Source: a virus. Taken from it: a stretch of DNA of 64,000 nucleotides. The notes below the pieces were generated by a model. That model searched no databases and was not told the origin of the DNA. It saw only the letters and a program-made list of their open reading frames with translations. A program made the translations under genes and the position numbers. This document shows, one piece after another, positions 1 through 64,000 of this stretch (the stretch's first letter is position 1; every line of letters begins with the position of its first letter). Location of the stretch: IMG/VR virus record IMGVR_UViG_3300044213_000051, positions 23,218-87,217 of that record. One strand, written 5' to 3'.

Positions 1-1540
1 TCTCATCCAGCAGCAATAGGTTTGTATTGACTGAGTTCTTCATCTTGGCAATTTGTCTCCATGTAAAGAGGATGGCTAAGTCAATACGCATCTTCTCACC
101 CTCTGAGAAACTTGCGTAAGTAAACTCGTCACGATGGCGTGACTTAACGATCTCGTTAAACGACTCATCAAGTTCAAAATGAATATAAGCATCCATTGCA
201 TTAAGATACTTATTGATCAACTTGTTCATCGCTGGTAAATACTCACGAATGATCGCAGTCTTAATCCCAGTGTCTTTCAACAAAATAGAAGCAACTTCCT
301 CAAGGTTTCGTTTCTCGTTAAGTAATGTTTTCGCAGTAATCTTATCGAGTGCATCTTGAGCCAAATCTTTTAACTTACGTTTCTCTTCATCAATGTTTGT
401 TGTATCATTCTTCGCTGTTTGAATCTCTGATTCAAGGCTACCATTTTGTTTATTGAGTAACGTGATTGTGGAATTTTTTGTTGATAGCTCAATGTTTTTC
501 TCTGTGATTTTTTCAACGATGGAGTTAATACGCTCCAGGTCAGCATTAAGTTTTTGTAAGACTGTGGTAAGATCTTCGACTTTTGAATTATTCTCCGCAA
601 GTTTACTCTCAAGATCTTGAATGATTTTCGACTTATGATCTTCTGGGATGTCTTGACTGCATGACGGACATACTTCATGCTCTGAAAAAAATTCACTGTG
701 TAGTTCACAGGTTTCGACTTTTTGTAACAACTTTGACTTAAGAGTTTTTGCCTTTTCGATATCTTCAGCAATTCGTTTCTTATCCGCAATCCCTGTTTTA
801 AGTGACTCGATCTCCGAAACGATTTGCTCAATCTCGCTCTCTGTCTTAGCCACTTCAGCATTGTTAGCAACAATCTTTGCTTGGATGCTTTCGATTGCTG
901 TGGTCTTGGCTTCGGTAATCGTTTTGATGATTGTTTGCTGAGACTCAACTTTATCTTTTGCGCTCTTGATTTCACTCTCTGTTCTGTTAATAGCATCTTT
1001 AGTTTCCTGCGCTTTCTCTTTCAATAACTGATTCATTATTGAAAAGATTTTAATATCCAAGATATCTTCAATAACTTCTCTACGTTGGTGAGATGGAAGT
1101 TGCATGAATGGAACAAATGAAGCTGATCCGAGGATAACAACTTGTGTGAAGGTCTTGTAATTTAGACGTAGAATTTGTTGCTCAAGAACTTTCTGATAGT
1201 CACGTGATGCAGCATCTTGATTGAGCATGACGCCATCACACCAAATTTCAAATACGTTTGGTTTGATACCACGAATGATTTTATATTCTTTGTTCCCAAC
1301 ATTAAATTCAATGGTGACTAAACAGTTCTTCCCATTGATTGAGTTAATCAACTGTCCCTTGTTAATGTTACGAAATGGTTTTCCAAACAACGAAAAACAC
1401 AATGCGTCTAAGATTGTGCTCTTACCTTCGCCATTCTTACCAATGATTAAAGTTGTTGGTGACTTATCTAACAGTACTTTATTAGCAGAGTTACCAGTAG
1501 ATAAAAAATTTTTCCACTGAACAGAACGAAAAATGATCAC
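1..1540 (-). CDS. gp46: gp46 recombination endonuclease, large subunit (partial)
   Basis: Rad50/SbcC-like ATPase that pairs with gp47 (Mre11/SbcD-like) to process DNA ends for recombination-dependent replication. About 513 codons are present and the C-terminus runs off the left edge. Seen: Walker A GKNGEGKST at about residues 34-42, a zinc hook CPSC near residue 290 inside a long Lys/Glu-rich coiled coil, an ABC signature SFSEGEKMR near residue 476, and a Walker B run LLLLDE at the edge. T4 gp46 is about 560 residues, so only the last part is missing. The start is GTG at 1540: a TAA lies in frame two codons upstream and AAAGG sits about 10 nt before it. The frame is open to the window edge. 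It follows the 119 aa gene almost directly. Confidence 0.95.
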   Translation of the reverse strand, partial: MIIFRSVQWKNFLSTGNSANKVLLDKSPTTLIIGKNGEGKSTILDALCFSLFGKPFRNINKGQLINSINGKNCLVTIEFNVGNKEYKIIRGIKPNVFEIWCDGVMLNQDAASRDYQKVLEQQILRLNYKTFTQVVILGSASFVPFMQLPSHQRREVIEDILDIKIFSIMNQLLKEKAQETKDAINRTESEIKSAKDKVESQQTIIKTITEAKTTAIESIQAKIVANNAEVAKTESEIEQIVSEIESLKTGIADKKRIAEDIEKAKTLKSKLLQKVETCELHSEFFSEHEVCPSCSQDIPEDHKSKIIQDLESKLAENNSKVEDLTTVLQKLNADLERINSIVEKITEKNIELSTKNSTITLLNKQNGSLESEIQTAKNDTTNIDEEKRKLKDLAQDALDKITAKTLLNEKRNLEEVASILLKDTGIKTAIIREYLPAMNKLINKYLNAMDAYIHFELDESFNEIVKSRHRDEFTYASFSEGEKMRIDLAILFTWRQIAKMKNSVNTNLLLLDE

Positions 1541-1543
1541 TGT

Positions 1544-1903
1544 TTATTTACCTTTAATAATATTATCTTTCCACTCCCAACCAAGAATTAACTTAGTAAA
1601 GATTCTATGTAAAAAATTCGGTTTGGTTTTACGACCAACAGACATATTTGGTGTCACTTTCCAAGAACCAACAGCACCATCTGGTAATACTTGGAAGTCC
1701 TGATAATTTGGACTAACAGTAGCCCAAGTGACAGCACCATTAGCAGCAAGAGTTAATCCTGTTCCAGATGTAAGAGTAATAGAACTCGCTGCCCATTGCT
1801 TACGTTGTTCCTCTTGATATCGTTCACAAGGTGTATAATCTAAATCAAGATTTACTTGCTCAGTTAATGGCCAAAAGAACGGGATCTCTTGTTGATGCAT
1901 CAT
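1544..1903 (-). CDS. hypothetical protein between gp46 and gp47
   Basis: 119 aa protein of unknown function. Its start overlaps the end of gp47 by 4 nt (ATGA type) and its stop is 3 nt before the gp46 GTG, so it is co-translated with the nuclease pair. The middle (about residues 40-85) is rich in Thr, Gly and Ser with a beta-strand look. The C-terminal 35 residues are basic and aromatic and end in GWEWKDNIIKGK. No transmembrane segment, signal peptide or catalytic motif is visible. T4 also has small genes between 46 and 47, but I do not recognise this as one of them. Confidence 0.75.
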   Translation of the reverse strand: MMHQQEIPFFWPLTEQVNLDLDYTPCERYQEEQRKQWAASSITLTSGTGLTLAANGAVTWATVSPNYQDFQVLPDGAVGSWKVTPNMSVGRKTKPNFLHRIFTKLILGWEWKDNIIKGK

Positions 1904-2955
1904 TGAACCTCTAAATTGATAGCTTCCGTATAAAGCGATTTCATGAACGATTTTACTTGTTCTTTATCGCTATCAGTTTCAATCGAATCAATAAAATGAG
2001 AAAGAACACTTACAGTGTCTTCCAAATTAATCTCTTCTCCAATCTCTCCGTCCTCAAACTCAGAAAGATCTTCAATAATTTTTACTTCAGTACATCCTTT
2101 ATTATACAGCTTTTGAGTAAATCTGTCAAATTTATAATAATCAGTTTTATTAACTACTACAAGTTTAACATATTTGTCTTTCAAGTCAACAGTATCTAAG
2201 TCCAACGGCTCTTTTTCTTTGTCGTCGTATTCGATTCTGGCGAACATTGTATAAGGATTTTGGATGAATTCGAGTTCTCTTGATTCAAGATCGAACAAGT
2301 GAAATCCTCGGGGATCGTTATAATCTTGCCATGTGAGTTCGTACGGATTTCCCAGATAGTATATGTGAGAATCATTGCTGCGATGATGGTAGTGACCAGA
2401 AAACACAAGATCAAACTTTTCAAACAAATCTTTAGATAAACCTTCATGGCTTTCCATTCCTCTATACATTGCAAAGCCAGCGATTTCAAAATGCCCCATA
2501 CATACAACAGCTGATGTTGTTTTCATATGTTCAATACTTTCAGTATAATTCTCTGGACAAATCCAAGGTATCATGGCAATCTTCATACCATCAACCTCAA
2601 TATCAACAGGAGAATCAATTACGTTGATATTATCATACTCTTGTAACAATAAATCTGGCGAATTTATTTCATTAGTGTTTTTAAAGTAAGTATCATGATT
2701 ACCAGCAAGCATATGTACGCTAATACCTTTATCCTTAAGCTGGTCGAAGAACATCTTTTTTGCTCTGTCAAGTGCGTAAAAATTGACATACTTTCTTCTA
2801 TCAAAGGTATCACCAAGAATAAGAACAGTGCTAATACCAGCTGAATCGAGAATAGGGAAAAAAGTATTGTCATAAAACTTTTGGTAGAAATCTAGAAATG
2901 CTACGCTATCATTCCTCGCACCAAAATGCTGGTCTGTTATTATCGCTACTTTCAA
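1900..2955 (-). CDS. gp47: gp47 recombination endonuclease, nuclease subunit
   Basis: Mre11/SbcD-type metallophosphoesterase and partner of gp46. The metal-binding motifs occur in the family order: TDQHFGARND near the N-terminus, GDTFDRR, GNHDTY and GHYHHR. The length of about 351 aa is close to T4 gp47. Start choice: TTG at 2955 (MKVAIITDQHFG) has GGAGG six nt upstream. A TTG two codons further up at 2961 directly abuts the GGAGG and is less likely. The gene is entered from an upstream 56 aa gene that overlaps it by 47 nt in another frame. The C-terminus is acidic. Confidence 0.95.
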   Translation of the reverse strand: MKVAIITDQHFGARNDSVAFLDFYQKFYDNTFFPILDSAGISTVLILGDTFDRRKYVNFYALDRAKKMFFDQLKDKGISVHMLAGNHDTYFKNTNEINSPDLLLQEYDNINVIDSPVDIEVDGMKIAMIPWICPENYTESIEHMKTTSAVVCMGHFEIAGFAMYRGMESHEGLSKDLFEKFDLVFSGHYHHRSNDSHIYYLGNPYELTWQDYNDPRGFHLFDLESRELEFIQNPYTMFARIEYDDKEKEPLDLDTVDLKDKYVKLVVVNKTDYYKFDRFTQKLYNKGCTEVKIIEDLSEFEDGEIGEEINLEDTVSVLSHFIDSIETDSDKEQVKSFMKSLYTEAINLEVQ

Positions 2956-3079
2956 TATCAACCTCCAATGTTTTAATGTTAACTGAATACTTCTCTATAT
3001 ACTCACTCAATTCTTGAATATTATCATATGATCCTTCGGTAGTAATACCATCGATCATCATAGCTCGTACACGGATCAT
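2909..3079 (-). CDS. small 56 aa protein overlapping gp47 start
   Basis: Short gene beginning MIRVRAMMIDG and ending RPAFWCEE. Its ATG overlaps the TGA of the AAA ATPase gene (ATGA), a normal coupling arrangement. Its last 47 nt overlap the start of gp47 in a different frame and include the gp47 Shine-Dalgarno. Translation of this gene would therefore bring ribosomes to the gp47 TTG start. The predicted product is an acidic, single-domain, soluble protein of unknown function. Support is gene position, ATGA coupling and absence of any other use for this gap; no homologue is recognised. Confidence 0.6.
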   Translation of the reverse strand: MIRVRAMMIDGITTEGSYDNIQELSEYIEKYSVNIKTLEVDIESSDNNRPAFWCEE

Positions 3080-4251
3080 AGGAAACCTACCTTTCTTTCT
3101 TTTGGTTTGTTAACTTGAGTGTTGAAAATTTCAGCGATAGAGAAAGTGATAGTCTCACCACCCTTACGTTCGGGTACAACACCACCAAGTTTATCGGCAA
3201 GTTTTTTCGCATCACCGATTTGTAGTGGTTTGAACTCTACGATGTCAAAACAACGTCCAGGACGAACCAACGCTGAATCAATATCGCGAATAGAAGGCAG
3301 GTTTGTTGAGAAAATCATTTTCTTACCTTTGGTAGTTACCAGACCATCGCCCACATTAAGGAAACGATGCATCATTGTATTACCATCGCTGCGTGATTTT
3401 AAGAACGCATCGCTGTCTTCAAGAATCATAATGTTATCATCTGATTCAATGAAACGTGCAAAGAAACCATCTTTATCCAAAATGTTTGAATCGTAAGAAA
3501 CAACAGCTGATGAGTTTGTGTGCGCAAGCAAACCTCGGATAAAGGTAGTCTTACCAGTTCCAGGTGGTCCAATTAAAAGGAGGATGTTTGCTGAAGATTC
3601 CATGTATCGATCATAATATGATTCTAAACTTTCTCCATTCAAGAAAGGATACATTTCTTCAACTGGAAGGCGATCGCGATTCAACGGAACATTAACAGAG
3701 TTTCCGTCTGCGCTATACACCCATTCGATGTGACAAGTAACAACTGAAAAGTTATTCTCTACCAAAGAAATTACACCATCACAGAAGTCAGCATCACCAT
3801 AAGCACGAACGCTTGTTGTGTTACTGTTTACATCATAACGAATGTAATTATTCGTTTCTTGTTCAATGATCATACCACTAGAACTGTTTGGCTGAATATA
3901 CAATTCTTTTGTGAATGTAGCTTCTGCCCATTTCGCCCAGTGTTCTCTGTTACAAAGAACATTAGTTTCACGATGTACTGTTTTTTGATTTGCGTCAAAA
4001 CGTCTCTTAAGAAGTTCTGATACAATCAAATCATCAAAATCACTACAGCCTAAAAAGATTTTTTGGTTTTCAGTTTCGTTCATAATTTTATTCAAGTTAA
4101 ACATGTTATCAGTGGCATCCCAAGTATGCCTACGAAGAGTTCTATCTTTTCTTCTAGCTCTCCCTCGTCTTCTTCTTACAGGAAATGGGCGAACTCCGTC
4201 AGCAATTAAGCTGTTAATCCAACTGCGGACGCTCGTCGGTCTTGCTGTCAT
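3076..4251 (-). CDS. AAA+ ATPase (Bcs1/proteasome-ATPase-like)
   Basis: AAA-type ATPase of about 391 aa. Walker A is LLIGPPGTGKTTFIRG; Walker B is NIMILEDSDAF. Sensor-like IFSTNLPS and an arginine-finger-like ALVRPGRCFD follow, as in AAA proteins. The first 50 residues are very basic (RRRRGRARRK), followed by an N-terminal region of about 150 residues without motifs. Start ATG 4251 is preferred (AGGTGAAGAGA just upstream); GTG 4260 is an alternative. A conservative internal start would be the ATG beginning MFNLNKIMNE. It overlaps the end of gp55 by 38 nt. Its role is unknown; the position next to the late sigma factor and gp46/47 suggests a DNA or protein remodelling job (inference). Confidence 0.85.
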   Translation of the reverse strand: MTARPTSVRSWINSLIADGVRPFPVRRRRGRARRKDRTLRRHTWDATDNMFNLNKIMNETENQKIFLGCSDFDDLIVSELLKRRFDANQKTVHRETNVLCNREHWAKWAEATFTKELYIQPNSSSGMIIEQETNNYIRYDVNSNTTSVRAYGDADFCDGVISLVENNFSVVTCHIEWVYSADGNSVNVPLNRDRLPVEEMYPFLNGESLESYYDRYMESSANILLLIGPPGTGKTTFIRGLLAHTNSSAVVSYDSNILDKDGFFARFIESDDNIMILEDSDAFLKSRSDGNTMMHRFLNVGDGLVTTKGKKMIFSTNLPSIRDIDSALVRPGRCFDIVEFKPLQIGDAKKLADKLGGVVPERKGGETITFSIAEIFNTQVNKPKERKVGFL

Positions 4252-4780
4252 TCTCTTCACCTATAAAATCATCTAGAGACGCTTTCTTTTTCGCAACCTT
4301 TTCTTTTTTCTTGGTCACAAATGAATCGTCATAATTACTATTGTTTTGCATAAAGTCAATGTAAGCATTATGATAATGCCCATCTTCGTCATGTTCTTGT
4401 ATATCAAATGATTCAAACGACATGTCTTGAATCAACTTACCTTTAATATACGACTGTTTCTTTTCCTTCGAAATTCTTCGCAAGAAAGCAAAGTAAATAA
4501 TCTGAGTAAAATATGCAAAAGGATTGCTTGACTTACTTGGGTCGAAGTTATCAATATAATGAATACAGTTCTCGATGCCATCAAGAATCATATCATCTTT
4601 GTAACTATAGTTAATAAAATTCGGTTTGTATGATAAGTGCGTTGCGATCTTTAAAATACACTCGCCGATATAATTACTAACGATCGGTTTCGGTAAGCCA
4701 TTCTCTTCAGCGTGTTTTACCTTTTCTTTATAATCTTTTATTGCGACTAAAAAGTCAGCGTTATTTACATATTGTGCCAC
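4214..4780 (-). CDS. gp55: gp55 late-transcription sigma factor
   Basis: Small sigma-70-family factor that directs host RNA polymerase to phage late promoters. 188 aa, close to T4 gp55 (185). The region-2-like core is visible: DDMILDGIENCIHYIDNF, then the NPFAYFTQIIYFAFLRRI stretch that corresponds to the core-binding/-10 helix, then the basic KEKKQSYIKGKL. The C-terminus is acidic and low in complexity. The start is GTG 4780, with AGAGG 8 nt upstream. It is first in an operon that continues into the AAA ATPase, gp47 and gp46, behind a sigma70-like promoter. Its presence fits the TAAATA motifs upstream of the structural genes. Confidence 0.93.
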   Translation of the reverse strand: MAQYVNNADFLVAIKDYKEKVKHAEENGLPKPIVSNYIGECILKIATHLSYKPNFINYSYKDDMILDGIENCIHYIDNFDPSKSSNPFAYFTQIIYFAFLRRISKEKKQSYIKGKLIQDMSFESFDIQEHDEDGHYHNAYIDFMQNNSNYDDSFVTKKKEKVAKKKASLDDFIGEENDSKTDERPQLD

Positions 4781-4817
4781 ATTCGTATCCTCTGTTAATT
4801 AATAACAGCTAAGAGTA

Positions 4818-4846
4818 AGTTTACTTCTAAAGGGGAATTTTGTCAA
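4818..4846 (-). promoter_or_regulatory. sigma70-type promoter for gp55 operon
   Basis: Reading the minus strand: TTGACA (4846-4841), a 17 nt spacer, then TAAACT (4823-4818). An imperfect palindrome built on AGTAA..TTACT covers the -10. It lies 38 nt upstream of the gp55 GTG. The rest of the 156 nt gap back to the preceding gene (4781-4936) is AT-rich, with no further gene or hairpin that I can see. Confidence 0.7.
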
Positions 4847-4936
4847 ATCTTTTTTCTTGTATATTTACAAAGAAATAAATTTGCTTTTTATTTGACGAAA
4901 GAGTAAAGTTACGGTGTAGGGTTTGATGTGAGTAAA

Positions 4937-5410
4937 TTAATGAATCGTATCATTACCATCAACGAAGTTCTTGTTCTCATCAATTATGCTCTTTAGCATA
5001 TCAAGACGTTTCTTTACTTCTTCCATTGTTAATTCAGACAGCTCTTCATTAACACCCTCCTGATCATCTTCCCACTGCAGATCTTCTGCTTTATTTCCCT
5101 GAGTTGCAAGCACCTCTCGAGAGTTTTCCTCTACGATGCGATTGAAGTGGGGAATTAAAATATGATGGAGATTTTTGATAAACAGGATTTTACTTTTGTC
5201 AATGACCAGTGATTGATCATCGGAGAATTTTGAATATGGAGTTGCGGTAACGTGTTCTTTACCGTTGTTCCCTTCCATAACAGGAAACAATCTAATTAAC
5301 ATCGGATTTAAAATTTTGATCTGGTCTGCAGTTTCAGCTTCCAACACAGCCATTACTTGTTCACCAGAAACAAATTTTACAATTACGTAGTGCTCGTTAC
5401 CAGTTAACAT
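4937..5410 (-). CDS. hypothetical protein, possible Sm-like fold
   Basis: 157 aa protein with no recognised function. The first 90 residues look like short beta strands (YVIVKFVSGEQVMAVL, IKILNPMLIRLFPV, VIDKSKILFIKNL), a pattern reminiscent of Sm/Hfq-like small barrels. This is inference from pattern only. The remaining 65 residues are acidic and helical (EELSELTMEEVKKRL). It overlaps the end of uvsW by 7 nt, so it is the third gene of the uvsY-uvsW unit. A role connected to RNA or to the helicase is possible but unproven. Confidence 0.75.
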   Translation of the reverse strand: MLTGNEHYVIVKFVSGEQVMAVLEAETADQIKILNPMLIRLFPVMEGNNGKEHVTATPYSKFSDDQSLVIDKSKILFIKNLHHILIPHFNRIVEENSREVLATQGNKAEDLQWEDDQEGVNEELSELTMEEVKKRLDMLKSIIDENKNFVDGNDTIH

Positions 5411-6888
5411 AAATTTACCTCTACCAATTTTAAATCAAATTGTTCTTCAGCATAAGTTTTGTATCTTTCTGCTGCGTGATTCAATGTATGATTTTTCCAA
5501 GATTTCCAATGCAGATCGTCAGCAATATCATATAGATTACAATGCGTTTTTCCATCTTTCAAACGCAACCCTCTACCGATTGATTGTAAGTTTCGTATCT
5601 TACTTTTCGAGGGAGATGCAAAGATAACATTTTCCAACGAAGGTATGTTAATACCAGTTGAGAAAGTGCCAAACGAAGCTACAATAATAGCGTCGTCTTC
5701 TCCCTCTGTTATGTGTCTAATAGACTCACGATCTGCAGTTTCTGTTCCACCATAAACGAAAAATACTTTTCGATCTTCGTGAACTTTACTTTTAATCATA
5801 TCGTATAGGACTTTGCCGTGCTTTTCAACGTATTGAAAAAGAACCAGCGTATTGCCGTTAGATTTTACTGCCAAGTTTCGAATAAACTTGTTTCTTGGTT
5901 CACAAGTAACTAGCCAATCCATTTCTTCTTGGTACGTGTTATTCTTTCGTCCTTTACGAATCTCATCATTATATTTCAGAACTACACATGTAATATTTAG
6001 TTGTGCGAGTTTCTGTGTTTCCATCAACTGTTTAGTAGTGGTAACCCTGTGAACTGGACCAAACATACCCTCAAGAACTAAACGATGAACCTTTTTGTTA
6101 TCAAGTGTTCCTGTTGTTCCGATGCGATAGCGAATGTTATCCATTTTTTCCATTACAGTAGATAATGACTTCGCTTTAAACTGATGCGCTTCGTCTCCGA
6201 AAATTACATCGAACTGTTTGAACCAAGCACGTGGTTGTAAATAAACAGATTGCCAAGTTGTAATAAGAACATCTTTGGTAAAATCTTTTGAGAATCCACT
6301 GTATAATTTTTGACAATGACCAGAAACACTCCATTTATTTTCAGTTGAGTAATCTTCAAAGTCAGCGTATAATTGTTCTACTAAAGATGTTGTTGGAACA
6401 ATAATAATACATTTACGATTGTGAGCAAGGTGCCATCTCATCGTAGTGTAGATGATAAACGATTTACCTGATGCTGTTGGAGAAAGAAGTAGAGTACGTT
6501 CTTTATCAAGAGCAGTCTTTACTGCTTCTACTTGATAGTCACGAATTTCAATAGGTTGCCCACGACCCATTGGTTTCAAAATTTTTGCGAATCCTTCAAC
6601 TTGTTCGTGAGTGATTCCATTTTGATATGTTACTTGATTTAAATATTCAACCGCATAGCCATTGCGTGTTGCGAATTCTTCCACGTATGAAACCAAACCT
6701 ACATAGAGTGTTTTTCTCACTTGATCATATAAACGAACTTTACCATCCCACAAACGTGCTCTATACTGTGGAGTAAATCTTGCTCCTGGATACTCGTATG
6801 TGAAAAAGTCCGATAGTTCTTGTTCGACACTTGGGTCGCTGAACACTCGGACATAAACCTCATCTAATTTTTCAATTTTAATTAACAT
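5404..6888 (-). CDS. uvsW: UvsW DNA/RNA helicase
   Basis: Superfamily 2 helicase that in T4 unwinds R-loops and branched DNA and switches replication from origin-driven to recombination-driven. 494 aa from the chosen start; T4 UvsW is about the same. An N-terminal domain with FTPQYRARLWDGKVRLYD matches the T4 family pattern. Motif I is SPTASGKS, motif II GDEAH, motif III GTTGT. Motifs V/VI are represented by FSTGINIPSLENVIFASP and QSIGRGLRLKDGK. The start is ATG 6888 (MLIKIEKLDEV), which shares its A with the uvsY TAA (TAATG) and has GGGA 5 nt upstream. A longer reading from 6915 would overlap uvsY without need. Confidence 0.95.
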   Translation of the reverse strand: MLIKIEKLDEVYVRVFSDPSVEQELSDFFTYEYPGARFTPQYRARLWDGKVRLYDQVRKTLYVGLVSYVEEFATRNGYAVEYLNQVTYQNGITHEQVEGFAKILKPMGRGQPIEIRDYQVEAVKTALDKERTLLLSPTASGKSFIIYTTMRWHLAHNRKCIIIVPTTSLVEQLYADFEDYSTENKWSVSGHCQKLYSGFSKDFTKDVLITTWQSVYLQPRAWFKQFDVIFGDEAHQFKAKSLSTVMEKMDNIRYRIGTTGTLDNKKVHRLVLEGMFGPVHRVTTTKQLMETQKLAQLNITCVVLKYNDEIRKGRKNNTYQEEMDWLVTCEPRNKFIRNLAVKSNGNTLVLFQYVEKHGKVLYDMIKSKVHEDRKVFFVYGGTETADRESIRHITEGEDDAIIVASFGTFSTGINIPSLENVIFASPSKSKIRNLQSIGRGLRLKDGKTHCNLYDIADDLHWKSWKNHTLNHAAERYKTYAEEQFDLKLVEVNLC

Positions 6889-7325
6889 TACATCCCAGCT
6901 AAAAATCTCTTCCATTCTACAGCTGTTTTAATTTGCCAGTCACGTGCTTTAATTTGGCTGAGAACAGATTCCAAAAAGTATATCATTGTTTCAAGATAAT
7001 CAATCTTCACCTTCAATGTATTTAGATCAGTGTCACCAGAGAGAAACTCATCCATTTCATTTTTAAGTGGCTTAACACCTTGCCATTGTAACCAACCAAG
7101 ATCTGTCAATTCATCTCGAGACAATTCTCCACGATAATAACGAAACTTGTTTTTACGCAGAATGTTATAATCAGAACTTAATTTTGTGTGTTTGAGTTTA
7201 ACATTAACAAGTAATCTTACATACTTGGCGTGTAGTTTTGGTGTTGCTGTAGAATTTTCGCCCAGATAGTTATCATCAATTTGGGAATCAACATCCCACA
7301 TGTCCTGCATTTCTTCAAGTGTCAT
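6888..7325 (-). CDS. uvsY: UvsY recombination mediator
   Basis: Mediator that loads the UvsX recombinase onto gp32-coated single-stranded DNA. 145 aa against 137 for T4. The helical C-terminal half (LETMIYFLESVLSQIKARDWQIKTAVEWKRF) and the placement directly before uvsW agree with UvsY; the N-terminal helices carry basic residues (KYVRLLVNVKLKHTK). It is first in its operon, 25 nt downstream of a near-consensus sigma70 -10 element, with GGAG before the ATG. No uvsX lies in this window. Confidence 0.85.
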   Translation of the reverse strand: MTLEEMQDMWDVDSQIDDNYLGENSTATPKLHAKYVRLLVNVKLKHTKLSSDYNILRKNKFRYYRGELSRDELTDLGWLQWQGVKPLKNEMDEFLSGDTDLNTLKVKIDYLETMIYFLESVLSQIKARDWQIKTAVEWKRFLAGM

Positions 7326-7338
7326 AATATCTCCAATG

Positions 7339-7362
7339 TTCGTAGTATAATTTTACTACGAA
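7339..7362. repeat. perfect palindrome over the uvsY promoter
   Basis: TTCGTAGTA, six-base loop, TACTACGAA: 9 bp perfect arms covering the -10 and part of the spacer. There is no run of T after it, so it is more like an operator than a terminator. No repressor gene is recognised in this window. Confidence 0.7.
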
Positions 7363-7378
7363 TCTGCAATAATGTCAA
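7350..7378 (-). promoter_or_regulatory. sigma70-type promoter for uvsY-uvsW
   Basis: Minus strand: TTGACA (7378-7373), a 17 nt spacer, TAAAAT (7355-7350). The -35 overlaps the last codons of gp3. A perfect 9 bp inverted repeat straddles the -10. It is very like the gp55 promoter in spacing and in the palindromic -10, which suggests joint control of the two early operons. Confidence 0.75.
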
Positions 7379-7905
7379 GCGAAATTAAAGTAAGAAAACT
7401 TAAAAGTTGCATTACCAACAATATATGGAACATCAGTATTTGTAGACTCGAACATAACTGCGTCAATGGAAGCAGGGAATATATCGTAGAAATTTACAGT
7501 TTGGCTAACGTTGTTGGAATGGTCAAGAATTAATAATGTTGCGTTTGATAAGTTTTTTGCAAGTTCAGATAAAGCTGTAACTGCGTTTGCGTCTACAAGA
7601 TTAATGTATTGTTGATATGTTTCAGGAAACCCCAACGCAACAATCCAATTGTAAATTGCTTTGTAGTTCGCCATCGATTCATCAATTTGAAACTGAATGT
7701 TCAAAGTGTCATACGTCAAGTGATCGCCTGGAATTGGGATGTTAGCAAATGGGTTACCGAAATCTGGAGAACCAAGAGTTATCCCTGGAAGATTTACTTG
7801 CTGACAGAAGTAAGACATCTCTGGCAATGATGCGATCGTAAACAAAAACCCATTAGGCGATAATGGAGTTATTTTTTGCGGAATTGGGTTAGATGTAATA
7901 GTCAT
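7375..7905 (-). CDS. gp3: gp3 tail completion / tail-tube terminator protein
   Basis: Member of the T4 tail-tube fold group, 176 aa, the same length as T4 gp3. Family-like features: NLPGITL after a hydrophobic first strand, LTYDTLNIQFQIDESMANYKAIYNWI in the middle, LLILDHSNN, and a last strand ATFKFSYFNF. It would cap the tail tube and stop its growth. gp19 and the gp54-like protein in this window share the fold, but gp3 is the best match in length and ending. It stands alone between the uvsY promoter and the gp23 terminator. The late-promoter octamer ends 5 nt before its ATG and no Shine-Dalgarno is visible. Confidence 0.72.
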   Translation of the reverse strand: MTITSNPIPQKITPLSPNGFLFTIASLPEMSYFCQQVNLPGITLGSPDFGNPFANIPIPGDHLTYDTLNIQFQIDESMANYKAIYNWIVALGFPETYQQYINLVDANAVTALSELAKNLSNATLLILDHSNNVSQTVNFYDIFPASIDAVMFESTNTDVPYIVGNATFKFSYFNFA

Positions 7906-7910
7906 AATAG

Positions 7911-7918
7911 TATTTATC
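7911..7918 (-). promoter_or_regulatory. late promoter octamer GATAAATA (gp3)
   Basis: GATAAATACTATT followed at once by the gp3 ATG. It matches the T4 late promoter TATAAATA with its common CTATT extension. Only 5 nt separate octamer and ATG. Confidence 0.65.
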
Positions 7919-7923
7919 TTATG

Positions 7924-7952
7924 AAAAAAGAGGGATCCGAAGACCCCTCTTT
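7924..7952 (-). terminator. intrinsic terminator after gp23
   Basis: Minus strand: 11 bp stem AAAGAGGGGTC / GATCCCTCTTT (one G-U pair) closed by a C(UUCG)G tetraloop and followed by six T. It ends the head operon downstream of gp23. The plus-strand reading also has a short T run, so it could work weakly in both directions. Confidence 0.9.
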
Positions 7953-7989
7953 AAATACCGTTCTTACGTCGGTTTAATTAAAAACTTGA

Positions 7990-9294
7990 TTACATCAAGT
8001 TAGTAACAGCAACCTTACGGTAGTAGTAGTTTTGACCAGCGCCAAGGTTAGTATTGCCATTGTCCAATTGAACGAATGGGTTAGAAACCATACCGTAGCG
8101 AGTCTTGAAACCGATCTTAGGTTGGAAGCTGTTAGGATCAACTGCACGAACCAATTGTAGTGGAACGTATGGGCAGTAGAACAAACCAGCGTCGAATGCT
8201 GAAGTACCTTTGTAACCAGCTACGAAGAACTGAGTAGAAGATTGGTTAGCAGCATATGGATCGATATACACTTTATATTTGCCGTTTAATACACCAGCGA
8301 AAGTAGTTGATGCTTCATCAACATTTAGACCATTGTTACGGTCAAGAGCTGGAGTATAGTCAAGAACTCCCGCCATCGCTAAAGCAGATGCAACATCGCT
8401 TGAGCAGATTAGGAAGTTAGCACGACCACGACGAGTTTGTTGAGCAATCGCATTGGCTTCACGTTCGATTTGGAACATTAGACCTTTGAATTTTTCAACA
8501 GACCAACGACCATTTGAGTCGATATCTAAGTCGAAAGTACCAGCAGTAGCAGTACCAACTTGAGCACCAACTTTAGCAGAAGAGTAAACTGTACGAACAA
8601 CTTCACGGTTGATCTCAGTCATAATCTCAGCAGAAAGAATGTTGCTCAATTCGCCTTCAGCGTCAAGACCATGAACAGCTTTCAAGTCTTGTGCTAATTC
8701 AACTGTGTATTCAGCTTTTAGAGCACGAGTTTGAGCAGTTACGCTAGTCTTTTCGATTGAGAAAGCCATTTCAGCAAAAGCACCACCACCAGAAGTACCT
8801 AGAGCTTCTGCGTTAGCAGTAGTCATACCAGTACCAGTAGTGTAAGCACCGCTCACTGGGTTAGAACCAGTTTGAGTACCAGTACCAGAGAAAGCGTCGT
8901 TAGCTTCGTTGAACAATGCTTCAGTACCGTTTTGGCTGCTGTAGCGTGATTTCATTGCGAAGATCAAACCAGTTGGTTGAGTCATTGGCTGAACACCGCA
9001 AATATCGTAAGCGATAAGTTGTGGCATAGCACGACGTACTAGGCTGATCAATACTGGATCGTAGCCAGCTACGGTACCAGTAGCAGCACCAGAACCACCA
9101 AGGGCTAGACCAGTACCACCAGAGTTAGTTGGAGCATTTTCGAAAAGAGCTTCAGCTTGTTTGCTCATTTCGCGTTCTTGGTTCTCTAAAAGAACCGCAG
9201 TCACTTCTTTACGATAGTGATCTTTAATTTGTGGTAGCGATTCGTGTTCAAGAATCGGTGCCCACTTTTTAAGTAAGTCTTGACGTGCAGTCAT
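7990..9294 (-). CDS. gp23: gp23 major capsid protein
   Basis: Forms the hexamers of the head shell. 434 aa precursor, shorter than T4 gp23 (521), as in related marine phages. The N-terminal delta region (about residues 1-52) is helical and charged and ends ALFENAPTN. A cut after LFE (residue 52) would fit the L/I-x-E rule of the gp21 protease. The mature part begins with a Gly/Thr-rich linker and carries family segments such as MTEINREVVRTVYSSA and FLICSSDVASALAM. It is last in the operon, preceded by AAAGGA before the ATG and followed by a strong terminator. Confidence 0.95.
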   Translation of the reverse strand: MTARQDLLKKWAPILEHESLPQIKDHYRKEVTAVLLENQEREMSKQAEALFENAPTNSGGTGLALGGSGAATGTVAGYDPVLISLVRRAMPQLIAYDICGVQPMTQPTGLIFAMKSRYSSQNGTEALFNEANDAFSGTGTQTGSNPVSGAYTTGTGMTTANAEALGTSGGGAFAEMAFSIEKTSVTAQTRALKAEYTVELAQDLKAVHGLDAEGELSNILSAEIMTEINREVVRTVYSSAKVGAQVGTATAGTFDLDIDSNGRWSVEKFKGLMFQIEREANAIAQQTRRGRANFLICSSDVASALAMAGVLDYTPALDRNNGLNVDEASTTFAGVLNGKYKVYIDPYAANQSSTQFFVAGYKGTSAFDAGLFYCPYVPLQLVRAVDPNSFQPKIGFKTRYGMVSNPFVQLDNGNTNLGAGQNYYYRKVAVTNLM

Positions 9295-9309
9295 GGTTTT
9301 TCCTTTTAA

Positions 9310-10359
9310 TTACTTGATGTTGTTAAATACATGCATGTAGCGTTTAACAGAAGGGTCAATTACTTTCTCTTCAGTTAAAGTTTCTACAGGAGTGTCAGTT
9401 ACTACAGAACTAACTGTAGCTGCCTTGGTAGTGAAATAATTTTCACGAATTGTCTGAACTTTTGCAGCAAAAGTATCAGCGTCCTCATATGACAATTCTT
9501 CAGCTAGACCTTTTAGTTTCTCAACTTGAGTATCAGACAAACCAACACATGCTTCGCTTACTAGTTCAGCACGCTTCATTTCGCTGATTGATTTTTTCAA
9601 TTCAACGTTAGAAGCTAATTGTTCGTTTAACTTTTCTTCAAGTTCAGCAACACGATCTTCCATCTCAGCCATTACATCGAACTTCTCTTCAGGCATATCG
9701 ATATAATGTTCTTCGAAAAGACCTTTAAGTCCAGAAACGAATCCTTCGAGGATTTCGGACTTCATACCACGCTCAAGGGCTAATTCATTCTGTGCAATCC
9801 ACTGCTCGACAACGTAGTCGAGATATCCATCAACTTTTTCAACAAGACCCTCTTGATTCTGTGCCGCAGCTTCTTCTAGCTTGGCTTCGAATTCTTCTTC
9901 GATTCGTGCAACTTCAGCTTTTACACGAGCCATAACCGCAGCTTCAAAAATAGTAGCAGCTTTGGTTTTAAATTCTTCAGTAAGTTCTTCGCCATTCAAC
10001 ATAGCGTCGATATCTTCTTTCATACCAGCGATATGGCTTGCTTCTGGAGCAGACTCTTTATCGTTAGCTTTGTTCTTTTTCTTAGCTTGACCTTTAGCGA
10101 TTGCTTCGTCTTGGTCGCGAGCATCGTTACGAGCATTGTCAGGGTTTGCGTTTTCGCCTTGGGCTTTAACAGCGTCACCTTGACGAATAACATCTTCAGA
10201 TGGTTCGTTTTCGCTATTGCCAGTTGGCTCAGATTTGTTCATTTTTTCCAAATGATTTTCTTCTGCAGCAGAGGCATTAGCTGTTACGGGATTTGATTCG
10301 TCCAACTGGGCTTTGCGAGACTCAGCAAGCAACTCAGCGATTTTTTGTTCGATTGACAT
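9310..10359 (-). CDS. gp22: gp22 prohead scaffold protein
   Basis: Main internal scaffold of the prohead, degraded by gp21 during maturation. 349 aa, very Glu/Lys/Ala-rich and mostly helical, with a disordered Asn/Glu/Asp segment at residues 20-110. Coiled coil covers about 140-180 and 230-260 (RVAELEEKLNEQLASN). The C-terminus has the VKRYMHVF.. ending typical of the family. AGGAG stands 7 nt before the ATG, with a late-promoter octamer about 40 nt upstream. Its position between gp21 and gp23 is as in T4. Confidence 0.9.
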   Translation of the reverse strand: MSIEQKIAELLAESRKAQLDESNPVTANASAAEENHLEKMNKSEPTGNSENEPSEDVIRQGDAVKAQGENANPDNARNDARDQDEAIAKGQAKKKNKANDKESAPEASHIAGMKEDIDAMLNGEELTEEFKTKAATIFEAAVMARVKAEVARIEEEFEAKLEEAAAQNQEGLVEKVDGYLDYVVEQWIAQNELALERGMKSEILEGFVSGLKGLFEEHYIDMPEEKFDVMAEMEDRVAELEEKLNEQLASNVELKKSISEMKRAELVSEACVGLSDTQVEKLKGLAEELSYEDADTFAAKVQTIRENYFTTKAATVSSVVTDTPVETLTEEKVIDPSVKRYMHVFNNIK

Positions 10360-10399
10360 CGTTTTCTCCTAACTGGATAAGTTCTATTTAATTATTTAT

Positions 10400-10407
10400 T
10401 ATTTATC
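10400..10407 (-). promoter_or_regulatory. late promoter octamer GATAAATA (gp22-gp23)
   Basis: Overlaps the gp21 stop codon and lies about 40 nt upstream of gp22. It would give extra transcription of scaffold and capsid, which are needed in large amounts. Confidence 0.6.
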
Positions 10408-11056
10408 TGATTTTACTCAGGAAATTTTGGAAAGCACGAATTTTGGCTTCCTGTAAATTCTTAGAAGATGCGTTTCTAATTAAAGTCTTCGCTTCCTCAA
10501 TATTTCTCTCCACAAACTTTCCATCAACGAATACCCATTCTTTATTCTCCATAATACCACGTACGTAAGCATCTGGAGCAGATGGGTCGGCAACGATGTC
10601 TGCTGCAGTAGACAGCATAAAATCGTCCTGAACGACTTGGACACCTTCTTTGTTTAATCGAAGAGAACCTAGTGCTCGTGAAGACACGCCAAGATTCGCA
10701 CCACCTTCTAAAAGACCTTTAGCGATTTGACCCATTGGAGTATCTAAAATTTTGGCACGACCGATATAGTTAGTGCCTTCTTTACGCAAAGAAGTGATTA
10801 GGTGAGAAACACGATCTAAGTTAATAGATGGGTTTTCTGGATGACCCAATTCGCCGTAAGCACGGTTCTTCTCTACATATTCTTTAATGTAACGATCAAC
10901 TTCACGATCCATAACTGATTCTGGATACATGCGTCCGTTACGATTTTTTAATTCTGATTGAAGGAAAACACCTTCAATAAAATATTGTTTTGGTTTGCCT
11001 AACTTTTCTTCAACGATTACGTTGGAAGTTTCGACAACTTCTCTAATCAGTTTCAT
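10403..11056 (-). CDS. gp21: gp21 prohead core protease
   Basis: Serine protease that cleaves scaffold and capsid precursors. 217 aa. Herpes-protease-like (U9/S77) features: YFIEGVFLQSELKNRNGRMYP near the N-terminus, catalytic His in AYGELGHPENP, and catalytic Ser in LGVSSRALGSL. T4 gp21 is about the same length. Two nt separate it from the upstream 153 aa gene; gp22 follows. Confidence 0.95.
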   Translation of the reverse strand: MKLIREVVETSNVIVEEKLGKPKQYFIEGVFLQSELKNRNGRMYPESVMDREVDRYIKEYVEKNRAYGELGHPENPSINLDRVSHLITSLRKEGTNYIGRAKILDTPMGQIAKGLLEGGANLGVSSRALGSLRLNKEGVQVVQDDFMLSTAADIVADPSAPDAYVRGIMENKEWVFVDGKFVERNIEEAKTLIRNASSKNLQEAKIRAFQNFLSKIR

Positions 11057-11058
11057 TT

Positions 11059-11520
11059 TTATACCTTACCTGGAGAACCAGACTGAGTTGTTGAAGCACC
11101 AACGATAGTTGGATCATCGTAAGCACCGTAAGTAGCATTCTCAACTGTAGTATCCCAACCAGCAACTTTACGTAGTACTAGATAACCATTAACTGCTTTA
11201 GCAGCATCATTAACGATAACGATGTCAGCAGTGTTGTTTGTTGTATCAGACCAACCATTCTGAGTAAAATCGAAAAATGGTGCGTTTTCTGGAGCAGCTG
11301 AAATAATGTTCTTACCACTACGAGTAATTCTAGTGCCAGCCCCAAGTTCACCTGTGATCAAAACTTTAGTGATGTTCACTGTTGGCGCATCAGAGTTTCT
11401 TGCCTGAGTTGCGCAACCTAATGACGCAAGAGAAATAGTACCAGATTCAGCAGCGACTGTGTCGAAGTGAATAACTGTCTCTTGGTTTGTATTTTTAATT
11501 GTTGTGAATAAAACAGCCAT
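11059..11520 (-). CDS. hypothetical head-cluster protein
   Basis: 153 aa protein between gp68-like and gp21. The composition (Thr, Ala, Gly, Val; alternating hydrophobics such as PTVNITKVLITG) suggests an all-beta, Ig- or jelly-roll-like domain. There is no signal peptide and no catalytic motif. T4 has no gene at this place. Co-transcription with scaffold and protease genes makes a head structural or decoration role plausible, but this is inference. Confidence 0.75.
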   Translation of the reverse strand: MAVLFTTIKNTNQETVIHFDTVAAESGTISLASLGCATQARNSDAPTVNITKVLITGELGAGTRITRSGKNIISAAPENAPFFDFTQNGWSDTTNNTADIVIVNDAAKAVNGYLVLRKVAGWDTTVENATYGAYDDPTIVGASTTQSGSPGKV

Positions 11521-11524
11521 TTGA

Positions 11525-12067
11525 TTATTCCTTAATCTTATTGATTACATAGAAAAAATTATTTTTTGATTCTCTCATGTATTCAACGACTTCTAAATTG
11601 TTTGCCAATAAATTATTTAGCTCTTGTTGTGTTTCTTCATTTATTGCAACAACAGTTCCATCAGCTAAAACATAATCAAGTTTATTTTCTATGATCGAAT
11701 CCAATTTGTTTAAAGCACGAATTTTTTGAACAACTGGATCTACTGTAAATAGTTTAGAAGAAGCAAGCTCTACGTATGATTCAATTAACTGTTCTGTAAC
11801 TTTAATGTCGTAATATTCTTTAATGATAGTAGCGATACGAGATTCAGACATCTCTTCGTATATTTCCTGAGCGACTTCTTTTTCTAAATTTTCTGAGTAA
11901 TGTTTATTCTTAACAAATATTCTTGCTTCTTCTAACTCTTTAAACTTTGTCTCTTCACCATCAATTAAGATAGAACCTTCGGTAGTCTTTTCAATAAGAC
12001 TACCAAAAGAACGGATCGACTCAGCGATTCCTGTTTTTAGAGATTTCTTAAACTGGGTAAAATACAT
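11525..12067 (-). CDS. gp68: gp68-like prohead core protein
   Basis: 180 aa, helical, charged protein beginning MYFTQFKKSLKTGI. The name rests mainly on order: T4 has 20-67-68-21-22-23, and this gene is the second between gp20 and gp21. T4 gp68 is a minor internal core protein that affects head length. The segment FKELEEARIFVKNK and the acidic C-terminal half suit a scaffold-like protein. It abuts the gp67-like gene with a 1 nt overlap. Confidence 0.6.
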   Translation of the reverse strand: MYFTQFKKSLKTGIAESIRSFGSLIEKTTEGSILIDGEETKFKELEEARIFVKNKHYSENLEKEVAQEIYEEMSESRIATIIKEYYDIKVTEQLIESYVELASSKLFTVDPVVQKIRALNKLDSIIENKLDYVLADGTVVAINEETQQELNNLLANNLEVVEYMRESKNNFFYVINKIKE

Positions 12068-12495
12068 TACTTGTTTAATTTTTTTAGTGTTAATGCTAAA
12101 CGAGCACGTTTCCCAGCTTTACCTGAGTCGTGTTCATGTTTGTGTTCATATTCAGAAGTAGATTCGCCAGCACGTTTTGCTGCACGAGTTAAAGCACCTG
12201 GATGTTTGATAGCACCCGCGATCCAATTTTTAGCTTCGTATACCAACTGTTGTTCTTCTTCATCCAAAACAGAAATTTCTTCTTCTGTTAAAGAAGTAAT
12301 AGCAAGCATTTCTTCTTCTGATAGATCGAAACTTTCTTCAACAACTGGAGTAGTGAACATACTCTTAGCCATATCAATGCGCATATCATCTAAACGAGCA
12401 GCAATTTTTTCTGCCATTGCAGCGTTAAATGATGTTTCAATAGCATCAGCATTACCACTTGCCAGTGCGCTTACTAAATTTTTAGTTGCTTCCAT
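12067..12495 (-). CDS. gp67: gp67-like prohead core protein
   Basis: 142 aa. Acidic central part (SLTEEEISVLDEEEQQ) and a basic C-terminal tail (GKAGKRARLALTLKKLNK), with a GAIKHPGALTRAAKRAG segment that may contact DNA or the shell. The position directly after gp20 matches T4 gp67 (PIP), an internal core protein cut by gp21. T4 gp67 is shorter (80 aa). Start ATG 12495 shares its A with the gp20 TAA. Confidence 0.6.
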   Translation of the reverse strand: MEATKNLVSALASGNADAIETSFNAAMAEKIAARLDDMRIDMAKSMFTTPVVEESFDLSEEEMLAITSLTEEEISVLDEEEQQLVYEAKNWIAGAIKHPGALTRAAKRAGESTSEYEHKHEHDSGKAGKRARLALTLKKLNK

Positions 12496-14096
12496 TATTT
12501 ACTCCCTTTGTTATTACCGTTAGTTTGCTGTGGTGGTTCAGGTTCTAAATTTGGATCAGGAATAGCATTCTGAACCGCATAATTCTGAGCAGCCACTTGT
12601 TGAACACCTTGAATTTGACCTTCGTGTTCAGCGAAACTTAGTTGTTCATCACGATCTTCTTCCATTTCACTTTCCATCTGTTCGATGTCATCATCAGTTT
12701 GCATTAATACATTTTTACGAACCCACATTGAAGAATAGTATCTACCAATGTATGGTTCAATTTGTTGTAAAGCAGCGATTCTCTGCAACAAAATTTCATT
12801 GTCTTTTAATTCAGAGAAATGATTATCTTCTTGATAATCATAATAGATTGAATCTTCAACCTGTTCCCACTCATCAGCAGCAATAATACCTTTAGCGATA
12901 AGTTGTACTCTTAAAGCACCGCTAAACAAATATGAAAATTTCTTACGAATACGATTGATGAACTTATTAAACTTAATTTCATCACGTGTAATTTCAGTGC
13001 TACGACCAAGAGCAAAACCAGATGACTCTTGTAGTCTAGACAATGGCACATTAAGTGCTTGATATAACTTCTTCTGGAAATACTGAATATCTTCAATATC
13101 GCCAAGATTCTGTCCACCTGGAAGTGTTGTAATTTCTGTACCTTTACCACCTTCACGACGTGGCATCCAGAAATCTTCCATCATACTTAAGTGACGACGA
13201 TCGTCACGAACTTCACCAGTGGTAGCATCATAAACAATCTTATTACGGAACTTATTCATAATGTCCGCAACATATTGTTCAGCTTTAATCTTTGGTAAGT
13301 TACCTACGTCTACATAGAATACACGTCTTTCAGGAGCACGTGAAATACGATAGATAACAACCGCATCTTCAATCATTTTTAACTGGTTCGTTGGCTTAAT
13401 TGCTTTATGCAAATAAGACATCATAATACCAGTGTTATTGTCTATCAAACCAGATGGTGCATAGACAATAGAATCTAGTGACATTTTAATACCCTGAGTA
13501 GATGCCTCAGTAATACCTTTGTCGTTATAAATGTAGTATTCTTCTACTTTCTTTACAACTTCAATACCCTTTGCGTCTTTCTGTTTGTCAATCGTTTTAA
13601 CTTTGCGGATTTTTCTTGGGTCCACATAACGCATTTCTTGAATACCAGCTTTGGGATTCTTTGGGTCTATCAATACATTATAATACAAACGACCATCTAC
13701 GTACCAATTCTTAAATATATCATGGCCACGATGGTCGAATTTTAATAACTTTAATATGTAAGCAAATTCTTCACGAATTTTACTTTTAATTTTTTCCGAT
13801 ACGTCTAATTTATCAAGATTAATTTTAACCGTGCTATCATCGTTTTCAGAAATAATCGCTTCATTGATAATGTCCTCAATAGCCATATCACAATCGGCAT
13901 ATTGAGAAACTTCTCTATATCTACGAATAAGGTCGTTTTCGTTCTTGATAATTGTATCAAGATCCATAACCATACCGTAGTATGACGCAGTTGATGCGGA
14001 TACTACGGTTGATCCATCTTCGGATGTTGGAGGTATTACGCTACCAACATCACGAATTTCGTCCTTACGTTTTATTTCAAAACCAAATAATTGCAT
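12495..14096 (-). CDS. gp20: gp20 portal vertex protein
   Basis: Dodecameric DNA gateway of the head, docking site for terminase and neck. 533 aa; T4 gp20 is 524. Recognised by the conserved core (MRYVDPRKIRKVKTI, EDAVVIYRISRAPERRVFYVDVGNLPK, LSRLQESSGFALGRSTEITRDEIKF) as used in cyanophage g20 surveys. The N-terminus MQLFGFEIKRKDE is also typical. The C-terminal 60 residues are Gln/Glu-rich and disordered. It follows gp19 by 21 nt. Confidence 0.96.
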   Translation of the reverse strand: MQLFGFEIKRKDEIRDVGSVIPPTSEDGSTVVSASTASYYGMVMDLDTIIKNENDLIRRYREVSQYADCDMAIEDIINEAIISENDDSTVKINLDKLDVSEKIKSKIREEFAYILKLLKFDHRGHDIFKNWYVDGRLYYNVLIDPKNPKAGIQEMRYVDPRKIRKVKTIDKQKDAKGIEVVKKVEEYYIYNDKGITEASTQGIKMSLDSIVYAPSGLIDNNTGIMMSYLHKAIKPTNQLKMIEDAVVIYRISRAPERRVFYVDVGNLPKIKAEQYVADIMNKFRNKIVYDATTGEVRDDRRHLSMMEDFWMPRREGGKGTEITTLPGGQNLGDIEDIQYFQKKLYQALNVPLSRLQESSGFALGRSTEITRDEIKFNKFINRIRKKFSYLFSGALRVQLIAKGIIAADEWEQVEDSIYYDYQEDNHFSELKDNEILLQRIAALQQIEPYIGRYYSSMWVRKNVLMQTDDDIEQMESEMEEDRDEQLSFAEHEGQIQGVQQVAAQNYAVQNAIPDPNLEPEPPQQTNGNNKGSK

Positions 14097-14117
14097 AATT
14101 AAATTTTCAAGTTAATA

Positions 14118-14714
14118 TTAAACTGGGATTGGGAAAGTGCCAATCGGAGTGCTTACGCTAGCATTCAATCCAAATCCGTTAGTACCGCTTGCAACATCAG
14201 ATACGAAGTAGTTGTATTGGAACTCAACATCAAACTGTTCGATCTGGTTTTGTTGGTCAAAATCTAATGCGATTGGACCAATGTTAACAGGGAAAGCATC
14301 GTGGAATGTGTAAGTCTTAATAACATTACCAGCACGATCTAATTGACGAATGTTCAAGTCAACTTGATAGTCACGTGGGTTAGTGATACCGTCCGTGCTA
14401 GCATAGTTTTGAATACCATTCTGCCATTGTTCAAACGCATTACGGATGTTGAAAGAAACATCGTTGTAAATTGTTACAGTCCATGGTGCGTAGTTACGTT
14501 CACCAGCGAAGTTCACTGGACGACCACGATAAAGAACAGAGATGTTCTCGATAGTGGAAGCAGGCATCTGAGCAGCTTTACATAAAAACTGCGCACGAGT
14601 ACCAGCGATTACACCCAATGGAACAAACGATGGGAATGTTAACTCTGCTCTAAACTGGTTAGGGCGAGCACCACCCCCAAGCATCTGGGCTTTAAAATCA
14701 GCAATATTTGCCAT
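14118..14714 (-). CDS. gp19: gp19 tail tube protein
   Basis: Stacked hexamers of this protein form the inner tail tube. 198 aa (T4 163). Typical elements: QMPASTIENISVLYRGRPV, the strand AGERNYAPWTVTIYND, FEQWQNGI, and the closing FDVEFQYNYF. It has an AAGGAG site 7 nt before the ATG and a late-promoter octamer 26-33 nt upstream of the start. Confidence 0.93.
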   Translation of the reverse strand: MANIADFKAQMLGGGARPNQFRAELTFPSFVPLGVIAGTRAQFLCKAAQMPASTIENISVLYRGRPVNFAGERNYAPWTVTIYNDVSFNIRNAFEQWQNGIQNYASTDGITNPRDYQVDLNIRQLDRAGNVIKTYTFHDAFPVNIGPIALDFDQQNQIEQFDVEFQYNYFVSDVASGTNGFGLNASVSTPIGTFPIPV

Positions 14715-14739
14715 TTAATTCTCCTTTATTGTTCTTTAC

Positions 14740-14747
14740 TATTTAGC
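14740..14747 (-). promoter_or_regulatory. late promoter octamer GCTAAATA (gp19)
   Basis: Located in the 35 nt gap between gp18 and gp19, reading toward gp19 and the head operon. The spacing to the ATG leaves room for a normal leader with AAGGAG. Confidence 0.6.
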
Positions 14748-14749
14748 TC

Positions 14750-16915
14750 TTATGCGCCAATTTCTGAGAAATTAACACCAGTACGGGCAGCCACAAAGTT
14801 AAGAGTAATGTAGTTGATAGAACGAGCTGGCTTAATAAAGATATCAGCAACGAATTGGTTCTCGTCGATAATCTGAGGAGTGTTGTTAGTGCTATCACAC
14901 TTAACAACGAAGTCAGTAATACCACGGCGACCTTGAACGTCGCGTAGGAATGGTTCTACCAAGTTCTTAAATTGAGCTTGAGTGAATGGGTCGTTAAATT
15001 CAAACAACTGGAATTTAGCAGCTGTAGCAATTGCTTTTTCAAGAACAATAAACAGACGACGCACGTTGATACGATCAAACGCACTTGGCTTAGCCAACAT
15101 AGTTTTATCGCCGAACAATACAGTACCTTGTCCTGGGAAAGTAACAACTGGGTTAATTCCAGCGTTGTAAAGATTGTCGCGATCTGTTTTATTTGGTTGA
15201 ACAGCAAGTTTAACAACGTTCTTAATTTGACCACGATTTAAACCACCTGGAGAATACCATGGGTCATTAGTCAAATCAGTACGAGCGCACAAACCAGCGA
15301 TATCGCCATTCAATGGAACCCAACGATATGTGTCGCTGTAACGATCGTATTGATATTTATAACCTGAATCAAGAACAGCATAAGAAGTGCTTGGTAGCGC
15401 ATTGCGATACGCAACTAACTCATTAACAGCATTAGCTTGTTGTTGATTGTTAGTAATCAAGCTGCCATCAGTAACGTTCTCTGGTGATAGGAATGCCACG
15501 CAATCAGCACGACTTTCAACCATAGCGATAACTGCTTCTGCCACAGCAACTGAAGCTGGACCAACTGGAACTAAAGAGATGTCATACAAAGTAGCATCGC
15601 CGTAAAGATTCCAAGCAGTAATTGTTTGACCATCAGTAGCAATAATATCATCAACACCACCACTTAATACTGTTGTAATTGGAGCAACAGCATTGAACGC
15701 ATGGTTAAGAGCTGGAACACCCCAAGTTGCGCCAACTGGATGATCCATCCACCAGATGAATTTTGAGCTGCTGTTTAATACGTTTTTGTAGTAGTTGTTT
15801 GAACCATCTGCGTTCTTAGCATCAGATGCTTTAGAAACATAAGCAAATTTTTCTAGAACAGAACCTGCTTGACCAGTCCAACGACCATCATTGTCAATAA
15901 TAACAATGTGCATTTCGTCATTTGAACCACCAACACTAGCAACATACTCAGATGTTGTAGGAGCAGATTGGAAATAACCAGCATATGCCCAAGTAGCAAA
16001 ATCTGAAGTGCCAGAGCAAACAGAAACTAATAGAGAGTTACCTAGTGTTCCTGGATATTTCGCAGCGAATGGACCAACAACACCTTCACCATCGATCCAG
16101 TTATTGATGTAATCGTTTTCGTTTAGAACTTTAACACCGCCAACAACGATAGTAGCATCAGCAACAGCACCAGTACCAGCACCACCAGTTATAACTACTG
16201 TTGGGTTGTTAATGTAACCAGTTCCTGGATTTGTAATTGTGATACGAGAGATAGAAGATGTTGCGATACTTACAACACCAACAGTTGCGCCAGTACCAGT
16301 ACCAGTAATAGTTACTGTTGGGCGAGTTACGTAACCTGAACCACCATTAGTAATAACGATACCAGTGATAGCACCAGCAACGATAGTTGCAGTACCAGTA
16401 GCTTGAACACCACCTGGAATTGTTGGAGCAGAGAAGCTAATTGTTGCGTTGCTATAACCAGAACCACCAGCAGCGATAGTTACGGCAGTAACTGCACCAC
16501 CAGTCAAGAATGCTGAAGCAGTAGCTTGTGTACCACCAGCTTCATCTGGAGCAGATAATGTTACAGTTGGGTTAGTTGTATAACCAGAACCAGCATTGTC
16601 TAAGTTAATAGCAGAAACTGAACCCGATTGGATCGCAACAGCGTTTCTGTGATTAACAGTGTCAATACGAGTAACCAATAGGTTGCTTGCATACGACAAG
16701 AAATTTGCGGCAGTAAACCATGACTGAGCATTGTCAGCAAATGGGCGACCGAAACGACTAACTAACTCGTTTTCGGAACTAATTGTCACAGGTTGAAGAA
16801 CTGGACCCCATACAAAAGTTCCAACAGTTGCGCCAGCAGAAGTTGATACAGCTGGAATGATGGAAGTGAAGTCTTTTTCTACGACTGCAACGCCAGGACT
16901 TAATTGAAAAGGCAT
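14750..16915 (-). CDS. gp18: gp18 contractile tail sheath protein
   Basis: Contractile outer tail sheath. 721 aa, near T4 gp18 (659). N-terminus SPGVAVVEKDFTSIIPAVSTS and C-terminal domain (VKCDSTNNTPQIIDENQFVADIFIKPARSINYITLNFVA) are family hallmarks. An insertion at about residues 98-260 is made of four repeats of about 40 residues. Each has a G-x-G-Y turn (residues 109-112, 151-154, 192-195, 231-234) followed by P-T-V-T-type strands. The same repeat occurs in gp14 and gp8 here. The insertion sits on what should be an outward-facing domain (inference). TAAGGAG precedes the ATG. Confidence 0.95.
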   Translation of the reverse strand: MPFQLSPGVAVVEKDFTSIIPAVSTSAGATVGTFVWGPVLQPVTISSENELVSRFGRPFADNAQSWFTAANFLSYASNLLVTRIDTVNHRNAVAIQSGSVSAINLDNAGSGYTTNPTVTLSAPDEAGGTQATASAFLTGGAVTAVTIAAGGSGYSNATISFSAPTIPGGVQATGTATIVAGAITGIVITNGGSGYVTRPTVTITGTGTGATVGVVSIATSSISRITITNPGTGYINNPTVVITGGAGTGAVADATIVVGGVKVLNENDYINNWIDGEGVVGPFAAKYPGTLGNSLLVSVCSGTSDFATWAYAGYFQSAPTTSEYVASVGGSNDEMHIVIIDNDGRWTGQAGSVLEKFAYVSKASDAKNADGSNNYYKNVLNSSSKFIWWMDHPVGATWGVPALNHAFNAVAPITTVLSGGVDDIIATDGQTITAWNLYGDATLYDISLVPVGPASVAVAEAVIAMVESRADCVAFLSPENVTDGSLITNNQQQANAVNELVAYRNALPSTSYAVLDSGYKYQYDRYSDTYRWVPLNGDIAGLCARTDLTNDPWYSPGGLNRGQIKNVVKLAVQPNKTDRDNLYNAGINPVVTFPGQGTVLFGDKTMLAKPSAFDRINVRRLFIVLEKAIATAAKFQLFEFNDPFTQAQFKNLVEPFLRDVQGRRGITDFVVKCDSTNNTPQIIDENQFVADIFIKPARSINYITLNFVAARTGVNFSEIGA

Positions 16916-16975
16916 TGTAATTCTCCTTATTACGTTATTCTATTTTGCTTCGAGGAGCACTTGAAAGCACTAATT

Positions 16976-16983
16976 TATTTATT
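16976..16983 (-). promoter_or_regulatory. late promoter octamer AATAAATA (gp18)
   Basis: In the 80 nt gap between gp17 and gp18, about 60 nt upstream of the gp18 ATG. The first base differs from the G/C seen in most copies. Confidence 0.5.
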
Positions 16984-16995
16984 GAAAACCTAATT

Positions 16996-18573
16996 TCAGA
17001 AGTTCAATAAGTTCTCTTTTTCTATTCCATCATCTATAAAACCAAATGGGGTCAATTCTTCCTCCATGGCTTGAATCTTTTTCTCGTACATTAATTGTCT
17101 TAGATTTATATTATTTAGCTCTTTAAAATAACTCGTACTTGTGAGCCAAGAGAACAAAACGCAACACATAACCAAGTCATCGTGGTATCCATCATCTGCT
17201 TTGTATGTACCTTTGGTTTCAATAAAGGTTGATATTTCAGAGATAATATCTGGATCTTCGATGATAAATTTGTTTTCTTCAACTAATGCTTTGAAATTAT
17301 GACAACCTGTGCGCTTAACTTTTTTATCAGTTTGTACACCAAGTTGCGTTTTACCACCACCAAAACCACCCGAAACTGTCTGAGACTGTGTAGTTCTGTT
17401 TACGAAAATTATGTTCTCATACTCCAATTCGTTATGTAAAATGTACGGAACTTGCTCACTAAAGTTGGTTTCGACCAATACCCATGCTTCATTAAATTGT
17501 TTTCCAACGTGAGCAATTACGTTTGGATACATCAATGGGCTAATAGTTGTATTTTTATATTTACCAACCAATCTGTATGGAGCTTCAGTGATATCAGCAA
17601 TCACGAATGCTGAAGCATCACCACCAACACCTTCTGCCGTATCAGCAACAATAACATAACTGTGCCCTTTCTTTGGATTTTCATAAAGATCTAAACCATC
17701 TTTACTAAACACAGTTACAGCTGTTGACATTTTGGCAATAACGTCAGCATTAATAAGCGTCAAACTAGAACCAAGGAATTTACATAATACTTCTTGGTTA
17801 TATTTTAATTCGCCCAACATTCCTTTCTGTTCAGCTGCCCATTTCTCATCACGTCCTGGAATTTTCCAGTATGGAATGTACAATGGAACGAACCCATTTC
17901 TACCTTTTTCTGCGTCGTTCCAGAATTTCCAGAAGTGATTATAACCAAGTGGTGTTGAACTTAAAAGAATTTTAGTTGTTTCACCAGCAGAAATTGTAGG
18001 ATAAACTGAAGTAAAGAACTGCTCAGCAACAGTATTAGGAATAATCGCAGCCTCGTCAACATATAAAAGGTTAACAGATTTACCTCGAATACCACTAGCA
18101 GAAGTCGCAGCAGTAAATACTTTTGATCCATTTTCGAGTTCTACGTCACCCTTGTTCCAAGTAGTGACCCCTTGTTTTAGCCAGTTAGGTAAATGTTCAA
18201 ACATTAATTGATAACGATCTAAAACTTCACGAGCAGCTGTAGCTTTGTTTGCCAGAATAGCTACGTTCTTATTTTCTTGGAAGTTTGTGTACCACAAAAT
18301 ATAAGCAGCAGATGTAGTTGTTTTACCCTGCTGACGACCTTCCATAAGAATAACCCTACGATTTTCGTGGATTACTTTAACCTTATCTCGTTGGCAATCA
18401 TATAACTTAAATGGTATTAATCCGTGGTCAAGTGAAACAATTTTACAATAATTTTCAATAAAATATATTGGATCCTGGGAACATTTAACCCATTCTTCAA
18501 TTTGTTCTTGTGTGAATTGAACTGCCACATTGGCAGCTTTCAGGTTCACATTTGCATTATAAATTTGTGCCAT
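16996..18573 (-). CDS. gp17: gp17 terminase large subunit
   Basis: ATP-driven DNA packaging motor and nuclease. 525 aa (T4 610). ATPase part: Walker A-like MEGRQQGKTTT at about residues 77-87, Walker B VNLLYVDEAAI, and coupling motif KILLSSTP. The RNase-H-like nuclease has acidic residues in VIVADTAEGVGGDASAF and in the C-terminal DGYHDDLVM. The gene lies between gp15 and gp18. The small subunit gp16, which normally precedes it, is not here but at 61.5 kb on the other strand. No clear Shine-Dalgarno is seen, and the gene follows gp15 by 2 nt. Confidence 0.96.
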   Translation of the reverse strand: MAQIYNANVNLKAANVAVQFTQEQIEEWVKCSQDPIYFIENYCKIVSLDHGLIPFKLYDCQRDKVKVIHENRRVILMEGRQQGKTTTSAAYILWYTNFQENKNVAILANKATAAREVLDRYQLMFEHLPNWLKQGVTTWNKGDVELENGSKVFTAATSASGIRGKSVNLLYVDEAAIIPNTVAEQFFTSVYPTISAGETTKILLSSTPLGYNHFWKFWNDAEKGRNGFVPLYIPYWKIPGRDEKWAAEQKGMLGELKYNQEVLCKFLGSSLTLINADVIAKMSTAVTVFSKDGLDLYENPKKGHSYVIVADTAEGVGGDASAFVIADITEAPYRLVGKYKNTTISPLMYPNVIAHVGKQFNEAWVLVETNFSEQVPYILHNELEYENIIFVNRTTQSQTVSGGFGGGKTQLGVQTDKKVKRTGCHNFKALVEENKFIIEDPDIISEISTFIETKGTYKADDGYHDDLVMCCVLFSWLTSTSYFKELNNINLRQLMYEKKIQAMEEELTPFGFIDDGIEKENLLNF

Positions 18574-18575
18574 GA

Positions 18576-19331
18576 TTAAAAATTAGTTGTCCAGTCTTCT
18601 TGACTAACTGTGGCATTAACCACATTTCCTGTTGCCGTATAAACTCTATTCGGAGCACTAAAATCTTTATTTTCTCCGATATTCGCATCAACCTTAGTAA
18701 TAATACCTTGACCAGTAACAGGTCCAAATAGATTTAGTTTCATTTCAAAATTAAGTGTATGTGTTACGTATCTTCTATCTTGAAAATCGCCATCATATTC
18801 GTCTACAACAGAAACGCTATTTAAGATAACAGGAACAGGCATCGTAACTCCCAACTCTGGTACCATCTCTACTTGCATAGTATATTCTGGTGTGAATGTT
18901 GGAAGAATCTGTTCAATAATCTGCATACCGTCTTCTTGTGTTTTAGTAATAACATAAAGAGAGATGTCTAGATTATACGGAACAGGTGTGTATGCTGTCG
19001 ATAAATTGTTCGCATTGGTTGTATCTGTTGCTGTAATTTTATTCATACGATTAACCTTACGAGTTGAATCGTAAACATACCCAATAATTTCAAATGACAT
19101 TCTTGGCAACGTAACCATTGTTACATTATTTTCTATGTCTGGTTGCTGATCAATACGAACTAACCATTTCTCTTTCGGAGCATACGAAATTGGAATTTGT
19201 AAACGCTGAACAGTTGTTCCGTTAACAGAATCACCCTGTTTACGATCGATGTAAATGCTGCTGAACAAACGACCGAACGAAACGATCGCTTTTCTTATCG
19301 AGCCATGGTAATAAACATTTCCGCCAAGCAT
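18576..19331 (-). CDS. gp15: gp15 tail terminator / sheath stabiliser
   Basis: Hexameric ring that ends the sheath and joins tail to neck. 251 aa (T4 272). N-terminal segment VYYHGSIRKAIVSFGRLFSS followed by QRLQIPISYAPKEKWL matches the T4 pattern of small aromatic start plus a V/I-P-I-T/S-Y-A-x-K-E strand. The middle motif QIIEQILPTFTPEYT and a final E-D-W-T-x-x-F also fit. It starts exactly at the end of gp14 (1 nt overlap). Confidence 0.9.
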   Translation of the reverse strand: MLGGNVYYHGSIRKAIVSFGRLFSSIYIDRKQGDSVNGTTVQRLQIPISYAPKEKWLVRIDQQPDIENNVTMVTLPRMSFEIIGYVYDSTRKVNRMNKITATDTTNANNLSTAYTPVPYNLDISLYVITKTQEDGMQIIEQILPTFTPEYTMQVEMVPELGVTMPVPVILNSVSVVDEYDGDFQDRRYVTHTLNFEMKLNLFGPVTGQGIITKVDANIGENKDFSAPNRVYTATGNVVNATVSQEDWTTNF

Positions 19332-20257
19332 TAAGTTACATCTCCGAATGGGTTAGATTCACTAAAGTCTAAGAAATTAGTAGACTCAAGTTTGAATTCA
19401 TTATTTTGTCCAACATTGCCTTGTTTGTCGATATCGGTGTGTAGAACAGCTGTAGCAGTTGCGACGTCAGCAGCATTTCCAGTTCCTGGAGAACTAAACG
19501 TAATTGTTGGGGCAGCTTGATAACCATGACCAACGTTGGTAATATGTATTGCTGTAACTTTACCGTTTGTAATATCGCAAGTTGCCGTAGCACCTTTACC
19601 ACCATCACCTGCAGCAGCACTAATAGTTACGCTAGGAGCAGTTTGGTATCCATTACCTGGATTTGTTAAAGTAATATCGAAAACTCCACCAGCATCGCTG
19701 CGAGTAACGTTAGTAGTAAATGATTTTAATGTTTCAAAATTATCAATTTCAGCAACACCAGTGTCCAACAACTCTGACGCATATTGGAACAATTCTATTT
19801 GTAATTTGTAAACATATAGTTTACCTAACTGATAGAATGGGTCTTGGTGTTGAACAAATTTAATTTCAAACAATCCCTTAGTTAATGGGAAATAAATTAA
19901 ATCGCCTTCGTTTGGTCTATTCGGTAATGTTGTCATTCCATATTGACCAACAAGTTGATCCCAACGGCGACGAGCTACAACCAAAGTAGCTGACTGTTCT
20001 ATTACCAAACCAAATTTCTGAATAAATGCGCCTTGACCAGCAAGGGAATCCACATTTTCAAAATACATTTCAATAGGAAACGCAGATTTAAATGTGCTTA
20101 AACGATCTTCACCAAGAATATCGTCTTTGGAAACTAATGAACGTGGGATGTACATTACCTCATTACCATAAATCTTTAAAGATTCAATAATAATGTCTTC
20201 GATAAGGAACTGTTCGTTCTCAGTTCCTTGCGTAAAATATACGTTTACTGTACTCAT
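19331..20257 (-). CDS. gp14: gp14 neck protein
   Basis: Neck component that closes the filled head and receives the tail. 308 aa (T4 256). Family features: IIESLKIYGNEVMYIPR, GDLIYFPLTKGLFEIKFVQHQDPFYQLGKLYVYKL, and the terminal SNPFGD. The extra length comes from two G-x-G-Y beta-repeats at about residues 190-272 (TNPGNGYQTAPSVTI and TNVGHGYQAAPTITF), like those in gp18 and gp8. It lies between gp13 and gp15 as in T4. Confidence 0.9.
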   Translation of the reverse strand: MSTVNVYFTQGTENEQFLIEDIIIESLKIYGNEVMYIPRSLVSKDDILGEDRLSTFKSAFPIEMYFENVDSLAGQGAFIQKFGLVIEQSATLVVARRRWDQLVGQYGMTTLPNRPNEGDLIYFPLTKGLFEIKFVQHQDPFYQLGKLYVYKLQIELFQYASELLDTGVAEIDNFETLKSFTTNVTRSDAGGVFDITLTNPGNGYQTAPSVTISAAAGDGGKGATATCDITNGKVTAIHITNVGHGYQAAPTITFSSPGTGNAADVATATAVLHTDIDKQGNVGQNNEFKLESTNFLDFSESNPFGDVT

Positions 20258-20258
20258 G

Positions 20259-21236
20259 TTAACCCATTATGAATTCTAACGGAGCAGACTTATTTCTCAA
20301 GTCGTCTTCAAGATCTTTAATTTCTTGAATTGCTTCTGCGTATAATTTGTCTCCATCTAAAGTAACGCCACCTGGAAGTTGTAGTCCAGAAAACTTTTTA
20401 AGGTTTGTTGCCCATTGTCGTTTGAATAATGCAGTTGTATACAATTTTAACCACCCATCATTCCACATTGCAGTCCAAACATTCGGATCAAGAATCGCAT
20501 AACACTCAGCGACAATCCAGTCACCTATGTTTACGTTCTGTTCCCAATTCATATCCAACCAAATTTGTTGCTGCATTCTATTAAATCTAAACTGAATTTT
20601 ACCATTTAATGTAAAATCTAATAAATCCAAATGATTCATTACTGTTTTATAGTAAATAATAGAAGTGGCAGTTAAATCATACAAGTCATTCAAACGCAAT
20701 TGGTATTGAATGTCGAACATATTTTTAGAACTTGATGTTCCAGCCAAAGGAAGGATCTGAGTTACACCATACACCAGTGGACTAACTGGAATAGATTTCG
20801 TATAAAAATCTCCAGGAATAAAATAATCTGATGTCGATTCTAAAACTGCTGATAAACCAGCACCAGTAATAGTTTCACCTGGAAGGAAAATAGAAGTATC
20901 AGCAAGTTTTGGGTTTTGAATATCACCAACTTGAATTGTTGACGCATCAAATGGATCGTTAATTAACGCAGTGGCGCCAGAGGTTTCTCCTGTAATAACA
21001 GTACCCTTGATCCATTGAGAAGCAACTGGAGTTGTTAATTTTAACCCCGAACCAGTTAACTTATGCTTCATCCAAATTTTTTCTATACCATCCCAATGGT
21101 ATAGACTATACATAGCTAACGCTTCGTCAATACGATCTTCTAATTGATCATCGTCCACGTTAATTTCAAGAACAGGTGCGCCAAGGTTTCTCAGCGCATA
21201 CTGTTTTAAATCTTCTCTAGATGCTAAAGCAGCCAT
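20259..21236 (-). CDS. gp13: gp13 neck protein
   Basis: Neck protein acting with gp14 at the portal. 325 aa (T4 309). Starts with SREDLKQYALRNLGAPVLEINVDDDQLEDRIDEALAMYS, the portal-adaptor-type helical opening, and continues with DLYDLTATSIIYYKTVMNHLDLLDF and NVGDW-type segments typical of the family. It ends 1 nt before gp14 and starts 8 nt after the oxygenase gene. Confidence 0.9.
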   Translation of the reverse strand: MAALASREDLKQYALRNLGAPVLEINVDDDQLEDRIDEALAMYSLYHWDGIEKIWMKHKLTGSGLKLTTPVASQWIKGTVITGETSGATALINDPFDASTIQVGDIQNPKLADTSIFLPGETITGAGLSAVLESTSDYFIPGDFYTKSIPVSPLVYGVTQILPLAGTSSSKNMFDIQYQLRLNDLYDLTATSIIYYKTVMNHLDLLDFTLNGKIQFRFNRMQQQIWLDMNWEQNVNIGDWIVAECYAILDPNVWTAMWNDGWLKLYTTALFKRQWATNLKKFSGLQLPGGVTLDGDKLYAEAIQEIKDLEDDLRNKSAPLEFIMG

Positions 21237-21244
21237 GTTTTCCT

Positions 21245-21814
21245 CTAAGTAAATTTCGGTCCTTCAAACCAACCGACTAAACTATATCTTTTACCCTTAG
21301 TCACTGGTGTTAATCTATGATAAACAAAGGAAGGGAATGTTAACAATGTTCCTTGTTTTCTTACTATTTCTGCAGGTGGTGTTTCAGTAAGATTTTCCAA
21401 AACTAAATCGCCACCTTCATATGTTTGTTCATCTGATAATTGAAGAACGAATGTAACTTTTCTATGGTTGTTTGATGGATTAATCCAAAAAACATCTTGG
21501 TGAGATTTATACTCACCTTTATAAGACTCATCATATTCAGTAAACTGTAAATATGGTAAAGAATTGATATTAAATCCATACCAATTTTTATTTACATTAA
21601 GTAACATTTTCCAGTAATCTTCAAATACCATCCAGAAATCTTGATTCTCTGGATGAATCCATCTAACTTTAGATCTTCTATAATTATCATCACCAACTTT
21701 ACCTTCATATCCCAAAGTTGGATCTTCTGGAGTAATCTTTAATGCTTTTTCTATAATAAAATCGCACTGCTCTTTTGTATAAAAAGATTCATTATATACC
21801 CATTCACCTTTCAT
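21245..21814 (-). CDS. 2-oxoglutarate/Fe(II) oxygenase, prolyl-hydroxylase-like
   Basis: 189 aa non-haem iron dioxygenase of the P4H-type double-stranded beta-helix group. Iron ligands are visible: H-x-D in YKSHQDVFW and the distal His in FPSFVYHRLTPVTKGKRYSLVGW, where the Arg would bind 2-oxoglutarate. Start ATG 21814 has GGAG six nt upstream; the longer frame from TTG 21829 would overlap the previous gene. It is in one run with the collagen-like fibre gene (two genes upstream) and gp13. Substrate unknown; the neighbouring collagen-like fibre is a natural candidate (inference). Confidence 0.88.
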   Translation of the reverse strand: MKGEWVYNESFYTKEQCDFIIEKALKITPEDPTLGYEGKVGDDNYRRSKVRWIHPENQDFWMVFEDYWKMLLNVNKNWYGFNINSLPYLQFTEYDESYKGEYKSHQDVFWINPSNNHRKVTFVLQLSDEQTYEGGDLVLENLTETPPAEIVRKQGTLLTFPSFVYHRLTPVTKGKRYSLVGWFEGPKFT

Positions 21815-21825
21815 TATATCTCCAA

Positions 21826-22065
21826 TCAAATTACGTTAAGAATAATACCTTGTTCTATTTCCCTTTGAATTTGCGCAGTTAATATAGAAATTACATTATT
21901 TTTCATTTCTGTATTAAATTGAATTCCTTGTTTCGCCAACTGCAAATTAGTTCCTGGAACAACAGCAATCAGATTATATGTATCTTCATGCACAACATCG
22001 TTATGTGTAAACCTGATTGTCGCAGTCCAAGACACATCATCTTCAGTAATAATTTCAACTTGCAT
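21826..22065 (-). CDS. hypothetical 79 aa protein
   Basis: Small acidic protein starting [19 protein letters not shown], with a beta-rich first half and a helical C-terminal half ([18 protein letters not shown]). Its start overlaps the end of the collagen-like fibre by 11 nt. Its stop is 11 nt before the preferred oxygenase ATG, so it is coupled to both. It could be a fibre chaperone or oxygenase partner, but nothing in the sequence decides this. Confidence 0.7.
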
Positions 22066-25000
22066 TATTTTCTCCAGTTAATTTAGAAATAATATTTTCT
22101 AGTTGTGCGATTCTCGCTTCAAGAGCTGCAACTTTGTCGTCAGTTTGTTTAGAAGCAACTGCAAGAATTGCTGTAGTTTCGCCGTAAGCAACAGAAAGAG
22201 TTCCAGTTCCAGTAGTTAATTTCAAACTGTCGTCAGCTTCTGCTACAAACTCAGAGCATCCATTATCACGTAGAGTTTGTGCTCCATAACCAATAGAAGT
22301 TCTACCTTCACGTTCATATTTAATCGCTGCAGCAGCAAGGGTATTTCTTCTTTCTGTTACATTATCAATCTCACGAACATTATCTTTTAGACGTAAGTCA
22401 GAATATGTTTGAACGAAACCACCGAAAGTAGTGTTGCCATTCATATCTGAGATCATTAACCAACCCCACTGAGGGTTGTAAACACCCCAAGTTCCACCGT
22501 TGGCCATTAATATACAGTTGTTTGGATAAACACCGAAACCACGCCAACCATTTAAACCTGAGCCATATGTTCCCACGTTACCATAACTATATTCGTTATC
22601 AGAAGCACGAATACCACGACCGTAATCTTCCCAGTAAACACCAGTAGCACCTTGACATCTATGCCAGTCGTTTGCGTAAATTCTTGTTCCGTAAACATAA
22701 CCAGTAAATGTTCCACCACCCCATGGCGAGCCAGATGGACCAGTAGGACCTGTTGGACCAGGAGAACCAGCAGGACCTGTCGGACCAGTTGAGCCAGTAG
22801 GACCTGTCGGACCAGGACTACCAGGAGCACCAGTTGGACCAGCCGAACCAGTCGGACCTGTTGGACCTGTTGGACCAGGAGAACCTGTTGCGCCTGTTGG
22901 ACCTGTTAATCCTGTTGGACCAGGAGAACCAGCAGGACCTGTTGGACCTGTTGGACCAGGAGAACCTGTTAATCCTGTTGGACCAGTAGGACCAGTAGGA
23001 CCTGTTGCACCAGTAGGACCTGTCGGACCTGTTGCACCAGTGGCACCAGTTACACCTTGAATACCTTGAGAACCAGTATCAGTGATTGTCCAAGTAGACA
23101 ATGTTCCACTACCACCAACATAATCAACACTGATTGTTAATGTAGTTGCGCTATATGCAGTAATAGCACCAGCGACAAAGTTTGTTGGAGCAGCTGTGTT
23201 AAACGCACGAACGTACTGACCAACAACGAAAGCATTAGTTCCTTGCGCTTGGTTAACTGTAAATGTTTTAGAACCAGTTCCGATAAGAACTGAAGAAGTA
23301 GAAGTTAAACCACCATATCCTAAACCATTGGCGCCAGTTGGACCTGTTGCACCAGCAGGACCTGTTGCGCCTGTTGCGCCTGTTGCGCCTTGTGGACCTG
23401 TTGGACCTGTTGGACCTGTTGCACCAGTGGCACCTGTAGATCCTGTCGGACCTGTTGCACCAGTGGCACCTTGTGGTATAGTAAAGTTTAAAACTGCAGC
23501 AGAAGTTGTTCCGCTATTTGTAACTGTTACGCTTGTTCCAGAAGCACCTGTTGTTACTGTTCCTACAGTAACAGTGGCAGCACTTCCTGTTGGACCTGTT
23601 GCGCCAGTAGGACCTGTTGGACCAGGAGCTCCTGTTGGACCAGTAGGACCTGTTGGACCAGTAACACCAGAAGTGTTTGTCCATTTACTTGTTGTTGAAT
23701 TATAAACAAGTACTTGATTGTTTGTTGGAGATGTTATGCTTACATCTGATAAGTTAGCAACTGGAATAGAAATATTCGCACTACCATCAAATGACACACC
23801 AGCAATGGTACGAGCAGTTGCTAGCTTAGTAGCTGTATCAGCATTACCTGTCAAAGCACCAACGAAGCTAGTAGAAGTAACAGAAGTTAAACCAGCAAGT
23901 GTTGTGCTAGAAGATCCCAGTGCAATCGCAGTAGTACCAACAGTAACAGAACTGTTGGCAAGTGCTGTATTTGGAATAGAACTTAAACGAGCATTCGGTA
24001 AAGTTCCACTAGTAATATTTGATGCGTTGGTAGTATCAGTTGTAGCTGATGCTGCTAGACCAGTAATCTTGCTAGTTGCGATAGAACCAGCAAGCATTGT
24101 ATTTGTTACGGTGCCAGTATCACCTGTTGTAACAACAGTACCAGTGACTGCTGGTATAGTGATAGTATTAGTACCAGCAACGGCAGGAACTTGAACTGTT
24201 ATAGTACCAGAAGTTGATCCGTTAAGTAATAATGTTTTACCTGCTGCTAAAGCTAAATGCTCAGAAGAAGTCCAAGCACCAGTGGCATTATACCAGTTGA
24301 ATGTCTTATCAGTAGTTCCGTGTAGTTTTAAACCACCACCATCAGCTGTAGTATTAGTTGGAGTTGTTACTGTACCAAGTTCGATATTTTTATCTGCAAT
24401 CTGAACAGTTACAGAATTTAGATATTCTGTTGTACCATTAACTGTTAGGTTGCCCGTTACGACTAAGTTTCCACCAAGACTAGTATTTCCTGTTGTAGTA
24501 AGCGCAGCAAATGTCGGAGATGCAGTAGTAGAAATATCTTGAACAGTACTAATAACACCAGTAGTGCTATTATAAGAAATACCAGTACCAGCTGATAGAG
24601 CAGCACGTGCACGTGTATCTGTATAGTAAAGGTTTGTTCCTTCAGCAATATCGCTTGTTGTAGCTGACGCACCAACAGTTGCACGACCCTTAGCATCAAC
24701 AGTAATCTTAGTATAAGTACCAGCAGTTACACCAGAAGAAGCAAGAGTTAAGACAGACGAACCAGCAGAAGTAGTAGCATCACCAGTAAATGCTGGTAAA
24801 CGAGCATTCGGTAAAGTGCCAGAACTAATATTAGAAGCATTAGTAGTATCAGTTGTAGCTGAGGCAGCTAAACCAGTAATTTTACTTGTTGGAATAGAAC
24901 CAGCCAACATAGTGCTAGTAACAGTACCACTGTCAGCTGACGTGATAACAGTACCAGTAACTGCTGGTAGAGTGATAGTATTAGTTCCAGCAATTGCTGT

Positions 25001-26149
25001 TGCTAATAAAGTAACTCCTCCACTTGTTGAACCATTGAATAAAGCACCAGTTCCACCAATCGCTGGTAGAGTTAAAGTTTTATTTAATAGAGTTTGTGTT
25101 CCAGTTAATGTAACAACAGTAGAGTCAATAGAAACTGTTTGACCTGATACAGTAATACCAGTACCTGAGCTAGTAACTACTATATTAGAAGTGCCATCAA
25201 AAGTTACACCGTTAATTGTTCTTGCTGTTGCTAGCTTAGTCGCAGTATCTGCGTTGCCAGTAAGAGCACCAACGAAACTTGTTGATGTTACGCTAGTCAA
25301 ACCAGCAAGTGTTGTGCTCGCAGCACCGAGAGAAATAGTTGTTGTACCAACTGTTACAGAACTGTTGATCAGTTTACCGTTGGCAATAGAACCAGCCAAC
25401 ATTGCGTTGGTAACAGTACCAGCGTCGCCAGTTGTGATAACAGTACCTGTTGTAGCAGGCAATGTGATAACAGTACCAGTACCAGCAGTTGAACTTGGAA
25501 TAAGCTGGATAGAACCTGAAGTTGATCCAGGTAATGTTACTGAAGAGATACCAGTTAATGCTAAGTTTGCGCTTGCTCTGTTTAAAGCTACAGCAGTAGT
25601 ACCAATATAGTGGGTATCAGTGGAGTTAGCGATACCAGTGATCGCACCATTAACGCCATTGACAGAAAGAACACCAGTGTTAGCAATAGTTACTGCGCCA
25701 GAACCATCGAAACTTGTGCCACTTAAACCAGTACCAATAGTAAGAGCATTAGTAGTACTGGCTTTAATTGTGATAGCTGCACTACCATCGAATGCTACGC
25801 CATTAATATTAGCTGCAGTTAATAGTTTAGTAGCTGTACTTGCGTTGCCAGTAAGAGCACCAACGAAACTAGTAGAAGTAACAGAAGTTAAACCAGCTAA
25901 GGTTGTCGAAGAAGAACCTAATGAGATTGTTGTAGTACCAACAGTAACAGAACTGTTTGCTAATTTAGTATTAGGGATTGACGATACGTTACTTAAATCT
26001 GCTCTAGCAAGTTGATAACCACCAGCAGTAACACCATCGTGAACGTGTAAAGTATTAAGTGTTGTATTGAATGTAGCTTCAGCCAACTGACCTGTAAAAG
26101 TCGAATGTTGGGTAGCAGTACCTCTTCTTAGTTGTATTTGAATTGACAT
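22055..26149 (-). CDS. collagen-like tail fibre with S74 chaperone domain
   Basis: 1364 aa fibre. The N-terminus [29 protein letters not shown] resembles the tropism-determinant N-terminal module. Residues about 50-820 are repeated fibre modules (T-G-T-x-T-L-x-N-K-T and [13 protein letters not shown]-x-F-D-G type). Collagen-like Gly-X-Y tracts lie at about 829-857, 892-941 and 1030-1140, mostly G-P-T with several G-S-P and G-A-P. The C-terminal 115 residues begin SDLRLKDNV and match the S74 intramolecular chaperone, which trims itself after trimer folding; the Ser and Lys of that motif are present. It ends in a coiled coil. Likely receptor-binding or side fibre. Confidence 0.85.
22733..23660. 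repeat. collagen-like Gly-X-Y coding repeats
   Basis: Three blocks (about 22733-23055, 23328-23480, 23580-23662) of 9-nt-based repeats such as GGACCTGTTGGACCAGTA on the plus strand. They encode G-P-T triplets on the minus strand. Non-collagen segments of about 90 and 35 residues separate the blocks. Near-identical triplets make the region prone to slippage and length change. Confidence 0.85.
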
Positions 26150-26159
26150 TGTTTACCTT

Positions 26160-27290
26160 TTACACTATCGTTCCGCCATCTACTTGCGCAGAAGTATTTA
26201 TTTGATCTGTAATAGAACCAGCATCTACATAAGGGAATCCACTACTACCACCGCCACTAACAGTAGCCCACTGAACACCAGTTCCTGTTGATTGAAGAAC
26301 TTGACCAATCGTACCAATCGTACCACCAGCAGTAACAGTTCCTATTAAAGTTAAATTATTTTCAGTAGCACTATTTATTGTTGGACTTGTTAATGTCTTA
26401 TTAGTTAAAGTCTGAGAACCAGTAAGTGTTGCTACTGTAGAATCAATACTTACTGCAGTTCCACTAACAGAAATACCTGTTCCAGCTGTGGTTACTGTTA
26501 CGTTTGCTGAACCATCAAAAGAAACTCCATTGATTGTTATAGCTGTCGCTAATTTAGTAGCAGTTCCAGCATTGCCTGTTACTGATGTTTGTGGACCAGT
26601 ATATGCAGTAGTTTGTTGCGTAGAATCTGGAAACTGAATACCAGTAGTTAAAATCTTAACACTATACGGACTAGTCATAGTACCGTCAGAACCGAAATTC
26701 CAGATGTTACCGTTTGCGTTAAGTAAGACGTTACCTGCCGCAACAAGAACACCGCCAGTAGTAGATCCCTGAGTAATAACTGGCAATTGTAACTGGCCAG
26801 TAGAAGTGAATGAAGCAGTAAAGCTACCATTCACTAAGGTATTGATAGAAGCAGATCCTCCTAAACTAACTGCAGCAGAGTTAATAGTAATGCTACTATT
26901 AGTTAAAGCAGAGTTTGGAATATTAGTTAGCGTATTTGATGCGCCACTAATTGTTTTATTTGTTAGTGTTTGAGTACCAGTAAGCGTAGTTACTACTGTT
27001 GTATCAATTGCAACAGTACCAGAAGAAGTTATTGTTCCACCAGTAAGACCTGTACCTGCAGTTATTGAAGTTACTGTTCCAGTAGAACCACCACTGGTAG
27101 TTACGTTAGCCCATTGAAGACCAGTACCAGTAGACTGAAGAACTTGACCAGCGGTACCAGTAGAACCACCAGCAGTTAACGTTCCAGTTAATACTGCGCT
27201 GTTTAATGTTTTATTGGTTAGGGTCTGTGTTGCGCTTGATGTGACAACACTACTCGGAGCAACAATATTTGATAGTAAAGTATTAGACAT
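26160..27290 (-). CDS. fibre-like repeat protein
   Basis: 376 aa. Starts MSNTLLSNIVAPSSVVTSSATQTLTNKTL and consists of modules shared with the adjacent fibres: [12 protein letters not shown] (at least four copies), G-Q-V-L-Q-S-T-G-T-G-x-Q-W-A (two copies) and K-L-A-T-A-I-T-I-N-G-V-S-F-D-G. It ends VDAGSITDQINTSAQVDGGTIV, a short tail resembling the end of the 897 aa fibre (both finish with D-G-G-T). No chaperone domain. Virion fibre or fibre-associated protein by repeats and location. Its first codon overlaps the end of the next upstream gene. Confidence 0.75.
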   Translation of the reverse strand: MSNTLLSNIVAPSSVVTSSATQTLTNKTLNSAVLTGTLTAGGSTGTAGQVLQSTGTGLQWANVTTSGGSTGTVTSITAGTGLTGGTITSSGTVAIDTTVVTTLTGTQTLTNKTISGASNTLTNIPNSALTNSSITINSAAVSLGGSASINTLVNGSFTASFTSTGQLQLPVITQGSTTGGVLVAAGNVLLNANGNIWNFGSDGTMTSPYSVKILTTGIQFPDSTQQTTAYTGPQTSVTGNAGTATKLATAITINGVSFDGSANVTVTTAGTGISVSGTAVSIDSTVATLTGSQTLTNKTLTSPTINSATENNLTLIGTVTAGGTIGTIGQVLQSTGTGVQWATVSGGGSSGFPYVDAGSITDQINTSAQVDGGTIV

Positions 27291-28564
27291 TATCTAACCA
27301 CCTGTACGTGTAGAATTGGGGTATCTTCATTACCATTACCATATCGAGCAACAGTTAAAGAGAATCCAGTAGTTGATGGTGTAGTTCCGTTTGTAATATT
27401 AACTGCACAATCAGAATTTGATCCAGGAGTCTGAGCAGTGGCAGTAATAGCATAATTACCATCTGGCATTGCAGTTCCAAATGTAAAGGTATAGACACCA
27501 GCAGAAGAACGAGAAACAGAAAGGTTTCCGCTCGCTCTAGTAGTCATAGAACTGCCATTCCAACCACAGTTAATCCATGCACGAACACCGTAAACTGGCG
27601 CAACTGAACCATACCCACTATTCATTGATGTTACACCACCAAGATTAACCCCACCAGAGGTTTGAGTATTAAGATTAACTGTGCTACCATCAGTAGCATT
27701 CAACCATAGAGAACCAGCAGTGCTGTGTATATGGAAGTTTCCATCATCAAATAAGTTACCAGTAGATCCTACTGTAATACCATTAGTTGATATGCCACCA
27801 GCTGCAATACTAAGTTTAGTTAATGTGCCAACAGAAGTTAAACTAGAAGAAACAACTGTAGAGTTTAGTGATGTTCCAGTAAGTGTTGTTGCTGCTGCCG
27901 CAATAGTAATCGCAGCAGAACCATCAAATGCCACACCATTAATATTTCGAGCAGTAGCCAACTTAGTAGCAGTTGCTGCGTTACCGCTTGCAGTAATATA
28001 TCCAGAATCGTTAGTGAACGCTGATAGTACAGTTGGAACTGTTGGTATAGTTGGTTTATTCGTTATATTAGACCAGTCAACAACACCAGAACCATTACCA
28101 CCACTCGCTCCAACCTGCGTATAAACTAACCAAGTAGTTCCATTAAAAGTTAATGTGACTGAAACACCTTGAATGTCTAGGTTTAGATCTTGCGCAATAC
28201 CATCAATTGTTTGAGAATTTCTAGCAACAGTAAGTGGGGTTGTGCTAAAATTAGAACCATCAGCAATAACTACCCAATCTCCAGAATTTGGAGAAGCTGG
28301 TAGGGTAATGGTAAATGCGCCACCTGAGGTATTGGCGATGTATGATTGACGAGCAACTGCAGTTGTATTTGCAGTAACTGTAATATATGAAAGAAGATTA
28401 CCGTTAGTTGAAACGGAAATTAAAGAATCTGTCCCGTTTGGGGATTTTTTGAAGAATAAGTTGCCGTCGTATGTGTTTAGTGCCAACTCACCGAGCTGTA
28501 AAGACGCAGTAGTTGGTATTTTCCCTTGAACGCTAGAGCGTTTTAGTAAAACATTATTTGACAT
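27290..28564 (-). CDS. tail fibre with tropism-determinant-like N-terminus
   Basis: 424 aa. N-terminus VLLKRSSVQGKIPTTASLQLGELALNTYDGNLFFKK is the module seen at the start of many phage fibres and of Bordetella phage Mtd. A middle part shares the [16 protein letters not shown] module with neighbours. The C-terminal about 110 residues (YGVRAWINCGWNGSS onward) form a separate beta-rich tip with alternating strands, a possible receptor-binding head. A late octamer and two hairpins precede the gene; TAGG stands near the ATG. Confidence 0.8.
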   Translation of the reverse strand: MSNNVLLKRSSVQGKIPTTASLQLGELALNTYDGNLFFKKSPNGTDSLISVSTNGNLLSYITVTANTTAVARQSYIANTSGGAFTITLPASPNSGDWVVIADGSNFSTTPLTVARNSQTIDGIAQDLNLDIQGVSVTLTFNGTTWLVYTQVGASGGNGSGVVDWSNITNKPTIPTVPTVLSAFTNDSGYITASGNAATATKLATARNINGVAFDGSAAITIAAAATTLTGTSLNSTVVSSSLTSVGTLTKLSIAAGGISTNGITVGSTGNLFDDGNFHIHSTAGSLWLNATDGSTVNLNTQTSGGVNLGGVTSMNSGYGSVAPVYGVRAWINCGWNGSSMTTRASGNLSVSRSSAGVYTFTFGTAMPDGNYAITATAQTPGSNSDCAVNITNGTTPSTTGFSLTVARYGNGNEDTPILHVQVVR

Positions 28565-28592
28565 TATAACCTATTCTATGTAGAAATTGATA

Positions 28593-28608
28593 CTCAGTAT
28601 ATACTGAG
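28593..28608. repeat. perfect 16 bp palindrome in fibre leader
   Basis: CTCAGTATATACTGAG, 8 bp arms without a loop, directly beside the second hairpin. It could be a protein binding site or extend the adjacent RNA structure. Confidence 0.6.
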
Positions 28609-28629
28609 GGGTGGGAATTTCACCCACCC
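28609..28629 (-). terminator. GC-rich hairpin after the 897 aa fibre
   Basis: GGGTGGG, 7 nt loop, CCCACCC. On the minus strand it begins 3 nt after the late octamer. It may both stop the upstream transcript and form the 5-prime end of the next one. There is no good T run, so termination alone is uncertain. Confidence 0.5.
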
Positions 28630-28632
28630 AAT

Positions 28633-28640
28633 TATTTAGC
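28633..28640 (-). promoter_or_regulatory. late promoter octamer GCTAAATA (424 aa fibre)
   Basis: Two nt beyond the stop of the 897 aa fibre and 3 nt before the GC-rich hairpin. It would serve the fibres from 28564 down to the oxygenase and neck genes. Confidence 0.6.
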
Positions 28641-28642
28641 TA

Positions 28643-31336
28643 TTAGTATGTGCCACCATCAATTGTAAAGCCATCAAGAGTAGAAGTGGAAGCACCAGAT
28701 CCAGTAATGTTACCAGAAGCACTGATGTTACCAGTAAATGACGAAGTAGAAGTTACGCTTAATGTTCCACCAATACTTGCGTTACCAGAAGTAGTAACAG
28801 TAGTACCACTGAAGCTAGAAGAAGTAATTGTTTTGTTACTTAAAGTTTCTGTTCCAGCTAATGTAGCAAGAGTACCGCTATTAGGTAATGTTACAGATGT
28901 AGAACCTGTAGCTGTTAACGAGATTCCATAAGCACCAATAGTAGTAAACGCACCAGCAGTGTTAATATTACCACCAAGAGTGATAGTATTTGAGCCGTTG
29001 TTTACACCAGTACCACCATAAGTAGCACCAAGAACAGTACCTTGCCAAGTACCAGTAGTAATAGTACCTAGAGTATTGATAGATGTTTGACCAACATATG
29101 TTGATTTAATTTGTAGTTGGTTAGCTACGATAGCAAGTGTTGTATTATCAACAACAGCACTTAACGTGTTACCAGATTTAGATAAACCAGCACCAGCAGT
29201 AATCTCACCAGCACCAGAGAATTGAATCCAGTTTTGAGCATTAGTATCAACAGTAATTGTTGCTACATCGGCAGAGAACTCAGCTAGAACATAACCAGAG
29301 TTAGCGTTCTGTGTACCTTCTGTGGTAAACACGAACATACCTGGAGTAACTGTACCAGTAGTAGTTGCACCGTCAGCATCAGTAGCACGAGTCAATACCC
29401 AGTTAGTAGAAACAGAACCAATACTAGTAACAACGTAAATACCATTATCTTTAGTAGTTGTCTGATCTTTAACAAGAACACGGTCACCAACAACAGCTGG
29501 AACAGAGTCAATGGTCAACGCAGCTTGAGTGCCAGAGTTAGTAAGTGTTTTACCTGCACCAGAACCAGAAGCAGTTGCAGTTAAGTTTGAACCAGTAGTC
29601 GCTAAACGAACTGGGTATTTAATATCTAAACCTGATTTTAGACCATCAACATATGCTTTGTTAGCAGCGTCAGTAGCTTGAGTTGGAGTTCCAACAGAAG
29701 TAATTCTGGCACCAGCAACGTCAACAGTACCAGTACCAGTCGGTACTAAGTTTACGTTATTATTGCCAGAAGCAGCAGTAATTGATAGGCTACCAGAAGC
29801 ACCAGTTAAACTTGTTACAGTTGCAGCACCAAGAGTTGGTGTAGTGAAAACTGGGCTAGTTGTTAAAGCAACGGTATTTCCAGAACCAGAGGTGCCAGTA
29901 ATTGAAGTTCCATTAACTTTTAATACGTTGCCAGTTGCAGCAGTATCAAATGTCTTGTTAGTGAACGTATCAGTTGTTGCTTTACCAACCAAAGTATCAG
30001 TTGTTGCTGGTAGAGTTAATGTACCAGAAGCTGTTGCTGATGCTTGTAGGGTTGTTTGACCAGTTGTAGAACCACCATAGTTAATACCACCAGTAATAGA
30101 TGGTGTTGCAGACAACATAACAACAGCACCAGAACCAGTGTAACTATTAATTTGGTTGCCATTGATTTTTAATACGTTACCAGTTGCGGCAGTATCAATT
30201 GTCTTGTTAGTTAGGGTATCGGTAGTTGCTTTACCGATTAAAGTATCAGTAGCAGCTGGTAGAGTTAAAGTGTTTGTTCCTGCAGTGGCAGAAGCAACAA
30301 CAGTAATCTGACCAGAAGTAGATCCCTTAAAGATTGCGCTGGTACCAAGAGTTACAGCACCAGTTAATGTCGAAGTACTAGAAACAGATAAAGTACTTGA
30401 TAAAGTAGTTGCGCCAGTTACACCTAGTGTACCTGCGATTGTTGTATTACCAGAAGCAGTATCTACTTGGAATGTAGTAGAAGTACCGTTATTGATTGTT
30501 AAATATTCAGTTCCAGGTGTTGCAGAACCAGATAATGTTAAACCATTCTGGAATGTTACACCACCAATAGAAGTTTCAGTTCCAGTAAGAACTAAGTTGC
30601 CGCCAACATACAAGTTACCAGCAACACCAACGCCACCAGAAACAACCAATGCGCCAGTAGAAGTTGATGTAGAAGCAGTAGTATTAAGAACTGCTAGTTT
30701 AGTATTATCCCAAGTACCAACTTGAGTAGAAGTGCCAGAAGAACCTGAATAGAAGTGAAGAACATCATCACCAGCACCTGGAGAAGTTTCTGCGATGATA
30801 TATGTTTTACCATCAACAGAACGAACACCACCTAGTGATGTCCAGTTAGTGCCATTATAACCTTCGAACTGTACGTTAGTAGTATTGAAACGAACAGCTG
30901 CAGTTACTGCTGGACCTTGCTGAGCAGTAGTACCAGAAGGAATAACTAATCCGTTTGTTCCAGAGACAGAAACGTAACCAGTACCATTAGGTGTTAAAAC
31001 GATGTTACCGTTAGTATTCTGTGCTTGAATAGTGTTACCTGATAGGTATAAGTTACCTACGTACCACTTATCGATTGTACCAGTTGCGGAAAGAACTGGA
31101 ATAGATGATTGGTTTGTTGTTAATGTACCAGCAACTGATGCGTCAACTAAACCTGTGTAGTATTGACCACCAATGATAATGTGGTTTGCAGCGTTACCGC
31201 TGGTTTCTGTGCCCATACCGATGTATAAGCGATTACCACCTGTACCTGCAAACGCTGAATATGCTAATTCACCTGCGGCAAGGGTACTTGGATTCCCTGC
31301 GGTAGACGAACGTTTAATTCTGATTGTTGATGCCAT
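28643..31336 (-). CDS. large tail fibre protein
   Basis: 897 aa. N-terminus MASTIRIKRSSTAGNPSTLAAGELAYSAF is the same tropism-determinant-like module, followed by GNRLYIGMG. The long body has repeated units T-D-T-L-V/I-G-K-A-T-T-D-T-x-T-N-K-T and A-A-T-G-N-V-L-K-V/I-N-G (two near-identical copies), and an N-K-A-Y-V-D-G-L-K-S-G-L-D-I-K-Y-P-V-R phage-fibre segment near residue 570. It ends S-T-L-D-G-F-T-I-D-G-G-T-Y. Likely long or side tail fibre. CGGAG precedes the ATG. Confidence 0.82.
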   Translation of the reverse strand: MASTIRIKRSSTAGNPSTLAAGELAYSAFAGTGGNRLYIGMGTETSGNAANHIIIGGQYYTGLVDASVAGTLTTNQSSIPVLSATGTIDKWYVGNLYLSGNTIQAQNTNGNIVLTPNGTGYVSVSGTNGLVIPSGTTAQQGPAVTAAVRFNTTNVQFEGYNGTNWTSLGGVRSVDGKTYIIAETSPGAGDDVLHFYSGSSGTSTQVGTWDNTKLAVLNTTASTSTSTGALVVSGGVGVAGNLYVGGNLVLTGTETSIGGVTFQNGLTLSGSATPGTEYLTINNGTSTTFQVDTASGNTTIAGTLGVTGATTLSSTLSVSSTSTLTGAVTLGTSAIFKGSTSGQITVVASATAGTNTLTLPAATDTLIGKATTDTLTNKTIDTAATGNVLKINGNQINSYTGSGAVVMLSATPSITGGINYGGSTTGQTTLQASATASGTLTLPATTDTLVGKATTDTFTNKTFDTAATGNVLKVNGTSITGTSGSGNTVALTTSPVFTTPTLGAATVTSLTGASGSLSITAASGNNNVNLVPTGTGTVDVAGARITSVGTPTQATDAANKAYVDGLKSGLDIKYPVRLATTGSNLTATASGSGAGKTLTNSGTQAALTIDSVPAVVGDRVLVKDQTTTKDNGIYVVTSIGSVSTNWVLTRATDADGATTTGTVTPGMFVFTTEGTQNANSGYVLAEFSADVATITVDTNAQNWIQFSGAGEITAGAGLSKSGNTLSAVVDNTTLAIVANQLQIKSTYVGQTSINTLGTITTGTWQGTVLGATYGGTGVNNGSNTITLGGNINTAGAFTTIGAYGISLTATGSTSVTLPNSGTLATLAGTETLSNKTITSSSFSGTTVTTSGNASIGGTLSVTSTSSFTGNISASGNITGSGASTSTLDGFTIDGGTY

Positions 31337-31350
31337 CTTTTATTCTCCGA

Positions 31351-31578
31351 TTAAAATTCTCCACCTTCCATGTCCTGCGCATCTAACGTAGTAGTCGCAG
31401 TCCATAAGGCGGTGTTATTCTTATAAACTAATACTGCTCCATCTGTTAACCCAGTCAAGTTAACATCAGCCATTGCTTCTATAGAATTTGGAGGTACTGA
31501 TGTAGGTGATGCAGTTACGGCAGTTCCACTAGTGGAAACACCATAAGGATTTGAAACGACTGCTATAATGTCTGCCAT
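31351..31578 (-). CDS. small fibre-cluster protein
   Basis: 75 aa. Thr/Ser/Val-rich start and a DVNLTGLTDGAVLVYKNNTALWTATTTLD segment. The phrase N-L-T-G-L-T-D-G-A-V-L-V-Y resembles the L-S-D-V-S-x-T-x-P-x-x-x-Q-V-L-V-Y-N connector found in phage fibres (also in the collagen-like fibre here). Probable virion accessory protein. It is 1 nt from the 110 aa gene upstream and 14 nt from the 897 aa fibre downstream. Confidence 0.65.
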   Translation of the reverse strand: MADIIAVVSNPYGVSTSGTAVTASPTSVPPNSIEAMADVNLTGLTDGAVLVYKNNTALWTATTTLDAQDMEGGEF

Positions 31579-31579
31579 A

Positions 31580-31912
31580 TTATTGGGTAATCTCTGGGCT
31601 TATTGTTACTATACCTTCAACAACTCTTGTACTTTCGCCAGTAGGGTTTGTCACTCTAATGTCATACAAATATCTGCCTGGAGGTATAACTCTTGATTGC
31701 GCAGAATCTAATTCGATCTGCACTCTACCGTTGATTGGATTACTGATAACAGCAGTGAAATCGTAAGAAGTCGATGACTGGTACGATTTTCTCATTTGAG
31801 AAGCTACAGTGAAACCTGTCAAGTCCAATGGAACACCATTAGTACCCGACACAGTCACATATGTCCTAAAAAAAGCACCTTGATCTACATAAAGGTTGGA
31901 AATTGTAGCCAC
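31580..31912 (-). CDS. small beta-domain structural protein
   Basis: 110 aa, all-beta looking. LDLTGFTVASQMRKSY and the later PPGRYLYDIRVTNPTGESTRVVEGIVTISPEITQ match the pattern of BppU-N / Ig-like domains found in phage baseplate and fibre-attachment proteins (family resemblance, not proven). The start is GTG 31912 with GGGAG upstream. It is first gene of the fibre operon, behind a late octamer. Confidence 0.7.
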   Translation of the reverse strand: MATISNLYVDQGAFFRTYVTVSGTNGVPLDLTGFTVASQMRKSYQSSTSYDFTAVISNPINGRVQIELDSAQSRVIPPGRYLYDIRVTNPTGESTRVVEGIVTISPEITQ

Positions 31913-31938
31913 TTGTTTAATCTCCCGATATACATTCT

Positions 31939-31946
31939 TATTTATC
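31939..31946 (-). promoter_or_regulatory. late promoter octamer GATAAATA (fibre operon)
   Basis: 27 nt upstream of the GTG of the 110 aa gene. It pairs with a plus-strand octamer 13 bp to the right, forming a divergent promoter region of about 100 bp between the two genes. Confidence 0.6.
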
Positions 31947-31958
31947 TTATTTTGGAAC

Positions 31959-31966
31959 GCTAAATA
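31959..31966 (+). promoter_or_regulatory. late promoter octamer GCTAAATA (plus-strand gene)
   Basis: GCTAAATACTATT, including the T4-like CTATT extension, 44 nt upstream of the only plus-strand gene in the fibre region. TATGGAG is present near the ATG. Confidence 0.65.
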
Positions 31967-32010
31967 CTATTGAGCTGCGAGGCGATTTTTAACTATTATG
32001 GAGTTATTAT

Positions 32011-32652
32011 ATGGACAATATTCAAGCACCCCAAAATGGAACAGGTTCAGCGACTGAAGTTCCATCAGATAAACAGTTAGTTACAAAAACTTTCGAAAAA
32101 CTGTTATTCCCAACCGATATTAAAAGTTTCCAAATTTCGGATTTTGAGGATTTTCAACAGAAACTTTTGACATTTATTCAAAGTGAAGAATGTCAACCAA
32201 AAGATTCTTTAGAGCCGATCGACCCGATTTTTAAAGAAGATGACAGTATCTTCAAACTTCGCGAAATTGTATACTCTATTTGTGAACAATTACCAGAGTT
32301 TAATATACCAGAGCTTCAATACACACCAACTATTATTGGCTCACAGATATTTTATCAACAACAATACGAACACATTCCACCGCATGCGTATGAATTTGTT
32401 CCGTTGGTATTTTCGTTCATTTTGTCATGCCCAGAATCACCCCCAGTAACTTATTATCCAGATACTCGTGGAGCAGTTCAAACAGTTAGAGATACAGTAT
32501 CTCAAAACTTAGTTGCTACTAGTTTCTCTCTGCGTGGATGGCAAGGTGAAGTTATTGTCACACCTGGATATCTACAACGTTATGTGGAAACAAACTTGTC
32601 TGAAAGAACTTACGTTGTTCTTAATGTCAAAATTGGTTTTGCTTCCTATTAA
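32011..32652 (+). CDS. unknown protein, possible inactive 2OG-oxygenase-like fold
   Basis: 213 aa, the only plus-strand gene between 7 and 59 kb. The N-terminal half is acidic and helical. The C-terminal half has a pattern like the last strands of 2OG dioxygenases: VTYYPDTRG, then GWQGEVIVTPGYLQRYVETNLSER and VVLNVKI. Normal family members would have H-x-D at the first site and P-x-x-L-x-H at the second; here they read Y-P-D and L-Q-R, so iron binding is not expected. This reading is tentative. It overlaps the convergent PP-loop gene by 26 nt. Confidence 0.75.
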   Translation: MDNIQAPQNGTGSATEVPSDKQLVTKTFEKLLFPTDIKSFQISDFEDFQQKLLTFIQSEECQPKDSLEPIDPIFKEDDSIFKLREIVYSICEQLPEFNIPELQYTPTIIGSQIFYQQQYEHIPPHAYEFVPLVFSFILSCPESPPVTYYPDTRGAVQTVRDTVSQNLVATSFSLRGWQGEVIVTPGYLQRYVETNLSERTYVVLNVKIGFASY

Positions 32653-33700
32653 ATTTAGCAGTTCGAGGAATGTAGCGTAAGCTATAATCTTCATATAAAA
32701 ATAACCAAGTCGGTATGGGGTTTCCTAAATTGGAAACCCCTTTTGGTTTGTTCCAAGCATAGTAAGAATCTCCACTATACTCCTCAATCAATTGACGCAT
32801 AACCCATCTGTGAGTTAGTGCGTTTCCAACTTCTTTCGTAAATGGTTCTTTGGTTGTAATAACATAACGCTGAAAATCGTCAGTATTAAAAAAGTGATAT
32901 ATGTTATCTTGACGTTTCGTACTAACCATTGACGCAAACTGAGAAGTATACCAATCATAGTTAAAAATACACCACCATCTTAAATCACGCAAAGTTTCAA
33001 TTTTTTTAGGACTTGCCTTTATTGACGGAAGAATAAACTCGTGTAGCTCTGGGTTTATACATTTGGTGTAATCCATCAGTGGATCTGGACCTTTGAACTG
33101 ATGATGGAAAAATGATATATCAGTTTTCACAGTTCCAGTTGTAAAGTCGTCTGTCGGACCAAACAGTTGGTTACCAAAAAACCCTGTTACAAAAATCTCA
33201 TCTTCAGGACAGTCATCAAACTCTCTTCTGGAAGTAACCTTAATTTTATGGTTTACGCCAGATGGTAAGATAACTTTATCAAACATCGAGCCAGATTCTA
33301 ATACAGAACTGTAAGTTCCATAAACAGTAATTCTTGATGGATCTTTCGCGTAGTGAATCAGCGCAAACAGAACCAATGTGCTGTCAATACCACCACTCCA
33401 AACAACGTTAATTTTCTTACCTGTTGCAAGAAGCTCTTCGCAACGTTCTTTAACTATCTGCTCGAACGACTTGTTAAAACCTTCTGGAATTTCTGGTATC
33501 TGTAGCAACCCACCCTTCATATTAAGGTAATGTGGAGTATTACCAGTTCTATCAAACACAACATTCAAATTCATGTTATGTTTCTCATAGAAGTTAAACA
33601 ACTCTATAGCATTATCCGATAGATCGTCAGCAATCGTATCTGGATATTGAGCCATTACTTGTTTAACGTACCCTGTATTATAAAATAAAATTTGTTTCAT
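32627..33700 (-). CDS. PP-loop ATPase, asparagine-synthetase/QueC-like
   Basis: 357 aa N-type ATP pyrophosphatase. The PP-loop SGGIDST is at residues 102-108, after a hydrophobic strand KINVVW, followed by LVLFALIHYA as in amidotransferase synthetase domains. Such enzymes adenylate a carboxyl or carbonyl group before amide, thiol or ring formation. No N-terminal Cys for a glutaminase is present (MKQILFYNTG), so ammonia or another nucleophile would come from elsewhere. Substrate unknown. A strong GAGG stands 5 nt before the ATG. It is last gene of the rSAM/TRAP island, behind its own late octamer. Confidence 0.8.
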   Translation of the reverse strand: MKQILFYNTGYVKQVMAQYPDTIADDLSDNAIELFNFYEKHNMNLNVVFDRTGNTPHYLNMKGGLLQIPEIPEGFNKSFEQIVKERCEELLATGKKINVVWSGGIDSTLVLFALIHYAKDPSRITVYGTYSSVLESGSMFDKVILPSGVNHKIKVTSRREFDDCPEDEIFVTGFFGNQLFGPTDDFTTGTVKTDISFFHHQFKGPDPLMDYTKCINPELHEFILPSIKASPKKIETLRDLRWWCIFNYDWYTSQFASMVSTKRQDNIYHFFNTDDFQRYVITTKEPFTKEVGNALTHRWVMRQLIEEYSGDSYYAWNKPKGVSNLGNPIPTWLFLYEDYSLRYIPRTAKFNRKQNQF

Positions 33701-33710
33701 TATATCCTCA

Positions 33711-33738
33711 AAATAAAAATGGGGAGCTTAGGCTCCCC
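33711..33738 (-). terminator. intrinsic terminator after the TRAP-type protein
   Basis: Minus strand: GGGGAGC, loop CTAA, GCTCCCC, then ATTTTTATTTT. Perfect 7 bp GC-rich stem with T-rich tail. The late octamer for the next gene ends only 2 nt before the stem, so the hairpin would also lie at the very start of the PP-loop mRNA. Confidence 0.85.
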
Positions 33739-33740
33739 AA

Positions 33741-33748
33741 TATTTATC
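33741..33748 (-). promoter_or_regulatory. late promoter octamer GATAAATA (PP-loop gene)
   Basis: Between the TRAP-type gene and the terminator hairpin. With T4 spacing, transcription would start inside the 5-prime arm of the hairpin. Confidence 0.55.
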
Positions 33749-33758
33749 ACGCTACAGA

Positions 33759-34706
33759 TTAATGTAATTGAATCTTGCTTACAAGACCTGGAGTGAAGTA
33801 GTCAGCAAACTTCTCGTAAACTGCAGAAGTAACTTCTTTGAATTTCTTCTGTTCAGTTTCATCCATGCGAACAACCATAACACCCTTTTCTTCACATTCA
33901 GCTAGAATGTTTGGAATGTCAGCAACTGATTCACGACGCTCTGCACGAGCAGCGTTGAAAGCAGCAGTAGCCATAATTTCTTGAGTTTCTTCATCGAACT
34001 GAGCCATGAAGTCTTTGTTAACAATAATAGAAGTCAAGAACAAGCTGTGGGCAGTGTCATTAACAACCTTGAAAGACTTATATTGGTCAAGTGGGAAAAT
34101 ACGAACGTAAGTAGATTCGCCAGCAGCAATTTCGCCACGATCAGCAAATTCGTTCATTTCTTCTAGAGCGATGTGCTCTTTTGGTTCTGCTCCAAGCAAC
34201 TTAAATGTTTCAACAGCAACAGGGCTACGGCTAGTACGAACAGCTTGACCTTTCCAAGCATCTACAGTGTCAGCCTTAAAGTTAGCTGGAACAACACGAT
34301 AGCCACCAGAGTAAGTGAAAGACATAGCGTGGATATTACTATTCTTAGAAACACCAGCTAACAACTCAGCACCAACTTCACCTTCCAAAACAGCGTCAGC
34401 ATGGGCGTGGTCACGGAATAGGAATGGTAGGTCTAAAGCGTGTAGATCTTTGTTGTAATCAGCCAACCAAGTAGTGTAGATGTGGCTCATTTCGATAGTG
34501 CCATCATCGATCATCTGCATTAGGTCGTTCTTGCTGATTTTCTTGCCATCGTTATACTTAGCTGCATAGTCTGATAAAGAAAGAACTTCAATGTTAAACA
34601 TACCATTGGTTTTTTCGTTAACTTCTTTAGCAAAGTGCTCAGCAACTTTCAAAAACAAGCCAATAGGCTCGTGGGCGATAACCCATTTTACATGTTTTTG
34701 TTCCAT
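33759..34706 (-). CDS. TRAP-type (DctP family) solute-binding protein without signal peptide
   Basis: 315 aa, matching the mature part of TRAP substrate-binding proteins. It begins at the first strand (VKWVIAHEP...AEHFAKEVNEKTNGMFNIEVLSL), has the DLPFLFRD segment, the GGYRVVPANF and VDAWKGQAVRTSRSP segment with the substrate-carboxylate-binding Arg, and LGAEPKEHIALEEMNEF. No signal peptide or lipobox is present. No TRAP membrane subunits lie nearby. A cytoplasmic or virion role is implied. AAGGAG 7 nt before the ATG predicts strong translation; a terminator follows. Confidence 0.85.
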   Translation of the reverse strand: MEQKHVKWVIAHEPIGLFLKVAEHFAKEVNEKTNGMFNIEVLSLSDYAAKYNDGKKISKNDLMQMIDDGTIEMSHIYTTWLADYNKDLHALDLPFLFRDHAHADAVLEGEVGAELLAGVSKNSNIHAMSFTYSGGYRVVPANFKADTVDAWKGQAVRTSRSPVAVETFKLLGAEPKEHIALEEMNEFADRGEIAAGESTYVRIFPLDQYKSFKVVNDTAHSLFLTSIIVNKDFMAQFDEETQEIMATAAFNAARAERRESVADIPNILAECEEKGVMVVRMDETEQKKFKEVTSAVYEKFADYFTPGLVSKIQLH

Positions 34707-35033
34707 TTAAATCTCCTTTTTGTTTCTATGTAGTAGGTACCCAAGTTTAGTTAGGTCCAATATCCAGCTTTCTTCACTACTATTTATCTTATGGTAGATT
34801 ACTGGAATGTTATTTTCGACAATTATTCTTATATATTTATGAACAACTGCTTTTTGCTCCTCACTTCCAACCAACTTAAATTCTGGGATCTGGATAGATA
34901 CATTGTTGTTTTGAAACGACTCTGTAGTTTCTGAATTATGATAGAAAATCCTAGAGATAGTATGTCTATCATAATTCGATCCATATCTTGGAAATTTATT
35001 AACTTCCCAAATATAACAATCTAAAAAAGCCAT
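34707..35033 (-). CDS. hypothetical protein beside radical SAM gene
   Basis: 108 aa from ATG 35033 (MAFLDCYIWEVNKFPRYG), 1 nt after the rSAM stop; a longer frame from 35063 would overlap that gene. The C-terminal half (EEQKAVVHKYIRIIVENNIPVIYHKINSSEESWILDLTKLGYLL) has helix-strand-helix character. It might be a small accessory such as a peptide-recognition domain, but I cannot show this. A late octamer for the TRAP-type gene lies inside its 3-prime end. Confidence 0.65.
   Translation of the reverse strand: MAFLDCYIWEVNKFPRYGSNYDRHTISRIFYHNSETTESFQNNNVSIQIPEFKLVGSEEQKAVVHKYIRIIVENNIPVIYHKINSSEESWILDLTKLGYLLHRNKKEI
34781..34788 (-). promoter_or_regulatory. late promoter octamer GATAAATA inside the 108 aa gene
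   Basis: About 75 nt upstream of the TRAP-type gene and embedded in the upstream reading frame. It is followed by GTAG rather than CTATT. Less certain because it lies in coding sequence. Confidence 0.45.
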
Positions 35034-35034
35034 A

Positions 35035-36504
35035 TTATTGAATAGTCGTTGGAATGCTAACAACTGGAATGTTTACAGGTTTGCGAACTTTCCAAGATTT
35101 CTGTGTACCACCAGATTTCACAAAATCAATGTCAATAACAGGTTGGCTTGTTTGTCCGTCGAATCTGATTTTTTCGCCTTGTATTTCAACCAAAACCAAT
35201 CCATCAGTCATGATAAACATAGAAGCTGCCAGTATTGCCAAATTATACCAATAGAGATTCTCGCATGCTTGACTCCAATATTGATCTTCTAAGAACAGGC
35301 ACGCACCTTGACATAGTTGAACAACTGGACAAGAAGGGCATTCTGCACGAGTTGACCAGTGATATGAGTTCTTCAAACGAACATCTTCTAACTGATCGAT
35401 ATTACCAAGGTTGTGTTTAGTTAGAGAAGAAGTGTTTTGGCAAGTAGTTACGTTACCTTTCATATCGATGGCAATCGTATCTTCTTTATCCATACCACAC
35501 TTTTGACCAACAACAGTAGCTGGTCTTTGGTAAACTAACGATTCAAAAAACCCTTGGATTTTCTGATTAATTGTCCAACTAAACTGATTCTTAAACTCAA
35601 TAGTTTCCCAGAACAACGAATGTAGAATTTCTTTCTTCTCATCTGGCGTTTGAATAGAGTGAGCCATGCCACTATCATCATATGGTAACATCAATTCTTC
35701 TGTTGTTACCTGCAATTCAGTCTGTCCAATTTCAACATAATCATATCCAAGATCTTTACGATTTAATTTTTCTTGAATAAAATCACGAACAGCTGCAATT
35801 GAAACATTCTGACGTGTCAATACACAGTTAAACGTAAATCTCATCTGACCCATTGTTTTTAAAGCATAAACAACAGCATCTTTTGCTTCTGGTTCATCCA
35901 AAGGATCTGGTCCACGGTTCTGAGCATGCAGTGGTCCATCGTGAGACATACCAATAGAGAATCCCATTTGATTGAACCAATCAATCTTTTCTCGTGTTAA
36001 TAGTGAGCCATTAGTCACCATCATAAACTGCGCATTAGGATAAACCTTACGAATCTTTTCCGCCAATGGTTTTAGAGTTTTCCAATAAACCATTGGTTCA
36101 CCACCCCAAAATTCCAAACGGAATCTATCATAAGTGCTAAACTTAAAATTATTTTTAATCTTTTGAACAAGTTCTTCAGCATCCTCTGGACCACCAACTG
36201 GATCGTGTGGTTGATGTGCCTGATTGCAATATGAGCAAGCGTAGTTACACTTAAGACCCATAGTAATTTTTAGAGTTGCTGGTTTATCTGACTTCTTACC
36301 CCAGAGATCTGGGTTATGTGGATTGGTTATTTTAGCAGGTTCCCATTTTTTAGCAGTTACCTGATATTCTAATCCGTTTGAAATGTGAGTCAATGTAGGT
36401 TTAGTGCCATCCGATTCCCAATAAACTTCAGAAGTCATTGGATCATACACTAATGTTTCTTTCACATCATTTGATCCTTGTAGGATCAACTTATATTTAC
36501 TCAT
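35035..36504 (-). CDS. radical SAM enzyme with SPASM domain (peptide-modifying type)
   Basis: 489 aa. The [4Fe-4S] AdoMet motif C-x3-C-x2-C is at C86, C90 and C93 (LKCNYACSYCNQAH), with the GGEP motif at residues 134-137. The C-terminal SPASM domain has seven Cys in the standard spacing: C336, C355, C389-x2-C392-x5-C398-x3-C402, C414, which would hold two more clusters. Known SPASM enzymes (anSME, PqqE, sactipeptide maturases) modify peptides or proteins. The N-terminal 75 residues are an extra domain without motifs. AAAGGA stands 5 nt before the ATG, behind a late octamer, so it is made with virion proteins. A Cys-rich protein is encoded two genes upstream. Confidence 0.92.
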   Translation of the reverse strand: MSKYKLILQGSNDVKETLVYDPMTSEVYWESDGTKPTLTHISNGLEYQVTAKKWEPAKITNPHNPDLWGKKSDKPATLKITMGLKCNYACSYCNQAHQPHDPVGGPEDAEELVQKIKNNFKFSTYDRFRLEFWGGEPMVYWKTLKPLAEKIRKVYPNAQFMMVTNGSLLTREKIDWFNQMGFSIGMSHDGPLHAQNRGPDPLDEPEAKDAVVYALKTMGQMRFTFNCVLTRQNVSIAAVRDFIQEKLNRKDLGYDYVEIGQTELQVTTEELMLPYDDSGMAHSIQTPDEKKEILHSLFWETIEFKNQFSWTINQKIQGFFESLVYQRPATVVGQKCGMDKEDTIAIDMKGNVTTCQNTSSLTKHNLGNIDQLEDVRLKNSYHWSTRAECPSCPVVQLCQGACLFLEDQYWSQACENLYWYNLAILAASMFIMTDGLVLVEIQGEKIRFDGQTSQPVIDIDFVKSGGTQKSWKVRKPVNIPVVSIPTTIQ

Positions 36505-36526
36505 GCTATTCCTTTAATATAAATGA

Positions 36527-36558
36527 AAATACCCTGCTTTATCTTACACAGGGTATTT
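36527..36558 (-). terminator. 10 bp hairpin between structural protein and rSAM
   Basis: AAATACCCTG, 12 nt loop, CAGGGTATTT, then a T-rich stretch on the minus strand. It overlaps the late octamer of the rSAM gene, so promoter and hairpin share bases. Moderate terminator; it could work from both sides. Confidence 0.6.
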
Positions 36559-36561
36559 AGC
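36554..36561 (-). promoter_or_regulatory. late promoter octamer GCTAAATA (rSAM gene)
   Basis: 50 nt upstream of the rSAM ATG and overlapping one arm of the hairpin. It starts the rSAM-108 aa-TRAP unit. Confidence 0.6.
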
Positions 36562-36570
36562 CACTAGAAA

Positions 36571-37602
36571 TTAAACCAGTGTAATCATTAACTCAGCAAA
36601 AGTTAATTGTGGTCCACAGTTTAATTTAAATTTGATAAAATCACCAGCTGAAAGTTTGTTGTCAACGATAACGTCTTCGTATCCAGCAAATCTTGAGGGA
36701 AGATTATTTAGACCAAGATATGTGAAATCTGGAGCTACTTGACCAGTTCGTACCCCAGAAGTTAATCGAGTTTTAGATGGTGTTCCATTTACACAATTTA
36801 TATCGAATGTTACTGGTAAAGTTTTATCTGGTATTCCACTCTGATATACAACTCTAAACTTATATTCAGGATTGGTCGGTAAAGAAATTGCAAATTGTCC
36901 GCCAGCAAATTTTTGTGGATCTACCCCAGGCATAACGAATGTTGATGGAACCATACTTAAAGGGACTTCAGTGGTAACAACATTATTATTAGCGTCAAGA
37001 ATTTGGAAAATGATATTTACTATATAGTTCATAGCGATATCTTTAATTCTGTCTTTGGTAGACATTTCAACTGGTGCTGGTGTAGTAGCAGAGTCTATTA
37101 CTGTTGCGTGTGGTGATCCATCTTCAATAACATGGAATGTTAAAACACTAGCAGAAAAATCAGTTACTGTTCCATAAAATGATTCAATTTGAAAACATGG
37201 AAACAATTTTTCGCTTTGTCTTGCTTGAATGTCACTCCAAATAGTATGATGAGATGTACTAGAATTTATTAGTGTTTGAGTATACGATAGAACATTAAAT
37301 GGGTCGTTGATCGTTTCAGTTTCAGCGTCAAACTCAACGATCCAAGCCATATTGTCTGTATACTGAACAAAATCTGCTGGAGTGAACGCTCTTGTAGCTA
37401 CAGTTGTATATGTAATTGGAGCGTCTACAGCAGAATTTAAGTCTGGTTTAACTAGTTTATCAACAGTAAGGTTGATTGTTTTAGTACTATCAACATATCC
37501 CATTGTTACTCTATAGTTAGAATTAACCGCAAGAACACCCTGTGGGTATGATGTTTGACTAGGATCAAATCCTACGATTGGTGTTTTATAGATTTTATAC
37601 AT
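36571..37602 (-). CDS. hypothetical structural protein
   Basis: 343 aa, beta-rich, no signal peptide. Begins MYKIYKTPIVGFDPSQTSYPQG; the middle reads like Ig/jelly-roll strands (EYKFRVVYQSG, LPVTFDINCVNG). It ends GDFIKFKLNCGPQLTFAELMITLV. Three Cys only. It sits between the Cys-rich protein and the hairpin that precedes the rSAM gene, in the same unit as the S74 fibre. Best guess is a virion surface protein, by location. Confidence 0.7.
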   Translation of the reverse strand: MYKIYKTPIVGFDPSQTSYPQGVLAVNSNYRVTMGYVDSTKTINLTVDKLVKPDLNSAVDAPITYTTVATRAFTPADFVQYTDNMAWIVEFDAETETINDPFNVLSYTQTLINSSTSHHTIWSDIQARQSEKLFPCFQIESFYGTVTDFSASVLTFHVIEDGSPHATVIDSATTPAPVEMSTKDRIKDIAMNYIVNIIFQILDANNNVVTTEVPLSMVPSTFVMPGVDPQKFAGGQFAISLPTNPEYKFRVVYQSGIPDKTLPVTFDINCVNGTPSKTRLTSGVRTGQVAPDFTYLGLNNLPSRFAGYEDVIVDNKLSAGDFIKFKLNCGPQLTFAELMITLV

Positions 37603-37615
37603 TTATATTCCCTAA

Positions 37616-37987
37616 TTAGCAGTTACAGTTGCATGCGCAGTTACAGTTGCAATTACAGTTGCAATTACAGTTTACGCGATAGTAACGGAACATACCAAGA
37701 GACTGTTCTTGAGAATCGTGACGCATACCAGCACCATTATATGCACCATTGGCGAAGATGTTAATACGCCAGTCTGTAGTATATATGTTTAAGGGGATTG
37801 GTCCTGGATTACAGTTACCACAGTTACAGTTACAAGCTGTGTTACATGCGTTACATGCGCAGTTCCAGTTACAGTTACCGTTAGAATCATTCACATAACG
37901 TGCGCCAACGTCACCCTGCCATCCCCAGAAAATACCGTTAAGGTCGGTACCACCCGAATTTCTAAATCCAACCGCTGCTACTGGCAT
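37616..37987 (-). CDS. Cys-rich Asn-Cys repeat protein, possible rSAM substrate
   Basis: 123 aa with 17 Cys. Cluster 1 is at residues 39-59 (C39, 43, 45, 48, 52, 54, 56, 59). Cluster 2 is at residues 107-123, an almost pure Asn-Cys alternation ending at the C-terminus (C107 to C123, every second residue). Between them is an ordinary aromatic/Gly-rich stretch. No other protein in the window has this composition. Its ATG is 1 nt after the S74 fibre stop, with GGAG upstream, so the two are coupled. Options: substrate of the nearby SPASM enzyme, metal-binding protein, or disulphide-linked fibre tip. No catalytic motif. Confidence 0.8.
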   Translation of the reverse strand: MPVAAVGFRNSGGTDLNGIFWGWQGDVGARYVNDSNGNCNWNCACNACNTACNCNCGNCNPGPIPLNIYTTDWRINIFANGAYNGAGMRHDSQEQSLGMFRYYRVNCNCNCNCNCNCACNCNC

Positions 37988-37988
37988 A

Positions 37989-39179
37989 TTATTTCTCCAA
38001 GTTTTCTAATCGAGTATTTAACTCTTTAATAGTTTCGTTTTGTTCTTTAATTGCTTCAATCAGTAAACCAACGATGTTAGCATAGGCAACAGATTTGAAT
38101 CCCTCGGAGTCTTCTCCGACTAAGAAAGGCATAACTCTTTCTACTTCCTGGGCGATTAAACCGATTTCTGGTTTACCTTGTTTCAGATAGGAAACGCCAC
38201 GCAATTGTAAAACAGTGTCTACGGCATTATTTAGCGTTTGTACGTTCTCTTTTAATCGTTGGTCAGAAGAAATCTGGAATCCGCCAGCATAAACAGTTCC
38301 ACCAACACTTTCGTTACCATTAACAGTATTGCTTCCTGTAAAGGTGTTATTAGCGTTTAGACGTGGAATATTAGAACCAACGTTAATTGTTGGATTACCA
38401 GCAACACCATCTGGATTGCTAATAGTAATATCTGATCCAGCAGCCAAAGTTCTTGGAACGATTGTGTTAGTTGCTGTTCTGGCAACCAAGCCAGTTGTAG
38501 ATAAGTTAGCGTAAGCTGTTAACTCTGCGCTGAATGGTTGAACGTCTGTACCAACACGAGTACCTAAAACTGCCTGAGCACCAGAAGTCGATGTTGTGGC
38601 AATAAGAGATCTGGCATAAGAAGTTAGCGATGCTGTTGTTAGGGTATTAGCACCATTAAAATAAACAACCTGATCAGCTGCACCAGAAATCCCTGATAAT
38701 GAGTCTAGTTTTGTGTTCCACGCTTGGACGTTTGTTCCGATAATCAATCCAAGATTGGCACGAGCATTTGACGCATTAGTTGCGCCAGTACCACCAACGG
38801 ATACAGGAATAGAACCACCGCTAATTGAAATTGAACCAACCGACAAAGAACCAGTAAATGTAGCATTTACACCAGTAATGTTATTTGTTGAGGTTAAATT
38901 GTAGAATGTAGAGCTACCTGTAGAATCGCGAGTAACTACAGAACTGTAATTTGGACCAGTTGGTAATGATGGATTGGATTGCAATCCTTGTAACAAATCA
39001 GCGTCTAAACCAGATCCAACACCATCAACAGTCTCCAATTGCGTAATAATGTTATGCGCATTAAAGTCTGTGATTAATACTCTTGTCTGAATATCTGCGT
39101 TTAGGTTTGTGAAGTTGGCATCAACTTCATTATTTGTTAGGGGTGAACCCTTAGATTGTCTTAAAACGAGTGTCGCCAT
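37989..39179 (-). CDS. tail fibre with S74 chaperone domain
   Basis: 396 aa. Start ATLVLRQSKGSPLTNNEVDANFTNLN is a widespread phage fibre N-terminus. The body contains ARANLGLIIGTNVQAWNTKLDSLSG-type segments found in many tail fibres. The C-terminal about 100 residues start SSDQRLKENVQTL and continue PEIGLIAQEVERVMPFLV, a canonical S74 chaperone with the Ser-x-x-Arg-Leu-Lys motif; it ends in a coiled coil. Second S74 protein of the window. Confidence 0.85.
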   Translation of the reverse strand: MATLVLRQSKGSPLTNNEVDANFTNLNADIQTRVLITDFNAHNIITQLETVDGVGSGLDADLLQGLQSNPSLPTGPNYSSVVTRDSTGSSTFYNLTSTNNITGVNATFTGSLSVGSISISGGSIPVSVGGTGATNASNARANLGLIIGTNVQAWNTKLDSLSGISGAADQVVYFNGANTLTTASLTSYARSLIATTSTSGAQAVLGTRVGTDVQPFSAELTAYANLSTTGLVARTATNTIVPRTLAAGSDITISNPDGVAGNPTINVGSNIPRLNANNTFTGSNTVNGNESVGGTVYAGGFQISSDQRLKENVQTLNNAVDTVLQLRGVSYLKQGKPEIGLIAQEVERVMPFLVGEDSEGFKSVAYANIVGLLIEAIKEQNETIKELNTRLENLEK

Positions 39180-39193
39180 TGTTTTCCCTTAGT

Positions 39194-39436
39194 TCAGCGA
39201 TCTTTAATTAACAGCAAAAGCATCTGTTTAATCTCAGAAATATCTGCCTTTATATTATTTATTTGTTCTGTATGTTGAGAAAGAACCTCTGATTCGCGTA
39301 AACGCTTCTCGTGTTCTTCTTTCATTTTTAGATAATTTTCATACTCGGTCTTGTTAGTATTTAGGATTGCTCCTGTACTTGTATCTCTAACAAGACCCGT
39401 ATGACCCTCAACCTTCAAAAATTTAACATTATGCAC
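39194..39436 (-). CDS. hypothetical coiled-coil protein
   Basis: 80 aa. The first 25 residues hold a short conserved-looking strand pair (VKFLKVEGHTGLVRDTSTGAIL). The rest is a charged coiled coil (YENYLKMKEEHEKRLRESE; ADISEIKQMLLLLIKDR). The start overlaps the end of the giant DUF4815-type gene by 8 nt. Likely a small virion or assembly protein; function unknown. Confidence 0.75.
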   Translation of the reverse strand: MHNVKFLKVEGHTGLVRDTSTGAILNTNKTEYENYLKMKEEHEKRLRESEVLSQHTEQINNIKADISEIKQMLLLLIKDR

Positions 39437-42400
39437 AAGAAATTACTCTAAAATCTTTTAGTTTAGGAACCGCACAAGTATTTGTGGATTGTAGAACAAT
39501 CTTAACAACAATTGTGTCATATGGTGCAGTATTTTGAGCTGTGTATGTAACATCCGTAAACGATGGGTCGCCGAACTGAACATTAGGTAATGTGCCAGCG
39601 TCTGGAGTCAACAATGTGTATGGAGTTGTAGCCAATTGACTGCTATCACCTAAACAAGTCTTATAGTAAACCAATACGTTAGCCTGTGTAGGAATGTTCG
39701 CACCGAACATAACACGAGTATAAGTCGATTGTGCCGCCAACTTAATAGGAGTTGTTACATATTTGCTTATTGTAGAACTTCCAGTTGGAGCAATCTCATC
39801 AACGAACAACTGTTTGTAAGAAACTGTTGTTCCAGTTGCACCAGCTTCGCTAGTGAAAGTTCCGCTAACAGTTAAAGTACCTGTTCCGCTAGAACCAGAA
39901 GCAAAGTTTCCAGGATTTGTGTCACTGTAACCAGTAACTAGAACAGTCTGACTATTGCTTGACGTTGTAGCACCACTGATAACAACATAACTACCAACAG
40001 GAATAGTTGCTAAAGCAGCACGAACTGCGTAGTTAGTAGAAGTTATTGTGTTACCAGAGAAACTAAATGCTCCAGTTGCGCCAGTAAACACAGGAAGAAT
40101 ATCAAGAACAGCAAGGTCAGTTGTTGCTGGATTTGGTACGTTTACGCTATTAGAAATAGCAATCATACTTGTTCTAGTTGTATCAATAACAGGAGATACT
40201 GCGTCATTTGATGTAGTCAATTGAGCAGAGAATGTTAATGATTTGGCACCAGACAAATATGTTGTTTCATTAATCTTAGAAGCAATAATTCTTGGAGCAG
40301 TAAAGTTATTGTTATTGTAAGTCAAACAAGGGCTAAAGTTAGAATCAACAACATATGGAGTTTCACTACCACTAATTGATTGACCAGAAGTAGTCTTAAC
40401 TGAGAACGTACTTGTTGTCAATGGGAATGTCTGCATTTGAACTGTTGGATTGATAACATCAAACTTGATGTTCTTAGATGCACGATATCCATTGCCACCA
40501 ACATAACCAGCAATCGTTGCGTTAGTTGTTGATGTAATAGTATAGCTATCTTTCAACACGTTACTAATTGAATGAGTTCCTAGAATCTGAGAAGCAGGAA
40601 TTCCGTTTAGAGGATTGATGAAATTACCTAAAGTATATGATGATAATGCTTCAGTTGCATTTGCTGTTAGTGTTAAAGTAGTGTTATTAGCAATAGCAGC
40701 AACCTGACCGATTAAAGTCATATTGTTGTCGTATAAACAAGAACCAACAACTAATTGGGTAGTGAAAGAAGTTCCAGTTCCAGAAACAGTGTTTGATGTT
40801 ACTGAAGTTGTAATAGTTCCAGACAAGTTTTGAGCAGCATTTAAACCATCGATAGTTACCATTGAAGCTGGTGGCATACCGTGATCATAGTGCCATACAC
40901 GAACACTGTTTGTGCCAACACCAGTTTGGAACGGATTAGTTTCCAACATACTCAATGGAACTTGGTCGTTGGTAAATTGTACGTTACCAACTACGTTCGT
41001 GTTAAACACAGCACGATTAATTGTAAACTTAATGTCACGATTCTGGTCAGGAGTCCAAGTAGAAGCATTCTGAGACAAGAACATTACACCAGCATATGGC
41101 TGTTCAGTAATAACTGTGTCAGTTCCTGGAACAGTATCTCCCATGTTAGAAACCCAAACATTATACGCATTTGAGTCAGAACGTAGAACGAAGCAATATT
41201 CAGTTTGATCTTCTACGTAAACTGGAGATTCGAATGTAAATCTTGTTGCAGTATCGTATGATGGCCAAGAACTTCCATCTGGTAGAGTTACGCTATTTGA
41301 AGACAGATTAACTTGATCTGGAGTTAATGTAACTGTACTGAAAGGTAATGTCAACGAACCTGGACTTCCATCAACCATATTGCGCATTGATAGAGTTACT
41401 GGAATGTTTGAATCTTTTGATGCGAAGAAAACATCAATAGAAGTTAAGAACGCACCACCTGGAGAAGAGATGTAGAAAGACTCAGCCAGTGGGTCGAACC
41501 AACCAGTGTCAGAAAGAACGTTGTTTGCAACAGAGTAAATTGTTTGATTAGCAGTTACCTGTTCTTGAACAATCTGTGCGTTTTGAACAGCATTAACAGA
41601 TTTCTGTTTAGTTTCAAGAGTTCCGTCAGCAACATAAGTCGAAGCGGCACGAGATGTATACTGACCAGCGTAAGTATTCACATCTAATAATTTGAATTCT
41701 CTTGATCCAGTTCTGAACGATAGAGTTGAATTGTTTGGAATATCAAACAAGAAGTTTACTTGACCTAATTTGTTTGTAATTAAATCTGTAGTAGATGGAA
41801 TAGAAATTGATGTAACATTACCAACTGCGTTGCTTACAGAACCAGTAATAACTTCGTTGGTAATAAACGTACCTTTAATGTTTACCAATTCCATTACTAA
41901 TGCGTTATTAGATGAATAGTCAATGTAAGTATTAACAACAACTGCAGTTGCGCCAGAAGTAGCACCTTTAACTACGTCTCCGAGGTTTAAACAAACTTGA
42001 GTGTCACCATCAATTTGACGAGCAACATCAGTTACAGAAGCACCAACATTTGTTTTATAATCAAATGTTCCTGATGTTACTGTATAAACCATTTTAGCTG
42101 ATGGAGTGCAGTAAGAATCAACTGCGATACCATCAAAATATGGATAGAATTTAGTAGAAGGTTTTAGTCCATGGACTTGAACTAATACATGTCTTGAGCG
42201 AATGTAAGGAATAACCGCAGTAGAAACGATGTTGTTACCAACAACCTGATAATCTGTTTGTAGTTCAATTGATGTTTGAGTACCAGTTCTTGTCTGACCG
42301 ATTGGCGTTGCTGTGGTCTCAACTTTAACAATACGGTGAGCCCAGCCACCAAGAGCACCAGCAGAACCTGGACCAACTAAAGCAGAAAGAGCAGCATCAG

Positions 42401-45400
42401 AGATGTTAGAAACAGTTCCCCAACCACGTGAGTCGGCAACACCAACACCACGTTTATCGGCAATGTAAGTTGTATCGCCTGTTGTTACTGGAACACCAGT
42501 CCACTGAGTTTGCCAAGCATTCCAAACAGTTCCCAGAATACCAGCTTTTTCAGAAATAGCTAGCATTGTGTTATAGTTGCCCATAACAGTTTGAATAACA
42601 TCTGGTAATTGATTTACCTCAAACCAATCATCATTTGGTGGGTTAAGGTTCATCACACCCAAGAATGAGAAGATCGCGAATGGGTTAATATTTTCTAACT
42701 GAGAAGCAAACTGCTGAGTGATGAATGGTGTAGTTGTGTATGGCAATGTGATAATATCGCCAGTAATTTGGTAATTTGACGCAGCACGTTGCGCATTGTT
42801 AGAATTTAATTCTACAAGATTAATGTTATCTGCTGTGTAGAATGGACGAAGTTGGTTATTCGCCATATCAATAGAGCAGAAATAATCAACGTTATTAGTG
42901 TCGCCGATGTTATTACCACTAAAGTTATCTACAATAAAACCATTCTTGAATCTGTTTAAACCACTGCTGTCAGTAGTCTGCATAGACTGAGTAGATTGTT
43001 CAAGCAATGATAAAGAAGTATAATACTCTAAGTTATTGATGCGTTTTTCTAACTTACCAATATCTAACATTGTGTAACGTTGGTTTTCAACTTTAGTTGG
43101 AGAAACGCTACTTGAATTAATATTATAAACATATGGCTCCATCGCTACGCTGTAAATTACCATACCATTTGATGGGTCTGCTGGAGCTGCTGGAGTTAAA
43201 GATGGAACACCTTGAATGTCAAAGAAGTTACCATTGATATCAAGAGCAATTTTATCTGTTCTCGGTAGGTAGTAGCTATAATCTGCTGCTAAATCAATAC
43301 CACGTTTTGGTGTTGGTGTATAAGAAGCACCAGTACCAACGAACACAGTCCCTTGACCAACAGCATAATCAGCAACACGTGGACGGAAGTCAATAGCATC
43401 GCGCAGGTTTGGTGGAATATCTGTATAACCAATACTGCTGTAAGAGTTAACAGTAAAGAAGTCCCCTTGACCGTGCGAGAAGTATTGATATGTTACTTGG
43501 ATTGGAGCAGTTGGTGCATTGTATGATGTTTTTAGAATCAATGAACCCAAACCATAATACTCGTTAGTCTGGCCATTATTAAACTGATAATTGTCTAATA
43601 GGCTGGTTACCCATTGAGTACTAGTTGGGCTAGAACCCCATGCTTGACCATCAGCTTGCTTAATACTGATGATACGATATACGTCAGCATTAGGAAGAGT
43701 AATAATTGGAGCTTGGGCAGTTGATGCAGTATTATATGTTACACTAACTGTGTTTAGAGTTTTAGACTTTTCGTTACCAGTTCCAGTACGAATAACGGCA
43801 CCAACTACACTATAAGTATGTCCGTTAGTTACACCTGAAACAGTTAAGTTTGTTCCAGAGATTGTAACTTGACTAATTGTTGGATTGATAGCCAAACCAG
43901 TTGTGTTATCCATAAACACATAGTTACCAATCCCAGCATAAGATGAGAAAGTACCAGACGATGTTGTGAATGTTACAACACCAGAAGCAGCAGTTGACGT
44001 GTATTTTTCGTAACAAGTATAAGATAATGTGTTCGCACCAGTAGAACTACGAATTGAATTGATACCGTAGTATGGCAGAGGGAAAATTAAAGAGTTTGTA
44101 TTTGGTTCTAGGATTGTAGCAGTAAATTCTGCATAAGCAACACCAGAAACAGTAGGTCCAGCAGCTGCCAATGTAATAGATGTTTGGCTATTAATAGCAG
44201 AAACTTTAACGTAAGACTGAGCAGATCCTGGATTAACGATAATTGTATCACCAACATTCAAATCAGTCTGGAAGGAAGTTCCTACACCAGTAACAGCAGT
44301 TCCAGAAATAGAGATTGAACCAGTCAATTTCTCGATTGTTGGGTAAACGTCTGCAGTAAAACCAGTTCCTGTATATGTAAATTGTTTTACGTTATCATAG
44401 AATGATTTACCTTGGTTCATTTGAACGTTGAATAAACCAAGTTTATAAACTGTAGATTGGTCATATGGAACATCACCACTATGATATTCAATATAACGAA
44501 TGCGAGCAGTACCAACAGCAGTACCACCAGAAGGAACTGTACCTAATGTTGATGTTACTGTGTCATATAGCGTAACTTGAGCATATGTATCAATCGGAGG
44601 TAGACCAGAGATATTTTTAACTAAAACATAGTTACCAACATCATCTGGACCTGGAATGATTGAAGCAGTTAGCTGTACAGTAGTTCTTGGTTTCGGTACA
44701 GTCAAATATGTTGTATTGACTTTAGAAATCTCATAACCTTGAACGTATGCTTTACCAGCCTCAAGACCAATAGATAAACTATTTGGGTCGCCATTTAAGT
44801 AGATACCACGATTGTAATTTGGATTGTCGGTATATAACCAATTGATGCCAGTGTTTGATGGACCGTCGTATGAAGTTCCTACAGTTTGGGTAGGAGCAGT
44901 AGTTACTGAAGTTCCACTATTTTGAGCTACATATGTATAACCATTGTTGGTAACAACATCGTCAATCAAATATGCTGTATTCGGAGTCCATTGACCACGA
45001 TTATTATTTCTGTTTTCACGAACATCAATTAAAAAGTCAGTAACAGTATAGTTACCAGCTTGGTCATAAGTTCTACGAGCAAGTTCAACTGATGGACCAG
45101 AGTAAGCAGTTGTGTTAGTTAATGTAAAAATCGCACCATCAGTTACACGGATTAATTCAATGAAAGACTTATCAGTCGTGTCATTTAATCCATATTTAAC
45201 CAATTTGAGTTCGATATAATAACGATGCGCACCTGGAGCAGCATAGTTATATGAGTTCTGAGCATTATCTAATAAAGTTGAATCTTCTTCAGGAGTAATA
45301 ATTTGTTCGCTGAAAATTAGACCAATCTTGTAAGAAGGAGTATTATCGTACTTATCTAGAAGAATAGTTTGTGGCTCACACAGACAGAAATAACCATTGA

Positions 45401-45965
45401 AATAATAAACACCAATTGCAATAGAAGCAGAAGAGCCCAAGCCAGTAGCTGTAGGATTGGCACCTGAAATATACGTTCCGATTGCTTGGAATGAGTAAGT
45501 TCCATCAGAAGTAGTGATTACTTCACCGTCTTGGAAAACTTTATCTGTGTTATTACTACCAGAGTTGGTATAATTAACGTAGATTGTTGTTGGATCGCCG
45601 TTGGCTTGACTTTGTGTTAAAACTACTTGAGCAGTTAGACCTGTTTGTTGACCGATAACTGTCGCACCATTAAGGTTCGATAAAAATGTTTCTACAGCAA
45701 CACCATTATATAACGCTTGAAGTTTTACGTAGCTAAGACCTTTTCCTGGCTGAGTGGATGTAAGAATAGATGCTTGTCCAGGAATAACCATCGCACCTTG
45801 CTGGAAAACGCTGTCACCAAAACGCTTAATTTGGTTTTGGAGAATACTCTGCATTTGAGTAAGTTCGCGAGCCTGAACAGCGAACGAAGGGCGATAAAGA
45901 ATTCTATAAAACTTTTTAGCCTCATCAAAGTCGTCATTATACGGTTCGGTATTGAAATCTATCAT
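39429..45965 (-). CDS. giant virion protein, DUF4815-type
   Basis: 2178 aa, the largest gene here. N-terminus MIDFNTEPYNDDFDEAKKFYRILYRPSFAVQARELTQMQSIL followed by FGDSVFQQGAMVIPG is the DUF4815 pattern found next to baseplate genes of marine T4-like phages. The rest is a long series of beta-rich Thr/Ser/Asn modules, including a helical NNLEYYTSLSLLEQSTQSMQTTD segment near residue 970. Location after gp8, where T4 has gp9/gp10, suggests a baseplate-periphery or fibre-anchor protein; equivalence to gp10 is not shown. A late octamer is 28 nt upstream. Confidence 0.8.
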   Translation of the reverse strand: MIDFNTEPYNDDFDEAKKFYRILYRPSFAVQARELTQMQSILQNQIKRFGDSVFQQGAMVIPGQASILTSTQPGKGLSYVKLQALYNGVAVETFLSNLNGATVIGQQTGLTAQVVLTQSQANGDPTTIYVNYTNSGSNNTDKVFQDGEVITTSDGTYSFQAIGTYISGANPTATGLGSSASIAIGVYYFNGYFCLCEPQTILLDKYDNTPSYKIGLIFSEQIITPEEDSTLLDNAQNSYNYAAPGAHRYYIELKLVKYGLNDTTDKSFIELIRVTDGAIFTLTNTTAYSGPSVELARRTYDQAGNYTVTDFLIDVRENRNNNRGQWTPNTAYLIDDVVTNNGYTYVAQNSGTSVTTAPTQTVGTSYDGPSNTGINWLYTDNPNYNRGIYLNGDPNSLSIGLEAGKAYVQGYEISKVNTTYLTVPKPRTTVQLTASIIPGPDDVGNYVLVKNISGLPPIDTYAQVTLYDTVTSTLGTVPSGGTAVGTARIRYIEYHSGDVPYDQSTVYKLGLFNVQMNQGKSFYDNVKQFTYTGTGFTADVYPTIEKLTGSISISGTAVTGVGTSFQTDLNVGDTIIVNPGSAQSYVKVSAINSQTSITLAAAGPTVSGVAYAEFTATILEPNTNSLIFPLPYYGINSIRSSTGANTLSYTCYEKYTSTAASGVVTFTTSSGTFSSYAGIGNYVFMDNTTGLAINPTISQVTISGTNLTVSGVTNGHTYSVVGAVIRTGTGNEKSKTLNTVSVTYNTASTAQAPIITLPNADVYRIISIKQADGQAWGSSPTSTQWVTSLLDNYQFNNGQTNEYYGLGSLILKTSYNAPTAPIQVTYQYFSHGQGDFFTVNSYSSIGYTDIPPNLRDAIDFRPRVADYAVGQGTVFVGTGASYTPTPKRGIDLAADYSYYLPRTDKIALDINGNFFDIQGVPSLTPAAPADPSNGMVIYSVAMEPYVYNINSSSVSPTKVENQRYTMLDIGKLEKRINNLEYYTSLSLLEQSTQSMQTTDSSGLNRFKNGFIVDNFSGNNIGDTNNVDYFCSIDMANNQLRPFYTADNINLVELNSNNAQRAASNYQITGDIITLPYTTTPFITQQFASQLENINPFAIFSFLGVMNLNPPNDDWFEVNQLPDVIQTVMGNYNTMLAISEKAGILGTVWNAWQTQWTGVPVTTGDTTYIADKRGVGVADSRGWGTVSNISDAALSALVGPGSAGALGGWAHRIVKVETTATPIGQTRTGTQTSIELQTDYQVVGNNIVSTAVIPYIRSRHVLVQVHGLKPSTKFYPYFDGIAVDSYCTPSAKMVYTVTSGTFDYKTNVGASVTDVARQIDGDTQVCLNLGDVVKGATSGATAVVVNTYIDYSSNNALVMELVNIKGTFITNEVITGSVSNAVGNVTSISIPSTTDLITNKLGQVNFLFDIPNNSTLSFRTGSREFKLLDVNTYAGQYTSRAASTYVADGTLETKQKSVNAVQNAQIVQEQVTANQTIYSVANNVLSDTGWFDPLAESFYISSPGGAFLTSIDVFFASKDSNIPVTLSMRNMVDGSPGSLTLPFSTVTLTPDQVNLSSNSVTLPDGSSWPSYDTATRFTFESPVYVEDQTEYCFVLRSDSNAYNVWVSNMGDTVPGTDTVITEQPYAGVMFLSQNASTWTPDQNRDIKFTINRAVFNTNVVGNVQFTNDQVPLSMLETNPFQTGVGTNSVRVWHYDHGMPPASMVTIDGLNAAQNLSGTITTSVTSNTVSGTGTSFTTQLVVGSCLYDNNMTLIGQVAAIANNTTLTLTANATEALSSYTLGNFINPLNGIPASQILGTHSISNVLKDSYTITSTTNATIAGYVGGNGYRASKNIKFDVINPTVQMQTFPLTTSTFSVKTTSGQSISGSETPYVVDSNFSPCLTYNNNNFTAPRIIASKINETTYLSGAKSLTFSAQLTTSNDAVSPVIDTTRTSMIAISNSVNVPNPATTDLAVLDILPVFTGATGAFSFSGNTITSTNYAVRAALATIPVGSYVVISGATTSSNSQTVLVTGYSDTNPGNFASGSSGTGTLTVSGTFTSEAGATGTTVSYKQLFVDEIAPTGSSTISKYVTTPIKLAAQSTYTRVMFGANIPTQANVLVYYKTCLGDSSQLATTPYTLLTPDAGTLPNVQFGDPSFTDVTYTAQNTAPYDTIVVKIVLQSTNTCAVPKLKDFRVISCA

Positions 45966-45992
45966 TTTGCTCTATCTTCTTTGTTGATTGCC

Positions 45993-46000
45993 TATTTATT
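45993..46000 (-). promoter_or_regulatory. late promoter octamer AATAAATA (giant protein)
   Basis: Overlaps the last codons of gp8 and lies 28 nt upstream of the giant gene. Confidence 0.5.
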
Positions 46001-48572
46001 AGAATTTAATAACAGTTCTCATTGTAACTGCTTGGTCAGCAGTCGGAGTAAATGCCTGTTTATTATCAATGTACATCAAGTCACCTGAATATTTATCTAC
46101 TGTTGGAGAAGTTACACCAGTAACACCAAAAGTATTTGAGCTGCTATTTGAGAAAATTGCGCCAGCTGATGGAATATCATTATCCAATGATTGAATCAGG
46201 GCTGAGTTTGGATTTAAACTGACGATTCTGAATCTGGTATTATTCGGAGCCAAGTAAATTAACATATCTTGAGAAAATTGGTTCACGTTAATAGAACCAG
46301 TAACAACCCAACAAGCTGAAGCGAGTGCGCTATTCAAAGCATATGTGTTTCCATATTGTCTTGGGTTTTTAATCAATCCAATCTGACGGAAGGCATTGTT
46401 AACAGAAAATCCTTGGTTTGTATCTTTAGATACGTTCGTATAGAACATCAAACTTGTTGTATATAAACCATTAATTGTATTTTTGCCGTGGCCACCATAA
46501 GGTGTTATGATAACACGAGCATTCGCACCATAACCATTACCGTTAATAGTTGCTGTAGCCCAGCGATAACCTGAACCATAGTTGGTCATATTAATTTTAG
46601 TGACAACACCATTAACAACAGTTGCTGTAGCAGTAGCACCAGTACCATCTCCATTGATAGTAACTGACGCATAAGCATACCCGAATCCACCACTAAGAAC
46701 TTTGATAGACATAATTCTACCATCAACAGTTAACAATTCAGTGTTAGCCTGTAATGTAGAAACATCACCTGGAGAAAGATCAGCTGTTAACTGAGCACCA
46801 GTTCCGTCACCAACTACATTTAAGTTTGCGTATGTGTAACCAACACCACCATCATTAATCTGAACACCAGTAATCTGTCCATTGGAAATTATTGGAACCA
46901 ACAGAGCATTTGATTTAACACCAGAACAATAACCAGTTGCGCCTGAACCACCTGAAACTGGAGCGATGTAAATTTTCGGTAAAGAAGAATAACCAGCACC
47001 AAAACGCAATTCTGCTGTTGCTGAAGCAGCAAGACCAGCATACGTTAAAGAAGCTGTTCCGTTTGTCGCTACTCCAGAAGTATGTGTTGGAGCAGAAGTT
47101 CCAGTAGTGCCAGCTGTTGTTACTGTATAAAGTTTACCACCAGCGAAAATTTGTTGTCCAACAGTATACGCAGTTGAAGCACCCCAAGCAGTTCCAACAA
47201 CTACGTTCGGAGTAGAAGTGTATCCCGAACCTTGAGCAGTAACAACAATTTGAGAAACACCAGTTCCTTGCATAACAGCAACTGCAGATGCGCCAGAACC
47301 ACCACCGCCAGTAATAGTTACTACTGGGGCAGAAGTATAACCAGAACCATTTTGTCCAACGATAACATCTCGTAGAGCACCATTTAATGTTATTCCTGTA
47401 ACAACACCACCAGTTACTTGTACTGATCCTGTTACTGTTGTACCAATATATTCTAAAGCAGCAGTACCACTAGAAACAATCCCAGAAGTATGTGTTGGTG
47501 CAGGAGTTGCGAAAGTTCCTGGAAGAGAAACTCTGTAAATGTTATTGATGTAGTTAACAAGTTGACCAAGTAATGCAGAGTTACCAGCTTGCCATACGTT
47601 TGATGTAAATGGTGGATCAAATGTTACTGTTGCGCCAGAAGTGTATCCAGATCCAGGTAAAGAAACTGTTGTTCCTGTTACATATAAAGGGTCAGCTGCC
47701 AAACTACCATCACCTTGAACAGTAATTGTAGCATATGTATAATTTTGACCAGCACTCATAACGTTGACAGTTTGAATGTCTCCGTTAGAGTAAAATTGTT
47801 CTCTTAACGCAGAAACAACTGGCATATATGTGTCTGTTAAGAATTTATTTCTTAATGCGATTGGAATACTATAAAGATATTTCCAAATATAACCATCTGG
47901 CATAATAACAGGGTCAACTGTCGTACCAATTGGTTTATATGTTGACACAGCACCATTGTTATTATCTAAACATTTGTAGACGTTATATTCATCAGTCAAA
48001 ACAGTCATATTCGCTTGTTCGACTTGTTGAACACCAGAACTAGCCTGTGCTAAAATAGCTGATGCTTGAGCACCAAGACCACCACCACCAGTAATAGTTA
48101 CTGTTGGCATAGAAACATAACCACGACCAGCAGTTACTAAGTTAATAGCAACTACTACGCCATTAGCAACAACAGCTTGAGCCGTTGCGCCAGAACCACC
48201 ACCACCAGTAATAGTTACTGTTGGAACATCTGAGTAACCATATCCGCCAGCAATTAAATTGATGCCGTCCAATTCATCACATAAATGGTCATCGTACTGA
48301 TCATATACAGTTCCTGTTGTCCAATTAACACGTTCTACGATGAACGCAACGTCAGTTGGGTTTATTTCTTTTAGTGTAATGATCTCATTTCGTGTTTGCA
48401 ACTCGTAGTTAAACGAATCAATAGGAAATGGTGGCTGTGTTTCCACTGGCCACGCAAGAGTTTTACCTAAAAAGTAGTAATAATGAGAAGAGTTAGACTG
48501 AATCTCATTATATAGTGCCTTAGCAACAGAAGTATGTAACTCAGACTTTAATAGTGCTGAAGTAGATGCCAT
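45999..48572 (-). CDS. gp8: gp8 baseplate wedge protein with repeat insertions
   Basis: 857 aa against 334 in T4. The gp8 frame is visible at both ends: an N-terminal LNxFY-like start (SVAKALYNEIQSNSSHYYYFLGKTLAWP), VLTDEYNVYKCLDNNNGAVSTYKP, PDGYIWKYLYSIP, FRQIGLIKNPRQYG and the end SGDLMYIDNKQAFTPTADQAVTMRTVIKF. Between these are about ten G-x-G-Y beta-repeats with GGGGSGA linkers. Groups lie near residues 110-185, 295-335, 415-470 and 530-710, related to those in gp18 and gp14. The insertions account for the extra 500 residues. Confidence 0.85.
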   Translation of the reverse strand: MASTSALLKSELHTSVAKALYNEIQSNSSHYYYFLGKTLAWPVETQPPFPIDSFNYELQTRNEIITLKEINPTDVAFIVERVNWTTGTVYDQYDDHLCDELDGINLIAGGYGYSDVPTVTITGGGGSGATAQAVVANGVVVAINLVTAGRGYVSMPTVTITGGGGLGAQASAILAQASSGVQQVEQANMTVLTDEYNVYKCLDNNNGAVSTYKPIGTTVDPVIMPDGYIWKYLYSIPIALRNKFLTDTYMPVVSALREQFYSNGDIQTVNVMSAGQNYTYATITVQGDGSLAADPLYVTGTTVSLPGSGYTSGATVTFDPPFTSNVWQAGNSALLGQLVNYINNIYRVSLPGTFATPAPTHTSGIVSSGTAALEYIGTTVTGSVQVTGGVVTGITLNGALRDVIVGQNGSGYTSAPVVTITGGGGSGASAVAVMQGTGVSQIVVTAQGSGYTSTPNVVVGTAWGASTAYTVGQQIFAGGKLYTVTTAGTTGTSAPTHTSGVATNGTASLTYAGLAASATAELRFGAGYSSLPKIYIAPVSGGSGATGYCSGVKSNALLVPIISNGQITGVQINDGGVGYTYANLNVVGDGTGAQLTADLSPGDVSTLQANTELLTVDGRIMSIKVLSGGFGYAYASVTINGDGTGATATATVVNGVVTKINMTNYGSGYRWATATINGNGYGANARVIITPYGGHGKNTINGLYTTSLMFYTNVSKDTNQGFSVNNAFRQIGLIKNPRQYGNTYALNSALASACWVVTGSINVNQFSQDMLIYLAPNNTRFRIVSLNPNSALIQSLDNDIPSAGAIFSNSSSNTFGVTGVTSPTVDKYSGDLMYIDNKQAFTPTADQAVTMRTVIKF

Positions 48573-48587
48573 TTAGTTATCCAAAAA

Positions 48588-49031
48588 TTAACTTACTGTG
48601 ATTACCCAAGTAATAGCAATAGAGTCGCCAGATGCTTTGTTAACAACTGGGAATGTTGTATGACACAACATTGTACCACCAGTACCAGCGTTAAATACGC
48701 CAGCTTCAGTGATTGCGCCAGTACCAGTACCAGCTGGGAATGTTGCAGTATATGTTACAGTTGCGCCAGAAGAAGTTCCAGAAGCAAGAGCAACACGACC
48801 AGCTTCAGTACCTAGTGTAGTATCACCAGCTGCTGGGGAAGCAGTGCCAGTACCAATAGCCATATTACTCATAACAGCTGCTGAAGTGCCAACCATACGT
48901 GATGCAATGTATGTTTTACCTACAGAAACAACCAAGTTTGGTACTTCGCGCACTTCTTTAACTGCGTTATTTTCGTCACGAAGGGTGATTGTTAAACTAC
49001 CCTTTGCCTTTAAGTGTTCATTTAGATCCAT
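48588..49031 (-). CDS. small virion protein between gp7 and gp8
   Basis: 147 aa. Begins MDLNEHLKAKGSLTITLRDENNAVKEVREVPNLVV and continues with GKTYIASRMVGTS, AIGTGTASPAAGDTTLGTEAGR and ITEAGVFNAGTGGTMLCHTTFP. This pattern recurs in many phages as a small tail/fibre-associated beta domain. TAGGAG precedes the ATG. T4 has no gene here. Attachment to the baseplate rim is plausible. Confidence 0.75.
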   Translation of the reverse strand: MDLNEHLKAKGSLTITLRDENNAVKEVREVPNLVVSVGKTYIASRMVGTSAAVMSNMAIGTGTASPAAGDTTLGTEAGRVALASGTSSGATVTYTATFPAGTGTGAITEAGVFNAGTGGTMLCHTTFPVVNKASGDSIAITWVITVS

Positions 49032-49048
49032 TTGTATCTCCTATTTTG

Positions 49049-50878
49049 TTATCCTGAGAAATTAATTGGGGTTCCAACGTATTGTTCCAAGAACCATCCT
49101 GCCTCAGAGTATGGGTTAAAAATTATGAAACCGCCAGAATCAACTGGGTGGGTTAAATCGTCTCCAGATCCAGTGTTATTGATATATTTAGTCGTAGCAA
49201 AGTAAGGTTGCTCAGAAATAATCGGAGCATCAGTAAGAGCTTTCGTAATATCACGTTCAGTAATTACATCACCCATAGTTGGGTAATCTGTCAGTGCCTT
49301 AGTTGTTACTAAAGTTGTTCCAGAATCAACCATTGGCTGATTTTCTGTTAATCCCTTAGTTGTCAATAACGAATATACTGAATCGTCTGGGGTATTTATT
49401 GTGTCAGCTAAAGGTTTTGACGTTACGATAGAAGCGATAAAATCGTTCTGCATGTTAGCCACATCAGTGGCATCACCAAGACCTTTAGTTGTTAATAGTG
49501 TTGTTCCATTATCAATAATATTCTGGACATCTTGAGTTGTAACAGCAAGAATTTTTAATAATGAATCAAGAGTTGGGCTTAAATCAAATTCATTTGTTAC
49601 ACTATACTCACCAAAAACGGCAACGCCAGCTGGGTGAACCAATGATTTAACATAAGACTTATAATCATCTAATCTCTCATCAATTTTAATTACATAAGAG
49701 AATGCTTGATAGTATCTACTATCTTGAATAAACATAGCATCATTCAAGAAACCATCATTGGTTGAATAATATCCTGGATATCTAGCTAATGGTCCAAGAG
49801 AAACCTTAATTACTGCTGGGTCGTATGGACTAACAACTGCGCCAGTACCAGTATCGCCGAACTCGCGAAGAACTTGACCAGCATAAGTACCATCGATCGC
49901 AGTTCCAACAGCATAGTCAAAATAGTTAATCGTACCATCATCAGTGAAACCATCAGTGGCTTCAGTAATATCTAAATTACGACCAATCAATGATAGTTGC
50001 AATCCACCAGTTCCTGCTGATGTTTGCCCAGTATCAGCATAAATTGTTGATGTAAAATCTGTTGAATAACCAATACCATATTTAATAAATTCGGCATTAA
50101 TAATACCACCATTACTATCAATTCTGGTAATCTTCATAATAGAACCAGAACCATGTCCGTTTCTAATTGTATATAATTGACCAAGTTTAAATCCAGTTCC
50201 TGGAGTTAAAACTTTTAATTGAGACGTGGTAGCTAAAATTGTTCCACTAAAGTAAATTGAATTTGTTTTATAGCGTAGTTGGTCACCAACATTAATTGAT
50301 CCAAAAAATCTACGATCGATATAAAATTCGTAAGTGTTTGGGGAAATTTGTACGATACGATCAACTTCAAATTCAACTGTTTGGTGGTGGTCGACTAAGA
50401 TTCTAACGATCGTATTTGCAGTAACAACATCAACCATTTTACCAACAATGTCATCTGGCTGGCCAGCATTAACTTGAACCATAATGGAAACGTCTTGATT
50501 CCATTTACCATCAGAAGCACGAAGAATCTGCTTTGATGGATAATCTATTGATACTTCCTTACCATAAAGTAATCTGAATAAAAATTTGTAAGAACTTTCA
50601 GATCCCTTTGATAGATAATATTCTTTAATGTGTTGAAGTAATACGCTTTGATTTGTTGCTGTTTGTACTGGAAAGTTATTTAACAGCTCGTTTTTAATAT
50701 GACCAATAAATGAATCAAGCGTTTTATCAATATCTCTTAATGTGGAAACATCAGGATTAGTTGTGTCTAGATAATCGTAATATGCTTGTAAGAATAAAAC
50801 GAATGTCTGATAATCCTCTCTGACGAACTCAGGAAGTTGACTCGCTACAATCGAAGAGAGTTTTGGTCTAGTTATCAT
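49049..50878 (-). CDS. gp7: gp7-like baseplate wedge protein, short form
   Basis: 609 aa. The N-terminal 120 residues (EDYQTFVLFLQAYYDYLDTT, KNELLNNFP, IKEYYLSKGSESSYKFLFRLLYGKEVSIDYP) resemble the C-terminal third of T4 gp7, and gene order gp25-gp6-this-gp8 agrees. About 700 residues that T4 gp7 has before this domain are absent. The middle carries two weaker G-x-G-F/Y beta units (PGTGFKLGQLYTI and YGIGYSTDF). The C-terminal 170 residues contain five copies of a T-T-K-G/A-L-T-D degenerate motif (for example TLLTTKGLGDATD). The name is by partial similarity and position. Confidence 0.65.
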   Translation of the reverse strand: MITRPKLSSIVASQLPEFVREDYQTFVLFLQAYYDYLDTTNPDVSTLRDIDKTLDSFIGHIKNELLNNFPVQTATNQSVLLQHIKEYYLSKGSESSYKFLFRLLYGKEVSIDYPSKQILRASDGKWNQDVSIMVQVNAGQPDDIVGKMVDVVTANTIVRILVDHHQTVEFEVDRIVQISPNTYEFYIDRRFFGSINVGDQLRYKTNSIYFSGTILATTSQLKVLTPGTGFKLGQLYTIRNGHGSGSIMKITRIDSNGGIINAEFIKYGIGYSTDFTSTIYADTGQTSAGTGGLQLSLIGRNLDITEATDGFTDDGTINYFDYAVGTAIDGTYAGQVLREFGDTGTGAVVSPYDPAVIKVSLGPLARYPGYYSTNDGFLNDAMFIQDSRYYQAFSYVIKIDERLDDYKSYVKSLVHPAGVAVFGEYSVTNEFDLSPTLDSLLKILAVTTQDVQNIIDNGTTLLTTKGLGDATDVANMQNDFIASIVTSKPLADTINTPDDSVYSLLTTKGLTENQPMVDSGTTLVTTKALTDYPTMGDVITERDITKALTDAPIISEQPYFATTKYINNTGSGDDLTHPVDSGGFIIFNPYSEAGWFLEQYVGTPINFSG

Positions 50879-50880
50879 TT

Positions 50881-52704
50881 TTAGTTGCTAGGTGTAAATA
50901 CGTAGTTATAACCAGCACGTAAATCACCTGTTGCTGTGTTATCATTAATAACATTAACAGTTAAACTATTAATATCAATTTCAGCGATTTGCGTTAATGC
51001 TGAAACAACGTCGTTTGATTCTGGCTTAACAATCAATCTAAAATCTGAATCGTTTAAAGATGTTACGTTTAAGTTTTTAATATCAATAATTCCATTCGCA
51101 TGATCAATTGTTCCGATTTGAGCATTAGATATAATCTTTTCTGCGTTTGAACCGATTGAATACAATCGAATGTCTGTACCATAATCATCAAGGTAATATA
51201 CAGTATTATTATCACCAGCAATAAAAAAACCAGTCGAACTTAAAGAACCACCTTGAGCAGAGTATTTAATTGGGTTAATCATATTAACCAAATATTCAGC
51301 TGACACATTGTATCTTGGCTGTAAAATACGGTGTAACATAACTGTTGTGATGTTATTCACAATAGATTTTTCTGTATTATCAATCAATTTTGATAATTTA
51401 GAAAATCTGAATACACCATCAAAAGTTTGTAAATCTGTGTTATTATAATCGTTAATTGTTGCTGTTACTAACGTGGTAATATCAGCAGCAGATAAAGTTG
51501 TTAATCGTTCGTTGAAATAAACACCAACATTTAATACGATGTAGATATAATCTGGATCTACGATTTCTGGTACAACAGAAACTACGTTTTTATTTTGTAA
51601 AATGGTTGATGTTATTAGAGATTTTTGAGTTGTCGTTAAAGCATTAGAATCTGATGGTTTAACGCAAATGAACACTTTACCATAAACTGGTGGAACGTTG
51701 TCTTCACCACCCCAAACTGAAACAGCTTTTGCTTGTGGAAGTTGTGAGTAAATAATAGCTTTATAATCGTCAGCAGTAACAGCTCTATTTTGTGTGGCAT
51801 AAAGTTTAGGAGCATTGAAACGAATGCTCTCGATATCTTCTGGTTGCCCACCACCATAAGCAGGGGTTACGCAAGCAACACTAGTAGAAGCATTATTTAA
51901 AACTGGTCTACCCGCATAATTAAATAATCTTGCACCATTCGGAGCATCGTAGTTACAAACGAAATAATCTAGATAAACAATATTTCCTGGTTGTAATGCT
52001 TTACCGATTATACCATCGCCAAATGTAATTTCATAAATTCCATCATCGATCTGTTTTAAGAAATATACAGTCGAATCTGCGGCAACTGAAGTAACATCAG
52101 TTGAAGCTGTGTAAGCTGTGTAAACAGAAGATGTAGCTGAATCTTGAACACGAACTGTTAAAGTAGTAATATCGGCATTTGCATTTGGAACTAAGAAAGG
52201 AACACCATCAGATACTGCGTATGAATACGATAATGGGCTTCCTTCTTTCACAGTAATATTGTTAAAATTATATACGTTACTTGAACCATTAACAGTAATA
52301 GCTTCTGTTGTGTAGAATGTATATAACAAACCATTAACAGAAGTTGTAAATGTGCTATACTGCGGTAACGTTAAAGCAGATGGACCATTTGACGCAGCTG
52401 TAACTGTATAATTAATAACAGCTTGAGAACAAGTAGCTGAACGAGGGACATATCCAAGCATTTTACCAATTGAAACTACACTATTTCTTTTGCTCGCTGA
52501 ATCCAAAAACATTTCGTTAATGGTTAAGTTATTATAAAGAGCGTTGTAGTGTGTGTTATATGCTAGAATATCAAGTAGAACTGAAAGACCAGATCCCTCA
52601 AAATCATAATCCGTAAATGTTGATTGACCTTGTAGGAATGATTTGATGTTTGATTTAATATTATCAAAATCTAATTGAGTTACGTTAATTTTTTGATTAG
52701 CCAT
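50881..52704 (-). CDS. gp6: gp6 baseplate wedge protein
   Basis: 607 aa (T4 660), baseplate J-like family; in T4 it forms the inner ring that ties the wedges together. Recognised from QLDFDNIKSNIKSFLQGQSTFTDYDFEGSGLSVLLDILAYNTHYNALYNNLTINEMFLDSASKRNSVVSIGKMLGYVPRS, which is the highly conserved start, and from AVTADDYKAIIYSQLPQAKAVSVWGGEDNVPPVYGKVFI in the middle. It overlaps gp25 by 1 nt and is followed by the gp7-like gene. Confidence 0.95.
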   Translation of the reverse strand: MANQKINVTQLDFDNIKSNIKSFLQGQSTFTDYDFEGSGLSVLLDILAYNTHYNALYNNLTINEMFLDSASKRNSVVSIGKMLGYVPRSATCSQAVINYTVTAASNGPSALTLPQYSTFTTSVNGLLYTFYTTEAITVNGSSNVYNFNNITVKEGSPLSYSYAVSDGVPFLVPNANADITTLTVRVQDSATSSVYTAYTASTDVTSVAADSTVYFLKQIDDGIYEITFGDGIIGKALQPGNIVYLDYFVCNYDAPNGARLFNYAGRPVLNNASTSVACVTPAYGGGQPEDIESIRFNAPKLYATQNRAVTADDYKAIIYSQLPQAKAVSVWGGEDNVPPVYGKVFICVKPSDSNALTTTQKSLITSTILQNKNVVSVVPEIVDPDYIYIVLNVGVYFNERLTTLSAADITTLVTATINDYNNTDLQTFDGVFRFSKLSKLIDNTEKSIVNNITTVMLHRILQPRYNVSAEYLVNMINPIKYSAQGGSLSSTGFFIAGDNNTVYYLDDYGTDIRLYSIGSNAEKIISNAQIGTIDHANGIIDIKNLNVTSLNDSDFRLIVKPESNDVVSALTQIAEIDINSLTVNVINDNTATGDLRAGYNYVFTPSN

Positions 52705-53093
52705 TATCGTGTTCTTTCCAGCACCAGAGTTAAGGTTATTGGTCTAGTTGTGTTTAAGATTGTGAATGTAATAGTTACATCCAAATAATTGTCATCTGCG
52801 CTGGATACAACATCTACTTGGAGTAATTGAGCACGTGGCTCGAAATTGTTAATTGTGTCGGTAATAATACGCTGAACCAACAAAGGTAATGCTGGAGTGT
52901 TATTTTCGAACAATAGAGAATTTATTGGAGTTCCGATTTCGCTATGAAAAGGACGCTCATAGTTAGCAGTTAGAACCAAGTTTTTGATGCTTTCTTTTAT
53001 CGCTGCATCATCATATCTTAGAACGATGTCTTTCGTTACTGGGTGAGCAGTAAAGTTTAAATCTAAATCAGCGAAAAGTCTTGTAGTAGCCAT
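52704..53093 (-). CDS. gp25: gp25 baseplate wedge protein
   Basis: 129 aa (T4 132), gp25/TssE-like; in T4 it starts sheath polymerisation. Motifs: SIKNLVLTANYERPFHSEIGTPINSLLFEN (the E-R-P-F core) and ISV-like end VTFTI. The late octamer AATAAATA is exactly 5 nt before the ATG (spacer ATTAA) and no Shine-Dalgarno is seen, as at the 59560 gene. Confidence 0.95.
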   Translation of the reverse strand: MATTRLFADLDLNFTAHPVTKDIVLRYDDAAIKESIKNLVLTANYERPFHSEIGTPINSLLFENNTPALPLLVQRIITDTINNFEPRAQLLQVDVVSSADDNYLDVTITFTILNTTRPITLTLVLERTR

Positions 53094-53098
53094 TTAAT

Positions 53099-53106
53099 TA
53101 TTTATT
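53099..53106 (-). promoter_or_regulatory. late promoter octamer AATAAATA (gp25)
   Basis: Octamer, ATTAA, ATG. The same 13-nt arrangement occurs on the plus strand at 59549-59561, which argues for function. Confidence 0.6.
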
Positions 53107-53120
53107 CGTAATTGCAAGCA

Positions 53121-56100
53121 TTATTTCTTAGAAGGACGCCAAATGCCAACTAAACTTCCGTCGCCAGGAGGTCTGTAACCACCTTTCCACGAAATTGTTA
53201 CATCACCATCGTTAGGGTTGTTTGTTGTTGCTGTTGGTGTTTGATTACCACCAATGAACGATAAACGTCCACTGTTATTAGCATAAACAAAGTTTACGTG
53301 ACCATATTTCCAAAGGGCGATATCTCCAGGTTGGGCTTGCGTAAAATCAGTTATCGGAGTTGCTGCCCATTTGGTATATGAATCGCGAATTGCCCAAGCA
53401 GATGCTGTTTGAACATAACGATAACCACATTGCTTTAGTGTATAATTAACGAAACCCATACACCATGGAGTTTGGTCAGTTAGCCAATAAGCATTTTTTG
53501 GATAACCAAGATCTTCCCAAATACGAATGATGTTTGGGTTGCTTGGTTTACCATTCTGCCCTGTTTCTCTCCAATAACCATTAGTTGACGTCTGCGTTAA
53601 ACACTTCTGGAACCAATCGCTAAAATCAGATGGAGCTTGACCAGAAATTAATGATTGACCATTATTATCATCTTTCGGTGTTCCAGCGAAGTTACCCTTT
53701 ACACCACCAGAAGCTGCAGCTGGGTTGTTATATTTTCCTGGATTAGAAACGTAATCTGAATATTTATTGTTATTGTGATTAACGACTTTTGCGTCTTGTT
53801 CAACTGGTGGACTTGGTCGAACTGGAGTTTTTAACAATGGCATTGCAGAAGAATAACCATCGTTAGTATCAACTTCTCCTGGATCAATATCCACTTTAAT
53901 GTCTTGAATATCATCGACAGAAGCTGCTGGATTTGCTTGAGAAGAAGCACCAGATTGAATCATTGAAGATGCTCCATCAGTAGCAAATTTACCACCTGCT
54001 TTCAGAGTCACATCGCCACCACCTTGAGTATAGCTACCGCCACCTGCGAGTGCGTTATAATCTTTAGCTGACTGAATATACGTATTAGCGCCAGAGTTCA
54101 ACGACACATCTGAACCTGTTTGAACTGCGAATTCTTGTCCTGATTTAATATCAAACCCAGCAGTAGATTGTAAATGTAGGAAATCTCCTGCTTTAACTGA
54201 CGTTCCCAATCCTGAAGAAATCTTAATCTCTTCAGCAATTTCCATAGTTAAATTACCACCGCCATAAATGTTAATATCAGAACCAACACCAAGATTTAAT
54301 TCGCCAGCGATGTTGATATTAGCATCGTTCATAATGTTGATATTTGTTTCACCGTGAATGTCAATATCCGCACCAGCCATAACTTTAATATTGACGCCAC
54401 GTCCAACTGATAGGTTACAATCACCACCAATTGAAATTAAACCATTTCTGTCAATAATTTCATATCCATCACCAACAATTTTACGAACCATAGTTCCGTT
54501 AGCATCAACGTCAATATAAGTTCCAGCACGATGATACAAACTAATATTCTCGTGCGTTGGTGTATCGTCCAAAATAAACATATGGCCAGATTCGGTTTCA
54601 GTAACTTTAGAATATGGATAGATACCACCAAAACCTGCCAATGGTTGTTCCCAAGTACCACCACCAGCTGCTGGAATTTGACGTGTTCTTGACACATCCT
54701 TGAATTCTAACGCAGTACCTGTTACTTGACCACGAGCCATTCTGTTCGTTGACGTTTCGTTCATTTGTGAACGTAATGGGTACTTTCCTGATGGATCCTG
54801 GAAACCTCTAGTAGCTGAAGAAGAACGATCTTCTAACGCAGCTGTTTTTTCTGATGGAGTATCTCCAGCAACATCAGATTTTGTGTAAGTCGGAACTGCG
54901 TCAGCACGTGGTTTATTAGAAGGATCAGCTGCTGGTAAATTCGCTCCAATAAAATACGCATAGAATTTACGTTTAGTTGCGTAGTTATCACCTTGAGCAT
55001 CGGTACCAGTTCTCTTTAATGCTGTTTCAATAAATGCTGGATCGTTTTGTAAATCTTTCCAGTTTGTAATTCTTCTTAAGTAGAAATACACGCAGCATGT
55101 CGCACAAACTTGCGGGTCTGTTAATAAAGAATTTGGGTTGTTGACGATATCAACAGTAATACCAAAATCTTTCTTTAGCCCAGCTTGAAGAGCTTCATAT
55201 AATCTACGACCAGTTAATTGATTATATCCACGACCATAATATAAAGCACCATCGTCTGGTTGTACGTTACCACAACCACGACCATTTGAATAATTTGGAC
55301 TATAAATTTTTCTAAAGAAATCTTCTCGAGTACCTTGCCAGTTACAGTATTTTTGTGCTTCTGTTAAGTTATCTTGGAAAACTCCACGGAAAATTTTATT
55401 CAGATATTGTGCGCTGGAGTAAACATAACCCTCAGCAATTGGTTGCCATCTAGATTCACCACCGCAAATAGCAAGGATAGATGCTCTCGCATATTTCCCA
55501 GTAATTCCGAAACGATCCATCGCTGCAATTAACAAACCAATATTCTGTCTGGCTTTAGCAACCTGATTTGCAGCAAGTCCTGGTGGTGGATCAGTTGGAA
55601 CTGGTTTACCCAAAAGGTTACTCTGAACAGCTCCAGGTGTTGTGATGTTATTTGATGGTGATTGTTTTGGAGATGAATCAGCGTCTTTAGGAGGATTATT
55701 CATACCCTCTTTAGATCCTGCCTCAATTGGAGTTCCGTCTGATGTTGTTACTGGATCGCCAGTTCCCGAAGTAAGAATACCACCATCAGTGGCAATAACA
55801 GCACCGCCAGAATCAGCAGCAGCTTGTTTCGCTGCTTGAGATTGAGGAATTGCACTGAACGTTCCGATCATAATCGGATACTGTTCAAATTCATCTCTGA
55901 ATACAATAGCTACCCAAGTTCCTTCAACTGGACCTACAGGTGAAGAACCGATACCCGAAATACCAGCTGATGTTATTGGTTGTAGTGGAGTTGCCCAAGG
56001 TAAATCTTCTGTCGGAAGTAAGATTTTATCATCAGTGTGTAATCCGACAATACGAACTTGGCATCTTCCTAGGTGCAATGGGTCAGCACGATTCTCTACA

Positions 56101-56126
56101 ACTCCAGTGTATAATTCCATTGCCAT
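53121..56126 (-). CDS. gp5: gp5 baseplate hub with two lytic domains
   Basis: 1001 aa tail spike/needle protein (T4 575). Residues 1-95: OB-fold as in gp5/VgrG (ENRADPLHLGRCQVRIVGLH). Residues about 185-395: GH19-like chitinase/lysozyme with CGGESRW (Glu224) and YGRGYNQLTG (297-306). Residues about 540-720: gp5-type beta-helix (DIDIHGETNINIMNDANINI). Residues about 836-1001: NlpC/P60-like TIGR02594-type domain with Cys889 (TPWCMGF), His943 (YGHVNF) and Asn961 (GGNQ). Two different peptidoglycan-cutting activities are therefore predicted in one tail protein. It starts at the gp27 TAA (TAATG overlap). Confidence 0.88.
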   Translation of the reverse strand: MAMELYTGVVENRADPLHLGRCQVRIVGLHTDDKILLPTEDLPWATPLQPITSAGISGIGSSPVGPVEGTWVAIVFRDEFEQYPIMIGTFSAIPQSQAAKQAAADSGGAVIATDGGILTSGTGDPVTTSDGTPIEAGSKEGMNNPPKDADSSPKQSPSNNITTPGAVQSNLLGKPVPTDPPPGLAANQVAKARQNIGLLIAAMDRFGITGKYARASILAICGGESRWQPIAEGYVYSSAQYLNKIFRGVFQDNLTEAQKYCNWQGTREDFFRKIYSPNYSNGRGCGNVQPDDGALYYGRGYNQLTGRRLYEALQAGLKKDFGITVDIVNNPNSLLTDPQVCATCCVYFYLRRITNWKDLQNDPAFIETALKRTGTDAQGDNYATKRKFYAYFIGANLPAADPSNKPRADAVPTYTKSDVAGDTPSEKTAALEDRSSSATRGFQDPSGKYPLRSQMNETSTNRMARGQVTGTALEFKDVSRTRQIPAAGGGTWEQPLAGFGGIYPYSKVTETESGHMFILDDTPTHENISLYHRAGTYIDVDANGTMVRKIVGDGYEIIDRNGLISIGGDCNLSVGRGVNIKVMAGADIDIHGETNINIMNDANINIAGELNLGVGSDINIYGGGNLTMEIAEEIKISSGLGTSVKAGDFLHLQSTAGFDIKSGQEFAVQTGSDVSLNSGANTYIQSAKDYNALAGGGSYTQGGGDVTLKAGGKFATDGASSMIQSGASSQANPAASVDDIQDIKVDIDPGEVDTNDGYSSAMPLLKTPVRPSPPVEQDAKVVNHNNNKYSDYVSNPGKYNNPAAASGGVKGNFAGTPKDDNNGQSLISGQAPSDFSDWFQKCLTQTSTNGYWRETGQNGKPSNPNIIRIWEDLGYPKNAYWLTDQTPWCMGFVNYTLKQCGYRYVQTASAWAIRDSYTKWAATPITDFTQAQPGDIALWKYGHVNFVYANNSGRLSFIGGNQTPTATTNNPNDGDVTISWKGGYRPPGDGSLVGIWRPSKK

Positions 56127-57412
56127 TACTTAATATTTCCTGTTTCTAAATTTATAAGCATAGAATCTTTAATCAATTCCATTTTACACTCATGTTTATC
56201 TCTAGAGATAAAATGATTAATAGCTGATATTAAATATTTTCCAGAAAACATTTGATCTTTTATTTGATTTGGTGTAGTTTTTTTAGTTATGGGTGCCATT
56301 TTATTCAGATTAACTTCAACTACTCTACCAACTGTGTAATCAAATCTTCCTGGCACAGTAAGTTCTAATTTTACTGACTCAGCCTGTTTCATTAATGAAA
56401 GTCTTTCTTGAATAATTTTGGTATTTGATGTGTCATCATAATCAACAAACGTGTTAAATGCTTTTGGGCGATTTAACAGTTTAGCCTCAAAATGACCAAT
56501 TGATTTAGATCTCGCAGCAGGAAATTTGTTTAGGTGGTTACGATTACCCCAGTTCTCAAACATATCAAACTCATTTATCTCAACCTCACCAGTTGATGAA
56601 TCAAAGGACCACAATTTAGATCCATACATCCCACTCTGAACACGATCAATATAATCAATACCATCTGGAATATGTATTTCAGTAATACGTTTATAATCTT
56701 CTTCTATGTTTTGAGCACCCTTACCATCAGAAGTTTTATCACGGGAATAGTTATCATACTGAAACGTCTGTAATAATTTAGATTGTTTATACAGAGAATC
56801 TAAAGAACAGAAATTATATCCAGATCTATTTTCAAAAAACACATAAGTTGGCGAATCTTTCTGATTAATAGCAAATTCGCAGAGAAAAATTAAATTTTTT
56901 ACTGGAGACCAATAATTAGAAACATATTTGTGTCTATTTTTAGTAACTTCAATATAACACATATTTTTTGTGCTTAATCCAAATTTATCATCGGTCAATA
57001 AAGTATTAGCGATGTCTGAAATTACACCATTAAATCCTTTACTAATTGGATTATTTAAATCGTTAATTGCATCAACGTTAGTGAAGTGTAATTGATATGC
57101 TACTTGTTTATCTCCAAGCATAACTCTATCACTCATTTTATAGATATAATATCTTCCATCCAAACTTACATTAGGAGCACTCGGGTTACTCAATTTTAAT
57201 TTTAAGAATTCTTGACCAGCGAATGGAAGAAAGTTAACTAAATCCAAAGATTCTTTAACTAATAATGTCCCTGTGATGAATGGCGATAACAAATCCTCAA
57301 AGATTTGTATACCTATAACTTGGTTCGTTATATTTTGTACTTTATTAGTTGCTGTAGATATTGTTACGTCTTCAATCGTAACATCACCAGCAAAACTTTT
57401 CTTAATAGTCAT
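56126..57412 (-). CDS. gp27: gp27 baseplate hub protein
   Basis: 428 aa (T4 391). Trimeric hub that carries gp5. N-terminus FAGDVTIEDVTISTATNKVQNITNQVIGIQIFEDLLSPFITGTLLVKES is a typical hub start. A middle segment VKNLIFLCEFAINQKDSPTYVFFENRSGYNFCSLDSL and the end ISAINHFISRDKHECKMELIKDSM also match the T4 hub family. It is coupled to gp53 (1 nt overlap) and to gp5. Confidence 0.85.
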   Translation of the reverse strand: MTIKKSFAGDVTIEDVTISTATNKVQNITNQVIGIQIFEDLLSPFITGTLLVKESLDLVNFLPFAGQEFLKLKLSNPSAPNVSLDGRYYIYKMSDRVMLGDKQVAYQLHFTNVDAINDLNNPISKGFNGVISDIANTLLTDDKFGLSTKNMCYIEVTKNRHKYVSNYWSPVKNLIFLCEFAINQKDSPTYVFFENRSGYNFCSLDSLYKQSKLLQTFQYDNYSRDKTSDGKGAQNIEEDYKRITEIHIPDGIDYIDRVQSGMYGSKLWSFDSSTGEVEINEFDMFENWGNRNHLNKFPAARSKSIGHFEAKLLNRPKAFNTFVDYDDTSNTKIIQERLSLMKQAESVKLELTVPGRFDYTVGRVVEVNLNKMAPITKKTTPNQIKDQMFSGKYLISAINHFISRDKHECKMELIKDSMLINLETGNIK

Positions 57413-57906
57413 TAAATTAAATCATTAAAGTTCTTTAAAACAACAGCAAGAACATCGGCTGTTATAATTTTAATAGTTCGTTTAGATTCGTTTATCTTTT
57501 GCTCATAATCAAAATTGGTAACTTGTAAAGCACCATCAAAATCTGGCATTACCCAATTTCCGTTTTCATCTTCATAGTGATGAATGCCATAAACATTATC
57601 ACCATACTTATCTTTAATAAATTGATTTAATGTATCATATGGTAATGGGAAATCTTTTAAATAATCATATCTATCGTTAGCTAACATAACGACCCAATGT
57701 AATCCTGGATCTCCATAAAATTTTTCAGCAATTATTGATGGTGTTTCACCATCAATGATATCATATGTATCATATACTGTGATGTTTGATAAAACGTCTC
57801 TGCGAAAACGAATGTTTCTGGTTATATCAGTTACAATAAACGCTGTTCGTTCGTTCGGTGTTATTTCATAATCGTAAATGAAATTTGTAAATTTTTCAAA
57901 ATACAT
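57412..57906 (-). CDS. gp53: gp53 baseplate wedge protein
   Basis: 164 aa (T4 196), LysM-like wedge protein. Shows YDTYDIIDGETPSIIAEKFYGDPGLHWVVMLANDRYD, the motif that defines the family, and an N-terminal MYFEKFTNFIYDY. Located between gp48 and gp27, sharing end codons with both. Confidence 0.92.
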   Translation of the reverse strand: MYFEKFTNFIYDYEITPNERTAFIVTDITRNIRFRRDVLSNITVYDTYDIIDGETPSIIAEKFYGDPGLHWVVMLANDRYDYLKDFPLPYDTLNQFIKDKYGDNVYGIHHYEDENGNWVMPDFDGALQVTNFDYEQKINESKRTIKIITADVLAVVLKNFNDLI

Positions 57907-59060
57907 TATAGACCGTCCTCAATTTTTTCTTTAGTAATTTGAGCAAGTTCACGGAAATTTAATGTTATAGCTATTTGAGTTGGCATACCATTTGGGAATG
58001 TATTAAATTGTCCATTTGGTGTATAATTAACAGTCATATCTGTTAATACGCAAGATGTATGGCGATGGATGTTTAGGTTTTCTTTACCATTTTGATAATA
58101 ATATACATCAAATTCTGATGGATAGATGTAAAGGAAATTCATCGAATCTTTAAACTCTGGATGCATGTGCAGTTTAAACTGTTTAATAATGTTTAAAACA
58201 TTCTGCGCTTCGGTGGCATTTCTTGGGAAAAATTGATAATCCATTGAGAATGTTCTAAAATCAACACCCTTAAACACTTGTTCTTTTTTCGGATTGGCAG
58301 TCAAACCAGTTAATGCAGACATGGCTCCCACGTTTTTATTATCTCCACGCATAGCGATTGCTGCAGCAATCGAAGTACCTTGGCTTACTGAATCTGTGTT
58401 TAATCCAATATTAAAAGAAGATACATTGACAGCCTTACCTAGTGCTTCTGCTCCACCTAATGTAGCTTGGAAATTGAATGTTTCTTCTTCACCCCATTGT
58501 GTTCCATAACGAATAGACAATTGATTGGGAACATATAACATAATAGCAGTCTTTAAACGCTTTTGTGCTCTGGTTGCATTTGACGCAGATTTTGCGATGG
58601 CAGCTCCACCTACTGCTTGTTTAAACCAGTCTGTTGGCATTTTAGATGTTTCCCACAAAGAAGAAAGTGCGCTGTGAGTTCCTTCTTTTTCAGTAGATGG
58701 ATCAATTTTACCAGTCCCTTTACCCTTTAACGAAGTATTTCCTAGTGTTCCACCAGATGCTATTGTTGAAACTGCTGCTGTTGCTAACATACCATCTGGA
58801 GTTAATCCAATAGCATTCGCTTGAGCAATTAATCCACCACGATCTCTATTTGCGATGTCTGGCATTCGAGAATCCATGCTCGGAAGAGAAGACAAATAAG
58901 AATCTGTAGATACGTTGATGTAAAAGGCAACAAAGTTGCCACCATATTGTTCGCTTTGAATGTCTACTGGGTATGAGTAATTATCAACCTGATAGGTTGT
59001 ATTAAACGATGTCGCTGGTCCACGCATCGTTTTCGAAGTTAAATTCGGGAAGGTCGCCAT
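57906..59060 (-). CDS. gp48: gp48 baseplate tail-tube cap
   Basis: 384 aa (T4 364). It sits on the hub below gp54 and starts the tail tube. Features: SEQYGGNFVAFYINV near the N-terminus, ATRAQKRLKTAIMLYVPNQLSIRYG, and the tube-like C-terminal domain (FRTFSMDYQFFPRNATEAQNVLNIIKQFKLHMHPE ... LTDMTVNYTPNGQ). AGGA stands 6 nt before the ATG. First gene of the minus-strand hub operon. Confidence 0.9.
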   Translation of the reverse strand: MATFPNLTSKTMRGPATSFNTTYQVDNYSYPVDIQSEQYGGNFVAFYINVSTDSYLSSLPSMDSRMPDIANRDRGGLIAQANAIGLTPDGMLATAAVSTIASGGTLGNTSLKGKGTGKIDPSTEKEGTHSALSSLWETSKMPTDWFKQAVGGAAIAKSASNATRAQKRLKTAIMLYVPNQLSIRYGTQWGEEETFNFQATLGGAEALGKAVNVSSFNIGLNTDSVSQGTSIAAAIAMRGDNKNVGAMSALTGLTANPKKEQVFKGVDFRTFSMDYQFFPRNATEAQNVLNIIKQFKLHMHPEFKDSMNFLYIYPSEFDVYYYQNGKENLNIHRHTSCVLTDMTVNYTPNGQFNTFPNGMPTQIAITLNFRELAQITKEKIEDGL

Positions 59061-59066
59061 AGTTTT

Positions 59067-59074
59067 CCTAAATA
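59067..59074 (+). promoter_or_regulatory. late promoter octamer CCTAAATA (plus operon)
   Basis: 35 nt upstream of the gp4 ATG, reading right. Its complement TATTTAGG supplies the AGG of the gp48 ribosome site. It forms an inverted pair with the octamer at 59100-59107. Confidence 0.65.
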
Positions 59075-59099
59075 TTGGAGATTTACTATTCTAATAGAG

Positions 59100-59107
59100 T
59101 ATTTAGG
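59100..59107 (-). promoter_or_regulatory. late promoter octamer CCTAAATA (gp48 operon)
   Basis: Reads left toward gp48, placed directly before the gp4 ATG. Facing the plus-strand octamer 25 bp away, so the two transcripts would overlap at their 5-prime ends. Confidence 0.65.
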
Positions 59108-59108
59108 C

Positions 59109-59546
59109 ATGTTTCACAAAAGATTGTATAAACCTTTGTATCCAGAAAAATATGGTGGGGATCCTACCAATATCATTATGAGATCTAGTTGGGAGACGAT
59201 GTTCGCCACTTGGTGCGATAAAAACCCATCGATATTAAAGTGGACTTCTGAAGAGACAGTTATTCCATATCGTTGCCCAACTGATAATAGAATACATCGT
59301 TATTTTGTTGATTTTAATATACAAATTAAACAAAGGGACGGGTCTATAAAGAGATATTTGGTTGAAGTAAAACCAGAAAAACAGACTGTTCCACCAGTTT
59401 ATCCTGGACGCCAAACTAAACGATACATAACAGAATCTCTTACATACATAAAAAACGAAGCTAAATGGGCTGCTGCAAGAGAGTACTGTAAAGATCGTGG
59501 TTGGGAATTTAAGATAATAACTGAGCGAGAACTCGGTCTGAAATGA
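59109..59546 (+). CDS. gp4: gp4 head completion protein (nuclease-like)
   Basis: 145 aa (T4 gp4/50 150). Needed to make filled heads ready for tails. Endonuclease-like motifs: IIMRSSWETMFATWCDKNPSILKWTSEE, RYFVDFNIQIK and YLVEVKPEKQT (the D...E-x-K pattern of PD-(D/E)xK nucleases), as known for this family. First gene of the rightward operon. Confidence 0.92.
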   Translation: MFHKRLYKPLYPEKYGGDPTNIIMRSSWETMFATWCDKNPSILKWTSEETVIPYRCPTDNRIHRYFVDFNIQIKQRDGSIKRYLVEVKPEKQTVPPVYPGRQTKRYITESLTYIKNEAKWAAAREYCKDRGWEFKIITERELGLK

Positions 59547-59554
59547 CCTAAATA
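59547..59554 (+). promoter_or_regulatory. late promoter octamer CCTAAATA (59560 gene)
   Basis: Begins at the base after the gp4 stop codon; the spacer ATTAA then leads to the ATG at 59560. A leaderless transcript is predicted. Confidence 0.6.
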
Positions 59555-59559
59555 ATTAA

Positions 59560-60156
59560 ATGGCTACAAAATCAAGTTTACAAACTGTTTTCGACAAAAA
59601 CCAATACGATCTGGCAACAGCTGCCAGAAAGTCCACCACATGGTATAATCAGCAAGTTCTGTTGTTAACTAAACAACAGATTACACCACACAAAATAATG
59701 TCTGGTGAACCTGACTCGCTTAAAAATTCCATTATGCCTGGAAAACTCTATATGTATTTCTATGATCCAAAGTTGAAGGCAGAATTACCCTATTATGACA
59801 GATTCCCTTTAGTTTTCCCATTTAGGAAAGTTCAAGGTGGATTTCTTGGGTTGAATATGCACTACTTGCCATACCCATTGAGAATTAAACTGCTGGATGC
59901 TTTAATGCAGTTTAAGAGTAATGATAAAATGAACGAAGCAACTAAGTTAAAATACTCTTGGTCTACAATCGATGGAATTTCCAAGTTCAAAGCTGCCCAG
60001 CCTTGCGTTAAACACTATTTGTCAGACCATGTTCGTTCTGCATTTAAACAAATCCCCTCATACGACTGGGCAACAGCAATGTTACTTCCTGTTGAAAAAT
60101 TCGTTGGGGCGAATAAACTAGAAGTCTGGGCAGATTCTAAAAAAAGAATGAGATAA
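59560..60156 (+). CDS. conserved T4-superfamily protein, possibly gp2-like
   Basis: 198 aa. Basic N-terminal region, then PGKLYMYFYDPKLKAELPYYDRFPLVFPF and GGFLGLNMHYLPYPLRIKLLDALMQF, a strongly patterned stretch I associate with T4-like head/DNA-end proteins, and CVKHYLSDHVRSAFKQIP. In T4, gene 2 (DNA end protector) neighbours gene 4, and this gene follows gp4, so gp2 is the best guess; I cannot confirm it. No Shine-Dalgarno; late octamer 5 nt before the ATG. Confidence 0.65.
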   Translation: MATKSSLQTVFDKNQYDLATAARKSTTWYNQQVLLLTKQQITPHKIMSGEPDSLKNSIMPGKLYMYFYDPKLKAELPYYDRFPLVFPFRKVQGGFLGLNMHYLPYPLRIKLLDALMQFKSNDKMNEATKLKYSWSTIDGISKFKAAQPCVKHYLSDHVRSAFKQIPSYDWATAMLLPVEKFVGANKLEVWADSKKRMR

Positions 60157-60159
60157 TCT

Positions 60160-60753
60160 ATGGCCACTATAGACGACTTTATCGCAACAGTTAAAACACA
60201 GGGGATGATGCGCTCAAACCGATACACAGTTGTATTCGGTGATGTAGTTAATGATCCAGACAATTTACGTCAGATTATGATGTATTGTTCAGATATTCAA
60301 ATTCCTGGGGTAAACGTAAGCACTGCTCAATTAAGAATGTATGGAGAACTTCGCGAAGTTCCATACGAAAAGTTATTCGGTGATATCAATTTGACGTTCT
60401 ACGTTGATAATAATATGAATGTCAAAAATTACTTTGATAGATGGATGGGTTTAATTCAAGATCCGTACACAAGAACATTTAATTACTATGCGAATTATAT
60501 TTCACAGATGGTAATTACTGTTGAAGATTATTCAAATAATGCTCAATATGACATCAATCTCTATGAGTGTTATCCGAAATCGATTGGTCAAGTTCAGATT
60601 GGATATGACCAGAAAGACGTTATGAAATTACAGGTAACAATGCAATACAAATATTGGACTTCGACATCATACACTGCCATGACTGATTTAAGTCAGCAGC
60701 AACCATTAACAGTTGGTCAATTAAATAACCAACCAATAACAGTTCCAGCATAA
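60160..60753 (+). CDS. gp54: gp54-like / tail-tube-family protein
   Basis: 197 aa member of the gp19 fold group. Features: SNRYTVVFGDV, MYCSDIQIPGVNVSTAQLRMYGELREVPYEKLFGDINLTFYVDNN, YFDRWMGLIQDP and the last strand VTMQYKYWTSTS. T4 gp54 (320 aa) caps the hub and starts the tube; this protein is shorter and close in size to gp19. Since gp19 and gp3 are assigned elsewhere, gp54 is the remaining role. 3 nt after the previous gene. Confidence 0.68.
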   Translation: MATIDDFIATVKTQGMMRSNRYTVVFGDVVNDPDNLRQIMMYCSDIQIPGVNVSTAQLRMYGELREVPYEKLFGDINLTFYVDNNMNVKNYFDRWMGLIQDPYTRTFNYYANYISQMVITVEDYSNNAQYDINLYECYPKSIGQVQIGYDQKDVMKLQVTMQYKYWTSTSYTAMTDLSQQQPLTVGQLNNQPITVPA

Positions 60754-60767
60754 TAATAAAGGTTGCC

Positions 60768-61514
60768 ATGTCAGACCAAGAATATCAAATGAGTGCGAGT
60801 GAGAAGAAAAAAGAAGATTGGATGAACAGTAAATGGCGTCCAATGATGGGTTGGATGTACATGGGTGTTTGTATTTTCGATTTTATGATAGCACCAATTT
60901 TATGGTCTCTGATTCAATCATTAGCTCACGGTCAAGTTAATGTTCAATGGCAACCTTTAACTCTACAAGGTGCTGGTTTATTCCACGTTGCGATGGGTGC
61001 TGTTCTTGGTATCGCTGCTTATGGGAGAACTCAAGAGAAACTGAATGGTGCTAATAATGGTGGCCTTCAATTACAAGGTGGTACAACATATCAAGTTCCA
61101 GGTCAAATGAACAATGGTATGGGTGGTATGGGTATGAATTCAGGTATGGGTGGTATGGGTATGAATTCAGGTATGGGTGGTATGAATTCAGGTACGAACA
61201 GTGGTTTCGGTGGAGGTATGAATAATGGATCATCAGGATTTGGTTCGTCAGGTGGCTTCGGTTCACCTAGCGGCAGCTCAGCATTTGGCTCTCCTTCGAC
61301 AGGAGGATTCGGTTCCCCAAGCTCGAGTTTTGGTTCAACACCAGCACCTAGCCCAACACCAACAAGCAGCTTTGGTAGCAGTTCAGGATTTGGAACGCCA
61401 GCGACTCCACCAACACCAAGCCCAATTCCAAAACCAACACCAAGTGTAAATTCGTCAATAAATAGTTCTGCTGGAGATCCGCCAGCAAGAAACACAAGGA
61501 ATGATATTCAATGA
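60768..61514 (+). CDS. holin-like membrane protein with Gly/Met/Ser/Pro tail
   Basis: 248 aa. Two hydrophobic segments: residues about 26-52 (RPMMGWMYMGVCIFDFMIAPILWSLIQSL) and 67-86 (GAGLFHVAMGAVLGIAAYG), preceded by a charged cytosolic start (SEKKKEDWMNSKW). The pattern resembles phage 2-3 TM holins. Residues 100-248 are low complexity: GGMGMNS repeats, then GFGSPS, then Pro/Thr/Ser-rich. The tail is unusual for a holin and may be a linker or aggregation-prone region. AAAGG precedes the ATG. No endolysin gene is adjacent; lysis role is inferred. Confidence 0.7.
   Translation: MSDQEYQMSASEKKKEDWMNSKWRPMMGWMYMGVCIFDFMIAPILWSLIQSLAHGQVNVQWQPLTLQGAGLFHVAMGAVLGIAAYGRTQEKLNGANNGGLQLQGGTTYQVPGQMNNGMGGMGMNSGMGGMGMNSGMGGMNSGTNSGFGGGMNNGSSGFGSSGGFGSPSGSSAFGSPSTGGFGSPSSSFGSTPAPSPTPTSSFGSSSGFGTPATPPTPSPIPKPTPSVNSSINSSAGDPPARNTRNDIQ
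61114..61195 (+). repeat. tandem GGMGMNSGM coding repeat
   Basis: Direct repeats of about 30 nt (GGTATGGGTATGAATTCA and variants), three units, in the tail of the holin-like gene. Likely unstable in length. Confidence 0.75.
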
Positions 61515-61921
61515 ACGTACATGATAATTTGTCTGAAGTTTTTGATGTTCCAACTATAACCAAAACTACAGAAGTGATTGATAATAGTACTGGTGAGATA
61601 GTAGAATCACCAACACAAAAAATTGAAAGTGACTACGATAAAACTCGTGGTAATCTTCAAGAATTATTATTAAAGGGACAAGAAGCATTGAACGCTGCTC
61701 TAGAGGTAGCTAAGCAATCTGAGCACCCACGTGCTTTTGAAGTTGTAGGTAATTTGATGAAACAACTTGCTGACATAAATCAGCAGCTTATGGATATCCA
61801 TCAACAGAAACAAAAACTTGATGGACCAAAGGCAGAGAAAGTTACAAATAATAATGCTATCTTTGTTGGTAGCACAGCTGAATTGAATAAACTAATCAAG
61901 AATATGTCTAAAGGAGAGTGA
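61511..61921 (+). CDS. gp16: gp16 terminase small subunit
   Basis: 136 aa (T4 164). Small terminase that recognises DNA and stimulates gp17. Match: DYDKTRGNLQELLLKGQEALNAALEVAKQSEHPRAFEVVGNLMKQLADINQQLMDIHQQ (the T4 helical pair with the S-P/H-P-R turn) and the end NNAIFVGSTAELNKLIKNM. In T4 it is directly before gene 17; here it is in the tail-hub operon, opposite in direction to gp17 and about 43 kb away. ATGA overlap with the holin-like gene. Confidence 0.88.
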   Translation: MNVHDNLSEVFDVPTITKTTEVIDNSTGEIVESPTQKIESDYDKTRGNLQELLLKGQEALNAALEVAKQSEHPRAFEVVGNLMKQLADINQQLMDIHQQKQKLDGPKAEKVTNNNAIFVGSTAELNKLIKNMSKGE

Positions 61922-61923
61922 CA

Positions 61924-62637
61924 ATGGCTTTACCGATTAATACAACGGCACAATATAATTTAACAATTCCGTCTAGTGGCGAACGTGTTAAATTTAGACC
62001 ATTTTTGGTGAAGGAAGAAAAAGCACTGTTGCTGGCGCAGCAAAGTGAAGATCCTATTACTATGGTTGAAACATTAAAAGATATTATTGAAGCGTGTGTG
62101 ACTGGAGATTATAAAATTGATAATCTAGCCACGTTTGACTTAGAATATATCTTCACGCAAATTCGTGGTAAGTCAGTTGGGGAAACTGTTGATCTATTGT
62201 TCCCATGCGACACATGTGATGACGAGAAAGCTAAAGTTAAAATCTCTTTCGACATTACTAAGATTCAGGTTGAGAAATCACCTGAACACAATAAGAAAAT
62301 TGAGTTGTTTAATGATGTTGGTGTAGTTATGCGTTACCCAACAGTCCAAACAATCTCTAGACTAGAAAACTTAAAAGCTGACACAATTGATGATATTTTT
62401 GATATTGTTGCTGGCTGTATAGACTTCGTTTATCAAGGTGACGAAGTATTCTATGGTAAAGAACAAACTAAAGAAGAACTGTTAGAATTTTTGAATAATT
62501 TAACTTCTGAACAATTTAAGAAGATTCAAAAGTTCTTCGAAACAATGCCTAGACTGAAACAAGAAGTTCATTATAACTGCCCTGTCTGTGGCAAACAACA
62601 CGATAAAGTTTTGGAGGGTCTCCAAAGTTTTTTTTAA
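61924..62637 (+). CDS. gp26: gp26-like baseplate hub assembly protein / tape-measure chaperone
   Basis: 237 aa, T4 base plate protein family (gp26, 208 aa). Start ATG 61924 (MALPINTTAQYNLTIPSSGERVKFRPFLVKEEKALLLA) with GGAG upstream; a GTG six nt earlier is not needed. Two CxxC pairs (FPCDTCDD and NCPVCGK) suggest a zinc site. The last codons run through an 8-T tract and a T-TTT-TTT slip site before TAA, preceded by GGAGGG. It ends TAATG with the 63 aa gene, which is in the -1 frame. Position before the tape measure fits a tail-assembly chaperone. Confidence 0.82.
   Translation: MALPINTTAQYNLTIPSSGERVKFRPFLVKEEKALLLAQQSEDPITMVETLKDIIEACVTGDYKIDNLATFDLEYIFTQIRGKSVGETVDLLFPCDTCDDEKAKVKISFDITKIQVEKSPEHNKKIELFNDVGVVMRYPTVQTISRLENLKADTIDDIFDIVAGCIDFVYQGDEVFYGKEQTKEELLEFLNNLTSEQFKKIQKFFETMPRLKQEVHYNCPVCGKQHDKVLEGLQSFF
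62613..62634 (+). other. candidate -1 programmed frameshift signal
   Basis: GGAGGG (62613-62618), 9 nt, then the heptamer T-TTT-TTT (62628-62634) in the zero frame, then TAA. GGAG...CTCC could also form a small hairpin. The -1 frame is open into the 63 aa gene, so slipping would give a gp26 fusion of about 300 aa. The layout is that of bacterial -1 sites such as dnaX. Confidence 0.6.
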
Positions 62638-62828
62638 TGAACCTTTGTCATGAAACCTTATATAATCATTATAAACTGAATTTCGCTTTAATGCAGTACC
62701 ACAAATACTCTCTGACGGAACTTGATAATATGATACCATTCGAAAGAGAATTATATGTGTCTATGTTGGTGAAGTATCTAGAGGAAGAAAAACAAAGGTT
62801 AGAACAACAAAAAATGAGAAGAAGCTAA
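62637..62828 (+). CDS. small tail-assembly protein (63 aa), possible frameshift extension of gp26
   Basis: 63 aa, helical: LYNHYKLNFALMQYHKYSLTELDNMIPFERELYVSMLVKYLEEEKQRLEQQK. The P-F-E-R-E-x-Y and L-E-E-E-K ending is a pattern seen in short proteins ahead of tape measures. It has its own ATG within TAATG of gp26, so it can be made by reinitiation, by frameshift, or both. It ends 1 nt before the tape-measure ATG. Confidence 0.75.
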   Translation: MNLCHETLYNHYKLNFALMQYHKYSLTELDNMIPFERELYVSMLVKYLEEEKQRLEQQKMRRS

Positions 62829-62829
62829 G

Positions 62830-64000
62830 ATGGCAAAACCACCGATTCAAGTTCACGTATCTTCAAGCGATTTTGGAAAATTACTCCAATTACAGGCGGA
62901 GAGCGTAAAACAATTATCAACTGTTAAGGAGATTCTTGAAAAAGGATCTGGTGGTTCAGATTCACCTCAAAAAATTCAAATTGATATTCTTAGCACTTTA
63001 CAGAAACAACTTAAAGTTCAAAATGATTCGTATAGAAGCCAAAAAGAGTTTGAGAAACAATGGAGAGATGAAGCCAAAGAAATAGCAGATTTTTCTAAAG
63101 GGCTGGCATCAATTAAATCCGTTTCTGAAAGAATTGGAGATTTTGGAAAAAATCTCAAGGGGATGTTTAGTTTACCAACAACCAGATCATTAAAAGAAAA
63201 ATTTAATTTTTTTGGTATCATGGACAAGTCAATTGCCCGTGATGATTTTATTGAAAAACAGAAACTACTTGGAACAAAAAGAACAACCAAAGAGTTAAAA
63301 GAAGATTTCGAAGAAGCACACAAGACATCAAAAGAGATGTCTGCAAATGACCAAAGATTAGAGTATATTAAACAACAAACTGGCATACATGACGAAGAAA
63401 AACTTCGTTTGAGTTCACCAGAAGCACATAGTCTAATAGAGAAACGAAGAGATTTAGCAGACAAATATAGTGGACTAGATTTGGCAAGTGAACAGTTTAG
63501 CGACGACCCAGTATATCGTTTAAATCCTGGCTCGAAAGCTCCGCAGAAAACTGTTGCAACGCAAGCACAACAAAATAAAGAAGATGATCATAATGAAAAA
63601 GCGATTGAAGGTGATCGTAAAAACGAACATATTATTAAAACTCTAGATCAAATCGCAGAAAACACAGGTGGTAAACCTGGACAAACAAACGTAGCACAGA
63701 AAGGTGCTGAACCAGCAGGTGATGGTGGTTTGATGGGTAAGATCGGTAAAGGTCTTAACTCATTAGGCGAAGGATTAAAGGGTTTAGCAACTGGAATGGG
63801 CGAAGGTATTAAAGCAATTCTAACAGGAATTGCTGAGGGTGTTAAGGCATTCGGTAGTATGGATGTTCTTAAGGGTGCTTTAGTAATGGGTGTTCTTGGT
63901 GGTGCTGTTTGGGTAATGGGTAAAGCATTACAAGAATTCTCTGACCTTGATTGGGAAACAATCGGTAAAGGTTTAGTCGCCGTTGCTGGCTTCGGTGCTT
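62830..64000 (+). CDS. tail tape-measure protein (partial)
   Basis: First 390 codons; runs off the right edge. Residues 1-300 are charged, coiled-coil helices (LQKQLKVQNDSYRSQKEFEKQWRDEAKEIADF). Then come Gly/Ala/Leu-rich hydrophobic segments (MGKIGKGLNSLGEGLKGLATGMGEGIKAIL; LKGALVMGVLGGAVWVMGKAL; GKGLVAVAGFGA), which look like the membrane-active part of tape measures. It sets tail length and helps DNA entry. T4 gp29 is the functional equivalent. Preceded by two chaperone-like genes. Confidence 0.85.
   Translation, partial: MAKPPIQVHVSSSDFGKLLQLQAESVKQLSTVKEILEKGSGGSDSPQKIQIDILSTLQKQLKVQNDSYRSQKEFEKQWRDEAKEIADFSKGLASIKSVSERIGDFGKNLKGMFSLPTTRSLKEKFNFFGIMDKSIARDDFIEKQKLLGTKRTTKELKEDFEEAHKTSKEMSANDQRLEYIKQQTGIHDEEKLRLSSPEAHSLIEKRRDLADKYSGLDLASEQFSDDPVYRLNPGSKAPQKTVATQAQQNKEDDHNEKAIEGDRKNEHIIKTLDQIAENTGGKPGQTNVAQKGAEPAGDGGLMGKIGKGLNSLGEGLKGLATGMGEGIKAILTGIAEGVKAFGSMDVLKGALVMGVLGGAVWVMGKALQEFSDLDWETIGKGLVAVAGFGA

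Follow-up and report, generated by a model that had tools for sequence, protein, structure and literature searches.

Why would a phage encode a radical SAM enzyme among its tail-fibre genes? In the window, a 64-kb stretch of viral DNA, a radical SAM/SPASM enzyme (rSAM) follows a small Cys-rich protein that ends in repeated Asn-Cys (NC) units, and the first-pass annotation had proposed that the enzyme modifies this protein, giving either thioether cross-links or a cluster-bearing fibre tip. The features that bear on this proposal are:

34707..35033, minus strand: small accessory protein downstream of rSAM; start uncertain, with a longer TTG-start ORF at 34707-35063
35035..36504, minus strand: radical SAM/SPASM enzyme, 489 aa, phrog_1802 family
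35263..35499, minus strand: SPASM domain, Cys 336, 355, 389, 392, 398, 402 and 414, invariant in 51 sequences
36226..36249, minus strand: radical-SAM [4Fe-4S] motif C86-x3-C90-x2-C93, invariant in 51 sequences
36571..37602, minus strand: partner protein, 343 aa, Ig-like C-terminal domain
37616..37987, minus strand: NC tip protein, 123 aa, 17 Cys, proposed substrate
37619..37672, minus strand: C-terminal Asn/Ala-Cys run, residues 106-123, abutting the stop codon
37811..37873, minus strand: second Cys cluster of the 123 aa protein, residues 39-59, 8 Cys
37989..39179, minus strand: tail fibre, 396 aa, S74 intramolecular chaperone domain (PF13884 and tail-fibre PHROGs)

The 123 aa protein does have its 17 Cys in two clusters, as first described: eight fall in residues 39-59 and nine in the final 18 residues (NCNCNCNCNCNCACNCNC), where the chain reads (NC)6-AC-(NC)2 and stops. 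AAC and AAT codons alternate with TGT and TGC; with such mixed codons, the NC run is no simple DNA repeat. All 16 close relatives with loci long enough to include this gene (L002, L004-L018) have a homologue, and so do L033 and L035; the second Cys cluster is kept in close relatives, with a partial deletion in L010, L013, and L035. The S74 fibre gene lies directly upstream and is syntenic in close relatives (45-68% identity), which supports the fibre-gene context described earlier, and the N-terminal ATGFRxSxGTDL of the 123 aa protein resembles, over 17 columns, the start of tip domains that are fused to fibres elsewhere. Synteny and this short match suggest that the separate protein of the window is a tail-fibre tip. 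The claim that these genes sit behind late promoters fails: the T4 late consensus TATAAATA has a single match in 64 kb (chance expectation 5.75), at 15354, far from the NC and rSAM genes.

Is this architecture peculiar to the window? A close protein search with the 123 aa protein against annotated phages returned no match, because the tail is conserved and the bodies are dissimilar; a DNA-level search for four Asn-Cys codon pairs, blind to the enzyme, overcame this divergence and yielded in-frame C-terminal matches. The Cys-cluster/NC-tail architecture was seen again in about 79 dissimilar proteins. Equivalent runs occur in 86 clusters, with Asn (233), Ala (51), or Asp (34) as the X residue, Ala replacing Asn at about 14% of CXC positions. 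In 65 of the 86 clusters, the run lies 0-3 residues from the C-terminus; in the remainder, a self-cleaving Hint domain often comes next. NC tails are borne by many unrelated tail-fibre bodies (PHROG tail matches, E down to 2e-70), and in homologous systems with fused fibres the tail reads, from sequence, as the C-terminal domain of the fibre. Even isolated Cys residues of NC proteins have Asn at -1 in 67% of cases, against a 9.6% background, with small Asn enrichment at -3 or +1; the residue at -1 therefore points to Asn-Cys as the unit. The system is found in T4-like phages, siphophages, and prophages of many Proteobacteria; in Achromobacter phages JWF and 2-1, which carry phrog_1802, the NC tail is followed by a Hint domain.

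Does the tail travel with the enzyme? Among NC ORFs with at least 3.1 kb of downstream sequence, those with a C-terminal NCNCNCNC are followed on the same strand by an rSAM of this family in 41/41 and 22/23 cases (63/64 in total), and a comparison of first-batch loci with and without a C-terminal ORF gives a Fisher p = 3e-10 for rSAM association. At one NC locus, L145, an rSAM is absent within 3.6 kb. Seen from the other side, an NC protein lies upstream of 78/93 rSAMs (dereplicated at 80% identity); the 12 that have adequate flank and no NC protein are mostly bacterial relatives, and the enzyme family therefore does not serve NC tips solely. Of the loci retrieved via a flanking tail protein, 21 have the NC and rSAM genes together and 2 have neither; none has just one of them. 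These associations make a strong case that the rSAM would act on the NC tip protein. Co-occurrence in relatives, suggested earlier as a check, is borne out: NC-less relatives are also rSAM-less.

Several apparent exceptions were rejected. L033 and L035, taken for rSAM-less, carry the enzyme 5 kb downstream; L266 and L274, taken for NC-less, encode proteins that terminate in NCRCNC; and at L050, likewise taken for NC-less, an NC protein with 17 Cys is encoded immediately downstream. With the 213 aa neighbour as query, a scan gave no matches.

What kind of enzyme is it? The full motif set reported for this protein is confirmed: C86-x3-C90-x2-C93, WGGEP at 133-137, and seven SPASM Cys laid out as C336-x13-G350-x4-C355...C389-x2-C392-x5-C398-x3-C402...C414, which fits the subfamily motif CX9-15GX4C-gap-CX2CX5CX3C-gap-C. 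All ten Cys (three in the radical SAM motif, seven in SPASM) are invariant among 51 relatives; all are cluster ligands, and no other Cys is conserved in these sequences. A PF04055 score of 40.3 bits (cutoff 29.5) places the protein in the radical SAM superfamily; TIGR04085 scores 36.5 bits (cutoff 27), and PF13186 by itself stays below its cutoff. The enzyme belongs to phrog_1802 (E=1.8e-63), with distant matches (22-29% identity) in phages of Campylobacter and Erwinia. It reaches the cutoff of no NCBIfam equivalog model: the ranthipeptide/SCIFF maturase models NF047865 and TIGR03974 give 66.6 vs 340 and 47.5 vs 425, and the QhpD model TIGR03906 gives 60.6 vs 453. The best PDB match of its AlphaFold model (pLDDT 93) is CteB, followed by anSMEcpe. 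By homology, three Cys remain for Aux I, and from this count Aux I appears to be incompletely ligated, with an open site; Asp339, which is also invariant, may serve as a ligand there. An open Aux I has been described in CteB, as have the cluster ligands of anSME (PMC6231123).

How might the two proteins work together? We consider it fairly likely that the cassette is a phage-encoded system for maturation of tail-fibre tips, in which the rSAM would act on Asn-Cys units to form thioethers and thus a stapled tip. As the associations show, the repeats end a fibre-tip protein, either separate and small, as in the window, or fused to the shaft; in some phages, cleavage by the Hint domain after the repeat would expose it. 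The SPASM enzyme, encoded a few genes downstream, very likely modifies these Asn-Cys units inside the infected host, ahead of assembly. It would generate a carbon radical on Asn, or on Ala/Asp in its place; the thioether would then be closed by the Cys sulfur, positioned at the presumed open site of Aux I, with a loss of 2 Da per link. The stapled tip would be a rigid, reduction-proof fibre end and would carry or present the fast-evolving Ig-like partner, the probable receptor contact. In some groups of phages, further decoration of the tip may come from accessory enzymes, namely 2OG oxygenases and a second rSAM.

Cys-to-Asn thioethers are probably the product, by analogy to the C-beta thioethers that ranthipeptide maturases are known to form between Cys and Asn (NxxcA) or Cys and Asp (freyrasin; PMC8326336). 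In the phage proteins, Asn is at -1, not at -3 as in the NxxC of NxxcA, and the chemistry would therefore require a new ring or another acceptor. Counting against the thioether explanation, the NC substrate has no obvious leader and the rSAM has no RRE, residues 1-63 of its model being strands and coil with zero helices. A bolder proposal is possible but rather doubtful: leaderless, RRE-less rSAM chemistry on adjacent Asn-Cys would build a novel cross-linked fibre end through an unprecedented ring (adjacent or inter-chain), and virion structures matured by radical chemistry would form a general class. As to the original proposal, two-way co-occurrence, fibre fusions, and the CteB-like predicted fold strongly favour rSAM modification of a Cys fibre tip, and the cluster-bearing variant gained no specific support.

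Could the enzyme do something else to the same residues? SPASM enzymes catalyse many reactions, and a link within adjacent Asn-Cys would need an unusual 6- or 7-membered ring; modification without a thioether (C-C coupling, functionalisation of the Asn beta-carbon, or Cys desaturation/decarbonylation) is nonetheless unlikely, given that Cys is constant while X varies among N, A, and D and that the nearest solved fold is a thioether synthase. Formylglycine formation on the tip Cys by an anaerobic sulfatase-maturase-like dehydrogenase would suit the second-best fold match and the annotation carried by the JWF enzyme; indeed, the overall fold and the CGM...G-x4-C SPASM layout are common to anSME and the phage rSAM. 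However, Gln356 replaces the catalytic base Asp277, the eighth Cys (Aux I ligand Cys261) is missing, the anSME equivalog TIGR03942 gives 65.7 bits against a cutoff of 349, and the whole record lacks a sulfatase, as the first-pass annotation had stated, making this activity highly improbable. The strictly alternating NC run also brings to mind epimerisation of alternate residues into a D/L-alternating, beta-helical tip, cf. polytheonamide, and some rSAM epimerases are able to convert every other residue (PMC8326336). This idea deserves just as little credence: the hydrogen-donor Cys that such epimerases require is not conserved in the rSAM, and isolated NC pairs, outside alternating runs, are conserved too.

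Alternatively, the NC tail might be a metal- or Fe-S-binding ladder on the trimer axis, with the rSAM acting elsewhere. With Cys at every second position of a trimeric strand, the thiols would stack, and CXC is a good metal ligand, but this model, which we judge very unlikely, leaves both the near-obligate rSAM and the Asn at -1 of isolated Cys unexplained. The slimmest chance is that the NC protein is no virion part but gives rise to a peptide that is secreted or released (an antimicrobial or superinfection factor): it is a small Cys-rich protein that adjoins a RiPP-type maturase, and bacterial relatives of the enzyme adjoin small ORFs, yet in many phages the NC tail is the C-terminus of a complete tail fibre, in Hint fusions it stays on the fibre, and no exporter or peptidase is seen in the cassette.

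The preferred reading, thioether stapling of a fibre tip, has counterparts among known systems. The maturases CteB, PapB, AlbA, and that of the NxxcA system are likewise SPASM rSAMs with seven SPASM Cys and a Cys-rich ribosomal substrate; SCIFF, ranthipeptide, and sactipeptide substrates are small leader-core peptides, whereas the phage substrate would be a tail-fibre tip, and, in contrast to CteB-type systems, the phage system has no RRE, exporter, or protease and places Asn directly before Cys. QhpD introduces several Cys-to-Asp/Glu thioethers into a structural subunit encoded nearby, QhpC (PMC7876137). Unlike the phage tip, QhpC is a subunit of a bacterial enzyme (quinohemoprotein amine dehydrogenase) and has a 28-residue leader. 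The tips of T4 gp37 and P2 gpV are metal-stabilised, and share with NC tips a repeated short motif; theirs is HxH, which binds iron without any modifying enzyme.

What would such maturation mean? We know of no earlier case in which a radical-SAM enzyme is dedicated to maturing a virus particle; if true, this would be the first, and a new way of finishing particles. A literature search, with subscription papers and preprints largely outside its scope, found no description of Asn-Cys fibre tails with an rSAM. The earlier remark on the lack of a described system of this kind concerned T4-like phages; the range extends beyond these to siphophages and prophages. Environmental phages and prophages commonly carry the family, and the proposed reaction would assign a role to phrog_1802 enzymes, account for a conspicuous repeat shared by otherwise unrelated fibres, and provide redox-proof stapling of protein tips. 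It is testable in cultured phages: JWF, whose host and biology are covered in PMC3899368, and 2-1 encode enzymes of the same family, listed as a “radical SAM domain-containing protein” with the tail link unannotated. For enzymologists, the isolated-Cys statistic defines the Asn-Cys dipeptide as a target.

The gene between the NC and rSAM genes, overlooked by the first-pass annotation, encodes a recurrent third component. Its family is present at 65/78 NC+rSAM loci, and hhalign links the protein of the window to the main partner group at 92.7%. In close relatives, the partner retains merely 27-37% identity, compared with 71-89% for the rSAM, and is the fastest-evolving of the compared cassette proteins. 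Foldseek matches its AlphaFold model (pLDDT 80) to unnamed phage proteins only; against solved structures, there is a partial Ig-like overlap and no full-length match. The partner is probably a fast-evolving tip adhesin or chaperone. On the other side of the rSAM gene, the small accessory protein, missing from L033 and L035, is syntenic in close relatives.

This region belongs to a virus record of 87 kb in IMG/VR. Beyond a fibre bearing an S74 chaperone domain, its minus strand encodes, in order, a 123 aa Cys protein (the NC protein, named for its Asn-Cys or Ala-Cys run), a 343 aa partner and a 489 aa SPASM radical-SAM enzyme (rSAM); next come a small ORF and the genes of one DctP-like and one ATPase-like protein:

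39429-45965, minus strand: very long tail protein (phrog_358), upstream of the Cys protein
37989-39179, minus strand: fibre with S74 chaperone domain, upstream of the Cys protein
37616-37987, minus strand: NC protein
36571-37602, minus strand: partner, with an Ig-like C-terminal domain
35035-36504, minus strand: rSAM (phrog_1802 family)
33759-34706, minus strand: DctP-like TRAP solute-binding protein (PF03480, E = 3e-41)
32627-33700, minus strand: ATPase-like AANH protein with an SGGIDS motif and weak similarity to asparagine synthase, QueC and LarE; also at L020:10196-11203 and L049:2049-3071 (L numbers denote fetched viral or bacterial loci)

The rSAM and Cys motifs described in the first-pass annotation match the window sequence. 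The late promoters that it placed ahead of both genes do not: the exact consensus is absent near these genes in the 64-kb window, and the T4 octamer TATAAATA, for which 5.75 occurrences would be expected, is seen once in the whole window. The late promoters of this phage therefore probably have another sequence. Synonymous codons alternate in the NC run; thus, selection acts on the protein.

The same annotation suggested that the rSAM modifies a virion-associated Cys protein and proposed a search for co-occurrence; run in both directions, this search reveals a close to obligate pairing. The rSAM query matched 26 viral loci, and a homologous NC protein is present in all 16 close loci with sufficient upstream reach (L002, L004-L018; rSAM at least 71% identical). 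Where rSAM identity is only 34-39%, the proteins are unrelated and the tail type is the same (L001/L025, phage JWF; L019, L020, L021, L022, L026, L027); in the cultured Achromobacter phages JWF and 2-1, the rSAM (36% identical) sits behind an NC-tailed fibre, whose run is NCNCDCNCNCSC in JWF and NCNCDCNCSC in 2-1. An enzyme-blind reverse test scanned 2.9 million viral contigs for codons of NCNCNCNC. In the first 80 loci, 60 matches lay in frame at an ORF C-terminus, and 50 of these had an rSAM, as against 1/20 loci whose pattern fell elsewhere (Fisher p = 3e-10, near-identical contigs left in); the other 10 C-terminal loci have at most 2.7 kb of downstream sequence each. With at least 3.1 kb downstream, the rSAM is found in 41/41 first-batch C-terminal loci, always downstream on the same strand, and in 22/23 of the remaining 39 loci. 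When loci were fetched with the neighbouring tail protein as bait and counted only with enough downstream sequence, 21 had both genes and 2 had neither (p = 0.004); in these two, other proteins follow the fibre.

These loci are partly related, so that the counts do not represent independent events, and a set dereplicated at 80% identity, together with a tree, is a better guide: an NC protein lies within 7 kb upstream of 78/93 rSAMs. Among the others, three have no upstream sequence, L050 has its NC protein downstream, and the rest are mostly bacterial enzymes without NC proteins (Bacteriovoracaceae, Variovorax/Ramlibacter). The NC-less enzymes are strongly clustered in the tree, in which only three changes are needed. 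When 84,980 genomes of bacteria and archaea were scanned with the profile, 80 loci emerged, many with an NC fibre upstream. They fall in the Alpha-, Beta- and Gammaproteobacteria as well as in other phyla, host labels that are soft because several loci are MAG contigs.

What is the NC protein? The bodies ahead of NC tails are very diverse (86 clusters, some spurious; 79 by a stricter filter), and the run ends 0-3 residues from the C-terminus in 65/86 clusters. PHROG profiles identify many NC-tailed proteins as full tail fibres (L075, with collagen repeats, phrog_5073, E = 2e-70; L065, L066, L054); gene fusion in these other phages shows a virion location for NC tails. An ATGFRxSxGTDL block that follows the fibre shaft in L019 and L066 starts the window NC protein (17 aligned columns, hhalign 94.6%), which therefore resembles a fibre tip that has become a separate gene. 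Sequence beyond the run is often a Hint domain starting at the last Cys (CFPAGT...; JWF, 2-1, L173, L174, L177, L181, L183, L204). Pfam places it over the cutoff in JWF and gives sub-threshold matches for L177, L204 and L149; this self-processing domain lies exactly behind the tail-fibre run at L001:12844-14295, L177:1857-3476 and L204:5709-7235. By analogy with known Hint chemistry, cleavage would leave the NC run as the mature C-terminus.

An AlphaFold2 model of the rSAM (51 aligned relatives; pLDDT 93.4) contains no RRE. Its best PDB matches by Foldseek are CteB (5WHY, E = 3e-14), then anSMEcpe, ChlB, TigE, SuiB and SkfB; a sequence profile search returned TigE, CteB and anSME. Unlike anSME, the phage enzyme has Gln356 opposite Asp277, the anSME base. 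Another difference concerns the Aux I ligands of anSME, Cys255, 261, 276 and 330 (PMC6231123): the Cys261 position is empty, so three Cys would remain for Aux I by alignment, as in CteB, in which the open site is occupied by a Cys from the substrate (PMC6231123). An epimerase is disfavoured, because the relatives have no invariant Cys beyond the cluster set. Ranthipeptide enzymes link Cys to a β-carbon, that of Asn in NxxcA and that of Asp in freyrasin (PMC8326336), and QhpD places three thioethers in a protein subunit (PMC7876137). Together with the fold and Cys comparisons, these precedents make thioethers the leading predicted chemistry.

Within runs, the residue alternating with Cys is N (233), A (51), D (34) or Q (9). 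The alternation could be purely structural, but this would not predict Asn ahead of Cys outside runs, where it occupies -1 in 67% of 219 cases versus 9.6% background (14% at -3, 17% at +1). We infer that the enzyme recognises or modifies Asn-Cys as a unit.

The only curated name for the enzyme is that of phrog_1802, "radical SAM domain-containing protein"; radical SAM cassettes were noted in the host-recognition region of pelagimyophages with no substrate linked (PMC7029224), and no description of the NC-rSAM pair was found in open-access literature. On these grounds the system appears to be a variation on SPASM maturation of Cys-rich ribosomal substrates, a known process here applied to virion fibre tips; should the enzyme prove to close a ring between adjacent Asn and Cys, a chemistry without precedent, the system would be new in category.

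The partner family, built by single-linkage clustering, occurs in 65/78 NC+rSAM loci, and its groups are linked mainly through the last 50 residues (hhalign 92.7% between the window partner and the largest group); the L022 member has weak Big_1 similarity. Among close relatives, partner identity is only 27-37%, versus 71-89% for the rSAM, 46-73% for the NC protein and about 46-68% for the fibre. Such fast change at a fibre tip would fit a receptor-contacting adhesin. The same 78 loci include 2OG oxygenase genes (PF13759 type, 33; PF13640 type, 9) and a second rSAM (6); in 11 of these non-redundant loci the SGGIDS protein, possibly another tip-modifying enzyme, adjoins the rSAM.

Several loci are differently arranged. 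In L033 (12308-13815), L035 (12116-13626) and L125, two desaturase-like membrane proteins with a GWHNNHHA motif are encoded between the NC gene and the rSAM. Small NC proteins with differing bodies stand in tandem before a single rSAM in L103, L135, L151, L058 and L205, resembling a repertoire of alternative tips. Proteins of 67-79 aa carry an HTH(I/L/V)F(Y/F)DDY motif and then NCNCNCNC (L045, L086, L051, L094, L110), followed in L045 and L086 by at least three rSAM-like ORFs in a row. In L217, L227, L232 and L236 (Ramlibacter, Variovorax and relatives), a protein of ~770 aa is encoded upstream of the NC-less bacterial rSAM relatives, and L217 and L227 have a small ORF of 65-118 aa between the two genes; these are candidate undescribed RiPP-like clusters. 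The DctP-like product is a periplasmic-type binding protein, yet it is encoded in a virion cluster; it opens straight with the mature domain, with no obvious signal peptide, is as conserved as the rSAM (73-90% identity among close relatives that have it), and recurs in L266 and L274, again downstream of the rSAM.

Follow-up and report, generated by a model that had tools for sequence, protein, structure and literature searches.

The locus lies in an 87-kb viral fragment from a T4-like phage, IMG/VR record IMGVR_UViG_3300044213_000051, and the window, by which we mean the whole stretch of DNA that was analysed, comprises 64,000 nt (positions 23,218-87,217 of that record). A gp26 homologue of 237 aa occupies 61924..62637 on the plus strand, with an alternative GTG start at 61918 and a TAA stop at 62635-62637; by direct reading, its 3' end is ...CTC CAA AGT TTT TTT TAA. 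The last two sense codons carry, in phase, the slippery heptamer T_TTT_TTT (62628..62634, plus strand; X_XXY_YYZ), and GGAGGG (62613..62618, plus strand), a putative internal Shine-Dalgarno-like stimulator, lies 9 nt 5' of it; both features are as the initial annotation had described them. That annotation also had the -1 frame running open into the next gene, and the sequence confirms it: near the gp26 end, the open stretch of this frame begins at stop-28. The -1 frame extension (62634..62828, plus strand) has 64 codons and a stop at 62826-62828, and the codons after a -1 slip are TTA ATG AAC CTT TGT CAT... Most of it coincides with a 63-codon ORF encoding 63 aa (62637-62828, plus strand; -1 relative to gp26), for which a TAATG stop-start overlap (62635..62639, plus strand) offers a possible but unconserved reinitiation start. 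The predicted fusion of gp26 and the extension is 301 aa long, and its predicted junction peptide contains LQSFFLMNLCHETLYNHYK.

Directly after the extension lies a tape-measure-like gene (62830..64000, plus strand), whose 3' end is missing at the contig end and whose tape-measure matches are weak (phrog_4372, E 4e-4; phrog_339, E 3.5e-3); in HTVC008M, a 'putative tail tape measure' gene is found at a similar position, with one small gene between. Further upstream, between the tail tube and small terminase genes, the window contains a gene for a holin-like protein (60768-61514; PF11351, phrog_3427) with a long, repetitive Gly/Met/Ser-rich C-terminal tail.

Protein families and predicted structure

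The gp26 homologue matches PF12322 with an E value of 4.6e-66, which exceeds the curated cut-off, and phrog_150 with an E value of 2.9e-72, and it is assigned as the putative short form of a tail assembly chaperone (TAC-N, gpG-like). The extension is a candidate T-like domain (TAC-C). Its 63-aa ORF has two matches, one to phrog_634 (E 1.4e-24) and one to the C terminus of phrog_150 (239-279 of 282, E 6e-5); the second hints at a gp26-extension fusion. In marine T4-like phages, the extension carries the annotation gp51. It is predicted to be helical, with a first helix just past the junction (residues 5-21), so that an internal start at a later Met would lose that helix.

Searching PDB sequences with a gp26 profile produced no useful match. 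In the fold comparison, the top PDB match of the AF2 model (pLDDT 85) is 2OB9, a tail assembly chaperone of HK97, found weakly by Foldseek (E 0.75, probability 0.63) and by VIA-align with a Z of 7.8 (rmsd 3.9 over 83 residues, gp26 residues 1-85), a value below the clear threshold and one that unrelated models may also attain. The match is suggestive, not conclusive, of a tail assembly chaperone fold in the modelled N domain of gp26; 2OB9 has about 107 residues compared with 237 in gp26, and the sequence identity is 7%. The second-best structural match of the model, PDB 5ir0, is a protein of unknown function from a Vibrio cholerae PICI-like element; its Z of 5.5 over residues 6-91 is under the clear threshold, and it could be a chaperone relative.

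Conservation of the slip site and coding in the -1 frame

The relatives come from IMG/VR and were retrieved with peptide patterns that, in the first scan, were spread across gp26 but excluded its end and, in the wide scan, lay far upstream of the slip site; because the patterns lie away from the gp26 end, the set of loci is unselected for the slip site. An alignment extended to distant members (A2) proved too divergent to be used for scanning contigs, and a Kuja-virus query added only one locus. After annotated phages had been added, the loci dereplicated at 90% identity and the Ackermannviridae set aside, 105 loci remained. Every one of these 105 non-redundant loci carries an in-frame T_TTT_TTN at the gp26 end (T_TTT_TTC in 74, T_TTT_TTT in 30 and T_TTT_TTG in one), and in 101 of the 105 the heptamer lies 0 or 1 codon 5' of the stop, while internal Phe-Phe pairs of the same genes, used as a control, carry the heptamer in 3/105. 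Loss of the T tract or of the -1 phase in close relatives would have told against a frameshift; the T tract is retained throughout this set, and the -1 phase of the extension is kept in all non-Ackermannviridae relatives examined. In the 55 window ORFs (20,190 codons, 38% GC), T_TTT_TTY occurs in frame seven times; the number expected by chance at the terminal codons of these ORFs is about 0.04. A T_TTT_TTC also lies in frame in another window ORF, 11527-12067 on the minus strand, eight codons short of the stop.

A GGAGG-like element precedes the heptamer by 9-10 nt in most loci, and it is under selection at synonymous sites. Across the 105 loci, the Glu codon within the element is GAG in 65 and GAA in 20 (65/85), as against 572 GAG and 1643 GAA (26% GAG) elsewhere in the same genes, and predicted pairing with the anti-Shine-Dalgarno sequence is -7.57 kcal/mol versus -5.48 kcal/mol in synonymous shuffles (Wilcoxon p 5e-13, which is indicative because the loci are related). 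Downstream of the slip site, a stimulatory hairpin or pseudoknot was sought and rejected: single-sequence folding gave z values of about 0, RNAalifold returned four pairs without covariation, and an Rfam search of the region had no match at gathering thresholds.

Immediately past the slip site, the -1 frame shows the pattern of change of a coding sequence. Over 48 nt beginning 9 nt after the slip-site start, counting single-change codons in pairs of at least 75% identity, the ratio of synonymous to non-synonymous changes in the -1 frame is 759/512 = 1.48, against a neutral expectation of 0.28 and values of 0.13 and 0.15 in the other frames; the pairs are non-independent, and the ratio is descriptive. 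By this measure, purifying selection acts strongly on the -1 frame, starting at the zero-frame stop. In the -1 frame, no ATG, GTG or TTG precedes the conserved His of the extension in 52/103 loci, nor the conserved Asn, 10 residues past this His, in 23/103, and the extensions of those loci cannot start alone at full length because no start codon lies before the conserved residues. The starts annotated for gp51 fall at inconsistent internal positions, leaving an ORF of 45 aa in HTVC008M and of about 30 aa in P-HM2, and in other phages gp51 is unannotated; the recoding proposed here explains such small 'gp51' ORFs with missing or shifting starts in marine T4-like phages.

A candidate -1 frameshift and its alternatives

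T4 gp51 is a full-length paralogue of gp26 (PF12322, E 3.9e-52) that runs on into the same extension, matching phrog_150 over 13-280 of 282. In hhalign comparisons, the alignment of the frameshift products with T4/Konradin gp51 crosses the junction (E 1.9e-13), and that with gp26 ends at the junction (E 3.7e-21). T4 gp26 is the homologue of the short product predicted here and T4 gp51 that of the long one; the two T4 proteins differ in being encoded by separate genes, 26 and 51, on opposite strands, without a slip site. Separate genes 51 and 26 were found in five sampled phages (T4, Konradin, Stupor, RB43 and Aeromonas phage 25), and T_TTT_TTN is absent from the gp26 end in all five; the TTTAAAG of RB43 is unrelated. 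In the Stupor record, both proteins, gp51 as well as gp26, bear the name 'tape measure protein assembly chaperone'. The window locus, by comparison with the T4-type split (a second, fused gp26 paralogue and no slip site), has the slip site, and the 87-kb record, itself a fragment, has only one gp26-like gene. In RB43 (L152:2501-3794), gp51 and then gp26 form tandem overlapping genes on one strand, followed by gp25; this arrangement fits an origin of genes 51 and 26 by duplication, and its order is plausible as an intermediate between a frameshifted single gene and the divergent 26/51 of T4.

Judged from its sequence, the locus is a tail assembly chaperone locus of the G/GT type (TAC-N/TAC-NC). 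We hold with high confidence that one message yields the chaperone pair, TAC-N as the short and TAC-NC as the long product, by a -1 slip on T_TTT_TTT, and the programmed -1 frameshift that the initial annotation placed between gp26 and the 63-aa protein is supported by the conserved heptamer and by coding selection in the -1 frame. In our model, the majority of ribosomes would terminate at the gp26 stop and release the 237-aa short form. A minority would be held near the stop codon, at or beside the A site, where the internal GGAGGG may act as a pause element by pairing with 16S rRNA; the P- and A-site tRNA-Phe would then slip back in tandem, both re-pairing with TTT, and the slipped ribosomes would read on in the -1 frame to give a minor 301-aa long form with a 64-residue helical extension. 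If the proteins act as lambda G/GT do, the N part common to the short and long forms may coat the tape measure protein, and the extension may recruit the tail tube protein. Such a scheme is very probably correct on the basis of the anatomy, the conservation, the coding selection, the homology to T4 gp26/gp51 and the fold similarity, from which we infer the slip itself and the chaperone roles.

The same data weigh on other ways of explaining the arrangement. In a genome of 38% GC with seven T_TTT_TTY in the window, one might imagine that an AT-rich gene ends in T by chance and that the small gene next to it is unrelated, yet the expectation at ORF ends, the conservation among relatives and the selection on the -1 frame leave this explanation virtually no credibility, and we regard it as refuted by the relatives. 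Transcriptional slippage, in which RNA polymerase would insert or skip a base within the T8 run and an edited message would encode the long form, can draw on the eight T in a row in this genome, where one extra T would lead into the same frame. Such slippage normally needs a run of roughly nine, and in the 74 relatives with T_TTT_TTC the C limits the run to six T before it; moreover, the geometry for a tandem tRNA slip is in phase at every locus, and a selected upstream Shine-Dalgarno-like element fits ribosomes. We consider slippage by the polymerase very unlikely.

Translational coupling would instead make two separate proteins and no fusion, the 63-aa ORF being begun at the ATG of TAATG by termination and reinitiation. 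The TAATG of this genome could permit reinitiation here, and similar stop-start overlaps occur in KVP40, K571, YB07 and AF3. The ATG is, however, gone in the closest relative, L002 (about 90% identical; TAATAA), and in most others, the overlap being found in 8/105 loci, and about half of the loci are without a start codon before the conserved extension. In addition, coupling leaves unexplained both the slip heptamers and the selection on the -1 frame upstream of possible starts, and T4 gp51 is a covalent fusion; we rate it as extremely improbable. Given this scarcity of start codons, and with GGAGGG lying about 18 nt from the ATG, the suggestion that the alternative start in TAATG provides the free short form was abandoned as a conserved route.

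Known chaperone systems and the Ackermannviridae

The arrangement proposed here resembles lambda G/GT and P2 E/E', in which a short form and a rarer -1 form are made just 5' of the tape measure gene; the present tail is of the contractile T4-like type, and no sequence similarity to the lambda and P2 chaperones is expected. The P2 slip site is poly-T, as here, and that of lambda is G_GGA_AAG. Similarly, E. coli dnaX has a Shine-Dalgarno-like element about 10 nt 5' of its slip heptamer, a spacing close to that seen here, but uses A_AAA_AAG together with a downstream hairpin, of which none was found at this locus. Among T4-like phages, the 2022 study of Vladimirov, Gautam and Davidson (Virology 566:9-15) reportedly describes frameshifting as conserved in several groups, with genes 26/51 in T4. 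A 2016 review by Atkins had called the G-T frameshift widely conserved 'except T4' (PMC5009743), and papers citing the 2022 study credit it with the finding of a short gene plus a fused long gene in place of frameshifting in some T4-like phages (PMC10885494) and with poly-T slip sites in the TAC-N genes of T4-like phages (PMC12846349). As represented in those papers, the T4-like chaperones of Vladimirov et al. share with this locus the PF12322 family, a poly-T slip near the TAC-N 3' end, the extension and the 26/51 split in the T4 group, and we see no difference in kind; the present locus comes from an uncultivated relative and has T_TTT_TTT directly before the stop.

A frameshifted chaperone is already known for T4-like phages, and this locus is a good new example, not a new kind of system. 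Of the earlier proposal that a frameshift here would link T4-type gp26 with the G/GT chaperones, the link is supported, through PF12322, the 2OB9 match and the T4 gp51 fusion, and its newness is not, since the link is credited to Vladimirov et al. 2022. Relative to that paper, as known through those citing it, our analysis adds a quantitative test, the Shine-Dalgarno-like element and the Ackermannviridae exception. It makes a quantitative case that gp26/gp51 fusion by recoding operates in most T4-like lineages and that the T4 group, with its two genes, is the exception. In addition, T4 gp51 and gp26, long puzzling, become testable as tape measure chaperones, an idea published in 2022.

Kuttervirus, Taipeivirus, Kujavirus and the related Vibrio phage D524 again have the extension, homologous by hhalign (E 6e-8), after gp26 in the -1 frame. 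None of the Ackermannviridae loci examined has the tandem slippery heptamer at the gp26 end, where only NTT_TTY is left: these phages and D524 carry ATT_TTC, CTT_TTC or CTT_TTT in its place, with one codon between it and the stop. The zero-frame stops lie at L039:2239, L045:3239, L046:3239, L048:3119 and L050:3242, with further loci in L134-L148, and the segment of interest for the shift in the Ackermannviridae is ATTTTCATTTAATTTTTG. One tentative reading, which we consider possible but doubtful, is that a stereotyped cassette, consisting of a GGAGG-like element 9-10 nt upstream, a poly-T slip and a stop 0-1 codons later with no RNA structure, serves T4-like phages of cyanobacteria, alpha- and gammaproteobacteria, and that the Ackermannviridae might use a different, undescribed shift, as if by a single P-site tRNA-Phe slip on NTT_TTY. 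Kuttervirus EP75 has an open -1 frame only from stop-10, and any -1 shift must therefore fall there.
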